A DNA stretch of 39,807 bases from a virus, in IMG/VR virus record IMGVR_UViG_3300044646_000548, positions 1-39,807 of that record; one strand, 5' to 3'. The notes under the pieces were generated by a model. The model did no database searches. It saw only the letters and a list, made by a program, of their open reading frames with translations, and was not told the origin of the DNA. Within the stretch, counting starts at the first letter, position 1. Every line of letters begins with the position of its first letter. The position numbers were made by a program, and so were the translations under genes. This document shows, piece after piece, positions 1-39,807 of the stretch.

Positions 1-750
1 TGCATTCTTACCAACCTCTTCAAAGCCAGCTAAGTCAATGGCTACAATGTATGTACCAAACTGAGGTTCTTCAGCAGTCTTAAACCATTCCTCTTTAAAG
101 ACATCTGCACCTGCAGTATCAAAGCTAGACAGGTATTCCTGCTTGAATGCAAATGAACTCAGTGTTCTCTTAGCAGCCTCAACTTCCTTAGGATCAATAG
201 TCTCATTGTCCTGAGTGGTGAAGTGCCATGACTTCCATTCCTCGTCATCAGTATCTTTTCCAAGATTAAAGATGTCATAAAACCAGTTTCTACCGCTGGG
301 TGTTGAGATAAACAAAGCTCGTCCCTTTTGGTCAGACAAAGAAGCTCGAATTACCTTTTCCCAAATATCTTGTTTAATAAAAGCACATTCATCTAGGACA
401 ACATAAGTTAGTGAGACACCACGCAAAGAGTCGGGATTATCAGCTCCTCGCACTAGAATCTTACGCCCATTAACCAGTGTAATCTCAAGGTTGTTAACGT
501 GACTTGACTTAATTACAGGTCTTCCAAGATCATGTAGCAAGTCCCAAAGAATCGACCGGGCTTGTCCCAGAGTAGGGGCAATATACATTACAGCCGAACC
601 TTCAGGACAGTTAAGTGCTTCAATAAGCAAAGACACTGCCGATAACCTAGACTTACCACATCGACGACCAGCTGCAACTACTTTAAAGCGATGAGTATTC
701 TTAAATACTTCTTGTTGCCATTTAAGCAGTTTAAAGTTCAGTTCCGTCAT
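1..750 (-). CDS. Terminase large subunit, second divergent copy, truncated by the window edge
   Basis: Reading leftward from an ATG at 750, this frame stays open to base 1, giving about 250 codons that match the N-terminal 255 codons of the complete terL at 37510-38784. The ATPase half is present: a Walker A segment (AAGRRCGKSR), a Walker B segment ending in DE, and the ISTPSGRN coupling motif. The C-terminal nuclease domain lies outside the window. The stop of terS overlaps this start (ATGA, 747-750). The two copies differ by many substitutions and by 5 codons just after the coupling motif region. I read this as the same gene from a second strain joined to the contig start. A truly duplicated, truncated terL is less likely. 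Confidence 0.9.
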   Translation of the reverse strand, partial: MTELNFKLLKWQQEVFKNTHRFKVVAAGRRCGKSRLSAVSLLIEALNCPEGSAVMYIAPTLGQARSILWDLLHDLGRPVIKSSHVNNLEITLVNGRKILVRGADNPDSLRGVSLTYVVLDECAFIKQDIWEKVIRASLSDQKGRALFISTPSGRNWFYDIFNLGKDTDDEEWKSWHFTTQDNETIDPKEVEAAKRTLSSFAFKQEYLSSFDTAGADVFKEEWFKTAEEPQFGTYIVAIDLAGFEEVGKNA

Positions 751-1139
751 ACGTCTATTACCTCGTCTGATGTACTAACCATAGGACTATTAAGACCACT
801 AATGTTAATACTAATCTGAGGCATACTACCACCACTCTTAGCTGCATCAAATACTGAAGCTGGTAATATCCTATCCATTGCTAACTTAATTGCTGCCATC
901 TGTCCGGGATGTTCATCATCCAAAGCTATCTGAATCATCTTATCAAGGATTCTAGTACCGCCTGTGGCTAGTAATCTTTCCTTGAACTCTTGAAGTCTAC
1001 CTGCATCACCTACAGGTCTACCTACCTTATTCTTTGTTCTGTTCTTAACTGCTTGAAGGTCAGTCTTTGGAGGTCTACCCTTACCACGCAGTTTGGGAGA
1101 CATAACCATTGAGACACTATCATCTTGCTTTACTTCCAT
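747..1139 (-). CDS. Terminase small subunit, second divergent copy
   Basis: A 130-residue protein directly upstream of terL, as small terminases usually are. TerS recognises phage DNA and hands it to the TerL motor for packaging. It resembles the 120-residue TerS at 38777-39139 only from the middle onward. Shared points are VGRP.GDA, ALDDEH/ALNDEH, DRI.P.SVF, the SINI.GL.SP segment and the C-terminal STSDE.VIDV. The first 35 or so residues, rich in Lys and Arg, are unrelated. AAAGGA lies about 9 bases before the ATG at 1139. The assignment rests on position and on the paired copy, because TerS proteins share few universal motifs. Confidence 0.8.
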   Translation of the reverse strand: MEVKQDDSVSMVMSPKLRGKGRPPKTDLQAVKNRTKNKVGRPVGDAGRLQEFKERLLATGGTRILDKMIQIALDDEHPGQMAAIKLAMDRILPASVFDAAKSGGSMPQISINISGLNSPMVSTSDEVIDV

Positions 1140-1172
1140 CGTCTTTGTCCTTTATAGGGAGACATCCAAGTG

Positions 1173-1190
1173 TAGTACTATAAAGTACTA
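1173..1190 (-). promoter_or_regulatory. Perfect hairpin in the terS leader, near the start codon
   Basis: TAGTACT and AGTACTA form a perfect 7-bp inverted repeat around a 4-base loop (ATAA), about 35 bases before the terS ATG on the minus-strand transcript. The other copy (39181-39198) keeps both arms exactly and changes only one loop base (ATAG). Its role is unknown. It could be an operator or could affect terS translation. Confidence 0.55.
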
Positions 1191-1331
1191 AGACATTATA
1201 TTTAAGTTATAAGACATATAAATATACTTACTAAGTTAATTAATATTAATTTACTTATAATATTTAATTTAAGTGGTATTTAACTACTATGTTCCCCTAC
1301 TAGGGTGTACATATCAGCCTACTTAGTCTTA

Positions 1332-1359
1332 ACTTAGTAGTGGGGTCAGGCTACTTAGT
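1332..1359 (-). promoter_or_regulatory. Conserved hairpin with a covarying pair in the terS leader
   Basis: Plus-strand arms ACTTAGTAG (1332-1340) and CTACTTAGT (1351-1359) flank the loop TGGGGTCAGG. They form a 9-position stem with one internal mismatch. The second copy (39342-39369) has ACTTAGAAG and CTTCTTAGT: both sides of one base pair changed together while the 10-base loop stayed identical. The hairpin would start about 20 bases into the transcript from the promoter at 1386-1414. A nearby CCCCTACTAGGG (1294-1305), also conserved, could pair with the G-rich loop as an alternative fold. Confidence 0.55.
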
Positions 1360-1385
1360 AAACATAGTTATTTGCTATATAGAAT

Positions 1386-1414
1386 ATTGTATCACACTTA
1401 TGTCTATTTGTCAA
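1386..1414 (-). promoter_or_regulatory. Sigma70-type promoter for terS and the late genes (second copy)
   Basis: On the minus strand, TTGACA (1409-1414) and TACAAT (1386-1391) are separated by exactly 17 bases, which is near consensus. The predicted transcript start near 1379 gives a leader of about 240 bases before terS. The same promoter with small spacer changes occurs at 39396-39424 in front of the other terS. Confidence 0.8.
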
Positions 1415-1451
1415 GCTTTTATTGTCTTATACACATATATTTTTACTTTTA

Positions 1452-1467
1452 TGTGATTTCAGTCACA
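1452..1467. promoter_or_regulatory. CRP/FNR-type operator palindrome
   Basis: TGTGATTTCAGTCACA matches the CRP core TGTGA-N6-TCACA exactly. Its centre (1459.5) is about 80 bases upstream of the predicted start near 1379, close to the -82.5 type of class I CRP site. The paired copy at 39462-39477 keeps both half sites and differs only in the spacer. Binding is inferred from sequence alone. Confidence 0.5.
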
Positions 1468-1640
1468 CTTATGTTCACTTTAACGCTACGCTGAAGTTCC
1501 CTTACAAAGTGTCTGTACTTACACACAAGTACCTACATTTTAGATACTTTGTAGTCTACACTACTTTTACTTTATAAATCAAGTACTTATGGTTACTTCA
1601 TCTGTCCCTAATTAGTCCTTTTTAGTTTTACTTTTTTGTG

Positions 1641-1732
1641 AACTTCAGAGGCTCCTACAATAACATTCATAGCTACGATGACCCTCCCCCTATGAAGTAA
1701 GTACTCACTTACATTGTAGATGCTCTGAAGTT
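1641..1732. repeat. Nested long inverted repeat in the terS upstream region
   Basis: The outer arms are AACTTCAGAG plus CTACAAT (1641-1650, 1655-1661) and ATTGTAG plus CTCTGAAGTT (1713-1719, 1723-1732). The inner arms are TTCATAG (1666-1672) and CTATGAA (1690-1696), around a pyrimidine-rich loop. The second copy at 39603-39696 keeps the outer arms, apart from one base, and most of the inner arms, although nearby sequence has diverged. Possible roles are a packaging recognition site near terS, a protein-binding cruciform or a structured RNA. Nothing visible decides between them. Confidence 0.6.
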
Positions 1733-1765
1733 AGTAAGCACTCACTCTAAAGTCATAAGTGTACA

Positions 1766-1843
1766 TACTATCTAGATCTAAATAGGAATCATTCGCATTT
1801 AGCATAGGTCACGTGTGAGGGACGATGCAGGATCCTCTGATGT
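1766..1843. repeat. 78-bp exact repeat of the window's last 78 bases
   Basis: Bases 1766-1843 are identical to 39730-39807, and the contig stops where the match stops. Upstream, the copies differ at 1765 and then progressively more. A repeat of this length ending exactly at a contig end is what a de Bruijn assembler leaves when it re-enters a node already used. It therefore supports circular closure of the genome, and is not evidence by itself of a terminal repeat in the virion. Confidence 0.85.
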
Positions 1844-1876
1844 TGTTTTAAAGCAACACAGGGTTTACCCTTAGAA

Positions 1877-1996
1877 GTACTGGGTAGGGTATCCAAGATA
1901 CTCCCAAGGGTATGCAACATACTGCACAGGGTATCTCTAAAGTTATGCACAAGTTACTCACAGGCTGTGGATAACATACTAGCAGGGGTATGAGTT
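1877..1996 (+). repeat. Iterons: 21-bp repeats with the core GGGTAT
   Basis: Three tandem units start at 1877, 1898 and 1919. Each has (A/G)TACT followed 10 bases after its first base by GGGTAT (cores at 1887, 1908 and 1929, exactly 21 bp apart). A fourth unit with the same internal layout starts at 1976 (core 1986), 57 bp after the third. This is the arrangement of initiator-binding iterons in theta-replicating plasmids and some phage origins. The units alternate with DnaA boxes on the right side. The protein that would bind them is not identified. Confidence 0.7.
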
Positions 1997-2195
1997 ATGC
2001 ACAGGCAAAGTCTTATATAAGAGTTGAAATTGTGGATAACTATGACTTGTGGTGTGGATAACACTTGCGAAGGGTTTAGTATGCAAAACGGAAATAATCG
2101 CTTATAGGTCGTTTAAACTGTTCACGGCATAAAAAGCATTAGGGTTTATACCTAAGGGTTTAAATATTTAAAATAATTTAATAAATTGTCTATTT
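1877..2195. other. Candidate replication origin: iterons, DnaA boxes, A+T-rich tract
   Basis: Five exact matches to the DnaA box TTATNCACA lie within 119 bases: TTATGCACA at 1943-1951 and 1995-2003 on the plus strand, and TTATCCACA on the minus strand at 1966-1974, 2031-2039 and 2053-2061. They overlap and follow the iterons. A run of A and T from about 2155 to 2195, just before the first plus-strand gene, could be the unwinding element. The order iterons, DnaA boxes, A+T-rich tract is that of classic iteron origins. The phage also has a T7-like primase-helicase and DNA polymerase that could act once the duplex is open. Confidence 0.7.
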
Positions 2196-2263
2196 GTAAG
2201 GTTCACGTAAGGTTCAAGCTTAATAATACATACATCGCAACACTAAACCAAAGGGTAATTATC

Positions 2264-2488
2264 ATGAGATATCAAAATACATTTGACATATGGGCTATCC
2301 CTTCGGATCTGCTCAAGTACGTGCAAGCCGGACAAATGATATATGCCGGAGACAAGGCCAACAAGGGGCGTTTTTTAGGCGTACGAAAATCAGGCACAAT
2401 TGTAGTCGCATGGCAAGGTAATATACAAAATCATAGTGACAAGCTGGGTTATATCAAAACCTTACGTAATTATGCAAAGGGGATCTAA
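2264..2488 (+). CDS. Small protein of unknown function, first gene after the origin
   Basis: A 74-residue protein. I chose the ATG at 2264 because AAGGG lies 9 bases upstream; the frame is also open upstream to a TTG at 2186. The sequence is compact and mixed (RYQNTFDIWAIP near the N-terminus, VAWQGN and GYIKTLRNYAKG near the end). No catalytic motif, signal peptide or membrane segment is visible. It leads a short run of genes with similar codon habits, many AAGG and GCAAG words and GGG before starts. Its place directly beside the iterons makes it one candidate for an origin-binding protein, but nothing in the residues shows that. Confidence 0.7.
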   Translation: MRYQNTFDIWAIPSDLLKYVQAGQMIYAGDKANKGRFLGVRKSGTIVVAWQGNIQNHSDKLGYIKTLRNYAKGI

Positions 2489-2489
2489 A

Positions 2490-2585
2490 ATGATAGATAA
2501 ATTAATTGACATATGCTTTGCCGTACTTATAGGGCTTATGCTTGCCATTGGCATGCTTGCATACTTTGACGTGCTCACAAAATAA
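2490..2585 (+). CDS. 31-residue single-pass membrane peptide
   Basis: A short open frame from ATG 2490, one base after the previous stop, with GGGG about 7 bases upstream. Residues 8-25 or so form one hydrophobic helix (CFAVLIGLMLAIGMLAYF) between short polar ends, so a bitopic inner-membrane peptide is likely. The function is unknown. Tight spacing to both neighbours supports real translation. Confidence 0.55.
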   Translation: MIDKLIDICFAVLIGLMLAIGMLAYFDVLTK

Positions 2586-2599
2586 ACTAGGGATATACC

Positions 2600-3469
2600 A
2601 TGCAAATTAAACTGTTTTCAAATAGTGCTCAAAAATTCAAAGCTTTGCAAGGGCTTGCAATAGCTATTCAAGGCGGCACGCAACATAGTGCCATGCAAGC
2701 TTTGAAGGGCTTGCAAGCTTCTAGCATGTTCACCGGAAAAGGTTGGCAAGATAATTTTGCAAAGCTTGAGCATACGTTTAAAACCTTAGATCCTAATTAT
2801 AGTGTGTTTTCTTTGAACGGTAATTCTAAGTTGCCGTTCGTATCATTTTCAAGCTTGCCCGGTGTTACATGTCCGGGAGCGGGTGAATGCTTAGATTTTT
2901 GCTATAGCTTCCGTGCATGGCGTTATCCCGCTGCATTTATGAGACAAGCCCAAAATGCATACTTAATGCGCTATGCTCCCGCTGCTATCGTCAAAGCTTT
3001 GCACATTGTAGATGCATCGTTTAAGGGTTCACAATATGACGTTCGTCTATATGTTGACGGTGACTTTAGCAGCGACAATGACGTGAAATTCTGGTTCGAC
3101 CTAATTAAAACGGTTCCTAATGCAAGGGTTTACGGTTATTCAAAAAGCTTCAATCAAATTATGTCTTATGCGGGCGAATTGCCGTCTAATTATGTGCTAA
3201 ATATATCCGGCGGCCACAATGCACATGGTGCAATGATCACGGCCATTAAAACCTTGTCTATAACTAGGGGCGAATTTATTGCCGTTCGTATAGGCAAAAA
3301 AGTACGTTCAAGTGATCACGGCAAGCCTGAAACCGTCAAAGCTTTAAGACAAGCATTCGAGGGAAAAGCTTTCCCATGTCCGGGAACATGCGGCACGTGC
3401 ACGGGCAAGGGCCATGCATGCGGCATGCAAGCTTTGAAGGGCGTGCCAATTATCATTGCCATGCATTAA
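2600..3469 (+). CDS. GP88-family cysteine-rich protein
   Basis: A 289-residue protein that resembles the 'gene product 88' family first named from mycobacteriophages, whose function is not established as far as I know. The diagnostic part is TCPGAGECLDFCYSFRAW, with Cys 91, 97 and 101 followed by an aromatic-rich stretch. A second cluster near the C-terminus (Cys 260, 264, 267, 274) looks like a metal or Fe-S site. The N-terminal 40 residues contain related repeats (KALQGL and MQALKGL), and MQALKG recurs at 276-281. The start is supported by GGG upstream and the 14-base gap from the previous gene. A hairpin followed by a T run lies downstream. The family call is from memory of the motif. Confidence 0.7.
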   Translation: MQIKLFSNSAQKFKALQGLAIAIQGGTQHSAMQALKGLQASSMFTGKGWQDNFAKLEHTFKTLDPNYSVFSLNGNSKLPFVSFSSLPGVTCPGAGECLDFCYSFRAWRYPAAFMRQAQNAYLMRYAPAAIVKALHIVDASFKGSQYDVRLYVDGDFSSDNDVKFWFDLIKTVPNARVYGYSKSFNQIMSYAGELPSNYVLNISGGHNAHGAMITAIKTLSITRGEFIAVRIGKKVRSSDHGKPETVKALRQAFEGKAFPCPGTCGTCTGKGHACGMQALKGVPIIIAMH

Positions 3470-3489
3470 TGATGCTAGATTCTAGAATG

Positions 3490-3539
3490 TAGCGCATGCT
3501 CATACGTGCGCTATATCCTACAATTTTCTGTAGGTTTTT
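3490..3539 (+). terminator. Hairpin pair and intrinsic terminator after the GP88 gene
   Basis: TAGCGCA (3490-3496) and TGCGCTA (3507-3513) form one hairpin. CCTACA (3517-3522) and TGTAGG (3529-3534) form a second, followed at once by TTTTT (3535-3539), the usual form of a rho-independent terminator. The stem is only 6 bp, so partial termination is possible. Genes continue in the same direction 24 bases later. Confidence 0.6.
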
Positions 3540-3562
3540 AATCCAAAGTAAGGGTAATTAAA

Positions 3563-3817
3563 ATGTCAAATACTATTGAAACCGTTCGTCCGCTGCACGT
3601 TATTGCACGGGATATCTATCAAGCATGGCCTAAGGTCAACTATGCGGCAAAACCGTACTTAGAAGCAATGCGGGATCTATCGTCAATCAATGATCGTTAT
3701 GGTTATGACGATGCAAGATCGATTGTCTTATACTTTTTGTCTAATGCTTCAAGCTTCCGGGGCGATAAAGCTAAGCTTTTAAAGCTTGAACTAAAAACCA
3801 TTGCCGGGATCAAATAA
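3563..3817 (+). CDS. Unknown 84-residue protein
   Basis: It starts at ATG 3563 behind AAGGGTAATT, the same ribosome-binding context as the gene at 2264, which suggests the two belong to one inherited block. The protein is mostly helical by eye (RDIYQAWPKVNYAAKPYLEAMRDL; DARSIVLYFLSNASSF; KLLKLELKTI) and ends in a basic stretch. No family recognised. The next gene begins one base after its stop. Confidence 0.65.
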   Translation: MSNTIETVRPLHVIARDIYQAWPKVNYAAKPYLEAMRDLSSINDRYGYDDARSIVLYFLSNASSFRGDKAKLLKLELKTIAGIK

Positions 3818-3818
3818 A

Positions 3819-4133
3819 ATGCTTAAACGTTATACATCATTACAAAAAACCCGCATTGTCAACAACATTGTAAGGGCTTGCAAAGATCCCGATAAGCTTA
3901 ATAAGCAAGGGTATCAATTTTTATATCTTGCAAGCGGGTTTATAGCGCATTACAATTTAAGGGGCTTTATTGGGCACTATTCCCAATGGCATAGCCTTAG
4001 AAGTGACATTCTAGAAAATCAACGGTTCAATCAATGGCACAATTTTGGCGTGAACGATAACGATCACGGTTATTACATGGATAAACGTGCTATATACAAT
4101 GCAATTTGTGCTCAGTTAAAACAAGGGGAATAA
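3819..4133 (+). CDS. Unknown 104-residue protein
   Basis: The ATG at 3819 follows the previous stop by one base, so translational coupling is likely; a TTG six codons upstream in the same frame is a less likely start. The protein is basic at the N-terminus (LKRYTSLQKTRIVNNIVRACKDP), rich in aromatic residues in the middle, and has HNFGVNDNDHGYYMDKRAIYNAICAQL near the end. No known domain is evident. It shares composition and tight spacing with its neighbours at 3563 and 4135. Confidence 0.65.
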   Translation: MLKRYTSLQKTRIVNNIVRACKDPDKLNKQGYQFLYLASGFIAHYNLRGFIGHYSQWHSLRSDILENQRFNQWHNFGVNDNDHGYYMDKRAIYNAICAQLKQGE

Positions 4134-4134
4134 C

Positions 4135-4332
4135 ATGCTACAAATAAACGATTACAAGCGCAAAACCAAAGAACAGTTGCGCTATATCATCGATGATGCT
4201 ACATTGGCGGCAAGGGCTATGCAATCAATCGGCAATAGTGCTGCAGAGGGCAAGTATAGGGATCAAGTGAACGATGCATGCTCCGAGCTATATAAAAGGT
4301 CTATTAAGGTTTTAAGGGGAAAGAAAACATGA
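4135..4332 (+). CDS. Unknown 65-residue basic helical protein
   Basis: It starts one base after the preceding stop, with AAGGGG just upstream. The sequence looks helical and amphipathic (YKRKTKEQLRYIIDDATLAARAMQ, then KYRDQVNDACSELYKRSIKVLRG), with Lys and Arg spread throughout. It could bind nucleic acid, but there is no motif to say so. Its stop overlaps the next start in an ATGA (4329-4332). Confidence 0.65.
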   Translation: MLQINDYKRKTKEQLRYIIDDATLAARAMQSIGNSAAEGKYRDQVNDACSELYKRSIKVLRGKKT

Positions 4333-4460
4333 TAAAACGTATGAGGGCAAGGTTTAAGGGGCTATGCTGCAGATCCGGTGCATGTATCAACATTGGCGAT
4401 GAAATTATGTATGATACAGTGACACGGCAAGCATGGATTACAGTGGACAATGACAGATAA
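4329..4460 (+). CDS. 43-residue Cys-containing small protein
   Basis: A short frame starting in the ATGA overlap with the previous gene. It contains RARFKGLCCRSGACINIGDEIMYDT. This resembles a shortened form of the small phage zinc-binding module in which a Cys pair is followed by 'I..GD.I.Y' and later a His/Cys pair. The distal His and Cys ligands are missing here, so zinc binding is uncertain. The function is unknown. The overlapping start supports translation. Confidence 0.55.
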   Translation: MIKRMRARFKGLCCRSGACINIGDEIMYDTVTRQAWITVDNDR

Positions 4461-4468
4461 GGATTAAA

Positions 4469-4633
4469 ATGAATACTAAACTACTAAAACACTCACGTGA
4501 ACTATTCAAGTCTTACGATGTGCCTGAGCACGTGCGACGAAGTTATAGGCTTAAATGGGTGAGATCAATCAGAAACCTAGGTGATAAGTGGCTATTTGCC
4601 CATCATGTACAACGTAAGGACACACAATCATGA
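4469..4633 (+). CDS. Unknown 54-residue basic protein
   Basis: ATG at 4469 with AAGGA (4459-4463) at good spacing. The protein is strongly basic and rich in His and Trp (LLKHSRELFKSYDVPEHVRRSYRLKWVRSIRN; KWLFAHHVQRK), which fits nucleic-acid contact but proves nothing. Its TGA overlaps the next ATG at 4630-4633. Confidence 0.55.
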   Translation: MNTKLLKHSRELFKSYDVPEHVRRSYRLKWVRSIRNLGDKWLFAHHVQRKDTQS

Positions 4634-4926
4634 CTATCGACACAATAACCTTTCACTTTGTAGGTCAATTAGAGGATTCAGGGGCTATCGTTGATGTTCA
4701 ATGTCAGATTGACGAAGACGGGGACTGCAGAGACTTAGATTCTGTGGTCTATAGAAGCTCAAATGTCCTTGAGGTTATCTCACATAGTCAGTGGTCAGAC
4801 CTTGAATGGCAAGCATCAAAGGCTTATAAGCTTGAGAAGATTGAACAACAGACCATTGACCATGACAACAATAGCACTTTGGAAGCCATCTATGGCCTCT
4901 TAAAGCCATCATTTTACATTAGGTAA
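4630..4926 (+). CDS. Unknown 98-residue acidic protein
   Basis: It starts within an ATGA overlap. The N-terminal half reads as beta strands with many acidic residues (DTITFHFVGQLEDSGAIVDVQCQIDEDGDC), and the C-terminal half is helical. No family recognised. It ends at 4926, overlapping by 8 bases the end of the opposite-strand HNH gene, so the two are tail to tail and the plus-strand block is interrupted here. Confidence 0.6.
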   Translation: MTIDTITFHFVGQLEDSGAIVDVQCQIDEDGDCRDLDSVVYRSSNVLEVISHSQWSDLEWQASKAYKLEKIEQQTIDHDNNSTLEAIYGLLKPSFYIR

Positions 4927-5383
4927 GGTTTTGGAAGGTCGGGAATGTCCATGGCCTTGTAGACCTGTTTTTAACAGCTTGAATTTTACGTGCAAGTTCA
5001 TCCTTGCGCTTAGAATATTGTTTAATGGACTTTTGAAATGATTGACCCATCTCAGCTATTTCGTCTTCATCCCATGCGACAACCTTTGTGTAAAGGTTTT
5101 GATACTTCAATTCGAGGAACTCCAAACGATCTTCGGTTGTTAAAAGTCTTCGATCTGATAGCAAACGATTGCACTCAGAACAACAAGGGATTAAAGCAAA
5201 CGGAATCTTGTTTTCACGTAGTGTTTTTGTTGAATAGGTTTCAATCCAAGCCAAAGGAGGCACATGGTCTAAACTTTCAGCTTCATCGTTACAATAGAAA
5301 CAAACATAACCTTCTTCAAGGTACAAGCGATCATAAAGTTGGTTATAAATCTTTATGAGGCGTGCTCTTTCAGGTGCTTTCAT
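4919..5383 (-). CDS. HNH endonuclease (free-standing)
   Basis: A 154-residue protein with the ββα-metal nuclease pattern: C28-x2-C31, then LDHVPPL (Asp39, His40), then CCSECNRL with a second Cys pair and the Asn. The tail is helical and basic. The start at 5383 is set by GGAG 8-9 bases upstream; the frame is open 21 codons further but without a good site. It lies antisense inside a plus-strand early region and carries its own consensus promoter (5408-5436). This is typical of a mobile HNH gene inserted as a unit. Such phage nucleases often act as homing enzymes; the target is unknown. Confidence 0.85.
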   Translation of the reverse strand: MKAPERARLIKIYNQLYDRLYLEEGYVCFYCNDEAESLDHVPPLAWIETYSTKTLRENKIPFALIPCCSECNRLLSDRRLLTTEDRLEFLELKYQNLYTKVVAWDEDEIAEMGQSFQKSIKQYSKRKDELARKIQAVKNRSTRPWTFPTFQNLT

Positions 5384-5407
5384 GGTGAATTCTCCAAAGA
5401 ATGTACC

Positions 5408-5436
5408 ATTGTAGCATAAAAACAACACTTTTGCAA
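5408..5436 (-). promoter_or_regulatory. Promoter of the HNH endonuclease gene
   Basis: TTGCAA (5431-5436) and TACAAT (5408-5413) are separated by 17 bases on the minus strand. The whole spacer, AAGTGTTGTTTTTATGC, is identical to that of the promoter at 34812-34840, so these are copies of one element. The predicted transcript start is about 18 bases before the HNH start codon. Confidence 0.8.
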
Positions 5437-5470
5437 CTATAACCACACAACTTGTAAGGATATTTAAACT

Positions 5471-5665
5471 ATGATCTCAGATGTTGACTTAAAAGACTGG
5501 ATAAAGGAACCAAAGAAAATGAACGAGTATTGTTACCAAGTAAGCCCAACAATGGATATATGGGTGTATGCTTCAAGTGAGGAAGAAGCTGAAAGCATGG
5601 TCTATGAGCAGCTTGGGTATGACCCTGAAGAAATGGATTTAATCGAAGTAAGGGAAGACGTATGA
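5471..5665 (+). CDS. Unknown 64-residue acidic protein
   Basis: ATG at 5471 with AAGGA about 10 bases upstream; it is the first plus-strand gene after the HNH insertion. The protein is acidic, with YCYQVSPTMDIWVYASSEEEAESMVYEQLGYDPEEMDLIEV resembling a small alpha-beta fold. There is no known motif. Its end overlaps the next start by ATGA (5662-5665). Confidence 0.65.
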   Translation: MISDVDLKDWIKEPKKMNEYCYQVSPTMDIWVYASSEEEAESMVYEQLGYDPEEMDLIEVREDV

Positions 5666-5871
5666 CATACACTGCAGAACAAATAGCCTTTATGTTGCAT
5701 GAGGCTATAGACCAAAACCGTGAGTACAAGTCATGGCACGTTAGCACTCAACACTTGATGACACTTGTTGAAAGAGTTATTGCTGAAGAGCGTGAAGCGT
5801 GTGCAAATCTATGTGATGAGAAGTACTACTTGGCAATGGCTGATGCCATCAGAGCAAGGGGACAAGTATGA
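5662..5871 (+). CDS. Small phage protein with the EREACANLCDE motif
   Basis: A 69-residue protein ending in VIAEEREACANLCDEKYYLAMADAIRARG. A helix of the form 'EREACA..C......ADAIRARG' recurs in many small early proteins of proteobacterial phages, sometimes as a C-terminal module. Its function is not known to me. Two Cys seven residues apart might bind metal. It overlaps its neighbours on both sides by four bases, so it is part of a coupled early operon. Confidence 0.7.
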   Translation: MTYTAEQIAFMLHEAIDQNREYKSWHVSTQHLMTLVERVIAEEREACANLCDEKYYLAMADAIRARGQV

Positions 5872-6104
5872 GATGCCTCGCCTGTGATCGATCATTGACA
5901 GACTACGAAGCCACTAGAAAGCACGCAGTGACAGGGACATTCATTGACCTATGTCAGCAATGTTTTAAAGCGGTACAGGCTGACTCTCACCTACCTACAA
6001 AGGACAGGAAAGACCTTATATCCTCAGATGACATTGATGACAGTGCTGAGACTGAAGAGGATGACTGTCACGTTAGCGACACCAACACTGAAGGAGATCA
6101 TTGA
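5868..6104 (+). CDS. Small zinc-ribbon-like protein
   Basis: A 78-residue protein that begins MRCLACDRSLTDYEATRK and has LCQQC at about residues 28-32. The two C-x2-C pairs (Cys 3/6 and 29/32) are spaced as in a zinc ribbon. The C-terminal 30 residues are very acidic (DDIDDSAETEEDD). It may act as a small protein-binding or inhibitor factor, but that is a guess. It starts in an ATGA overlap and ends the first early sub-operon; a 176-base gap follows. Confidence 0.65.
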   Translation: MRCLACDRSLTDYEATRKHAVTGTFIDLCQQCFKAVQADSHLPTKDRKDLISSDDIDDSAETEEDDCHVSDTNTEGDH

Positions 6105-6129
6105 CAATCTGTACATTGTGTGCTACCCT
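6101..6129 (+). promoter_or_regulatory. Weak candidate promoter in the gap before 6281
   Basis: TTGACA at 6101-6106 is followed after 17 bases by TACCCT (6124-6129). The -35 is perfect but the -10 is poor. It lies at the start of the only sizeable gap in the early plus-strand genes, so a promoter here would make sense. A perfect 7-bp hairpin (AGATACT, loop ACAA, AGTATCT; 6138-6155) just downstream would fall in the leader. Confidence 0.3.
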
Positions 6130-6280
6130 AACTTTAAAGATACTACAAAGTATCTAGGATGATTCATAGAAGTTAAATACACTATATAAGTATTATTTAA
6201 GTAATATACTTATAAGTCTTTAAAGTGTGAAAGTTGGACAATAAACCCAGTGTCGTAAGACACGATTGAAAGGATAATTT

Positions 6281-6481
6281 ATGTCTATAGAACTGTTTGA
6301 TGATGATGTTGACATGGACTTGGTACAGTATGAATGCTGGTATTGGTCTGTCATTGATAGCATGGCTGAATTGGTTATGAACAATGGTCGTGATAAGGTT
6401 ATGTCTCATGTTGCTGAGGCCGTCTTGAACAAGGCTCATAGCGGTCATGTAGCAGCTCAGGAAGACCCATTCGCATGGTGA
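6281..6481 (+). CDS. Unknown 66-residue acidic protein
   Basis: ATG at 6281 with AAAGGA 6-7 bases upstream, first gene after the gap. The N-terminus is acidic (ELFDDDVDMDLVQYE), followed by helical segments and a C-terminal HVAAQEDPFAW. No family recognised. Its stop overlaps the start of a tiny hydrophobic frame (TGATG, 6479-6483). Confidence 0.6.
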   Translation: MSIELFDDDVDMDLVQYECWYWSVIDSMAELVMNNGRDKVMSHVAEAVLNKAHSGHVAAQEDPFAW

Positions 6482-6534
6482 TGGCTATATTTGTCATTAT
6501 CGTAACTTTAATTAAACTGGTACTAAGCAAGTGA
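6481..6534 (+). CDS. Possible 17-residue hydrophobic peptide
   Basis: The frame MAIFVIIVTLIKLVLSK starts in a TGATG overlap with the previous stop and is followed 16 bases later by the next gene. It would form a single membrane helix. It is very short and could be chance, but other tiny membrane frames in this genome (2490, 8372, 16191) show the same coupling pattern. Confidence 0.3.
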   Translation: MAIFVIIVTLIKLVLSK

Positions 6535-6550
6535 ACAACGAGAACGTAAA

Positions 6551-6769
6551 ATGAACATTGATGAGAATAAACCTTGGCCTTTTCCGTCACACTTTGGTGA
6601 CACTGCTGAAGATCATAAGTTAAAGGCTGATTGTCTAGCCTTACTGGAGAACTTCACAGCCTTCCAACTCAGGGGTGAAATCTACTATGGCTACCTTGAT
6701 GTGAGAGCATTGAAGGTCATAGAGGAACTACGTAAGGACAGAGATAGTGAAACTAAATCTAGTACGTAA
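6551..6769 (+). CDS. Unknown 72-residue protein before the primase-helicase
   Basis: ATG at 6551 with GAGAACG upstream. It has a Pro/Trp-rich N-terminus (NKPWPFPSHFGDTAEDHKLKADCLALL) and a helical C-terminus ending in charged residues. No motif recognised. Its last 23 bases overlap the GTG start of the primase-helicase gene, so translation is probably coupled. Confidence 0.6.
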   Translation: MNIDENKPWPFPSHFGDTAEDHKLKADCLALLENFTAFQLRGEIYYGYLDVRALKVIEELRKDRDSETKSST

Positions 6770-8375
6770 ACCTAAGACTGAGTCTAAACTCATTAAGCAT
6801 ATTGCCTGTGATGCGTGTGGAAGTTCAGACGCTAACGGGTTGTATGATGACAATCACACCTACTGCTTTTCATGCAACACTTACTACAATGAGATGGATG
6901 CTGATGAACTGTCAGTTATGCGAGATGCAGTAGCACCACGAAAGCAAACAATGCTAGAGATTAAAGGTCAGATTAAAGCAATACCTGACAGAGGTATTAC
7001 CCAGCAAACCTGTGAGAAATATGGAGTTACACAAGAGAATGGACAACACTTTTATCCTTACACTGACGATGCCGGAACACCTGTTGCAGCAAAACTTAGA
7101 CGAGTGGCAGACAAAACTTTCAGCATTCTTGGAACATTCACGAATGCTAGGCTTTTCGGACAGCAGCTCTTTCACGCTGGTGGCAAAGCAGTCACCATCA
7201 CTGAAGGAGAGCTTGACGCTCTAGCAGCTTTTCAGATGAATGGTAGCCTCTACCCTGTGGTGTCAGTCAGAAACGGTGCACAGGCCGCTTTAAAGGACTG
7301 CAAGGCACAGTATGAGTGGCTTAACTCCTTCGATAGTATTGTGATCTGCTTTGATGCTGATGAGCCGGGTAAGAAGGCTTCTAAAGAGGTAGCTGAACTG
7401 TTCGGTCAAAAGGCTAAGATTGTAAAGCACTTGAGTGGCTACAAAGATGCCTGTGACTACCTGATTGCTGGTGCTACCAAAGCTTTTGTGAATGAGTGGT
7501 GGAAGGCTGAGGTGTACATCCCTGATGGCATTATCAATGCTGCTTCATTGTGGGAAGAAGTCATTAAACCTGAGGCTAAGGCTGAGGCTATGTACCCTTG
7601 GAAGGGCTTGAACAAGCTCCTGTATGGTATGAGGCCATCGGAGTTAATCACAGTCACTGCAGGATCTGGACTAGGTAAGAGTCAATTCCTGCGAGAGATA
7701 TTGTTCAATATACTGAACACTACCAAGTGGAATGTTGGAGGTTTATTCCTTGAAGAGTCCACTCGTAAGACTGCTAGAAGTATCATGAGCTTACACGCTA
7801 ACAAGCTTCTGCACTTGCCTGACACACCTACCACTGAGAAGGAACTTAAAGATGCTTTCGATGCAACACTTGGTACTAATCGTGTGTATCTCTTTGACCA
7901 TTTCGGCAGCAGTGACGTTGACAACATTGCCAACAGAATCCGATACATGGCTAAAGCTTGCGATTGCAGGGTTATCTTTCTTGACCACATCAGTATTGTT
8001 ATATCTGGTCAAGACAATGGAGATGAGCGTAAGGCTATTGATAACATGATGACGAAGCTTCGTACACTGGTGCAAGAGCTGGAGATCACATTGATCTGTG
8101 TCAGTCACCTTCGTAGACTGCAGGGGAACCAAGGTCACGAAGATGGGGGCAGTGTCTCATTGTCTCAGCTCAGAGGCTCAGGTGCTATTGCTCAGCTGAG
8201 TGATGCTGTGATTACCTTGGAGCGTAACAGCATGGCAGCAGATGATAATGAACGTCACATGACTAAGGTGGCTGTAGCTAAGAATCGTTACAATGGTTAT
8301 ACAGGGCCAGCTTGTGTGCTTAAGTATGACATGAACACTGGTCGCATGGTTGAGGTACAAGAGGAGGTCTTATGA
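6747..8375 (+). CDS. Primase-helicase, T7 gp4-like
   Basis: A 542-residue replicative enzyme that unwinds DNA and primes the lagging strand. The N-terminal zinc ribbon has Cys 21, 24, 40 and 43. The TOPRIM primase core shows TEGE (about 152-155) and the D-x-D of FDADEP (about 203-205). The RecA-like helicase has Walker A GSGLGKS (306-312), a Walker B/H2 region ending in FLDH, and LICVSHLRR further on. All domains are in the expected order. The GTG start at 6747, with AAGGACAGA upstream, gives the full zinc domain. GAGGAGGT near the end serves the next gene. Confidence 0.93.
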   Translation: MKLNLVRKPKTESKLIKHIACDACGSSDANGLYDDNHTYCFSCNTYYNEMDADELSVMRDAVAPRKQTMLEIKGQIKAIPDRGITQQTCEKYGVTQENGQHFYPYTDDAGTPVAAKLRRVADKTFSILGTFTNARLFGQQLFHAGGKAVTITEGELDALAAFQMNGSLYPVVSVRNGAQAALKDCKAQYEWLNSFDSIVICFDADEPGKKASKEVAELFGQKAKIVKHLSGYKDACDYLIAGATKAFVNEWWKAEVYIPDGIINAASLWEEVIKPEAKAEAMYPWKGLNKLLYGMRPSELITVTAGSGLGKSQFLREILFNILNTTKWNVGGLFLEESTRKTARSIMSLHANKLLHLPDTPTTEKELKDAFDATLGTNRVYLFDHFGSSDVDNIANRIRYMAKACDCRVIFLDHISIVISGQDNGDERKAIDNMMTKLRTLVQELEITLICVSHLRRLQGNQGHEDGGSVSLSQLRGSGAIAQLSDAVITLERNSMAADDNERHMTKVAVAKNRYNGYTGPACVLKYDMNTGRMVEVQEEVL

Positions 8376-8518
8376 GTGCATGGTTAATTGCTGTAGTTGG
8401 AGTGGTCTACACTGTCGTAGCTGTGGACTTACTCTACAAAGGGAATACTGGTCTGGGTATAGCCTTTGTAGGTTATGCACTAGGTAACGTGGGTCTGTAC
8501 ATGGAGGCTGCAAAATGA
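8372..8518 (+). CDS. 48-residue two-helix membrane protein
   Basis: It starts in an ATGA overlap with the helicase stop, behind a strong GAGGAGGT site. Two hydrophobic segments (AWLIAVVGVVYTVVAVDLL and GLGIAFVGYALGNVGLYM) are joined by a short polar loop, YKGNT, so a hairpin-like inner-membrane protein is likely. It sits between replication genes; its role is unknown. Its end overlaps the next start by ATGA. Confidence 0.65.
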   Translation: MSAWLIAVVGVVYTVVAVDLLYKGNTGLGIAFVGYALGNVGLYMEAAK

Positions 8519-8781
8519 GCAAGTGGGTTAAGAATGTTAAGAATCAAGAGGAAGCTGATGCTATCATTGAAGCCCGTAAGGAGAATAATAGACAGAAACA
8601 AAGAGCATGGGCTAAAGCCAACAGAGACAAGGCCAATGCTTACAGGAGAAGAGCTAAGGAACGTAAGAGGAATACATTACTAGTAACCGCAGTAGACCCT
8701 GTAAAGACTGCCTACCATACTGACTGGAAGGGTACACTGTATCATTGCCCTGAACTAACTTATAGAGGTAAGGTAACATGA
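8515..8781 (+). CDS. Highly basic 88-residue protein, possible DNA-binding
   Basis: It starts in an ATGA overlap. Residues 15-50 are a long charged helix (ARKENNRQKQRAWAKANRDK and onward through RRRAKERKR), followed by a less charged tail with HTDWKGTLYHCPEL. Such a Lys/Arg/Ala helix often contacts nucleic acid. The HNH-associated 'AWAKANRDK' type of helix occurs in some phage HNH proteins, but the nuclease core is absent here. Function unproven. Confidence 0.6.
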   Translation: MSKWVKNVKNQEEADAIIEARKENNRQKQRAWAKANRDKANAYRRRAKERKRNTLLVTAVDPVKTAYHTDWKGTLYHCPELTYRGKVT

Positions 8782-8960
8782 TTGACGTAGACACGATAGC
8801 TGGTAGAATGTTGGACTTGGAAACTAAGTACTATGAAATGCAGGATAAGTATCAGTTACTCATTCACCACTATGAAGACTTGAAAGCAGAATATGAAGCG
8901 TATCGTATTGGACATAGAGACAACCTTAGATCACAACACGATTTGGATGGTGGTAACTAA
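8778..8960 (+). CDS. 60-residue coiled-coil protein overlapping the polymerase start
   Basis: It starts in an ATGA overlap and is almost wholly one charged helix (MLDLETKYYEMQDKYQLLIH onward to DLKAEYEAYR), suggesting a coiled coil. No family known. Its last 68 bases also encode the first 22 residues of the DNA polymerase in another frame. Both starts look real, so the overlap is probably genuine. Confidence 0.6.
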   Translation: MIDVDTIAGRMLDLETKYYEMQDKYQLLIHHYEDLKAEYEAYRIGHRDNLRSQHDLDGGN

Positions 8961-10611
8961 GGACATTGACAGTGGAGAAGTGAACGTATGGAAAGCAGCA
9001 GACAGCCTCGTGGAGTATTTAAAGGACGTTACGTTGATAATCGCTCAGAACGGAATAGGCTTCGATTTCCCGATATTGAATCGGCTCTGGGGTACGAAGA
9101 TTCGCTTGAACCAAGTGTTCGATACACTGATAGCCTCAAGACTGCTAGATCCCTCAGTAGAGAACGGTCACAGCTTAGACGCATGGGGCAACAGGATGGG
9201 GACAGTTAAGAAAGTTGACTACAAAAGGATATGGGAATGGTTGATGGAACGACGAGAGGAATACAAAGGTGAGTGCTTTAACATTCCTCACATGGCTCTT
9301 CTGGAGTATTATTGCATTAGGGACGTTGAGGTCACTTGTAATCTTTATACTCATCTTACTGATGAACTCAATAAGAAAGACTTTTCACAAGAAAGCCTTA
9401 CTCTTGAGCATAAGGTAGCAGCTATCATCTCTGAACAGGAACGTCATGGATTCAAACTCGATCAAGTCTATGCCACTTGCTTACTTGCTGACATCAAGGG
9501 AAAGATGGCTGGAATCTATGAGCAGATGCAAGAGAGATGGCCTCCAACAGTTACACCAAGGTTCCACAAGACAAGTGGCAAGCCCATTAAAGACTGCATT
9601 GATACTTTCAATCCCGGAAGTAGAAAGCAGATCGGAGAGAAGCTGATGGAGCTAGGATGGAAGCCTAAGGTGTTCACTGAGAAGGGTCAGGCTATTGTCG
9701 ATGAGTCTGTACTGGCTAAGGTTCCTCTACCGGAAGCTCAGTTGATTGCCACGTACCTGATGCTACAGAAGCGTGTAGCTCAGATTGAAAGCTGGCTTGA
9801 AGCTGTAGGTAAGGACGGTAGAGTACATGGTAAGGTTATAACGAATGGAGCTGTAACTGGTAGGATGACACACAGTAGTCCTAACATGGCACAGATTCCT
9901 AATGCTGGAAGTATCTATGGCCCTGAGTGTAGAGAGTGTTGGACTGTGGAAGCAGGTAACGTATTGGTTGGTTGTGACGCTAGTGGCCTTGAGCTGCGTA
10001 TGCTTGCACATTATATGAAAGATGAAGAGTATGTTAAAACGGTCACTGAAGGATCTTCAAAGGAAGGTACAGACGTTCACACCCAGAACCAAAAAGCTGC
10101 TGGGTTACAAACCAGAGATCAAGCGAAGACGTTTATTTACGCATTCCTATACGGTGCAGGGCCAGCTAAGATTGGTTCCATTGTCGGTGGTAATGCTAAA
10201 GCGGGACAGAAACTTATTGACTCCTTTCTTGCGAACACACCAGCCCTACAGCGTCTTAGAAATACGGTTAGTAGATATGCGAGTAAGGGCTTTGTACCGG
10301 GGCTTGATGGTCGTAAGATATGGGTACGCTCAGAACACGCTGCCCTCAATTCGCTCCTTCAAGGGGCTGGGGCGATTGTGATGAAGAAAGCTTTGGTATT
10401 GTTTCACGATAAGACTAAGGCTAACAAGTGGCCTGTGAAGCTGGTAGCTAATGTCCATGATGAATTTCAACTTGAAGTTCCAAAGATGTATGCTACAATA
10501 GTAGGTGAGGCTGCAAAGCAAAGTATCGTTGAAGCTGGGTTGCATTTCAAGCTTCGTTGTCCACTAGACGGGGAGTACAAGATTGGTAACAACTGGCGTG
10601 AAACACATTGA
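8893..10611 (+). CDS. DNA polymerase, family A, with 3'-5' exonuclease
   Basis: A 572-residue replicative polymerase, shorter than T7 gp5 (704). The proofreading motifs are complete: DIETT (Asp7, Glu9), NGIGFDFP (Asp58) and YYCIRDVEV (Asp144). The polymerase motifs are VGCDASGLELRMLAHYM (motif A, about 358-374), RDQAKTFIYAFLYGAG (motif B, about 406-421) and VANVHDEFQLEV (motif C, about 518-529). The ATG at 8893 is needed for exonuclease motif I and lies inside the preceding small gene. With the primase-helicase, SSB and exonuclease it makes up the replisome. Confidence 0.95.
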   Translation: MKRIVLDIETTLDHNTIWMVVTKDIDSGEVNVWKAADSLVEYLKDVTLIIAQNGIGFDFPILNRLWGTKIRLNQVFDTLIASRLLDPSVENGHSLDAWGNRMGTVKKVDYKRIWEWLMERREEYKGECFNIPHMALLEYYCIRDVEVTCNLYTHLTDELNKKDFSQESLTLEHKVAAIISEQERHGFKLDQVYATCLLADIKGKMAGIYEQMQERWPPTVTPRFHKTSGKPIKDCIDTFNPGSRKQIGEKLMELGWKPKVFTEKGQAIVDESVLAKVPLPEAQLIATYLMLQKRVAQIESWLEAVGKDGRVHGKVITNGAVTGRMTHSSPNMAQIPNAGSIYGPECRECWTVEAGNVLVGCDASGLELRMLAHYMKDEEYVKTVTEGSSKEGTDVHTQNQKAAGLQTRDQAKTFIYAFLYGAGPAKIGSIVGGNAKAGQKLIDSFLANTPALQRLRNTVSRYASKGFVPGLDGRKIWVRSEHAALNSLLQGAGAIVMKKALVLFHDKTKANKWPVKLVANVHDEFQLEVPKMYATIVGEAAKQSIVEAGLHFKLRCPLDGEYKIGNNWRETH

Positions 10612-10774
10612 TAAGAATCAAATACTATTTAATGTTGAAGGTGAAACTTTCAGGATTAAGATAGGAGAGGATCTAGATCTTGAAGAGGTATACACTGTGC
10701 TATTATCTGCACTTGTGTACTTAGAAGATCTGGCATCGGGTAATACAGCTCACCCGTCACAAGAGCTGCATTGA
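10598..10774 (+). CDS. Unknown 58-residue acidic protein
   Basis: The frame opens inside the end of the polymerase gene. No ATG is available. I chose GTG at 10598; TTG at 10583 is an alternative. The product (KHIDKNQILFNVEGETFRIK, then IGEDLDLEEVYTVLLSALVYLEDLA) looks like a short beta hairpin followed by helices. No family recognised. Weak start signals reduce confidence. Confidence 0.45.
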   Translation: MKHIDKNQILFNVEGETFRIKIGEDLDLEEVYTVLLSALVYLEDLASGNTAHPSQELH

Positions 10775-10809
10775 TAGTTAAGCAGGTTTACTGCGTAAAG
10801 GAAAATGAA

Positions 10810-11238
10810 ATGAGTATTGATAGCATGAAACCCGTTAAAGTTGCTGGTGAAATCTTCTGGAGCAACTGGATGAATAACTTTAACACTAAGTTCAACGAAG
10901 ACAACAAGAAGTACGAATGTACCATTGGTAACTTGAGTGATGCAGCTTGTGAGAAGCTTAAAGAGCTGGGCATCAACATCAAGAACAAAGAGAGCATGGG
11001 TAACTTCATTGTTGCTAAGTCAACCTACTTATTCACACCTGTGGATGAGGAAGGCAATCCTGTAGACATTGCCATGATGGGTAATGGTACTAAGTGTCAT
11101 GCAGTTATCTCTTCGTATCGTCACAAGATGTCAGCTAAGTTCGGTGCTGCACCTTCAATTAAGAAGTTGGTAGTGACTGAGCTGAAGGTGTACGTCCCTG
11201 AAGGTGAAGAGCAAGAGACTGCGGACGATGTCCTCTGA
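10810..11238 (+). CDS. Single-stranded DNA-binding protein
   Basis: A 142-residue protein starting at MSIDSMKP, with AAAGGAAAA about 8 bases upstream; the frame also runs 13 codons further up without a good site. It matches a common phage SSB type: GEIFWSNWMNNFNTKFNEDN near the start, a beta-rich core (an OB-fold is expected from the family), and an acidic C-terminal tail (PEGEEQETADDVL) like those that bind partner replication proteins. Position after the polymerase and before the exonuclease supports the role. The family assignment is from recognised sequence patterns, not from an alignment. Confidence 0.75.
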   Translation: MSIDSMKPVKVAGEIFWSNWMNNFNTKFNEDNKKYECTIGNLSDAACEKLKELGINIKNKESMGNFIVAKSTYLFTPVDEEGNPVDIAMMGNGTKCHAVISSYRHKMSAKFGAAPSIKKLVVTELKVYVPEGEEQETADDVL

Positions 11239-11947
11239 TAAGCCAACTGAGGCTATTGTAGATGCTGACTTTTTAGTTTATAAAGTTGGCTTCTCATGTG
11301 AGGATGAAGAGGAACGGTGGGCACTAAATCGACTCACAGAGTGGTTTACCGACATCATCTATATGCGTCTGAAGTGTGATGACTACAGAGCTTGGATTAC
11401 AGGTAAAACTAACTTTAGATTCGAGGTAGCTACCACTGTTCCTTACAAAGGTAATCGTAAGGATGCTCCCAAGCCTAAGCACTATGAGGCTCTTCGCAAA
11501 CATCTCATGAAGCTCGGTGCTAAGATGTCAGAGGGTGAAGAGGCTGATGACTCTGTAGGCATAGCGTCCACTGAAGGTAACTACTGGATCGTCCACGTTG
11601 ACAAGGATCTAGATCAGTTACCGGGGTGGCACTATAATCCTGTAAAGGATGAGGAGTATTATGTTACTGAGTTTGAAGGCTTGTACAGTTTCTACAAACA
11701 GATTCTTACAGGTGACAGAGTTGATAACATTGAAGGTATCCGAGGTATTGGCCCTGTAAAGGCTGATAAGATTCTCAAAGACTGTACAACCGAAGAGGAA
11801 TTATATGCAGCTTGTATCAAAGCTTATGACGGCAATACTGACAGGGTACTGGAAAACGGTAAGCTCCTATGGCTAAGAAGAAAACCAAACCAGATGTGGC
11901 AACCTCCTTCGAGCTTGCAGGATCAAAGTGGCACGTTAACTACGTAG
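11228..11947 (+). CDS. 5'-3' exonuclease (T7 gp6 / FEN-like)
   Basis: A 239-residue nuclease. AIVDADFLVYK near the N-terminus holds the first metal-binding Asp. EGEEADDSVG and HVDKDLDQLPG supply the central acidic cluster. LTGDRVDNIEGIRGIGPVKADKIL is the helix-3-turn-helix with the last Asp pair. In T7-type phages this enzyme removes RNA primers and helps degrade host DNA. I chose ATG 11228, which overlaps the SSB stop by 11 bases; GTG 11204 would add 8 basic residues. Its last 79 bases overlap the next gene. Confidence 0.87.
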   Translation: MSSDKPTEAIVDADFLVYKVGFSCEDEEERWALNRLTEWFTDIIYMRLKCDDYRAWITGKTNFRFEVATTVPYKGNRKDAPKPKHYEALRKHLMKLGAKMSEGEEADDSVGIASTEGNYWIVHVDKDLDQLPGWHYNPVKDEEYYVTEFEGLYSFYKQILTGDRVDNIEGIRGIGPVKADKILKDCTTEEELYAACIKAYDGNTDRVLENGKLLWLRRKPNQMWQPPSSLQDQSGTLTT

Positions 11948-12171
11948 TGCACATGGATGATATGGGTAAGTGTGACCCTGAGAAGCAAGTCATATCTATC
12001 CGTATGGACATGAACAAGCAGACTACTGAGCAAACCTTCTACCATGAGTTAGTTCATGCCATTATGTTCACAATGGGTAAGCTATCACATGATGAAGAGT
12101 TTGTAGATACCTTTGGAGCTTTCTTGCACCAGTATCACATCACTAAGGAGTACCATGAAGCCGAAGCGTAA
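11869..12171 (+). CDS. Small HExxH zinc metallopeptidase-like protein
   Basis: A 100-residue protein with HELVHAIMF (His59, Glu60, His63) followed by HDEEFVDTFG, the layout of SprT/ImmA-type minimal metallopeptidases where an acidic residue after the helix provides a third ligand. Phages often encode such a protein next to replication nucleases; its substrate is unknown. The ATG at 11869 lies within the exonuclease gene, giving a 79-base overlap. Cys35 is alone and the N-terminus is lysine-rich (MAKKKTKPD). Confidence 0.7.
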   Translation: MAKKKTKPDVATSFELAGSKWHVNYVVHMDDMGKCDPEKQVISIRMDMNKQTTEQTFYHELVHAIMFTMGKLSHDEEFVDTFGAFLHQYHITKEYHEAEA

Positions 12172-12580
12172 GAAGCCACTGACAGTTAGACAAGTAGCTT
12201 TGAAGCATGGGTTCAGGTCAGGATTAGAGGATAAGATAGCTGATAACTTAAAAGCCTTAGGTATTCCATTTGAGTATGAGAAGCTAGTGATTGCATATAC
12301 GCAGCCTGAGAAGAAACGTACATACACTCCTGACTTCTTACTACTGAGTAACGGTATTATCATTGAGAGCAAGGGCAGGTTCGTGACTGCTGATAGACAG
12401 AAACATTTGATGGTGAAGGAACAACATCCTGAACTTGATATTAGATTTGTCTTCAGTAACTCTAGGTCTAAACTCTCAAAGATAAGCCAGACTACATACG
12501 GGGATTGGTGCACTAAGCATGGATTCAAGTATGCCGATAAAGATATTCCACTGTCATGGTTAAAGGAAAAAGGTAAATGA
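12155..12580 (+). CDS. Endonuclease I, Holliday-junction resolvase (T7 gp3-like)
   Basis: A 141-residue protein whose active-site residues match T7 endonuclease I in order and spacing: Glu25, Glu40, Asp60 (in YTPDFLL), and Glu71-x-Lys73 (in IIIESKGRF). The family resolves branched DNA before packaging and helps break down host DNA. The ATG at 12155 has AAGGAG 6 bases upstream and overlaps the end of the metallopeptidase gene. The final residues are basic. The next gene overlaps by ATGA (12577-12580). Confidence 0.88.
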   Translation: MKPKRKKPLTVRQVALKHGFRSGLEDKIADNLKALGIPFEYEKLVIAYTQPEKKRTYTPDFLLLSNGIIIESKGRFVTADRQKHLMVKEQHPELDIRFVFSNSRSKLSKISQTTYGDWCTKHGFKYADKDIPLSWLKEKGK

Positions 12581-12846
12581 TTATGTTAGATAACCTAATT
12601 AAAGAACTTGAGAAGTCAGCTGATCTTCGCAATGCTTGGGATGACTTCACAGATGTACTGGTAGTCAGTAAGCTCAAAGAGTCTTACCTGAATACTATCA
12701 ATGGTGGATTCAGTAGCCATCCTGAGGACATTGAGGATAACTTGAAAGTCAATGCAGCCATTGCTGTATGTCTAGGTTACTTCATGTACGTAGGTGATGC
12801 TAAAGCATTCTTGAAGGAGGCTGAAAGTGAACGTAAATCTGATTAA
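12577..12846 (+). CDS. Unknown 89-residue protein
   Basis: It starts at ATG 12577 in an ATGA overlap; a second ATG at 12583 is equally placed behind AAAGG. The protein is helical and slightly acidic (LDNLIKELEKSADLRNAWDD, then HPEDIEDNLKVNAAIAVCLGYFMYVGDAKAFLKEAE). A central hydrophobic stretch is too short and polar to be a sure membrane segment. No family recognised. Confidence 0.6.
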   Translation: MIMLDNLIKELEKSADLRNAWDDFTDVLVVSKLKESYLNTINGGFSSHPEDIEDNLKVNAAIAVCLGYFMYVGDAKAFLKEAESERKSD

Positions 12847-13021
12847 AGAGCACTCCAATGGAGATGCAACATATCAGTTTGACTTGACTCATGCTGAAGC
12901 TCAATCATTGCTGACCTTTGGTATTTTAGAGGCCATCAAAGCTGGCTTACGTGAAGGTGAGAGACTAACAGTTGAAGGAGATGATCTTGAAGATTTTAGT
13001 CATACCGGACTGTCAGATTAA
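12827..13021 (+). CDS. Unknown 64-residue acidic protein
   Basis: A GTG start at 12827 with GGAGG about 7 bases upstream, lying inside the end of the previous gene. The sequence pattern (INLIKEH-like start, ATYQFDLTHAEAQSLLTFGILEAIKAGL, then an acidic tail) resembles small phage proteins of unknown role. Its last 35 bases overlap the metallophosphoesterase start. Confidence 0.55.
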   Translation: MNVNLIKEHSNGDATYQFDLTHAEAQSLLTFGILEAIKAGLREGERLTVEGDDLEDFSHTGLSD

Positions 13022-13754
13022 AGAGGGTGTACCTTTGGAGCACCTGACATGGGCTGGTAAAGCCATTGTCGATTACAAGCCTGATGTGGTGGTTAACATA
13101 GGTGACTTTGCAGATATGCCAAGCCTTAGTAGCCATGACATCAAGGGGAGTAAGTACTTTGAAGGTCTACGCTACAAGAAGGACGTTGAAGCTGCTAAGG
13201 AGGCTATGAAGTTGTTACTGGCTCCTTTGAGGGAAGCTCAGAAGGCTCAGAAGGAATCTAAGCACAAGGTGTACAAGCCTCGTATGGTGATGACTTTAGG
13301 CAATCATGAGAACCGTATCGATAGGGCTGTTAATAACAACCCAACTTTAGAAGGCTTAATTTCCACAAAGGACTTAGAGTATGAAAAAGATTGGGAAGTA
13401 CACGGGTTTCTTCATCCTGTGTTCATTAATGGTGTTGGTTTTAACCATTATTGGCCTGTTGGTGCAATGGGACGTCCAGCAGGTGCTGCTAGTGCTATTA
13501 TTAACAAGCTTCATATGTCTTGTGTTGCTGGACATCAACAGGGTAAGCAGATTGCCTATGGTAAGCGTGCTGATGGGAAGCCTATTTGTGCTATCATCGT
13601 TGGCTCTTACTATCTCCACGATGAAAGTTATATGGATCAACTAAGTAACAGACACTGGAGGGGATTGCTTATGATGAATGAAGTACAGGATGGTCACTTT
13701 GATGAGATGTTTCTTAGTGTAGAATACTTAGGGAGGAAGTATGGCAACAGTTGA
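12987..13754 (+). CDS. Calcineurin-like metallophosphoesterase
   Basis: A 255-residue protein with the metal-binding blocks of the family: IPDCQ (Asp8, with Gln where His is usual in D-x-H), NIGDFAD, TLGNHENR and VAGHQQG, plus a late His in FNHYWP. I prefer the TTG at 12987, giving MKILVIPD, because AAGGAG lies exactly 6 bases before it. ATG at 12981 sits too close to that site. Phage members are predicted phosphodiesterases or phosphatases with unknown substrates. The first 35 bases overlap the preceding gene. Confidence 0.8.
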   Translation: MKILVIPDCQIKEGVPLEHLTWAGKAIVDYKPDVVVNIGDFADMPSLSSHDIKGSKYFEGLRYKKDVEAAKEAMKLLLAPLREAQKAQKESKHKVYKPRMVMTLGNHENRIDRAVNNNPTLEGLISTKDLEYEKDWEVHGFLHPVFINGVGFNHYWPVGAMGRPAGAASAIINKLHMSCVAGHQQGKQIAYGKRADGKPICAIIVGSYYLHDESYMDQLSNRHWRGLLMMNEVQDGHFDEMFLSVEYLGRKYGNS

Positions 13755-14151
13755 ATGTAGGACTTGCTTTTATGGTGAATTAGATATTGGTATTCATCCT
13801 TGTAATGATTGCACTAATTATGACAAGTGGGTTAACCGTAGCATTTTCATTAGAGAAGCAGCTAAACCTTTAAGTGAAGCCGTTAAAGAGTGGGTAGACT
13901 GCAAGGATGATGAAGAGATAGATGAGTTCTTTCAAAGAGCTAAGGATGTAGTTAACAGACCTCCTCACTACACTGAACACCCGTCAGGTATTGAATGTAT
14001 CCAAGTTACAGAACACATGGGCTTTAATTTGGGTAATGCAATCAAGTACATCTGGCGTTGTGACCTTAAGCAAGATGCCATTGAAGACCTGAAGAAGGCT
14101 AAGTGGTACATTGACAGAGAGATTGATCGTCGTGCTAAACATAACCTTTGA
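13741..14151 (+). CDS. DUF3310 (SaV-like) protein with an N-terminal zinc ribbon
   Basis: A 136-residue protein. Residues about 70-130 (VNRPPHYTEHPSGIECIQVT, then NLGNAIKYIWRCDLKQDAIEDLKKAKWYIDREI) are the DUF3310 domain, related to the region annotated as nucleotide kinase in T7 gp1.7. The N-terminus has C6-x2-C9 and C21-x2-C24 (ECRTCFYGE; HPCNDCTN), a zinc-ribbon layout fused to that domain. Its place directly before ribonucleotide reductase fits a role in nucleotide metabolism. Overlaps of 14 and 20 bases flank it. Confidence 0.8.
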   Translation: MATVECRTCFYGELDIGIHPCNDCTNYDKWVNRSIFIREAAKPLSEAVKEWVDCKDDEEIDEFFQRAKDVVNRPPHYTEHPSGIECIQVTEHMGFNLGNAIKYIWRCDLKQDAIEDLKKAKWYIDREIDRRAKHNL

Positions 14152-14290
14152 AGAACTGAAAGAGGCTCTCAAGCGTTTAGATGAGGTCACACTTGTGGAA
14201 CTGTTAGGACTCCAGAGTGATGACCTTGTCGAAAGATTTGATGATGTGATTGAGAAGAAACAAGAATATTTAATAAAGGAACTAGACTAA
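14132..14290 (+). CDS. 52-residue acidic helical protein before the reductase
   Basis: It starts at GTG 14132 inside the end of the DUF3310 gene, and its TAA shares a base with the reductase ATG (TAATG at 14288-14292). The product (ITFEELKEALKRLDEVTLVE, then LLGLQSDDLVERFDDVIEKKQEYLIKELD) is a highly charged helical protein of a type often found in this position in T7-like early regions. The function is unknown. The clean frame and start coupling make it likely real. Confidence 0.65.
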   Translation: MLNITFEELKEALKRLDEVTLVELLGLQSDDLVERFDDVIEKKQEYLIKELD

Positions 14291-16194
14291 TGAGTACAAC
14301 TATGACACCATACCAAGAATACATTGGCAAGAGCCGCTACTCTCGCTACTTGGATGATAAAGGCCGTAGAGAGCACTGGCCTGAGACTGTGGCACGTTAC
14401 TTTGACTTTATGAGCAAGCACTTAAAAGACAAGCACGACTACACACTGACACAGCCACTGCGTGATGAGCTGCAGAATGCTGTGACTAACTTAGAAGTGA
14501 TGCCATCAATGCGTAGCATCATGACAGCTGGAGATGCTTTAGAGCGTCAGAACATTGCAGGTTATAACTGTTCATACCTACCCATTGATGATCCCAAAGC
14601 CTTTGATGAGGCTATGTACATTCTCCTGTGTGGTACTGGTGTAGGCTTTAGTGTGGAGCAAAAATATGTATCTAAGTTACCTGAGATTCCAGTTGAGTTG
14701 TACAATAGTGGCACTGTCATTAATGTTAAGGACTCCAAAGAGGGATGGGCTAAAGCCTTACGACAAGTCATTGCCTTGCTATACGCTGGAGAAGTGCCTA
14801 AGTGGGATGTTTCAGGTGTACGTCCGGCAGGAGCGAGACTTAAGACCTTTGGTGGACGAGCATCAGGGCCAGAACCACTCGTTGACCTCTTCAAGTATGT
14901 GGTTGCAAAGTTCCATAAAGCGGTTGGACGGAAGCTCACCTCACTTGAGGCACACGATATTCTATGTAAGGTCGGAGAAGTCGTGGTTGTCGGTGGTGTA
15001 CGACGATCAGCAATGATCTCACTGTCAGACTTGAGTGATGACCGTATGGCTCACGCTAAAGCTGGTAACTGGTGGGACGGTAATGGTCAACGTGCCTTGG
15101 CTAACAACAGTGCCATCTACGAAGTTAAGCCTGACGTAGGTAAGTTCATGCGTGAGTGGTCAAGCATTTATGAATCACATTCTGGAGAGCGAGGCATCTT
15201 TAATCGTTATGCAAGTGAACTTCAAGCAGCTAAGAGTGGACGTAGGGAATTGGGTAAAGAGTGGGGTACAAACCCTTGCAGTGAGATTATCCTTAGACCT
15301 TATCAATTTTGTAATCTGTCTTCTGTTATTGTTCGGAGCGATGATAGTGTGGATACTCTACGGAATAAAGTGCGCTTGGCTACTATTCTGGGGACTTTTC
15401 AATCGACGATGACTAACTTCCCGTACCTGCGTAAGGTGTGGCAGACAAACACTGAAGATGAGCGTTTGCTGGGTGTGTCTATGACTGGTATCTTGGACAA
15501 TGCTTTGTTGAATAATCCTGATAGTATTGAACTACCAACTATCTTGGAAGGAATGAAGAATGTTGCTATTGACACTAACGCTGAGTTTGCTGACGCTATC
15601 GGTATTAATCGTAGTGCTGCCATTACTGCCATTAAGCCTGAAGGAACTGTATCGCAGCTCACAGGCACTGCTAGTGGCATCCATCCTCAGCACAGTCAAT
15701 ACTTTATTCGTCGTGTTCGGTCTGATAACAAAGACCCTCTGACTGCATTCTTGAAAGAGCAAGGGTTCCCGTCTGAGCTGTGTGTGATGAAGCCAGATAG
15801 CACAACTATCTTTAGCTTCCCCATGAAAGTTGAGAAGGGTGCTGTACTGCGTGAAGACTTGAATGCTATCCAACACTTGAAACTGTGGTTACTGTTCCAG
15901 CGTCACTACTGTGAGCATAAGCCTTCAGTGACTATCTCAGTGACTGAGACTGAGTGGCCTGAAGTTGGAGCATGGGTGTGGAATAACTTTGATGAGATTA
16001 CAGGTGTGAGCTTCTTACCGATGGATGGTGGAACATACCGACAAGCTCCTTATGAGTCCATGACTGAAGAAGAGTATCATGCAATGGTTGCTGCTATGCC
16101 AGCTGGTATTGATTGGGACAAACTGGTTGAAGGTACTGACAATGTAGAAGGTGCTCAGACCTTAGCTTGTGTTGCAGGCGTATGTGAGATATGA
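14290..16194 (+). CDS. nrdJ: Ribonucleotide reductase, class II (adenosylcobalamin-dependent), monomeric type
   Basis: A 634-residue enzyme that makes deoxynucleotides for phage replication. It carries the cysteines of the Lactobacillus leichmannii monomeric enzyme with matching spacing: Cys94 (in GYNCSYL), Cys330 in NPCSEI (thiyl radical position), Cys341 eleven residues later, and the C-terminal pair Cys627 and Cys632 (CVAGVCEI). PEGT lies at 450-453. There is no small-subunit gene nearby, as expected for class II, which uses vitamin B12 and needs no oxygen. It is about 100 residues shorter than the bacterial enzyme. The start overlaps the preceding stop; the next gene overlaps its end. Confidence 0.92.
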   Translation: MSTTMTPYQEYIGKSRYSRYLDDKGRREHWPETVARYFDFMSKHLKDKHDYTLTQPLRDELQNAVTNLEVMPSMRSIMTAGDALERQNIAGYNCSYLPIDDPKAFDEAMYILLCGTGVGFSVEQKYVSKLPEIPVELYNSGTVINVKDSKEGWAKALRQVIALLYAGEVPKWDVSGVRPAGARLKTFGGRASGPEPLVDLFKYVVAKFHKAVGRKLTSLEAHDILCKVGEVVVVGGVRRSAMISLSDLSDDRMAHAKAGNWWDGNGQRALANNSAIYEVKPDVGKFMREWSSIYESHSGERGIFNRYASELQAAKSGRRELGKEWGTNPCSEIILRPYQFCNLSSVIVRSDDSVDTLRNKVRLATILGTFQSTMTNFPYLRKVWQTNTEDERLLGVSMTGILDNALLNNPDSIELPTILEGMKNVAIDTNAEFADAIGINRSAAITAIKPEGTVSQLTGTASGIHPQHSQYFIRRVRSDNKDPLTAFLKEQGFPSELCVMKPDSTTIFSFPMKVEKGAVLREDLNAIQHLKLWLLFQRHYCEHKPSVTISVTETEWPEVGAWVWNNFDEITGVSFLPMDGGTYRQAPYESMTEEEYHAMVAAMPAGIDWDKLVEGTDNVEGAQTLACVAGVCEI

Positions 16195-16346
16195 TACTTG
16201 ACTTTGAATTCAAGACTGGTTTAGTCTTTGGCATAGAAGCTGATGAACTCTATATCATGGATGAGAATGATAAGATGTCAGAGGAAGCTAACCAAGTCAT
16301 CTACTTACACATAGGATTTATAACCCTAGCATTTATCCTTGATTAA
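16191..16346 (+). CDS. 51-residue membrane-anchored small protein
   Basis: It starts in an ATGA overlap with the reductase stop. The first 35 residues are acidic (MILDFEFKTGLVFGIEADEL and EENDKM-like stretches) and the end is one hydrophobic helix (QVIYLHIGFITLAFIL), so a C-terminally anchored protein is possible. It is the last plus-strand gene before the terminator. Function unknown. Confidence 0.55.
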   Translation: MILDFEFKTGLVFGIEADELYIMDENDKMSEEANQVIYLHIGFITLAFILD

Positions 16347-16383
16347 TCAGCATGAAGTGACAGATATACAAGGATAATCTACT

Positions 16384-16418
16384 AAAAAGCCCCTTAGGAG
16401 TAATCCTTTGGGGCTTTT
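16384..16418. terminator. Bidirectional intrinsic terminator between converging gene sets
   Basis: AAAAGCCCC and GGGGCTTTT form a perfect 9-bp outer stem; AGGA and TCCT extend it inside. Read either way, a T run follows the GC-rich stem, so both the early plus-strand and late minus-strand transcripts can end here. It lies between the stop codons of the last early gene (16346) and the endolysin (16426). Confidence 0.88.
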
Positions 16419-16425
16419 CTGTATT

Positions 16426-16866
16426 TTAGAACAGTGCTATCTCAGCTTTCCTTCGCTTATCAAGGCCAGCAAGTACTTTACCGCCTCCCTTGTTCCACTT
16501 CAGTAGCTCTTCCTTAGCTGCATCCCATTCCTGAGCATTAATCTTCCTACGAAGTGTACTGCTTTGTAGTCTACCAACACCCAGATTGTAGGTGAAGTCA
16601 ACAATGGCATTAAGCTTTCTGTTGTCAGTAGCTAGAATAGGACAGTATCTTAAGACACCCGGTAGGTAAGTATGCTCAAGCTCCTTCATGAGAAGCTCTG
16701 CAGCCTCAGGTTCACTCATGGGAGCATCCTGCAGAGTTACCTTAGTACCGTTAGCATAGTATGTACTACCATAACCTATCGTAGCTACATTAGCAGGACA
16801 GAGGTAGGGCTTACTTCTAAACCCTTCAAACCTCTTGCACAGCTCAGCTGCAATACTTAGATCCAT
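16426..16866 (-). CDS. Endolysin, GH24 lysozyme
   Basis: A 146-residue muramidase that cuts the glycan strands of peptidoglycan at lysis. The catalytic pattern is Glu14-x8-Cys23-x5-Thr29 (FEGFRSKPYLCPANVATIGYG), the form in which Cys replaces the Asp of T4 lysozyme. NAIVDFTYNLGVG and RRKAEIALF fit the family C-terminal half. There is no signal peptide or N-terminal anchor, so release through a holin is expected. GAGG precedes the ATG at 16866, which overlaps the upstream stop (TAATG). It is the last gene of the late transcript. Confidence 0.92.
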   Translation of the reverse strand: MDLSIAAELCKRFEGFRSKPYLCPANVATIGYGSTYYANGTKVTLQDAPMSEPEAAELLMKELEHTYLPGVLRYCPILATDNRKLNAIVDFTYNLGVGRLQSSTLRRKINAQEWDAAKEELLKWNKGGGKVLAGLDKRRKAEIALF

Positions 16867-17363
16867 TACAGACCTCGTTTAGACAATGTACGGTCAAGGA
16901 ACCAGTAGTTCAAAGTACCTGATACCAAGGCTGCAAAGTCAGCTGACATCATAACTTTAAAGACATCCAGTGGAGGCATACCTGACACCCAAGCATTGTA
17001 GGACAACCAGATGTGCACAAATGACCACAAGGCTAGAATCCAGTAAGTCACCACAGGACGTACAGAGGCTGACAATGAGGCTACCCATCCAGCTCCAGCA
17101 GCCTTAACCATCTCAGTCTGTTGCTCAATAGCTGACTGGAAGGCATCCATGACACCAACATCAATAGCAGCTTCACGTTGAGCACCAATCTCAGATAACC
17201 TTTGAGCACCTCGTTGAGCCTCTAGTTGACACTGAAACTGAAACATATTCAGCTCGTGTGAACGCTCATTCTTCTTGTCTAGCCACTTAAGGACTTCCGG
17301 AGCCATTCGGAATAGACCTCCGAAGATACTGCCGAGTAAACCACCACCTAACATATCTAACAT
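16866..17363 (-). CDS. Putative holin of the 3TM / gene-transfer-agent holin type
   Basis: A 165-residue protein directly upstream of the endolysin. The N-terminus is Gly-rich and hydrophobic (LGGGLLGSIFGGLF), followed by a charged helical region, then hydrophobic segments around residues 100-125 (PVVTYWILALWSFVHIWLSY) and 135-155, ending in YWFLDRTLSKRG. The closing 'FW.DR' type signature and position resemble the GTA_holin_3TM family. ATG 17363 has AAGGG 9 bases upstream. It would permeabilise the inner membrane for the endolysin. Family call from memory. Confidence 0.6.
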   Translation of the reverse strand: MLDMLGGGLLGSIFGGLFRMAPEVLKWLDKKNERSHELNMFQFQCQLEAQRGAQRLSEIGAQREAAIDVGVMDAFQSAIEQQTEMVKAAGAGWVASLSASVRPVVTYWILALWSFVHIWLSYNAWVSGMPPLDVFKVMMSADFAALVSGTLNYWFLDRTLSKRGL

Positions 17364-17365
17364 AA

Positions 17366-17614
17366 TCAATCCCTTCTGTTACAATGTTTCTTATCGTCAT
17401 CGTGAGATAACTTTACACCTGCTAATAGGCCAATAAAGCCACCGATAATAGTTTGAAAGGCTGGAGATAATAGTTTGAATATCTCAGCATTATCAACTTC
17501 CCTAGCCCATAGTCCTAAGACAAATGCAGACATCATGGCTAACACTGATATACACAATGTAAAACTAACCATGAAAGTAACATAGAAAGTTAGTTTACTT
17601 TTCACATCATCCAT
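17366..17614 (-). CDS. Two-helix membrane protein of the lysis cassette
   Basis: An 82-residue protein with two membrane segments (FYVTFMVSFTLCISVLAMMSAFVLGLW and FQTIIGGFIGLLAGVKL) and a charged C-terminal tail (SHDDDKKHCNRRD). I chose the ATG at 17614 with AGGAG about 10 bases upstream. A class II holin or a holin partner is possible, given the neighbouring holin and endolysin. Two holin-like proteins in one cassette are common. No diagnostic motif separates the options. Confidence 0.6.
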   Translation of the reverse strand: MDDVKSKLTFYVTFMVSFTLCISVLAMMSAFVLGLWAREVDNAEIFKLLSPAFQTIIGGFIGLLAGVKLSHDDDKKHCNRRD

Positions 17615-17627
17615 AATTATCAATCTC

Positions 17628-17864
17628 CTATGCGTATGTGTCTATTATTGTTGGTTTGTTAAACACTTGAAGTTCTATCTCTTGAACTCTAGCCTTCTTG
17701 TTATACAGCTCAAGCTCTAATTGAAGAGTAGCTAATTCAATCTTATTAGCTTCTATAGCTTGCTTATATTCATCCTGTACACGCTCTACTGCTTTATTAA
17801 AGGCCATAGCTTCTACACCTTGCTTAGGCTCTACCATCGGATAAAGCTTATCTAAGGTAATCAC
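17628..17864 (-). CDS. 78-residue coiled-coil protein in the lysis region
   Basis: It starts at GTG 17864 with a strong AAAGGAG site 5 bases away and overlaps the upstream stop (GTGA). Residues 20-65 form a charged helix with heptad-like spacing (AVERVQDEYKQAIEANKIEL, then ATLQLELELYNKKARVQEIEL). No membrane anchor is visible, so it is not a typical inner spanin. The role is unknown. Confidence 0.6.
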   Translation of the reverse strand: MITLDKLYPMVEPKQGVEAMAFNKAVERVQDEYKQAIEANKIELATLQLELELYNKKARVQEIELQVFNKPTIIDTYA

Positions 17865-18160
17865 TTAGACTCCTTTGCTTTAGCATTCTTGTAAGCAATA
17901 ATAACCTTGTGCCTTAGTTCTGCACTATCTGCACTTCCAGCCCATTCACTCAGATTGTTCCATATAACCACCATGTCGGAACTTTTACACAATGTCTGAT
18001 GGTTTGTAAGCCACCTAGACATCTGTTGGTGACGCTCAGTAGGATTATGTACTGTGTAGGCTATGCCATAGAACTCACGTACACTGCAGTTATCAGAAGA
18101 ACTAGAGGGAGTAGAAGCTAAAAGTCCTAGGGTTAGTAGGACTACTATTAGCTTTCTCAT
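17861..18160 (-). CDS. Secreted 99-residue protein with signal peptide
   Basis: The N-terminus MRKLIVVLLTLGLLASTPSSS is a clear signal peptide; the sequence after it has two Cys (near 25 and 58) that could form a disulfide in the periplasm. There is no lipobox, so it is not an obvious outer spanin. It overlaps the next lysis-region gene by four bases, so a periplasmic role during lysis is plausible, but superinfection-related or other roles cannot be excluded. Confidence 0.6.
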   Translation of the reverse strand: MRKLIVVLLTLGLLASTPSSSSDNCSVREFYGIAYTVHNPTERHQQMSRWLTNHQTLCKSSDMVVIWNNLSEWAGSADSAELRHKVIIAYKNAKAKESK

Positions 18161-18165
18161 GTTGG

Positions 18166-20040
18166 TTATTTAGTGGGGATTGAAGACCAGTCTACACCCA
18201 TTGACTGACCAAACATTCCTGTATCGCCTGACTCATTAGAAGGGCCAAAGAAGTTAGCTAGAGGCTCTACAACTAACTTAGTAAATGCTGTAGGACTTCC
18301 AAGTTTATCTTTAGCTTGAGATAAGTAAGTTATAGCTTTAGCACCTTTAGGATCAGCCATGATCTTAGCCAACTTACGCTGACTTAGGATTAGACCACCA
18401 CCTGCAATACTTGCTTCAACAAAGTTATCTTTAATCTTTTGTTGTTGCTCAGGGCTTAACAAGAAAGCATAGCCAGTACCTACAGCCAATACAGGAGCAC
18501 CAATGTTAGCTACAGCAGCACCTGTACGTAGGTTAAGTCCGGGTTGTCTTTCAACAGATACTAGACCTTTCTTAGCAGCTTCATTCATAGCCAAGATAGC
18601 GTTATACTGAGGTGTACCACCAAACAAAGCTTTAAAGGTATTCTGTGTTGCTTTGTTTTGTTCTACCTGATTAGCAAACTTAAGCATATTCTCAGGTGTA
18701 TGAGTAAGTGCGTCAAGATAACCAATACGAAGAGAATCTAATACTTCCTTAGAAGACTTCTTAGACAACGTGCCAGCAGCAGCAACAGACTTATAAAGCT
18801 GAGCAATAGGTGTTTCTTTACCTGAAGCAAACAGGAAAGCTCCTACCTCTTCAGGGTTCTTAGACATAGCTTCTTGAATAGCATCTGTCTGTAATCCTTG
18901 AATACCCTCACGGTATGTCTTAGTTACAGTACGATATTCAGCCAGTGTTGCAGGATTCAATGTTCTTCCCGCTGTGAAGTCCATTGCTCCATCAAGCTTA
19001 TCAATTAACTGAGAGATTGTCTTTGAAGCTCTAGAGTCTTTCTCAGAGCCTAAAGAATTAGCATACTTGTCTCTGTTCTCAGCTAAGTAACGTGAACGAA
19101 GCTTATGAATTAAATTAACATCTACTTGAGGAGGTAAAGTATCTAACTCTTTAAGAATACTTTTCTGACCTGCTGTCAAAGCTGCTGGATCAGATAGTTC
19201 CTTCTGTGCCCATTGCTTTACACTAAACATAGATACACGAGAATCAGTATCTTTAAAGATGTTTGTATAGATAGGGTCTACAGCTTCACTAAGACTTTGT
19301 TCACCCTGCTTAATAAAGTTCTGTAATACCTCACCTGAAGCCTTCTGAGTTGATGAACCACTACGAAGTGCTTGCTCAAACTCAGGAGTCTTAGCAAAAC
19401 TAGACAACACATCCTTCTGACCTGTCTGCAAAGCATCAGAGATCTCTTGTTGCTTCTTCTTAAAGATGTCAAAGGTAGCTGGTGTATAGACAAAACCTTC
19501 AATGGCATCGTCTATGTTACTACCTGTACGGGAAGCCAACGGTAAGGAAGAACCATACTTAGTAAGGAAATCCTGAGCTGCTTGATTAGCATCTGGAATA
19601 TCTTTCTTAGTAAAGCCTAGCTTATCAGCTCCAAAGCGGATAGTCTTAGCAGCTCCTTTGAGCACCAAGTTACCAGCAGCATCCCAAGCAGCCTCTTCAA
19701 AGCCAGCTTGAGCTAGGCGATTACCTGACATAGGCTCACCACGTATGAACTGTTCTACGCCTTCTCCAAAAGCACCACCTGCACCAGCTCCTAAAATACC
19801 TAAGCCAACAGAAGCTACAGGGCCAGCTGGAGCACCTGCAATTAAACCTGTGATACCACCAGCTAATCCACCAATTTCCTGACCACCCAAGATACCACGA
19901 GGGCGATACTCAGGACTAAGTACAGACTTAGAAGTTAATTCATCAGACTTGGCAGCAGTCTGAGCTGCCTGACGTTCTGCAAGATACTTGTTAGCTGCTT
20001 GCATTTGTTCGCCTTCAACAGGCACAGTGCTCCAATCCAT
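18166..20040 (-). CDS. Putative internal virion / DNA-ejection protein, 624 residues
   Basis: A large protein near the end of the structural genes. Residues about 50-95 are a long Gly/Ala-rich stretch (GGLAGGITGLIAGAPAGPVA, then VGLGILGAGAGGAFGEG), glycine-zipper-like and able to enter membranes. The remainder is mostly helical and charged, with a second hydrophobic Gly/Ala region near 510-530. T7-like and related podoviruses place internal core proteins of this kind after the tail tube genes. No catalytic motif is visible. AGAGG precedes the ATG at 20040. Confidence 0.55.
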   Translation of the reverse strand: MDWSTVPVEGEQMQAANKYLAERQAAQTAAKSDELTSKSVLSPEYRPRGILGGQEIGGLAGGITGLIAGAPAGPVASVGLGILGAGAGGAFGEGVEQFIRGEPMSGNRLAQAGFEEAAWDAAGNLVLKGAAKTIRFGADKLGFTKKDIPDANQAAQDFLTKYGSSLPLASRTGSNIDDAIEGFVYTPATFDIFKKKQQEISDALQTGQKDVLSSFAKTPEFEQALRSGSSTQKASGEVLQNFIKQGEQSLSEAVDPIYTNIFKDTDSRVSMFSVKQWAQKELSDPAALTAGQKSILKELDTLPPQVDVNLIHKLRSRYLAENRDKYANSLGSEKDSRASKTISQLIDKLDGAMDFTAGRTLNPATLAEYRTVTKTYREGIQGLQTDAIQEAMSKNPEEVGAFLFASGKETPIAQLYKSVAAAGTLSKKSSKEVLDSLRIGYLDALTHTPENMLKFANQVEQNKATQNTFKALFGGTPQYNAILAMNEAAKKGLVSVERQPGLNLRTGAAVANIGAPVLAVGTGYAFLLSPEQQQKIKDNFVEASIAGGGLILSQRKLAKIMADPKGAKAITYLSQAKDKLGSPTAFTKLVVEPLANFFGPSNESGDTGMFGQSMGVDWSSIPTK

Positions 20041-20041
20041 A

Positions 20042-21391
20042 TTATTTAACCTCTAGTTCTTTTTGCAGTTTCTGAGCTTCTTCAACTTCTGCTTTAGTCA
20101 TCGGTTGTCCTGTCTTCAAAGCTGCCCTACCTTTGTCTTCAAGATCACGATAACGCTTCAATTTAGTAAAGTTCTGACCTGTCAACAAGTTCAAGTCTTT
20201 AGAATAACGCTCAGTCTCTGGCAACTTAGCCAGTTGTTCATAACTCTTAGTACCAGCTTCAATCTCAGTTTGCAGATCATTCAAAATACGTGCAATAGTC
20301 TTAATCTGTTGTGGGCTGCTGAACTTACTCTTAACCAACTGATCCATCTCTTTAACAGCCAATGAGCCGGGGAAGTTACGAGCAATAGTCTGTAGAACCT
20401 GTGAAGAAACACTGTTCATGTACTCAGTGTTAGACAGCTTATTCTCATCAACAGGCACACCAAATGCTGATAATGCTTTACCAAACTGTAGTGCAGTCTC
20501 TGAGAAAGTACCTGTAAATGTTGCTGGCAGGTTATTCCTAACTTCTTTAAGCTTTTCAACCATTGGAACTTGCACCTTATAAGCATCTCCAGCAGTTTTC
20601 CAAACAGTAGCTTTATCTTTAATGTCTTGCGTTGTACCAATCTCTTTGATAATAGCTGCAACATCCACAGGCTTATTAACTGTAGCTCCAGCTTGAGCAA
20701 TACCAGCTTTATAGGCAAAGACACCTTTTTCCATCTGCTTAACTTGCTCAGGTGTGTAATCGCTCAGATAAGGCTTAGCTGTGTATCCTAGCTTCTGTGC
20801 TTGTACAGCATACTCAGAAGGTACTGGTACTTTCTTGGTTTCTATGTATTTAGCAAAAGCTGCATCATTAGAAGCAATACCCATAGCTTCAGACGCACCT
20901 AAACCAGCTTCTGTCAACATTTGAACACGAGCACCCTTAGCTGCTTGTTTATCAGATAGTTCTTGAGTTTCCAGTCCAGCCTTAGCTGTTTGAGCACTTT
21001 TCAATGTAATCTCAGATTCTTCTTTACGTGACTTTTGAGCTACTTCATCCATAGCTATAGCACGTTGAGTTAACTGAAAAGCTGACTCAGGATCTGTAGG
21101 CTGTAAAGCTGCAGCCATCTCACGAAGACCTTGAGCTGTATTAGTGTTGTACTGACTTGCAAGTTGACGCAAACGAGTAGCACGTTGAATAGTTGGGTCT
21201 TGAGTTTCAACCCCAAAAGCTCCAGCTAAGCCTCGACCTAAGTTAGCACCGCCTTTGTAACCCATGACACCTAACTGCTGATCTGGTGTTAGTTGGGCAA
21301 ACTGTATAGCCTTAGCTTGAGTTGCCTGTTGTTGCATTTCCTCAGGAGTACCCATGCCTCCAAACAAACCTTGAATTGATGGTGTAGCCAT
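20042..21391 (-). CDS. Putative internal virion protein, 449 residues
   Basis: A helical Gln/Ala-rich protein (EEMQQQATQAKAIQFAQLTP near the start; many EA, KA and QL repeats later) with a Gly-rich patch (GYKGGANLGRGLAGAFG). There is no known enzymatic motif, signal peptide or strong membrane helix. It sits between two other proteins of similar character (18166 and 21401), which together fit the internal core and ejection set of a podovirus. The assignment is by position and composition. Confidence 0.5.
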   Translation of the reverse strand: MATPSIQGLFGGMGTPEEMQQQATQAKAIQFAQLTPDQQLGVMGYKGGANLGRGLAGAFGVETQDPTIQRATRLRQLASQYNTNTAQGLREMAAALQPTDPESAFQLTQRAIAMDEVAQKSRKEESEITLKSAQTAKAGLETQELSDKQAAKGARVQMLTEAGLGASEAMGIASNDAAFAKYIETKKVPVPSEYAVQAQKLGYTAKPYLSDYTPEQVKQMEKGVFAYKAGIAQAGATVNKPVDVAAIIKEIGTTQDIKDKATVWKTAGDAYKVQVPMVEKLKEVRNNLPATFTGTFSETALQFGKALSAFGVPVDENKLSNTEYMNSVSSQVLQTIARNFPGSLAVKEMDQLVKSKFSSPQQIKTIARILNDLQTEIEAGTKSYEQLAKLPETERYSKDLNLLTGQNFTKLKRYRDLEDKGRAALKTGQPMTKAEVEEAQKLQKELEVK

Positions 21392-21400
21392 TATATTTCC

Positions 21401-22405
21401 TTAGTATCCAAAGTATCCGCTAACAGCAGCTGGTTGATAAGGTGTAGCAGAAGAACCTTTAGTTAAACCACTAATCAACTGACTAATAGGATCTGTTAAG
21501 CCTCCAACAGTACCCTGCAGGGCTGCACGTTGAGCTTGGTTAGCTGTGTTCTGTCCTTGCATATACATTTGAGCTGCTTGATAATTCTGTGCTGCACCTG
21601 CACCACCTAAGGCTGATCCTTGAGTCAAAGCATTCAATCCTTGATTCTCTAAGTTAATAGCTTGTTGAGCATATTGAGTATATGGAGCAAGAGCCTGTGT
21701 TTGTAATCCAAAACCTTGACCTGCTAAGTTCAATCCACCAGTCATTAAGCCTTGACCAAACTGTGCTTGTTGTTGACCTGCAATCTGAGCCTGTGCAGCC
21801 AACTGAGCATCTTGTTGAGCTTGAGCATTGTAGTATGCAGCCATCTGAGGATTAGCAGCTTGTAAGCCTTGACCACCAGTAGTGTATCCTGCAGTAGTAG
21901 CACCAGTAGCTAGACCCAAACGACCTTGCTGTTGCTGTTGGTTAGTTAAGTTAGCCAATGCTTGTTCACGACCGGGAGCTAACAGTTGTTGCTGTTGAGT
22001 TAGGTACTGCTGAGCTTGTGCTTGAGGTGTCTGAGCAATATAGCCCTGACCTAAGTTAAACAAACCTACAGCAGCATCATTAACATTAGGCTGAAATGCT
22101 TGTACAGCTTGAGCCTGACCTAAGCCAGTACCTGCCATGCCTAGCAAACCTTCACGAGCTGCAGCTATGTCAGGAGCTACCTGATAACCAGCACCGATAA
22201 GCTTTCCAGTAGGATCGTAGTTAAAGCCTGACTTACCAAAGCGAGTGGTAACTCCTACAGGTCTGAATTGAGCCATCTGTGCAGCTCGTTCAGCAGACTG
22301 TGTAGCTGCATCAGCTGCTTGGTTAGCTACGTAGTTAGTACCTACAGAACCTACAGCTCCAGAGGCAATACCGCCAAGTAAACTTGTCCAATCAAAATCA
22401 CCCAT
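21401..22405 (-). CDS. Gln/Ala-rich internal virion protein, 334 residues
   Basis: It starts at ATG 22405 with GGGAG 9 bases upstream, overlapping nothing; the preceding stop is two bases away. The N-terminal third is Gly/Ala-rich and weakly hydrophobic (WTSLLGGIASGAVGSVGTNY), and the rest is dominated by Gln and Ala (AQAQQYLTQQQQLLAPGREQ; NLTNQQQQQGRLGLA). Low-complexity Gln/Ala helices are common in phage ejection proteins. Its function is inferred from composition and from neighbours only. Confidence 0.5.
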   Translation of the reverse strand: MGDFDWTSLLGGIASGAVGSVGTNYVANQAADAATQSAERAAQMAQFRPVGVTTRFGKSGFNYDPTGKLIGAGYQVAPDIAAAREGLLGMAGTGLGQAQAVQAFQPNVNDAAVGLFNLGQGYIAQTPQAQAQQYLTQQQQLLAPGREQALANLTNQQQQQGRLGLATGATTAGYTTGGQGLQAANPQMAAYYNAQAQQDAQLAAQAQIAGQQQAQFGQGLMTGGLNLAGQGFGLQTQALAPYTQYAQQAINLENQGLNALTQGSALGGAGAAQNYQAAQMYMQGQNTANQAQRAALQGTVGGLTDPISQLISGLTKGSSATPYQPAAVSGYFGY

Positions 22406-22406
22406 A

Positions 22407-22637
22407 TTAGTAACTCCCGCCATCAATAGTAGCTGTTAAAGTACCAGAGACAGTAAGGTTTACTGCAGTGGTTGTTCCTGTCAATGCACCGTTATTAGCA
22501 TCAGGTTTAGAGTTCACTGCTGAAGCAATGTTATCAAACTCAGTGTTAATCTCAGTACCTTTAATAATCTTTCCAGCATTGCCTGTATTCAGGCTATCCT
22601 TAACTGCAAAGTTAGTTGCTTTTGTATAGTTACTCAT
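22407..22637 (-). CDS. Short fibre-like structural protein, 76 residues
   Basis: MSNYTKATNFAVKDSLNTGN followed by KIIKGTEINTEFDNIASAVNSK is a sequence commonly found at the N-terminus of podovirus tail fibre or tail proteins, where it is thought to attach to the tail. Here it ends after a short Thr-rich stretch, so it may be an adaptor or a trimmed fibre. It overlaps the upstream tail gene by one base (stop/start). Confidence 0.6.
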   Translation of the reverse strand: MSNYTKATNFAVKDSLNTGNAGKIIKGTEINTEFDNIASAVNSKPDANNGALTGTTTAVNLTVSGTLTATIDGGSY

Positions 22638-24175
22638 TATCGTGTCTTTCCTGTCTTAACATAGACATCAAGTTTCTGAATGGATATTGCTTTATTAAAT
22701 ACATTGGTTTCAAAGCCAAGTTGAATAACCTTACCTGAACCACCAATGTTAATAATCTTATTGTCAAAAGCTGAACCACCATACTCACCAATGTTAAACT
22801 CAGCTATGTTGTATTCAGCTACTGCAGCATTGGCTAAGTCAAACTGTCTGGTATTCAGAATGTCACTGTAATCAAAGCCAAACTTTAAAGTGACTGGATA
22901 ACCCTGACCACCAATAACTGTTATGCCTACCTTCTTCATTAACTTAATCACAGTAGGTGACTGGAAGTCAAAGTAGTTAGTAAAGTATCTCATTAAGTAT
23001 GAGTTAGCATTGTCTTTATAGCCATCATACTTACCAATGTATCCAGACTCACCAACTAACAAGTCTTTATTACGAGTGTACTTAAAAGCTGTTGGAACTA
23101 GACCGTCCCATGTTGTAACCCTGTTAGCTCCATTAGGTAGAGGTGCTCTCATGTCAAAGCAGTACACTAACTGACGAGCTGGTAGAGACAACAGATAGAA
23201 GGCTTCCTTATCTGAGTACACAGCTTTAATGTCAGATGCAGTCTCAGCACTGATCTCCAACACTAAGTCATCACGTACATTGGCACTAATATCTCTCATT
23301 GGAGCTGACTTCTCTTGAATGGTACGCATCAATGAACGTACACCTGAGTCAGACAAGAAGATAATGTCACCACCAGTGGCTACTACTGAGTCTCTGGCTA
23401 CACAGCCAATACCTGTAATAGCATCTGATAGTGTTAAATTGTTAGGGTCTGTAGCATTGGAGTAGATAAGAATCTGTCTACGACCAAAGACAATCAAGAA
23501 GTTATTGTGAGCTGCTAAGGATATAATTTCATCAGCACCATTAGGCCACACCTGAGATACATCCAATGTACCAGCTGTACCAGTACTTAAGACATGACCT
23601 GCAAGTAAGTCTGAGAACTGAATGGTACTCTTAACTGTTGCATTATTAGCTGACCATGTACGACCATAGGCACTGATAACTGTATTGTTACTGGACACTG
23701 TAGCTACATAGCCAGTCTTCTCAGATACACGCTTAAATGTAGTTGCACTGACTGCTGGGTCAAACACTAAAGGATCATGTCCAGCTTGATACAGATACAG
23801 GACACCATTCAACGGAGCCATCTGCCAGTTACTGTCTGTAATGGTAGGAGCTGTACCGCCACCTCCGTAGGTCAGCAGTGATAGTGTAGAACCTACAAGC
23901 TTGAACAGTTTATTGTTACCAGCAGCAATAATGTATGAGTTACCAGCATTATCAATTAACTCACCAAGAGCTTTAACGTCAGCAGTGCTTAAGTCGCTGT
24001 TAGTAGCGTGAGATAGAGTCCATCCCTTACGAGCACCAATACGTCCAAACTTATCAATCACACAATTATTAGCCACAGTAGCATAACCAGCCTCAAGAGA
24101 GACTGAACTATCCTGTGTATTCAGTCCTTGGAAGCCCGGAGCTGATATAGTTGTGGTTAAGAGTTTAGCTACCAT
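22637..24175 (-). CDS. Tail protein, probable nozzle / tail tubular protein B-like
   Basis: A 512-residue, strongly beta-rich protein with repeated segments (GELIDNAGNSYIIAAGNNKL; FLIVFGRRQILIYSN; DIIFLSDSGVRSL) that look like propeller blades. It begins GFQGLNTQDSSVSLEAGYAT with NNCVIDKFGRIGARKGW, a pattern typical of phage tail-tip proteins placed next to the tail adaptor. ATG 24175 overlaps the preceding stop (TAATG). Most likely it forms the lower tail tube. No decisive motif. Confidence 0.55.
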   Translation of the reverse strand: MVAKLLTTTISAPGFQGLNTQDSSVSLEAGYATVANNCVIDKFGRIGARKGWTLSHATNSDLSTADVKALGELIDNAGNSYIIAAGNNKLFKLVGSTLSLLTYGGGGTAPTITDSNWQMAPLNGVLYLYQAGHDPLVFDPAVSATTFKRVSEKTGYVATVSSNNTVISAYGRTWSANNATVKSTIQFSDLLAGHVLSTGTAGTLDVSQVWPNGADEIISLAAHNNFLIVFGRRQILIYSNATDPNNLTLSDAITGIGCVARDSVVATGGDIIFLSDSGVRSLMRTIQEKSAPMRDISANVRDDLVLEISAETASDIKAVYSDKEAFYLLSLPARQLVYCFDMRAPLPNGANRVTTWDGLVPTAFKYTRNKDLLVGESGYIGKYDGYKDNANSYLMRYFTNYFDFQSPTVIKLMKKVGITVIGGQGYPVTLKFGFDYSDILNTRQFDLANAAVAEYNIAEFNIGEYGGSAFDNKIINIGGSGKVIQLGFETNVFNKAISIQKLDVYVKTGKTR

Positions 24176-24825
24176 TAGACACCAACCCAAGTAGTCTCAT
24201 CATCATAACGATTCTTCTCAATAGCTACAGCATCTGCTAGGGCTAAGCGATACTGCTGATAAATCTCACTGAAGGATGTACCTCCATCTTCACCTCGTTC
24301 ACCAACAGCTTTAGCGTAGGCTAACATCTGTACTAGATATGCTGGAACCTTTAAAGTATCAGCATTGGCTGTTAGGTTCTCCTGAGGAATAACCAATTCA
24401 AACCTCAAGGAATAGACACCATCAGGATTAGGCCATACATCTACCTGAGTATCATCACCATCAATACCGCTGTAGTTATAATACGTAGGAGCTGCACCTT
24501 GTATAGTTCCTAAGAAGTACTGTCTATTCATCCAGTTAGTAGGTACTTGCTGCATTGGGATGTCTTGAGTATCATTTAAGACATCTTGAGTACGGAACCT
24601 TTGGCCTGAACCTGTCAATGTATAGTTACGAGTACCTGCCACTGTTGGGAGTACAATCGTAGTTGTCAGGACATTCCACTCATGAGCATTCTCAATCTCT
24701 CTCTTAGCATCATTAACGAATACACCAATCAAAGAACTATAAGGAGTATCTCCAACTGACGATACTTCAGTCTCTCTTAACCGTATCAATACGTTATTGA
24801 CCAACTGTAAATAAGTCGTAGCCAT
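24175..24825 (-). CDS. Head-tail adaptor, tail tubular protein A-like (T7 gp11)
   Basis: A 216-residue protein with the adaptor layout: N-terminal helices (YLQLVNNVLIRLRETEV; FVNDAKREIENAHEWNVL), then a beta region (TRNYTLTGSGQRFRTQDVLN; YSLRFELVIPQENL), then C-terminal helices (FSEIYQQYRLALADAVAIEK). The 'EIE..HEWNVL' block is typical of the tail tubular A family, which joins portal to nozzle. A consensus promoter (24851-24879) lies just upstream, so this gene opens a separately boosted tail/internal-protein transcript. Confidence 0.7.
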   Translation of the reverse strand: MATTYLQLVNNVLIRLRETEVSSVGDTPYSSLIGVFVNDAKREIENAHEWNVLTTTIVLPTVAGTRNYTLTGSGQRFRTQDVLNDTQDIPMQQVPTNWMNRQYFLGTIQGAAPTYYNYSGIDGDDTQVDVWPNPDGVYSLRFELVIPQENLTANADTLKVPAYLVQMLAYAKAVGERGEDGGTSFSEIYQQYRLALADAVAIEKNRYDDETTWVGV

Positions 24826-24850
24826 TAATATTCCTTATATCTTGTATACT

Positions 24851-24879
24851 ATAATAACACACTTTAGTGTTAATGTCAA
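24851..24879 (-). promoter_or_regulatory. Sigma70-type promoter before the tail adaptor gene
   Basis: On the minus strand TTGACA (24874-24879) and TATTAT (24851-24856) are 17 bases apart. The predicted start near 24844 lies about 19 bases before the adaptor ATG. The spacer shares AAGTGTG with the terS promoter spacer. Confidence 0.75.
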
Positions 24880-24885
24880 TACTTT

Positions 24886-25080
24886 TTAATACTTTTTAGA
24901 CTTCTTTTTAGCTTTACCAGCGGAGCGTCCAGCTTCTGACATAGCAATAGCAACAGCTTGGTCACGTGATTTCACCACAGGGCCACCCTTACCGCTGTGG
25001 AGAGTACCGCTTTTGTACTCACCCATAACCTTCTTCATCTTGTTCTTAGCTGTTCTCTGACCACGTGTAGGCATATTCAT
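24886..25080 (-). CDS. Small basic DUF6496-like protein
   Basis: A 64-residue, very basic protein: NKMKKVMGEYKSGTLHSGKG, then GPVVKSRDQAVAIAMSEAGR and a Lys-rich tail. This pattern (VM.E.K.G.L.SG..G..V..R.QAIAIALSEA) is the small domain found widely in phage structural regions and some bacteria, annotated DUF6496. It may bind DNA. The promoter for the next gene begins six bases after its stop. Confidence 0.7.
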   Translation of the reverse strand: MNMPTRGQRTAKNKMKKVMGEYKSGTLHSGKGGPVVKSRDQAVAIAMSEAGRSAGKAKKKSKKY

Positions 25081-25082
25081 GA

Positions 25083-25337
25083 TTACTTCACTCCATTAAA
25101 ACGATTGTCAATAGCTAACCAAATAGCCCCGAAGAAAGCACCTATAATAATGATAGGTTTCACAGCTTTAGCGATCCATTCAAGTACTAAGAAAGCACCT
25201 GAAGCAGCGTTAAAGGCTTTGATTACGTGTTCTGTATTCTTCTCTATGTTATCTACTTTGGACTCTACAGCCAGTAGGCGATCATAGATTTGCTCATGAG
25301 ATACTTCTTGTGTCATCATTGTCTTCGCTTCGCTCAT
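25083..25337 (-). CDS. Membrane protein with N-terminal coiled coil
   Basis: An 84-residue protein: residues 12-42 are a charged heptad helix (SHEQIYDRLLAVESKVDNIE, then KNTEHVIKAFN) and residues 58-78 a membrane segment (AVKPIIIIGAFFGAIWLAI). This resembles phage holin-like or antiholin-like proteins, but it is far from the lysis cassette and lies among tail genes. It overlaps the upstream gene by ATGA (25334-25337). Confidence 0.55.
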   Translation of the reverse strand: MSEAKTMMTQEVSHEQIYDRLLAVESKVDNIEKNTEHVIKAFNAASGAFLVLEWIAKAVKPIIIIGAFFGAIWLAIDNRFNGVK

Positions 25338-25813
25338 GGTGCATCAGGCCAAGTAATAGTCCAAGGGAAACCTTCTTGCGCTGTAATGTCACGCAAGGCT
25401 TGACGATATGTCGCCCATACTGTTTTGTCAACAGGTGCATCGGCTACTTGAGTCCAATCACACTCAGCTAACTTAGCATCACGGCTCTGACGAACACTCT
25501 TAGCCTGTTCAGCATCTTTAGTGGCTTTGTAGGCTACTTCTTGTTCAGCAGCAGTTGTCTCACCATCAGTAAAGACAGGGCCAAGCACATACTTGGTATA
25601 CCACTTTCCATCAATCTGCTCAACACCAGAGGCTTGAGAGTATTGGTAAACAGTACCGCCAGTTGCTTGTGGGCCTTCAAAGACTACATCAGCACCCAAA
25701 GCCTCTAAGACTTCAGTTGTTGTTGTTTCCCATGATGGGCCACCATTGGCTTTTGTGTATGCACGAAATTCTGCTTCGTACATGACTGCGCCTGATTGTG
25801 TTCGTATTTGCAT
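25334..25813 (-). CDS. Tail fibre assembly chaperone-like protein
   Basis: A 159-residue protein. Its C-terminus, RDAKLAECDWTQVADAPVDK followed by WATYRQALRDITAQEGFPWTITWPDAP, is the 'phage tail assembly chaperone' domain (PF16778 type), usually encoded next to a fibre gene. The N-terminus is beta-rich. It is separated from the fibre at 26577 by a GIY-YIG nuclease gene, which suggests that the nuclease inserted between two functionally linked genes. Confidence 0.75.
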   Translation of the reverse strand: MQIRTQSGAVMYEAEFRAYTKANGGPSWETTTTEVLEALGADVVFEGPQATGGTVYQYSQASGVEQIDGKWYTKYVLGPVFTDGETTAAEQEVAYKATKDAEQAKSVRQSRDAKLAECDWTQVADAPVDKTVWATYRQALRDITAQEGFPWTITWPDAP

Positions 25814-26574
25814 TATTGTTTCCTTTCATGCCAGCGTTTGCCAGATGCACGTTTTGGTAAATTAAGAAGACCATTTATAGCCTCCCACTCAGGTTGATAT
25901 TTTTTTAAACCATCCCAAGAGAATTTAAATTCTTCCATTGCTTGCGAACGAGTTTTGTTATTAGCCACAGCCCAAGTAAGACCATTAAACACCCTAGCTT
26001 TTGATAAATCTCTTTGTCGTTGATGTACTTCATCACTAAAAGGTTTATATCCATTGGCTTTGCGTGTTGCAACAGCTTTTGCCCTTACTTCAGGTTTAGC
26101 CGCTTTTGCACATCTGTCTGCAACAACCTCTGGGGTTTGCATCCATGCTTGATGTTTTTTTGCGCTTTCACTTTTAGACAAACTTTCTTTAATTCTTGCT
26201 CTAGCTTGTTCTGATGCTTTTTTACCTCGCCTAGCATCGCCCCACTTGCGTTTAGTTTCTTCAGAATGTTTTTGACCAAGAAACCCACCAACAGAGTTTT
26301 TATGAGCGTTGTATAAGCGACCCGTGTCAAAACATTCTTCAAGAACAAACGATTCAAGTTCTTCTAGTCGTTCAACAACTTCAGGCCAAACAAGTTTAAA
26401 TTCAAAGTCTTGCTCAGTCCTTGATGACCATGAGTGCTGTAAACGGGGATTCTTATGGCGACCAGCACGTAAGTCAGATAAGTGCCTACGCTTTCTAGCG
26501 AGCCAATCAATGGTACGCCCAATGTAGGACATACCAGTTGAAAGGTTTTTAATCTGATAGATTCCGCTATTCAT
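25813..26574 (-). CDS. GIY-YIG homing endonuclease with NUMOD-type DNA-binding region
   Basis: A 253-residue nuclease. GIY is at 4-6 and YIG at 17-19, with the catalytic Arg in RRHLSDLRAGRHKN and the Glu expected in the ELESFVLEECFD helix. After residue 95, GGFLGQKHSEETKRKWGDAR followed by RGKKASEQARARIKESLS is a NUMOD3-like DNA-contact repeat. A C-terminal helix-turn-helix-like part (WAVANNKTRSQAMEEFKFSW) follows. No intron is visible, so it is free-standing. The start overlaps nothing; its stop touches the chaperone start. Confidence 0.88.
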   Translation of the reverse strand: MNSGIYQIKNLSTGMSYIGRTIDWLARKRRHLSDLRAGRHKNPRLQHSWSSRTEQDFEFKLVWPEVVERLEELESFVLEECFDTGRLYNAHKNSVGGFLGQKHSEETKRKWGDARRGKKASEQARARIKESLSKSESAKKHQAWMQTPEVVADRCAKAAKPEVRAKAVATRKANGYKPFSDEVHQRQRDLSKARVFNGLTWAVANNKTRSQAMEEFKFSWDGLKKYQPEWEAINGLLNLPKRASGKRWHERKQ

Positions 26575-26576
26575 GT

Positions 26577-28565
26577 CTAAGCAATCGCAAGAAAAATGTA
26601 GGAAACACCATTGGTATTAGCCGCAATAGTTGCTGTTTCGTTTACAACAAAACCTGAATTATCTGCATCAATCCAATCTAATCCTGTCACTTCAGCCGCT
26701 GTGCTGTTTAAGTATAAAGCAGGGTCATTACCAGCCACAATTCCTCGTGCGCTGTCTGCCACAATCCAATTTCCTGTAGTGCTTGTAGCCTTGACCAATA
26801 CAAACCTTGCACCACCTGTAAAACCGCAGTTAATTGTTTGGCTAGAACCATTTCCTGTGTATGAGCCTACTTTGGAAACACCTGCACAACTTGCAAAGAG
26901 GTAGTTGACGTAAGTTCCCGCAGAAGTGTTTGTCGTTGTTGATGTTCCAACAGAAAATACTGAAGATGTTGGCGCTGTGCTATTCCAAATAGTTGATGCT
27001 GTTTGTGATGCTGAAGTGTTATTTAAAACAAGATAATCAGAAGCCGCTAACGCACTTACATAAACAACCCATCCAGTTGTTGAACTTCTTTGTTTCACAA
27101 TCATTAACTCAGGCACAACACCTAAGTTGTGTGTAAACGTAGTAGCACTTCCCGTCCCTGTATAGCAAACCTCATCAAAGAAGCTGGGGGCACGACCAAA
27201 CAGCCAGTATATTTGGTTATATCCTTGGCCAGCAAAATATTGACCAAGCATTGTTGCATTGCCGTTTCCTTGAAAAATAATGTTAGATGGAGTGGTTTCA
27301 GCGCCTGTTGTATTTGTTTTTAAAAAAGGATTTCCAGAACCAGAAGGATTGGTAGTTGAAATTCCACGGAGTCTATCATTTACTCCTTTTTCAACCACAC
27401 CATCTCTCCATGTTCCAATAGCCATATCCGTGACAAAAGAATTTGCTATTTGTGTTCCGTTGCTTGTTGAGGAAGCAACTGCAACAGGCGCAAACACACT
27501 TGTCCCACTCGTAGGCACTTTCATCGGGCCTCTGCGAATGGCTACATAAATCCAACTTCCATCTTGAAACCAATTGCTAATCCTAAAACCAGTAGCAGTT
27601 GGAACTTGAAAGTCAGTAGAATTCATACCTGTTTCAGTTTGCTCTGCTGTGCTATTGTTTGGATTCAATGGTTTTAAAGAACTAAAACTCCAACCACGCA
27701 TGGTGTCAAAGATTTGCCAATCGCCTGTGTTATCTGCTTTCTTAAACAGAATCCATTGAGGCTCATAGCCAAGAGTAACTGTTGCGCTTCCTCCAGACGC
27801 AGTAAAACCGCCACACGAAATCACATTGTCTGTACCAGTTAGGCCAAAGCCTCCTGCGTCATGGGCGAAGATATAAGCCACGTGTGAAAGACCCGTACCA
27901 TTAACGCCTGTATCAGTTCCAACTGTGAAATTAGTTGATGTGGGTTCGGTGTTATTCCAAACAGATGACGCTGTTGCAAAAGCATTAGTCGATTGAAGCA
28001 TTGCATATTTTGTAGCACCTTGTGACCTATGATAAACACGCCACCCTTCAGATTCTGCTCCAGAGCCAGAATATGCTTTAATAATAATGCAACCCGGTAC
28101 GCTACCAAGATTATGGGCAATAGTTCTGTCTGTTCCATTCCCCGTATAAGTCACAACATCAAAGAACTTTGGTTGCTTGCGGAATGTCCATGAAACATAG
28201 TTATATGAGCCTCTGTCCCACAACGTATCTGGGGCATGAAGTGAATAGCCGTCAGTATTAAAAGAACTTATAGATTCTGAAACCCTGCTTGTATCAGCGG
28301 CATCTGTTGTGTTTGACCTTAAAAAGCCACCCGACAAACCTCTTTGAGAATCTATTAAAAGATGGCTTGCAGTATTATTTCTTTCTTTTGTCCAAATCAG
28401 TCCACCATAAGTAGACAAATCAATTCCATTGGTAATTGCCAAAGGAGTAACATTTCCTGTGTAGAGCCAAGTGCTAAACACATCCTCGATGTAGTTAGGA
28501 ACAGCAGCTACACCACCACCAAAGGCATCATAAGAAGCTGCACCACTTGTTGCTTGTAATGGCAT
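26577..28565 (-). CDS. Tail fibre / receptor-binding protein with duplicated domain
   Basis: A 662-residue protein rich in Gly, Ser, Thr and Asn. Two related segments (about 125-235 and 445-560) share FFD.V.YTG.G...T..HNLG.VP, then W..Y, SS/ST-IWN.T.PTS..F.VGT and a YLFA/YIFAH strand. A third partial unit follows (YTGNGSSQTINCGFTGGARFVLVKA). These resemble host-binding tip domains. ATG 28565 has AAGG 9 bases upstream; the frame continues 17 codons further without a good site. The gene follows the other fibre gene by four bases. Confidence 0.75.
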   Translation of the reverse strand: MPLQATSGAASYDAFGGGVAAVPNYIEDVFSTWLYTGNVTPLAITNGIDLSTYGGLIWTKERNNTASHLLIDSQRGLSGGFLRSNTTDAADTSRVSESISSFNTDGYSLHAPDTLWDRGSYNYVSWTFRKQPKFFDVVTYTGNGTDRTIAHNLGSVPGCIIIKAYSGSGAESEGWRVYHRSQGATKYAMLQSTNAFATASSVWNNTEPTSTNFTVGTDTGVNGTGLSHVAYIFAHDAGGFGLTGTDNVISCGGFTASGGSATVTLGYEPQWILFKKADNTGDWQIFDTMRGWSFSSLKPLNPNNSTAEQTETGMNSTDFQVPTATGFRISNWFQDGSWIYVAIRRGPMKVPTSGTSVFAPVAVASSTSNGTQIANSFVTDMAIGTWRDGVVEKGVNDRLRGISTTNPSGSGNPFLKTNTTGAETTPSNIIFQGNGNATMLGQYFAGQGYNQIYWLFGRAPSFFDEVCYTGTGSATTFTHNLGVVPELMIVKQRSSTTGWVVYVSALAASDYLVLNNTSASQTASTIWNSTAPTSSVFSVGTSTTTNTSAGTYVNYLFASCAGVSKVGSYTGNGSSQTINCGFTGGARFVLVKATSTTGNWIVADSARGIVAGNDPALYLNSTAAEVTGLDWIDADNSGFVVNETATIAANTNGVSYIFLAIA

Positions 28566-28569
28566 AGGT

Positions 28570-30330
28570 TTAAGCCTTAAATTGTGTGTTGCTTGCCAAG
28601 ACTGTGAAAGTCGCACTACCTGTTTTTATCAAAAGATAGCGGTACGAATCGATGCCACTAGCATTACCCGCAGTAGGCGCACCACCTAACCATCTAGTAG
28701 TCACACCAGAAGTCGTACCATCCACTTGAACAGCAGAGTTGTAGTAAGCAGTAGAGCCTTGAGTAACCAAGAAAGCCACAGTCATTGATTGACCTGTACT
28801 CATCAAAGTATTCAATGATGTACCGCTAGAGCCTCTGAAGTTAACAGTCCAGTTAGCACTTGCGTTACTTGTGTAGTACAAGACTGACTGAGTTGTAATG
28901 TCGTAGTTAATCGTTCCAGTAGCCGCAGTTGCTGATACTGTTGCTACCTCTGCTGCATCGTTTAGGACAATGGCTTGGGTAGACGATGTGCCTGAGAATG
29001 TCTTAGTGCCTGTAAAGGTCTGTGCTGTGTTAAGGCTTGCAACATTGGTTAGCGTATTGTCAGCAAAGGTAATAGTCTTATTGGTAAGAGTCTCAGAACC
29101 TGCTAATGTAGCAAAGGAGCCAGCTGTTAGAGTAGCTTGTGACCATACTGAACCAGTCCACACCCATAGATTAGATGATGTTGAGTTCCAGTAGATAGCA
29201 CCTGTTAAGAGTGTATTACCATCATTATCTACTGATGGAGCTGAGGACTTAGGGCCAAGATAGCGATCATCAAAGCTATCATAGGACGCTGCAGCTGAGG
29301 ATGCTGATGCACTGGCTGCAGAGGCTGACGATGAAGCTGCAGAGGCTGAGTTACCAGCATTAGTCTCTGAAGTTGCTGCAGCTGCTGCTGATGTAGCTGC
29401 TGAAGTTGCACTACCTAAGATACTATCAACATAAGCCTTACGTGTAAGGTCATCGTTGGTTGTTGGTGTAGCTGTAGATGTTACTTTGTTAGCTCCCATG
29501 ACAATGTTACCTGTCATTGTTCCACCAGACAAAGGTAGACCACCAGCAGCTGAACTATCTACATAGCCCTTAGTGGCTGCATCTGTGTTTGCAGTTGGAG
29601 TACCTAAGCCAGTAATCTTAGACGTACCCATTGCAATAGCACCTGACATAGTACCGCCAGTCAGTGCAAGCTTACCTGCAATAGCTGTAGTCAGTGTAGC
29701 TGCAATATTAGCATCATCATTTAGAGCATCAGAGATCTCACCTAAAGTATCCAATGTTGAAGGAGCTGTACCAATAAGATTACTGATGGCTGTATCTACA
29801 TAGGACTTATTAGCTGCATCACCTGAGTTAGTAGGTGTTGGAAGACCTGTAATGGTTGCTGCAGTACCACTGTCCATGTCCAATGTACCGTTAATGGTTA
29901 CATTGTTGAACGTTGAAGTACCTGTTGAAGCTGTTACGTTCCCTGTTAAGTTACCTGTGACGTTACCAGTGACAGCACCTGTATGTGTACCTGTAGTGTT
30001 ACCAGTCACAGCTCCAGTCAAAGCACCTACAAAGCCAGTGTTGGCTGTAATTGTAGTACCTGTAACTGCTGCAGCTGTAGTACCACCAATGGGAGTATTG
30101 TTAATCGTACCACCAGTTTGAGCTACTCCAGCAACAGTACCACCTGTAATGGCAGCTGCTGAAGCTTCTTGATTACCTAAGGAACCTACAATCCTAACAA
30201 CTGTACTTGAGTTGTCTTTGGTGTACAGCTTCTTATCTGTTACGTTAACAGCTAACTCACCCTTAGTTAAGTCACCTGCTGCAGGAGTAGCAGATGCTGT
30301 ACTGCTATTCTTTGTGATGATTGTTGCCAT
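28570..30330 (-). CDS. Tail fibre protein, 586 residues
   Basis: The N-terminus has NSSTASATPAAGDLTKGELA and KKLYTKDNSSTVVRIV, a common fibre attachment domain. Next is a low-complexity Gly/Thr repeat (TGAVTGNVTGNLTGNVTAS), two 'tail-fibre repeat' units (PTPTNSGDAANKSYVD; GTPTANTDAATKGYVD; TPTTNDDLTRKAYVDS), an Ala/Ser coiled coil (about 320-360), then a beta-rich C-terminus. It probably makes the shaft that carries the receptor-binding protein at 26577. Confidence 0.8.
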   Translation of the reverse strand: MATIITKNSSTASATPAAGDLTKGELAVNVTDKKLYTKDNSSTVVRIVGSLGNQEASAAAITGGTVAGVAQTGGTINNTPIGGTTAAAVTGTTITANTGFVGALTGAVTGNTTGTHTGAVTGNVTGNLTGNVTASTGTSTFNNVTINGTLDMDSGTAATITGLPTPTNSGDAANKSYVDTAISNLIGTAPSTLDTLGEISDALNDDANIAATLTTAIAGKLALTGGTMSGAIAMGTSKITGLGTPTANTDAATKGYVDSSAAGGLPLSGGTMTGNIVMGANKVTSTATPTTNDDLTRKAYVDSILGSATSAATSAAAAATSETNAGNSASAASSSASAASASASSAAASYDSFDDRYLGPKSSAPSVDNDGNTLLTGAIYWNSTSSNLWVWTGSVWSQATLTAGSFATLAGSETLTNKTITFADNTLTNVASLNTAQTFTGTKTFSGTSSTQAIVLNDAAEVATVSATAATGTINYDITTQSVLYYTSNASANWTVNFRGSSGTSLNTLMSTGQSMTVAFLVTQGSTAYYNSAVQVDGTTSGVTTRWLGGAPTAGNASGIDSYRYLLIKTGSATFTVLASNTQFKA

Positions 30331-30344
30331 GTAAGTTCCTAAGA

Positions 30345-31871
30345 TTATTTGTTGTAAGCAGCTAAGACATCATTTAATGTTAAACCACCAGAAGGGGCAA
30401 ATAAGCTATAAGCTTGTGCAACATCTGCAGGGCTTATACCGTATTGTTGCATTTGAGCTGCTGCTTCCTGAGCTGAGATACCTGATTGAGCTTGGTTTGC
30501 AATGTTCTGATAATATTGATTCAATCCCATGTCATTGATAACAGCATACTCTTTACCAGCTGATGAATTCAAAGCTGTCATAGCTCGTTCTATGTCTTGG
30601 TCTGAAATACCATACTGAGTTTGCTGTGCTTGAATCTGCTCATTAGTAGCTGTAGGATTCTGTTCAATATAGTTAGTGATAATATTGTTTAAATCACCAA
30701 GGCTTCCACCACTTGTCAGGGCATACTTAGTAGCATCTGAGAATGTTGTGGTACGTAGAGCTTCTTGTAAGTCAGCTTGACTAACACCCGCTTGAGACAT
30801 TACAGAATCAATTTCAGCTCTAGTAGCTCTAGGATTATCAATAATCCATTGATTAATGTTGTTCAGATACGCAGCAGGTGTTAAACCTAGTTGATTTGTA
30901 GCATACTGATAGCCAGCTGAGCCGGGATTGACAACCACCGGAGGAGTTACCACCGGAGGAACTACCGGAGGAACTACAGGAGGAACCACCGGAGGAACTA
31001 CAGGAGGTACTACTGGAGGCTTAACAACTGGAGGAGTTACAGGTTTAAGAGTTGTAGGAGTCATCCCACCTGCTGTAGTACCACCTGTCATGCCACCAAA
31101 CAAACTACCAGTTACAGAAGCACCGGGATTAAACTCAGTTGAGTACCAGTTCTGCAATGGGCTTGCAACGTCACGAGGTACTCCGGGCATCAAGCTATTG
31201 TAGTTACTTTGTAGTTGACTGAAGTACTCTGGAGAGTAACCACCAGCACCACCACCTGAGTAAGTGATAGGAGTAGCAGTTGATGTATTACCACCACCCA
31301 TGTTAGAGATAGCGTTAGTAGCTCCTAATAGTCCAGCTACGTTAATACCAGCTTTAGCTAAGTTAGCAATTTGTGTAGGTGTTAAACTTGAGAGAGCACT
31401 GGCTCCTGCACCTGCTGTAGCTGCACCTGCTAAAGCTTCAGCTCCTAGAGTACCGCCAACACCTCCTAGAGCCATATCAGCAGCAGCCAGCTCTGAAGCT
31501 GTTAGACCAGCAGCACCTGCAGCACCTCCACCAAACATTCCTGCGGCTCCTGCTCCACCTAATAAAGCAGCTATAACTACAGGGTCTGAAAGAGCGTCTC
31601 CAAGACCACCAAAGAATGATTGACTTGCCTTAGTTGTACCTTGCCCTGTAAGAGCACCTGTAGGATCATAGGAGTAAAAAGGTTGCCCTGCTGCGTCTAT
31701 ACCTGTAGAACCAGTAATACCTGCAAGAGCACCTTCTTGACGGGATTCACCATCTCCAATGTCAGCCCAGTTACCACCATACAAAGTACCACCAATATTG
31801 ACTGTATTACCACGACCTGCAGCGATAATCTGCTGTATCTGCTCAGGTGTCAGTGCTTGAGGAGCTGCCAT
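30345..31871 (-). CDS. Structural protein with Pro-Val repeats, 508 residues
   Basis: Three parts are visible: an N-terminal Gly/Ala-rich hydrophobic region (about 90-190), a tandem PPVV repeat linker (about 285-320: VKPPVVPPVVPPVVPPVV and on), and a C-terminal half with three or four copies of a helical repeat ending in 'I..NP.AT..EI....Q.GIS..D...A'. The DNA shows the repeat as GGAGGAAC(T/C)AC(C/A) units at 30940-31030. It is likely a virion protein, given its place between capsid and fibre genes. The exact role is unknown. Confidence 0.6.
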   Translation of the reverse strand: MAAPQALTPEQIQQIIAAGRGNTVNIGGTLYGGNWADIGDGESRQEGALAGITGSTGIDAAGQPFYSYDPTGALTGQGTTKASQSFFGGLGDALSDPVVIAALLGGAGAAGMFGGGAAGAAGLTASELAAADMALGGVGGTLGAEALAGAATAGAGASALSSLTPTQIANLAKAGINVAGLLGATNAISNMGGGNTSTATPITYSGGGAGGYSPEYFSQLQSNYNSLMPGVPRDVASPLQNWYSTEFNPGASVTGSLFGGMTGGTTAGGMTPTTLKPVTPPVVKPPVVPPVVPPVVPPVVPPVVPPVVTPPVVVNPGSAGYQYATNQLGLTPAAYLNNINQWIIDNPRATRAEIDSVMSQAGVSQADLQEALRTTTFSDATKYALTSGGSLGDLNNIITNYIEQNPTATNEQIQAQQTQYGISDQDIERAMTALNSSAGKEYAVINDMGLNQYYQNIANQAQSGISAQEAAAQMQQYGISPADVAQAYSLFAPSGGLTLNDVLAAYNK

Positions 31872-31874
31872 GAT

Positions 31875-32207
31875 TTATTCGCCTTTTCTGTATAACTCAA
31901 ACGTGTTGATAATATTCATTGTAGAGCCAGTCTCAGAAGTTGCTCGAACTTGATCGCCCTCTTCAAGAACAATATAAGCACCATCATTAAATTTAATAAA
32001 CTGAGTAGTACTTAACACATAGTTATCTAATACGTGAACTTCAGTTGCTGTACTTGCGTCATACCACACAACATCAATAAACTTATTATTACCTGAGTGG
32101 TTTACAACGTAACAAAGAGGCCACCTAGCATAATAACCAGTAGGTACTGTAAACAGAGTAGTCTGCGTTGCAGCAGTAAGAACATTACCCGTCGATATTG
32201 GTTTCAT
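31875..32207 (-). CDS. Small beta-rich structural protein, 110 residues
   Basis: The protein appears beta-rich throughout (TLFTVPTGYYARWPLCYVVN; VVWYDASTATEVHVLDNYVL; GAYIVLEEGDQVRATSE). The layout resembles head decoration or fibre-base proteins that many podoviruses encode after the capsid gene. Its first 23 bases overlap the end of the 57-residue gene upstream. No enzyme motif is present. Confidence 0.6.
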   Translation of the reverse strand: MKPISTGNVLTAATQTTLFTVPTGYYARWPLCYVVNHSGNNKFIDVVWYDASTATEVHVLDNYVLSTTQFIKFNDGAYIVLEEGDQVRATSETGSTMNIINTFELYRKGE

Positions 32208-32358
32208 CTTGCTTTACTACTGTTTTCTTAGTTGCTTTAGGTGCTTCAACTACTTCTACAGGTACTTCAGTGTATCCAGTATGTTTACGCATCTCAGCGA
32301 TCTCATGCTCTTGGAAGAACTCTACTGTGTTACCTGATTGAATACATTTGAATTTCAT
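32185..32358 (-). CDS. 57-residue protein following the capsid gene
   Basis: ATG at 32358 with AAAGG 9 bases upstream. MKFKCIQSGNTVEFFQEHEI followed by an acidic and then Lys-rich tail resembles small proteins often found just after the major capsid gene in podoviruses. It is the first gene after the capsid terminator, so its transcription depends on read-through. It overlaps the next gene by 23 bases. Function unknown. Confidence 0.65.
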   Translation of the reverse strand: MKFKCIQSGNTVEFFQEHEIAEMRKHTGYTEVPVEVVEAPKATKKTVVKQDETNIDG

Positions 32359-32395
32359 TGCTGTTAACCTTTCTGATGTACTACATTTAATACAT

Positions 32396-32433
32396 TAAAA
32401 AGGCTCCCTATACCTCGTGAGTACAGGGAACCT
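32396..32433 (-). terminator. Intrinsic terminator after the major capsid gene
   Basis: On the minus strand AGGTTCCCT and AGGGAGCCT, extended inside by GTAC with GTAT, form a stem of about 12 bp with one wobble near the outer end, followed by TTTTT. It lies 12 bases after the capsid stop. Strong termination here would raise capsid message relative to downstream genes, as in T7. Confidence 0.85.
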
Positions 32434-32444
32434 AGTTAGTCTAC

Positions 32445-33404
32445 TTAGACAGGAACCACGAGGGCAACGCCACCGTAGTTACGCAGCTCAGCGCAACCGT
32501 ACAAAGTATCAGCTGTGAACAATGTACCGAGGTACTCTTGTTTGTACTGAGTCTGTGAACGGACACCAACTTGCTCAACCAGAACCATAGAGTCTTTGTG
32601 AGCCATCAAGCACACACGACCCAAGCTAGTACCAGTACCATCAGCAGCAGACTTAGCTGTGCCAGCATTGGACGAAACGTAGACTGGAACACCATAGATG
32701 TCACCAATCATGCCGTTACGGATGCTGTTAGCAGAACCAGCTTCACCAACGCTGTTGAAAGTTGTGAACTCAGTCAAACCCAAGATAGTGTTACGTACAT
32801 TTGGGGGAATCAAGAAGAAGCGGTTGTCCATAGGAACATCGCTGTCATCAAGACGCTGAATTGTACGACGAATGCCAGCAGCTGTCAAAGCTGAAGCATT
32901 ACCAGCATTGGTGTTAGCTGTGTAGTCAAAGGCTGTAGAGCCATCACCACCAATGAAAGCACCAGCGTAGCGGAAGTTACCTGCACCAGCTGTTGAAACA
33001 TTGAACTGTTGACCCAAGTTTACCAAGTCAGTATCAACTTGACGACCCAAAGAGTAACCAGCATCATCAGTGTAGAACTGACGGAGGCTAGACAATGCTT
33101 GGGCTTCGACGATATCCTCAATCAAACGTGAATATTCGTAGTGCTTGTTGATAGAGATTGTAACTTCAGTTTCAGTAGCTGCAATCAATGTTACTTGTGT
33201 AGAAGCTGCCTTAGCAGAAGCATTGCCACGTGCAGGGACTGGAATGTGAACTACGTCACCTTTCTTGCCCTTGAAGCTCATCTTCTTAACTAGGTTAGCT
33301 GCAACCAAGCTCTTTTTGTACGCAGCAGCAATCTCGTCACTCCAAACTTCTGGAATAAACGTTGCTGCTGTACTACTCGTTACGTGATCTGTTCCTAATG
33401 CCAT
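32445..33404 (-). CDS. Major capsid protein
   Basis: A 319-residue protein directly after the scaffold gene, with a very strong AGGAG site before ATG 33404 and a terminator after its stop. It shows a typical coat-protein pattern: FIPEVWSDEIAAAYKKSLVA at the N-terminus, KKGDVVHIPVP, HYEYSRLIEDIVEAQ (spine-helix region), LIPPNVRNTILG and GDIYGVPVYVSSN in the axial domain, and a C-terminal EYLGTLFTADTLYGCAELR. An HK97-type fold is expected. Position and signal strength make this one of the surest structural calls. Confidence 0.9.
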   Translation of the reverse strand: MALGTDHVTSSTAATFIPEVWSDEIAAAYKKSLVAANLVKKMSFKGKKGDVVHIPVPARGNASAKAASTQVTLIAATETEVTISINKHYEYSRLIEDIVEAQALSSLRQFYTDDAGYSLGRQVDTDLVNLGQQFNVSTAGAGNFRYAGAFIGGDGSTAFDYTANTNAGNASALTAAGIRRTIQRLDDSDVPMDNRFFLIPPNVRNTILGLTEFTTFNSVGEAGSANSIRNGMIGDIYGVPVYVSSNAGTAKSAADGTGTSLGRVCLMAHKDSMVLVEQVGVRSQTQYKQEYLGTLFTADTLYGCAELRNYGGVALVVPV

Positions 33405-33436
33405 TTTAAAATTCTCCTGATGTGAATTAAATTAAA

Positions 33437-34240
33437 TTATTTTACCCTGCCTTCAGAGTACGCAGCCATAATCTCAGGTTGCAGTGCCTCATAACGGTCA
33501 GGATCTGTCATACGTAGCCGGATAAGGTCGGCACGACGATATACTTTCTTAGAAGACTCTCCAGTTCCACCAACATCGACACCAGCTGCTTTAAGGTTCT
33601 GTTTGCGAACAGCGTTACCTGCATCAGTAGTTTGTTGTGTCTTAGATGTACGAATCTGTTTGAATGTAGAGAGAAGTTCATCAGCTGCACCAAAATCATA
33701 ATTAGCATCTGCCATTGCGTAGATGTTGAGCCTCATTGGAGAAGCTTTAACCCACTCAATAAACTCACCATCACGTACAATCTCTGCAAAGTCAGGATGC
33801 TTCTTGTTGAGCATTGCTTGTGTCTGAATTTGCTTTAACTGCTGTGATGCCTGTTTAGCGGCAATTACGTCAGGATGATTCGCTACAGCACGATTAACGT
33901 GACTCTGCGGATCTTCAAAGAAATCAATCTCTTGTGGTGTTTCCACCGCTTGTGGTTGTGCTTGTTGATTCTTTTGAGCTATGCTCTGTTTAATGAGATC
34001 ATCAGCTAAACGTCTAACTTCACCAACTTCCTGTGCTTGCCTACCGATTAGCTTTTCAGCCTCTTGGTGCATACGAACAATGTCTTCAAGATTCTTCCCC
34101 TTGTACTTCTCAGGGATCTCTGGAGCTTGCTCTGCAGGTTGTTGAGTTTGTTGTACGCTTGTCGTGGACTGTTGTTTAAAGTCCTCAGCTTCTATCTCAC
34201 TAACGTTACCTAGTTCCTCATTACTATCAATTAAAGCCAT
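33437..34240 (-). CDS. Capsid scaffolding protein
   Basis: A 267-residue acidic, Gln-rich, largely helical protein directly before the capsid gene. It contains the commonly seen PEKYKGKNLEDIVRMHQEAE followed by KLIGRQAQEVGEVRRLADDL, then a Gln/Pro linker and a basic C-terminus (KVYRRADLIRLRMTDPDRYE) suited to contacting coat protein. I chose ATG 34240 (MALIDSNEELG) with GGAAAGG upstream; the frame is open 16 codons further. Scaffolds guide procapsid assembly and then leave. Confidence 0.88.
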   Translation of the reverse strand: MALIDSNEELGNVSEIEAEDFKQQSTTSVQQTQQPAEQAPEIPEKYKGKNLEDIVRMHQEAEKLIGRQAQEVGEVRRLADDLIKQSIAQKNQQAQPQAVETPQEIDFFEDPQSHVNRAVANHPDVIAAKQASQQLKQIQTQAMLNKKHPDFAEIVRDGEFIEWVKASPMRLNIYAMADANYDFGAADELLSTFKQIRTSKTQQTTDAGNAVRKQNLKAAGVDVGGTGESSKKVYRRADLIRLRMTDPDRYEALQPEIMAAYSEGRVK

Positions 34241-34310
34241 ACCTAACCTTTCCCTGTCCACGTGTGATGGATTACAGGATAATTTCAAAATAAAATTGGG
34301 TTGCCTGAAG

Positions 34311-34544
34311 CTACTCAGATCCTCTCTTTTGTTCCTGCTTGAGCCTGTCAGCTCTCACAGCAGCCCACTTAGCCGTTGCACCGGGGAAGTCGCCAGATAT
34401 GGCATCTAACCCAATGGTAGGAGCTGAAATGAGCCTGATAGCGTCCTTACTACATACTTTGCATTTTGCAGTGGTATGATCGCTATCTACCAGCGATTCA
34501 GTTATGTGATCGTTAGGGCACTGGAAGTCGTACAACCGTTTCAT
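34311..34544 (-). CDS. Small FmdB-like zinc-ribbon protein
   Basis: A 77-residue protein with MKRLYDFQCPNDHITESLVD and TAKCKVCSKDAIRLISAP: a Cys-x-x-x-His type first pair and a C-x2-C second pair, close to the FmdB-type zinc ribbon. The C-terminus (SGDFPGATAKWAAVRADRLKQEQ) is a pattern often found in the same gene in podoviruses, next to portal and scaffold. The function is unknown. It overlaps the upstream gene by ATGA. Confidence 0.7.
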   Translation of the reverse strand: MKRLYDFQCPNDHITESLVDSDHTTAKCKVCSKDAIRLISAPTIGLDAISGDFPGATAKWAAVRADRLKQEQKRGSE

Positions 34545-34771
34545 TGTTGTAAGTCCTCATATACCTTCTCACACACAGCCTTACGCCCTAAAACCAATTC
34601 AAGAATATCTAACTGTCCTTTACGATAATAAAGTGTTTGTGTATCGTTGACAGTAGAAATATCGTTTAAACTAGCCTTAATCTCTTCAAAGTCTTCAATT
34701 AAGAAGCCCCAACCCTTAGTACTCATGGTATTAAAGGTTTCTTCGTAGTAAACTTGTAGGTCTTTTTCCAT
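34541..34771 (-). CDS. Unknown 76-residue acidic protein before the scaffold block
   Basis: ATG at 34771 with AAGGAG about 5 bases upstream, and a consensus promoter 40 bases further upstream. The protein is helical (KDLQVYYEETFNTMSTKGWG; then FLIEDFEEIKASLNDISTVN and a TQTLYYRKGQLDILELVLG segment). 'YYRKGQLDIL..VL' recurs in small phage proteins near the portal. It is the first gene of the scaffold-capsid transcript. Confidence 0.65.
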   Translation of the reverse strand: MEKDLQVYYEETFNTMSTKGWGFLIEDFEEIKASLNDISTVNDTQTLYYRKGQLDILELVLGRKAVCEKVYEDLQQ

Positions 34772-34811
34772 TTAAGGAGAACCTTTCTATTAATTAGCTT
34801 ATATAAGTGTT

Positions 34812-34840
34812 ATTGTAGCATAAAAACAACACTTTGTCAA
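34812..34840 (-). promoter_or_regulatory. Strong sigma70-type promoter for the scaffold-capsid genes
   Basis: On the minus strand TTGACA (34835-34840) and TACAAT (34812-34817) are exactly 17 bases apart. The spacer AAGTGTTGTTTTTATGC is the same as in the HNH promoter at 5408-5436. The predicted start is near 34805, about 34 bases before the first gene of the block. Confidence 0.85.
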
Positions 34841-34860
34841 GCCTTTTGTTAACTATTTTG

Positions 34861-36897
34861 TTATTTACGTGATTTATTCATCATCTGAAGGTTTGCAATA
34901 CGCTCATTTGAAGCTATATCAGCAGCTTTCAGGTCAACACTCTTCTCTTTGAGCATAATGTCAGCCAGTTTCAGACGTTTCTCAAAGTCACCACCATTGT
35001 CTAGGTTAGTTGCTGCAGCCTGAACTAGCTTTACACGCTGCTCTTCAGGGATCATCTGAGCTTCCATCATGGTCTTCTGAGCTTCAGCTGACTGTTTCTG
35101 AGCTTTAGACTGCAGATCAGCCACTTGAGCCTGTGCCAGCTCCATTGCAGCCTGTTGTTGCATCTGTTGAGCCTCAGCAGCCTGTGGATTAGGCTGTGAC
35201 ATCTGCTCCAAAGCTTGCATCAGTTCACCACGGTTAGACAATGAACTATTCTGCAGGATACCTTTGAGGATCAATGGCAATACTGGAGTATTTGGGCCAA
35301 GTGTCTGCAACAAACCAATCATCTGTTGTTGTTCAAACTCTCGTGCCAAGATACCCAAGGTAGCTGTTGGGATGAATGTCATGTCAACTGAGGGATAACG
35401 CTCACTGTCAAACTGCATATAACGGAATGCAGCCTTGTTAATGAACGGGATCATGAAGTCTTCTTGGAAGTTACTCAATGTACGCTTGTACTTCTTGATG
35501 ATGCCAGCCATAGCCATTGACATACCGCCAGCACCTGCGTCACGAGGTACGTTAGAGGGCATACCTGCGCTGTCAACTGTGCCTGTAGCTTGTAGAAGCA
35601 TACGTTCAAAGTTCTGCGCTGCTGCAACTGCATTGCCATCAGTCTGACCGAACTTGAAGGGATACAAGATCTCAGAAGGTGAGCCATTGGTCAAGATAGC
35701 CTTACCGGGCTTAATCTCAAACTTAGCACCACGTGGAAGACGAGTAGCATCCATTGCAATCATTGGAGCTGTGGTGAGGGCTAGAGAGTCCATGTGAGCA
35801 CGAAGCTGACCATCAATAGCCTTCTGCATATTGTAGGCTTTCTCAGCTGTACCTCGACCCCAGAATCTACCGGGGACTGTATCATCTTGGTAGGCAATAA
35901 CTGGACGATCCTTCATCATGTACGGATTAGCTTCAGCCTTGAGCAAGATTGAGTCATTGGCAATAACGACAATAGCTTCAATCAAGTCTGAGTAGTCTTC
36001 AGCTGCTGAGCCTTCAGGGAACAGTTCAGCATACTCGGTTGACTCTTCACCATCCAAGTACTCACGAGGAATTAAACCATAATATGTAATCAGCTTAACC
36101 TTATCATCTTGATAAGTCTTCAAGTCTTGCGTTACTTCTAAGTCTTCATCTTCAGCTGCTGTGGTGATGTCTACCTTCTTGTAAATGCCTCTCTCAATAC
36201 CTTCAACAATCTTGTGAATGGATACGTACTTCTCGATAGCAACGCCCATAGCATCGTCAATGGAATCAGCATTAGGATCAATAAGGAAGTTTTTAGGGTT
36301 AACTGGTTTGATCTTAACGGCAATACGATCCTTCTCTTGAACTCCAATGGCAGCTGCGTTAGCAATGCCGGGAATCGCTTGAGTAGCTGGGATGTATTCT
36401 TTCTCAGTCTTAACAATGATTTCACCAATACCTGTACCATAAATCTCAGCCATCAACTCAATCTGGTCAATAGCTTTCTTAATCTTGTCTCTCTTAAAGT
36501 CTTCATGCAGTTGAACCTTGATTTGTTCAACATCAAAGGGATTACCGTTAACATCTTTAACGTCATCTGAGATGTCAAAGAATTCACCCTGACCAAAGAT
36601 AGCTTCCATGATCTCAGCGTGACGAGTCTCAATGGCTTGCTGTGTAGCTGGTGAGATGATACGTGAACGCTCTGACTCACGAGTCTTATCCTCAGAAGCC
36701 CAGATACCACGGAAGACTCGCTCATACTCCTGCCACAAGTCCATGTAGTTAGCATCTCGGTGGTCACGCCAGCGAGTAATGTGCTGCGTAATCCATGAAG
36801 TTAGTTCTTTCTCAGTCTCTGTAGGTTCCTCAAAGGACGTACCGTCCGGAAACTGAGTACTGTTTTTCTCGTCAAACTTATCATTAGTTAGAGCCAT
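34861..36897 (-). CDS. Portal protein
   Basis: A 678-residue head-tail connector that forms the DNA channel. Recognised features are SWITQHITRWRDHRDANYMD, ESERSRIISPATQQAIETRH, the stem and wing region (PVNPKNFLIDPNADSIDDAM), PGRFWGRGTAEKAYNMQKAI and a long Gln/Ala-rich C-terminal helix (about 555-640) like the portal barrel of P22-type podoviruses. Its size and place between terL and the scaffold fit. The start at 36897 is four bases from the previous stop. Confidence 0.9.
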   Translation of the reverse strand: MALTNDKFDEKNSTQFPDGTSFEEPTETEKELTSWITQHITRWRDHRDANYMDLWQEYERVFRGIWASEDKTRESERSRIISPATQQAIETRHAEIMEAIFGQGEFFDISDDVKDVNGNPFDVEQIKVQLHEDFKRDKIKKAIDQIELMAEIYGTGIGEIIVKTEKEYIPATQAIPGIANAAAIGVQEKDRIAVKIKPVNPKNFLIDPNADSIDDAMGVAIEKYVSIHKIVEGIERGIYKKVDITTAAEDEDLEVTQDLKTYQDDKVKLITYYGLIPREYLDGEESTEYAELFPEGSAAEDYSDLIEAIVVIANDSILLKAEANPYMMKDRPVIAYQDDTVPGRFWGRGTAEKAYNMQKAIDGQLRAHMDSLALTTAPMIAMDATRLPRGAKFEIKPGKAILTNGSPSEILYPFKFGQTDGNAVAAAQNFERMLLQATGTVDSAGMPSNVPRDAGAGGMSMAMAGIIKKYKRTLSNFQEDFMIPFINKAAFRYMQFDSERYPSVDMTFIPTATLGILAREFEQQQMIGLLQTLGPNTPVLPLILKGILQNSSLSNRGELMQALEQMSQPNPQAAEAQQMQQQAAMELAQAQVADLQSKAQKQSAEAQKTMMEAQMIPEEQRVKLVQAAATNLDNGGDFEKRLKLADIMLKEKSVDLKAADIASNERIANLQMMNKSRK

Positions 36898-36901
36898 AAT
36901 G

Positions 36902-37495
36902 TTACCTTGTTGTGTCTTTAAAAGGGTCTTTAAATTGTACAGATTGTGGTTCAGCTACAGGGACTTTACCAAGATTAATTTTAACATCTCTTCCAGATCC
37001 AGTAGGTATTTTTTCCCCTGCATAATTTCTAAGCAAACCATACATTCCACCAAGATTACTTGGCTTATTAAAATCATACTTATCAACAATAATTAAATTT
37101 CCATCTGCATCTCTTGAGTACGTAAAACGACCTAATGTTGTTTGTATGTTTCCAATAGGGTCTAACATTGATGTTATTGAAGGCATAAAAGATGCAGGAA
37201 TTGTTCCTTTTTCTTTTTGTTGTTTTTTCATTAACTGATAGTAATCAGGATATTGAACATTACCTTTTTCATTTGTAGATTCAATAAGTTTTTGTAATAT
37301 CTTCAATTCTTCAGGAGTAAAATTCTTTTCAGTTATAGGCTCTTTATTGCCTTGGGCTGTTTCAATTAATGTTTTTGCAGCTGTTGGAAACAAGTCTGGT
37401 CTTAATTTCTGCAACAAAAAATCAACTAAACTACTTGCACCAGTAAGTTCAGTATCTTTTTTATTATCAGATGATAACAAACCAGTTTTAGCCAT
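36902..37495 (-). CDS. Unknown 197-residue protein between terL and portal
   Basis: No family recognised. The N-terminal half is helical and charged (SSLVDFLLQKLRPDLFPTAA; PEELKILQKLIESTNEKG). The C-terminal half has strands and a distinctive RFTYSRDADGNLIIVDKYDF, then LRNYAGEKIPTGSGRDVKIN. The DNA is visibly richer in A and T (TTTTTC, AAAAT words) than terL or the portal gene. It may be a recently gained gene or a minor virion protein. ATG 37495 has AAAGGAAA upstream. Confidence 0.55.
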   Translation of the reverse strand: MAKTGLLSSDNKKDTELTGASSLVDFLLQKLRPDLFPTAAKTLIETAQGNKEPITEKNFTPEELKILQKLIESTNEKGNVQYPDYYQLMKKQQKEKGTIPASFMPSITSMLDPIGNIQTTLGRFTYSRDADGNLIIVDKYDFNKPSNLGGMYGLLRNYAGEKIPTGSGRDVKINLGKVPVAEPQSVQFKDPFKDTTR

Positions 37496-37509
37496 GATAA
37501 GTTTTCCTT

Positions 37510-38784
37510 TTAATAACCTGATATAACGTCTAAGACTTCGTAGTCATCATCTTCGTAGTCTGTGTTGTAGCTTGTGATAGCTAACTGGTCAATGTAACTT
37601 AAAGCATCTACCAAGTCATCATGTACACCAGCTGTGGGGAACATCACTAATTGATCTCTAAACTCACTCCAGTCTTCTTTCTCATTAAAGGATACCCTTC
37701 CATGTTCCATACGACCTTGTAAGCTCCAGACAACCCTATCAGTCTTCTTCTTATTACCGTGAGTTAAATCCTGTATGTGAGCATAGATGTTATTCTTTCT
37801 CATCAAGTCATTTAGGTAGGGCAGTACAGCATTCTTCAATGCTCCTCGCTCAATACCAATGCTTGTAGGCTGGAAGTCTCTAACCACCTTCAAGATGTTA
37901 ACTGCAGTCTCTCTAATGTCCCACCTACCATGCTGTATCTTGTGAACCCACCAATCACCATTGTCCTCAAGCTTAACTACAGCAATAGCTGTCTCATCTA
38001 ATCTCTTCTTAGATGCACCTGCATTCTTACCAACCTCTTCAAAGCCAGCTAAGTCAATGGCTACAATGTATGTACCAAACTGAGGTTCTTCAGCAGTCTT
38101 GAACCATTCCTCTTTGAAGACATCTGCACCTGCAGTATCAAAGCTAGACAGGTATTCCTGCTTGAATGCAAAAGAACTCAGTGTTCTCTTTGCAGCCTCA
38201 ACTTCCTTAGGATCAATAGTCTCATTGTCAGCTGTTGTGAAGTGCCATGACTTCCATTCTTCATCTATCTGGTCAGCCTTGTCTTCAAAGCTACCTAGCT
38301 TAAAGATGTCATAGAACCAGTTACGACCTGATGGTGTTGAGATAAATAAAGCTCTACCCTTTTTGTCTGACAGTGAAGCTCGTATGATTTTCTGCCACGT
38401 ATCTTCTTTAACGAAAGCACACTCATCAAGTACTACAAAGGTCAGTGAGACACCTCGGAGACTATCTGGGTTATCTGCACCTCGTACTAGAATCTTCCTA
38501 CCATTGATTAAGGTTATCTCAAGATTATTGATGTGACTTGCTTTGATGACTGGTCTACCCAGCTCATGCAGTAAGTCCCACATAATCGTTCTAGCTTGTC
38601 CTAGGGTAGGTGCTATGTACATCACAGCTGAGCCTTCAGGACAGTTTAAACCTTCAATCAGTAACGATATAGCTGACAGCCTTGACTTACCACAACGTCT
38701 ACCTGCAGCTACAACTTTAAAGCGAGTAGTATCTTTAAAGACACTCTGTTGCCACTTAAGCAGTTGGAAGTTAAGTTCAGACAT
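37510..38784 (-). CDS. terL: Terminase large subunit, complete
   Basis: A 424-residue packaging motor. ATPase: Walker A AAGRRCGKSR (about 27-36), Walker B FVVLDECAF, coupling motif ISTPSGRN. RNase H-like nuclease: VAIDLAG (first Asp), GIERGALKNA (Glu) and GVHDDLVDALSY (last Asp pair). It pumps DNA into the procapsid through the portal and cuts the concatemer. ATG 38784 overlaps the terS stop by 8 bases. Its upstream part is the homologue of 1-750. Confidence 0.95.
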   Translation of the reverse strand: MSELNFQLLKWQQSVFKDTTRFKVVAAGRRCGKSRLSAISLLIEGLNCPEGSAVMYIAPTLGQARTIMWDLLHELGRPVIKASHINNLEITLINGRKILVRGADNPDSLRGVSLTFVVLDECAFVKEDTWQKIIRASLSDKKGRALFISTPSGRNWFYDIFKLGSFEDKADQIDEEWKSWHFTTADNETIDPKEVEAAKRTLSSFAFKQEYLSSFDTAGADVFKEEWFKTAEEPQFGTYIVAIDLAGFEEVGKNAGASKKRLDETAIAVVKLEDNGDWWVHKIQHGRWDIRETAVNILKVVRDFQPTSIGIERGALKNAVLPYLNDLMRKNNIYAHIQDLTHGNKKKTDRVVWSLQGRMEHGRVSFNEKEDWSEFRDQLVMFPTAGVHDDLVDALSYIDQLAITSYNTDYEDDDYEVLDVISGY

Positions 38785-39139
38785 CTATGACCTCTTCGTC
38801 ACTTGTACTTACCATTGTTGGAGATGTAAGACCTGTAATGTTGATAGACACTGTTGGTGTATTGTTACCTGACTTCTGTGCCTCAAAGACACTTACTGGG
38901 ACAATCCTATCAACAATTAACTTCCACGCTGCTGCTTGATTCTTATGTTCATCATTCAATGCTGCATCATAAATAGCTTCTAGAACCTTAGCACTCTTAG
39001 GTGAGTTAAGCATTCTAAGCTTATATTCATTGATGATGGCTGCATCACCTTTAGGTCTACCTACACTACGGTTCTCACCTATAGACTTTAAAGCCTTAGT
39101 GGATGTTCGACCTATCTTATTACCTGTTGGTTTAGTCAT
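38777..39139 (-). CDS. terS: Terminase small subunit
   Basis: A 120-residue protein directly upstream of terL. It has the shared SVGRPKGDA, LNDEH, DRIVPVSVFEAQ and C-terminal SINITGLTSPTMVSTSDEEVIDV, but a different N-terminal 30 residues from the copy at 747-1139. The divergent half is the expected DNA-binding end and the conserved half is the probable oligomer/TerL-binding end. The ribosome site (AGGA) is 14 bases away, further than in the other copy because of a small insertion before the ATG. Confidence 0.8.
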   Translation of the reverse strand: MTKPTGNKIGRTSTKALKSIGENRSVGRPKGDAAIINEYKLRMLNSPKSAKVLEAIYDAALNDEHKNQAAAWKLIVDRIVPVSVFEAQKSGNNTPTVSINITGLTSPTMVSTSDEEVIDV

Positions 39140-39341
39140 TTCGTTCGTCTTTGTCCTCTATCAGGGAGACTTTCTAAGTATAGTACTATAGAGTACTAAG
39201 ACATTATATTTAAGTTATAAAGACATAATATTAATTTACTTATAAAGTATGTATTTAATACAACTTAAATTAATCTAAGTGTGTTTTAACTACTATGTTC
39301 CCCTACTAGGGTGTACGCCTTCGGCTATACATCTCAGACTA

Positions 39342-39369
39342 ACTTAGAAGTGGGGTCAGGCTTCTTAGT
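39342..39369 (-). promoter_or_regulatory. Leader hairpin, covarying counterpart of 1332-1359
   Basis: Arms ACTTAGAAG and CTTCTTAGT around the conserved loop TGGGGTCAGG. Relative to 1332-1359, one T-A pair has become A-T with both sides changed. The internal mismatch is the same in both copies. Confidence 0.55.
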
Positions 39370-39395
39370 AAACTCAATTATATCCTATGAAGAAT

Positions 39396-39424
39396 ATTGT
39401 ATCATACTTTTGTCTATTTGTCAA
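39396..39424 (-). promoter_or_regulatory. Sigma70-type promoter for terS and the late genes
   Basis: TTGACA (39419-39424) and TACAAT (39396-39401), 17 bases apart on the minus strand, as in the copy at 1386-1414. The spacer differs at two positions only. The predicted start near 39389 gives a 250-base leader. Confidence 0.8.
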
Positions 39425-39461
39425 GCTTTTATTGTTGTGTACACATATATTTCTTCTTTTG

Positions 39462-39477
39462 TGTGATTACAGTCACA
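39462..39477. promoter_or_regulatory. CRP/FNR-type operator, second copy
   Basis: TGTGATTACAGTCACA again fits TGTGA-N6-TCACA exactly, at the same distance from the promoter as the site at 1452-1467, although sequence just beyond it has diverged. Confidence 0.5.
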
Positions 39478-39602
39478 TATATGTTAACTTAGACGTTCCC
39501 CTTTTCAAGGGTGTCTGGTTTGTACTTTGAAGTTCTACTTTAGCCTTACGAATCATAGGGTTATCTCTGATTACTCTGCTGGTCTATATTCTTCTTTTTG
39601 TG

Positions 39603-39696
39603 AACTTCAGAGGCTCCTACAATAATATTCATACCTACGATGACCCTCCCCCCCTATGAAGTTAGTTAGTGCTTACTTTGTAGATGCTCTGAAGTT
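39603..39696. repeat. Nested inverted repeat, second copy
   Basis: Outer arms AACTTCAGAG with CTACAAT (39603-39612, 39617-39623) and TTTGTAG with CTCTGAAGTT (39677-39683, 39687-39696). The inner arms are shorter here (TTCATA and TATGAA). It is the counterpart of 1641-1732. Confidence 0.6.
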
Positions 39697-39729
39697 AGTA
39701 AGCACTCACTTCAAAGTCATAAGTGTACT

Positions 39730-39807
39730 TACTATCTAGATCTAAATAGGAATCATTCGCATTTAGCATAGGTCACGTGTGAGGGACGATGCAGGATCCT
39801 CTGATGT
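39730..39807. repeat. 78-bp exact repeat of 1766-1843 at the window end
   Basis: Identical to 1766-1843. The genome continues from base 1844 if the unit is circularly closed. See the entry at 1766. Confidence 0.85.

Follow-up and report, generated by a model that had tools for sequence, protein, structure and literature searches.

In a freshwater podovirus genome, the DNA at 1874-2133 may well be one allele of an exchangeable, host-wired cassette that controls early transcription. The window, as we call the whole stretch of 39,807 nt analysed here (an IMG/VR virus record), had been given an initial annotation that described this place as a plasmid-like origin of the iteron-regulated theta type. 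The observation behind that description is real and was confirmed. Taken together, our results favour a control region that senses the host, either in place of a plasmid-like origin or in addition to one, and a role of the cassette in replication initiation is possible.

Genome organization and likely host

The rightward genes of the phage encode a T7-like primase-helicase, PolA, an exonuclease, endonuclease I, a metallophosphoesterase and RNR, and the leftward genes encode terminase, portal, capsid, tail and lysis proteins. A GIY-YIG homing-endonuclease-like gene (25813-26574) is present within the late operon. The primase is 44-51% identical to those of SIO1-type and Pelagibacter podoviruses, which have the same six rightward genes and lack an RNA polymerase; unlike these marine phages, the clade examined here is from freshwater. 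The claim that the phage lacks an RNA polymerase of its own agreed with our searches, in which Pfam and PHROGs gave 0 matches to such an enzyme among the proteins scanned. The phage RNA polymerase and cognate promoters of a T7-type primary origin were accordingly not found among these proteins.

Positions 1-1843 are a diverged second copy (82-94% identity) of 38020-39807, which covers the terminase and the left divergent region. This duplication had gone unnoticed. The two copies appear to be a strain-chimeric contig end and not a real tandem repeat, so that the contig closes a genome of ~37.96 kb by way of a variant strain. The relatives L036 and L082 have the same order across 1843/1844, which supports this join. 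Concerning the host, the conserved core described below is also carried by Limnohabitans phage DC31 and Curvibacter phage P26059A, which indicates Comamonadaceae hosts, and we infer that the phage studied here infects a member of this family.

An exchangeable cassette upstream of the early genes

The cassette sits between the two main blocks of genes, and its features and surroundings are as follows. Strand is given where one was assigned, and fractions of 25 refer to type-A relatives.

1813-1873: flank in common with type D (97% identity with L036), reaching to the edge of the cassette
1874-2133: exchangeable type-A cassette; the same place in relatives holds the non-homologous type B, C or D
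1878-1892, plus strand: TACT-N5-GGGTAT unit 1, GGGTAT in 11/25
1899-1913, plus strand: TACT-N5-GGGTAT unit 2, GGGTAT in 17/25
1920-1934, plus strand: TACT-N5-GGGTAT unit 3, GGGTAT in 11/25
1943-1951, plus strand: DnaA box 1, TTATGCACA, consensus in 24/25
1966-1974, minus strand: DnaA box 2, TTATCCACA, 25/25
1977-1991, plus strand: TACT-N5-GGGTAT unit 4, GGGTAT invariant, 25/25
1995-2003, plus strand: DnaA box 3, TTATGCACA, exact consensus in 20/25
2010-2022: SdhR-type operator core GTCTTATATAAGA, between the inverted DnaA boxes 3 and 4, 25/25
2031-2039, minus strand: DnaA box 4, TTATCCACA, 23/25
2053-2061, minus strand: DnaA box 5, TTATCCACA, 12/25
2062-2120: downstream part of the core, comprising a GC-rich AGGGGT-like block plus CGTTTAAA; retained also by phages that do not belong to the clade
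2151-2195: A+T-rich tract, 84% AT, noted in the initial annotation
2194-2215, plus strand: 11-bp direct repeats TTGTAAGGTTC/ACGTAAGGTTC, response-regulator-like, in place of a -35 box; types A and D, not B or C
2224-2229, plus strand: TAATAC, a -10-like element of the predicted early promoter that reads rightward
2264-2488, plus strand: gene for a 74-residue basic protein (g2264, phrog_21585), in 17/21 type-A and 0/16 other genomes

When the window was aligned with the type-D locus L036, homology ran through 1873 and resumed at 2134; the DNA between these points is unrelated. We tallied 37 distinct loci by cassette type: 21 were of type A, 5 of type B, 5 of type C and 6 of type D. Type B (L012, L018, L038, L058 and L070) combines NtrC-like sites, DnaA boxes and a sigma54 promoter; L038 and L058 were assigned to it on inspection, their automatic label A having come from a distant palindrome. 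Type C (L010, L027, L035, L048 and L062) has no boxes; it holds GGCAAWATTTRCC in three copies with a 21-bp period, together with a sigma54 promoter. In both types, what looks like a sigma54 promoter takes up the early slot of a lytic phage. SdhR-type sites are found in type D, which has no box cluster; in L036 there is also an array with a period of ~23 bp. The sigma54 motif was confined to types B and C, and the promoter with 11-bp direct repeats to types A and D.

The site labels for NtrC, CRP, Fur and sigma54 follow established consensus sequences. The strict NtrC pattern GCAC-N7-GTGC was absent from the divergent regions, and the site in question is the looser CACCANNNTRGTGC. In one Limnohabitans genome, a site resembling the type-B one is found upstream of glnA. 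The operator motifs concentrate in the divergent region. Given that two of the alternative alleles, B and C, have the plain appearance of sigma54 promoters equipped with operator arrays, the slot would be one for promoter control. With both sigma54 promoters and phased operator-like arrays among the alleles, its common function is most simply early-transcription control by host regulators.

We then compared the distribution of the cassette types with phylogeny. Mapped on the primase tree, the label requires 16 changes (mean for shuffled labels 14.8), and on a tree of the adjacent 600 bp (left flank) 15 (14.9), in neither case fewer than shuffled labels. L031, of type A, and L027, of type C, have an identical primase. 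Cassette type is scrambled with respect to both trees, and exchange is frequent.

DnaA boxes and GGGTAT units

All five exact TTATNCACA boxes described in the initial annotation were located, within a span of 119 bases (1943-2061). Further exact boxes number only two, at 1427 and 11029. In 2,000 dinucleotide shuffles of the divergent region (1140-2263), none contained even three boxes or more within ~127 bp, which bears out the view that so tight a cluster is very unlikely to arise by chance. In box 1, the eight fixed letters are 96-100% identical among the 25 type-A relatives and the free N position is 32% identical. Fixed letters held while N drifts are the pattern expected if DnaA reads the site. 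Recognition by DnaA looks to be under selection, and host DnaA is very probably a ligand of the boxes. With the published description of DnaA-trios as a guide (PMC8287927), inspection by eye at ~10-13 bp from a box gave no clear run of three. Three loci, L009, L053 and L085, have a second cluster of three same-direction DnaA boxes ~130-150 bp to the left of the core.

Concerning the GGGTAT cores, three of them (1887, 1908 and 1929) are indeed 21 bp apart, and a fourth (1986) has the same internal layout, each lying inside TACT-N5-GGGTAT. This is the true spacing of the unit; a count with the pattern ATACT-N6-GGGTAT gives 0. Three GGGTAT at 21-bp intervals were found in 0/2000 dinucleotide shuffles of 1140-2263. 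On the other hand, some 6-mer occurring three times at an equal spacing of 15-30 bp was found in 4/300 shuffles, which makes the triplet of iterons, taken by itself, no more than moderately unusual. Genome-wide, GGGTAT is not enriched (11 observed, 11.2 expected). Alignment of relatives gave a divided answer on the 21-bp period: the tandem units 1-3 are retained in only 11, 17 and 11 of the 25, whereas unit 4 is present in every one. Cassettes C and D, which have no boxes, contain phased arrays of 21-23 bp too, and such arrays are therefore not specific to origins. A host counterpart of the GGGTAT array or of the type-C repeats was sought and rejected, as the Limnohabitans matches look like chance and are mostly intragenic.

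A host SdhR-type operator core among the boxes

The palindrome GTCTTATATAAGA at 2010-2022 had been missed in the initial annotation. Together with box 2 and GGGTAT unit 4 it is invariant in the 25 type-A relatives, and box 4 is nearly so. SdhR, a regulator of carbon metabolism of the GntR/HutC type, recognizes TCTTATGTCTTATATAAGACATAAGA (PMC4494728), and the phage site holds only the central 13-14 bp of this 26-bp consensus. Type-D relatives carry the right half of the palindrome as well. When one mismatch was allowed, CTTATATAAGACATAAG-type sites were found in 12/12 Limnohabitans genomes, and the reversed control gave 0. The sites inspected are either flanked by mdh and, in the opposite direction, by a GntR-UTRA gene followed by sdhC, or lie upstream of aceA; the shorter AGTCTTATATAAGA also adjoins an aminotransferase-like gene. 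The same operator is thus present in a likely host near sdhR and TCA genes. By its motif, the phage palindrome corresponds to the core of the host SdhR (GntR) operator.

The part common to 37 divergent cores, phages outside the clade included, reads box, palindrome, inverted box, box, GC-rich block and CGTTTAAA. It is found in two isolates whose genomes differ much in size from that of the phage studied here, DC31 (76 kb) and P26059A (84 kb). In these the nearest gene is some 250-400 bp away, and the orientation of the core to the neighbouring genes varies. We found no report of these elements in phages in the literature searched, which was incomplete.

Early-transcription control or replication origin

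The reading that we rank first places the cassette just upstream of the rightward early transcription unit. Host DnaA on the five boxes, a host SdhR-like GntR regulator and a putative reader of TACT-N5-GGGTAT would assemble on it, and the complex would determine how active the proposed early promoter (about 2194-2229) is, so that expression of the early genes would be tied to the replication and carbon state of the host, and in the sister alleles to nitrogen state (NtrC/sigma54) or to SdhR alone. The arrangement of sites suggests protein binding, the direction in which it acts and a coupling to the early promoter. Since transcription and origin activation can be coupled, as at oriLambda, the same complex might also help to start replication. 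Several points weigh against control of early transcription. The phage SdhR site is confined to the centre of the consensus, and no host counterpart of the GGGTAT units was found in Limnohabitans. The position and orientation of the core in DC31 and P26059A are more like those of an enhancer, a decoy or an origin than of a simple promoter operator, and operators predicted in phage genomes are unreliable, as has been warned (PMC10976474).

A possible but distinctly less probable reading is a DnaA-dependent origin, in which the boxes are bound, A+T-rich DNA is melted and the T7-type primase-helicase enters, with the GGGTAT units serving an accessory role or binding an initiator. On this view the exchanged modules would be origins; exchange of replication modules has a precedent in what has been proposed for PLE, a satellite of phage ICP1 (PMC8263062). 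The tight and strongly conserved box cluster, a core common to phages of different size and the lack of an RNA polymerase match among the scanned proteins all agree with such an origin. It is difficult to reconcile with the near-complete type-C and type-D genomes, which contain only 1-4 scattered DnaA boxes and no cluster anywhere; the clade evidently replicates without needing one. A box cluster, which an oriC-like element would require in all members, is missing from these sisters. The resemblance of alleles B and C to sigma54 promoters is a further objection, as are the absence of the 2151-2195 tract from some type-A relatives and the lack of an initiator homologue among the neighbouring genes scanned.

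Cumulative GC skew had been proposed as a means of locating the origin, and the region does lie at the skew minimum. However, this minimum falls in the divergent region, at the divergence point, for types A, C and D alike, box-less genomes included, and in DC31 and P26059A it is far from the core. Skew goes with the orientation of the genes and is no guide to where the origin lies, and we discarded it as evidence. A copied host oriC was also considered and was not borne out in the regions searched: the dnaA-proximal region of 80 Burkholderiales has mostly one exact box and no CTTATATAAG (the DnaA query was a beta-proteobacterial consensus, and only the loci that it fetched were used). The pattern of boxes plus palindrome was found in 0/151 family genomes and 0 times in the collection of genome contigs.

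Improbable, in our estimation, is a decoy, in which amplified phage DNA titrates host DnaA and SdhR in the manner of datA, blocking rounds of host replication and derepressing TCA/glyoxylate genes. A cluster of perfect boxes would suit titration, as would the gene-distant core of variable orientation outside the clade and the SdhR-type sites without boxes in type D. Precise spacing and the invariance of unit 4 and the palindrome exceed what a decoy needs, and the position upstream of the early promoter, allelic to sigma54 promoters, also speaks against it; DnaA supply would moreover have to be limiting.

The plasmid-type origin itself, controlled by iterons and by a phage-encoded Rep-like initiator on the GGGTAT units, is very unlikely: 21-bp phased units do stand beside conserved, exact DnaA boxes and A+T-rich DNA, and the small basic g2264 travels with type A, but roughly half of the type-A genomes lack the tandem units, sister alleles are box-less or of sigma54 type, and no Rep or initiator family was matched (Pfam, PHROGs) among the scanned proteins encoded at 2264-4926. 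Among plasmids, the consensus core matches nothing in PLSDB. Of the suggestion that the phage recruits host DnaA plus a further initiator, the first half is supported by box conservation and by the core shared with DC31 and P26059A, and the second found no homologue among the neighbours scanned. Early-transcription control is ranked first, the DnaA-dependent origin second, the decoy third and the plasmid-type origin last because of the box-less type-C and type-D genomes, the uninformative skew, the sigma54 alleles and the ability of DnaA to do both.

Relation to known systems and significance

Host DnaA has been reported to stimulate transcriptional activation of oriLambda (PMC3985674), and the lambda pR-pO/oriLambda region resembles the cassette as a phage control region where DnaA-stimulated transcription activates replication. 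Lambda has O-protein iterons and O/P initiators, none of which were recognized in this phage, and here, unlike in lambda, the boxes are densely clustered and belong to a cassette that can be swapped. In cyanophages, host PhoBR controls phage genes, with EMSA support (PMC10976474). A host regulator acting through operators in phage DNA, here predicted, is common to both; Pho boxes lie at auxiliary or replication genes, whereas here the early control slot itself would offer several host circuits as alleles. Theta origins of iteron plasmids share with the cassette the ordered succession of phased repeats, then DnaA boxes, then an A+T-rich tract. They differ from the present case, where no Rep gene was recognized, the tandem repeats are not conserved and box-less alleles occupy the same place. 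Swaps of the origin or replication module in PLE have been attributed to an origin-cutting nuclease (PMC8263062). There too a short replication or control module is exchanged in the evolution of a mobile element, but the alternatives here include sigma54 promoters.

We tentatively propose, with less confidence than for the control function itself, that this clade of lytic freshwater podoviruses shares a pool of interchangeable early-control cassettes, each on a different host circuit, with phylogenetic signal erased by exchange. The circuits would be DnaA and SdhR, NtrC/sigma54 and DnaA, another sigma54 activator, and SdhR alone. The cassette would set which host state licenses the lytic programme, the DnaA version tying that licence to the host replication initiator. 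If this is true, the timing of lysis in common freshwater phages would be decided by host DnaA, SdhR and NtrC as inputs. The question bears on how T7-type phages without their own RNA polymerase begin early transcription and replication. The slot, 260 bp long, exists as four natural alleles in genomes that are otherwise close relatives, and a comparison of these alleles is a direct test of which host state or protein licenses infection. Frequent exchange suggests selection on the control region by competition, satellite attack or host heterogeneity.

Genes travelling with the cassette types

Outside the clade, the 74-residue gene is often found within ~1.3 kb of the core, on either side. The structural model of its product was confident (pLDDT 88.7). 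It had no clear PDB match and no significant Foldseek match, with Z < 3 among the chains looked at, and we therefore assign it no function. A gene for a 66-residue protein (beginning MKEQLIHITYKDQYGIHSYSLEGF) is present in 10/10 sigma54-type genomes (B and C) and in no others. Part of the association between genes and cassettes is physical linkage. At 2600-3469, a GP88-domain gene (PF17338) and its neighbours are present in 6/6 type-D and few type-A genomes.

Other elements of the divergent region

Left of the cassette, the divergent region contains the following.

1195-1290: A+T-rich tract, 87.5% AT, the A+T-richest of the region, common to all cassette types examined
1386-1414, minus strand: strong sigma70-type promoter, TTGACA-17-TACAAT with TG before the -10, toward the terminase/late operon
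1452-1467: CRP-consensus palindrome TGTGATTTCAGTCACA, upstream of the leftward promoter; predicted binding site
1785-1802: degenerate Fur-box-like GGAATCATTCGCAT, full TGAGAATCATTCNCA in 12/39 relatives; predicted binding site

The A+T-rich tract noted after the boxes exists, at 2151-2195, but some type-A relatives lack it, and the richer tract at 1195-1290 is an alternative candidate for a melting element. The leftward promoter and the CRP consensus had also escaped the initial annotation. TGTGAN6TCACA is present in 27/39 related divergent regions, against 4 matches in 508 kb elsewhere, and the Fur box in 12/39 divergent loci, against 0 in the same 508 kb; these counts are not independent, because related sequences share ancestry. 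The CRP palindrome is perfect and kept in both strain copies (1452-1467 and 39462-39477). A Fur-box-like AATGAGAATCATTCGCAT occurs in relatives (for example L010 and L012) and also in the Limnohabitans genome L363.
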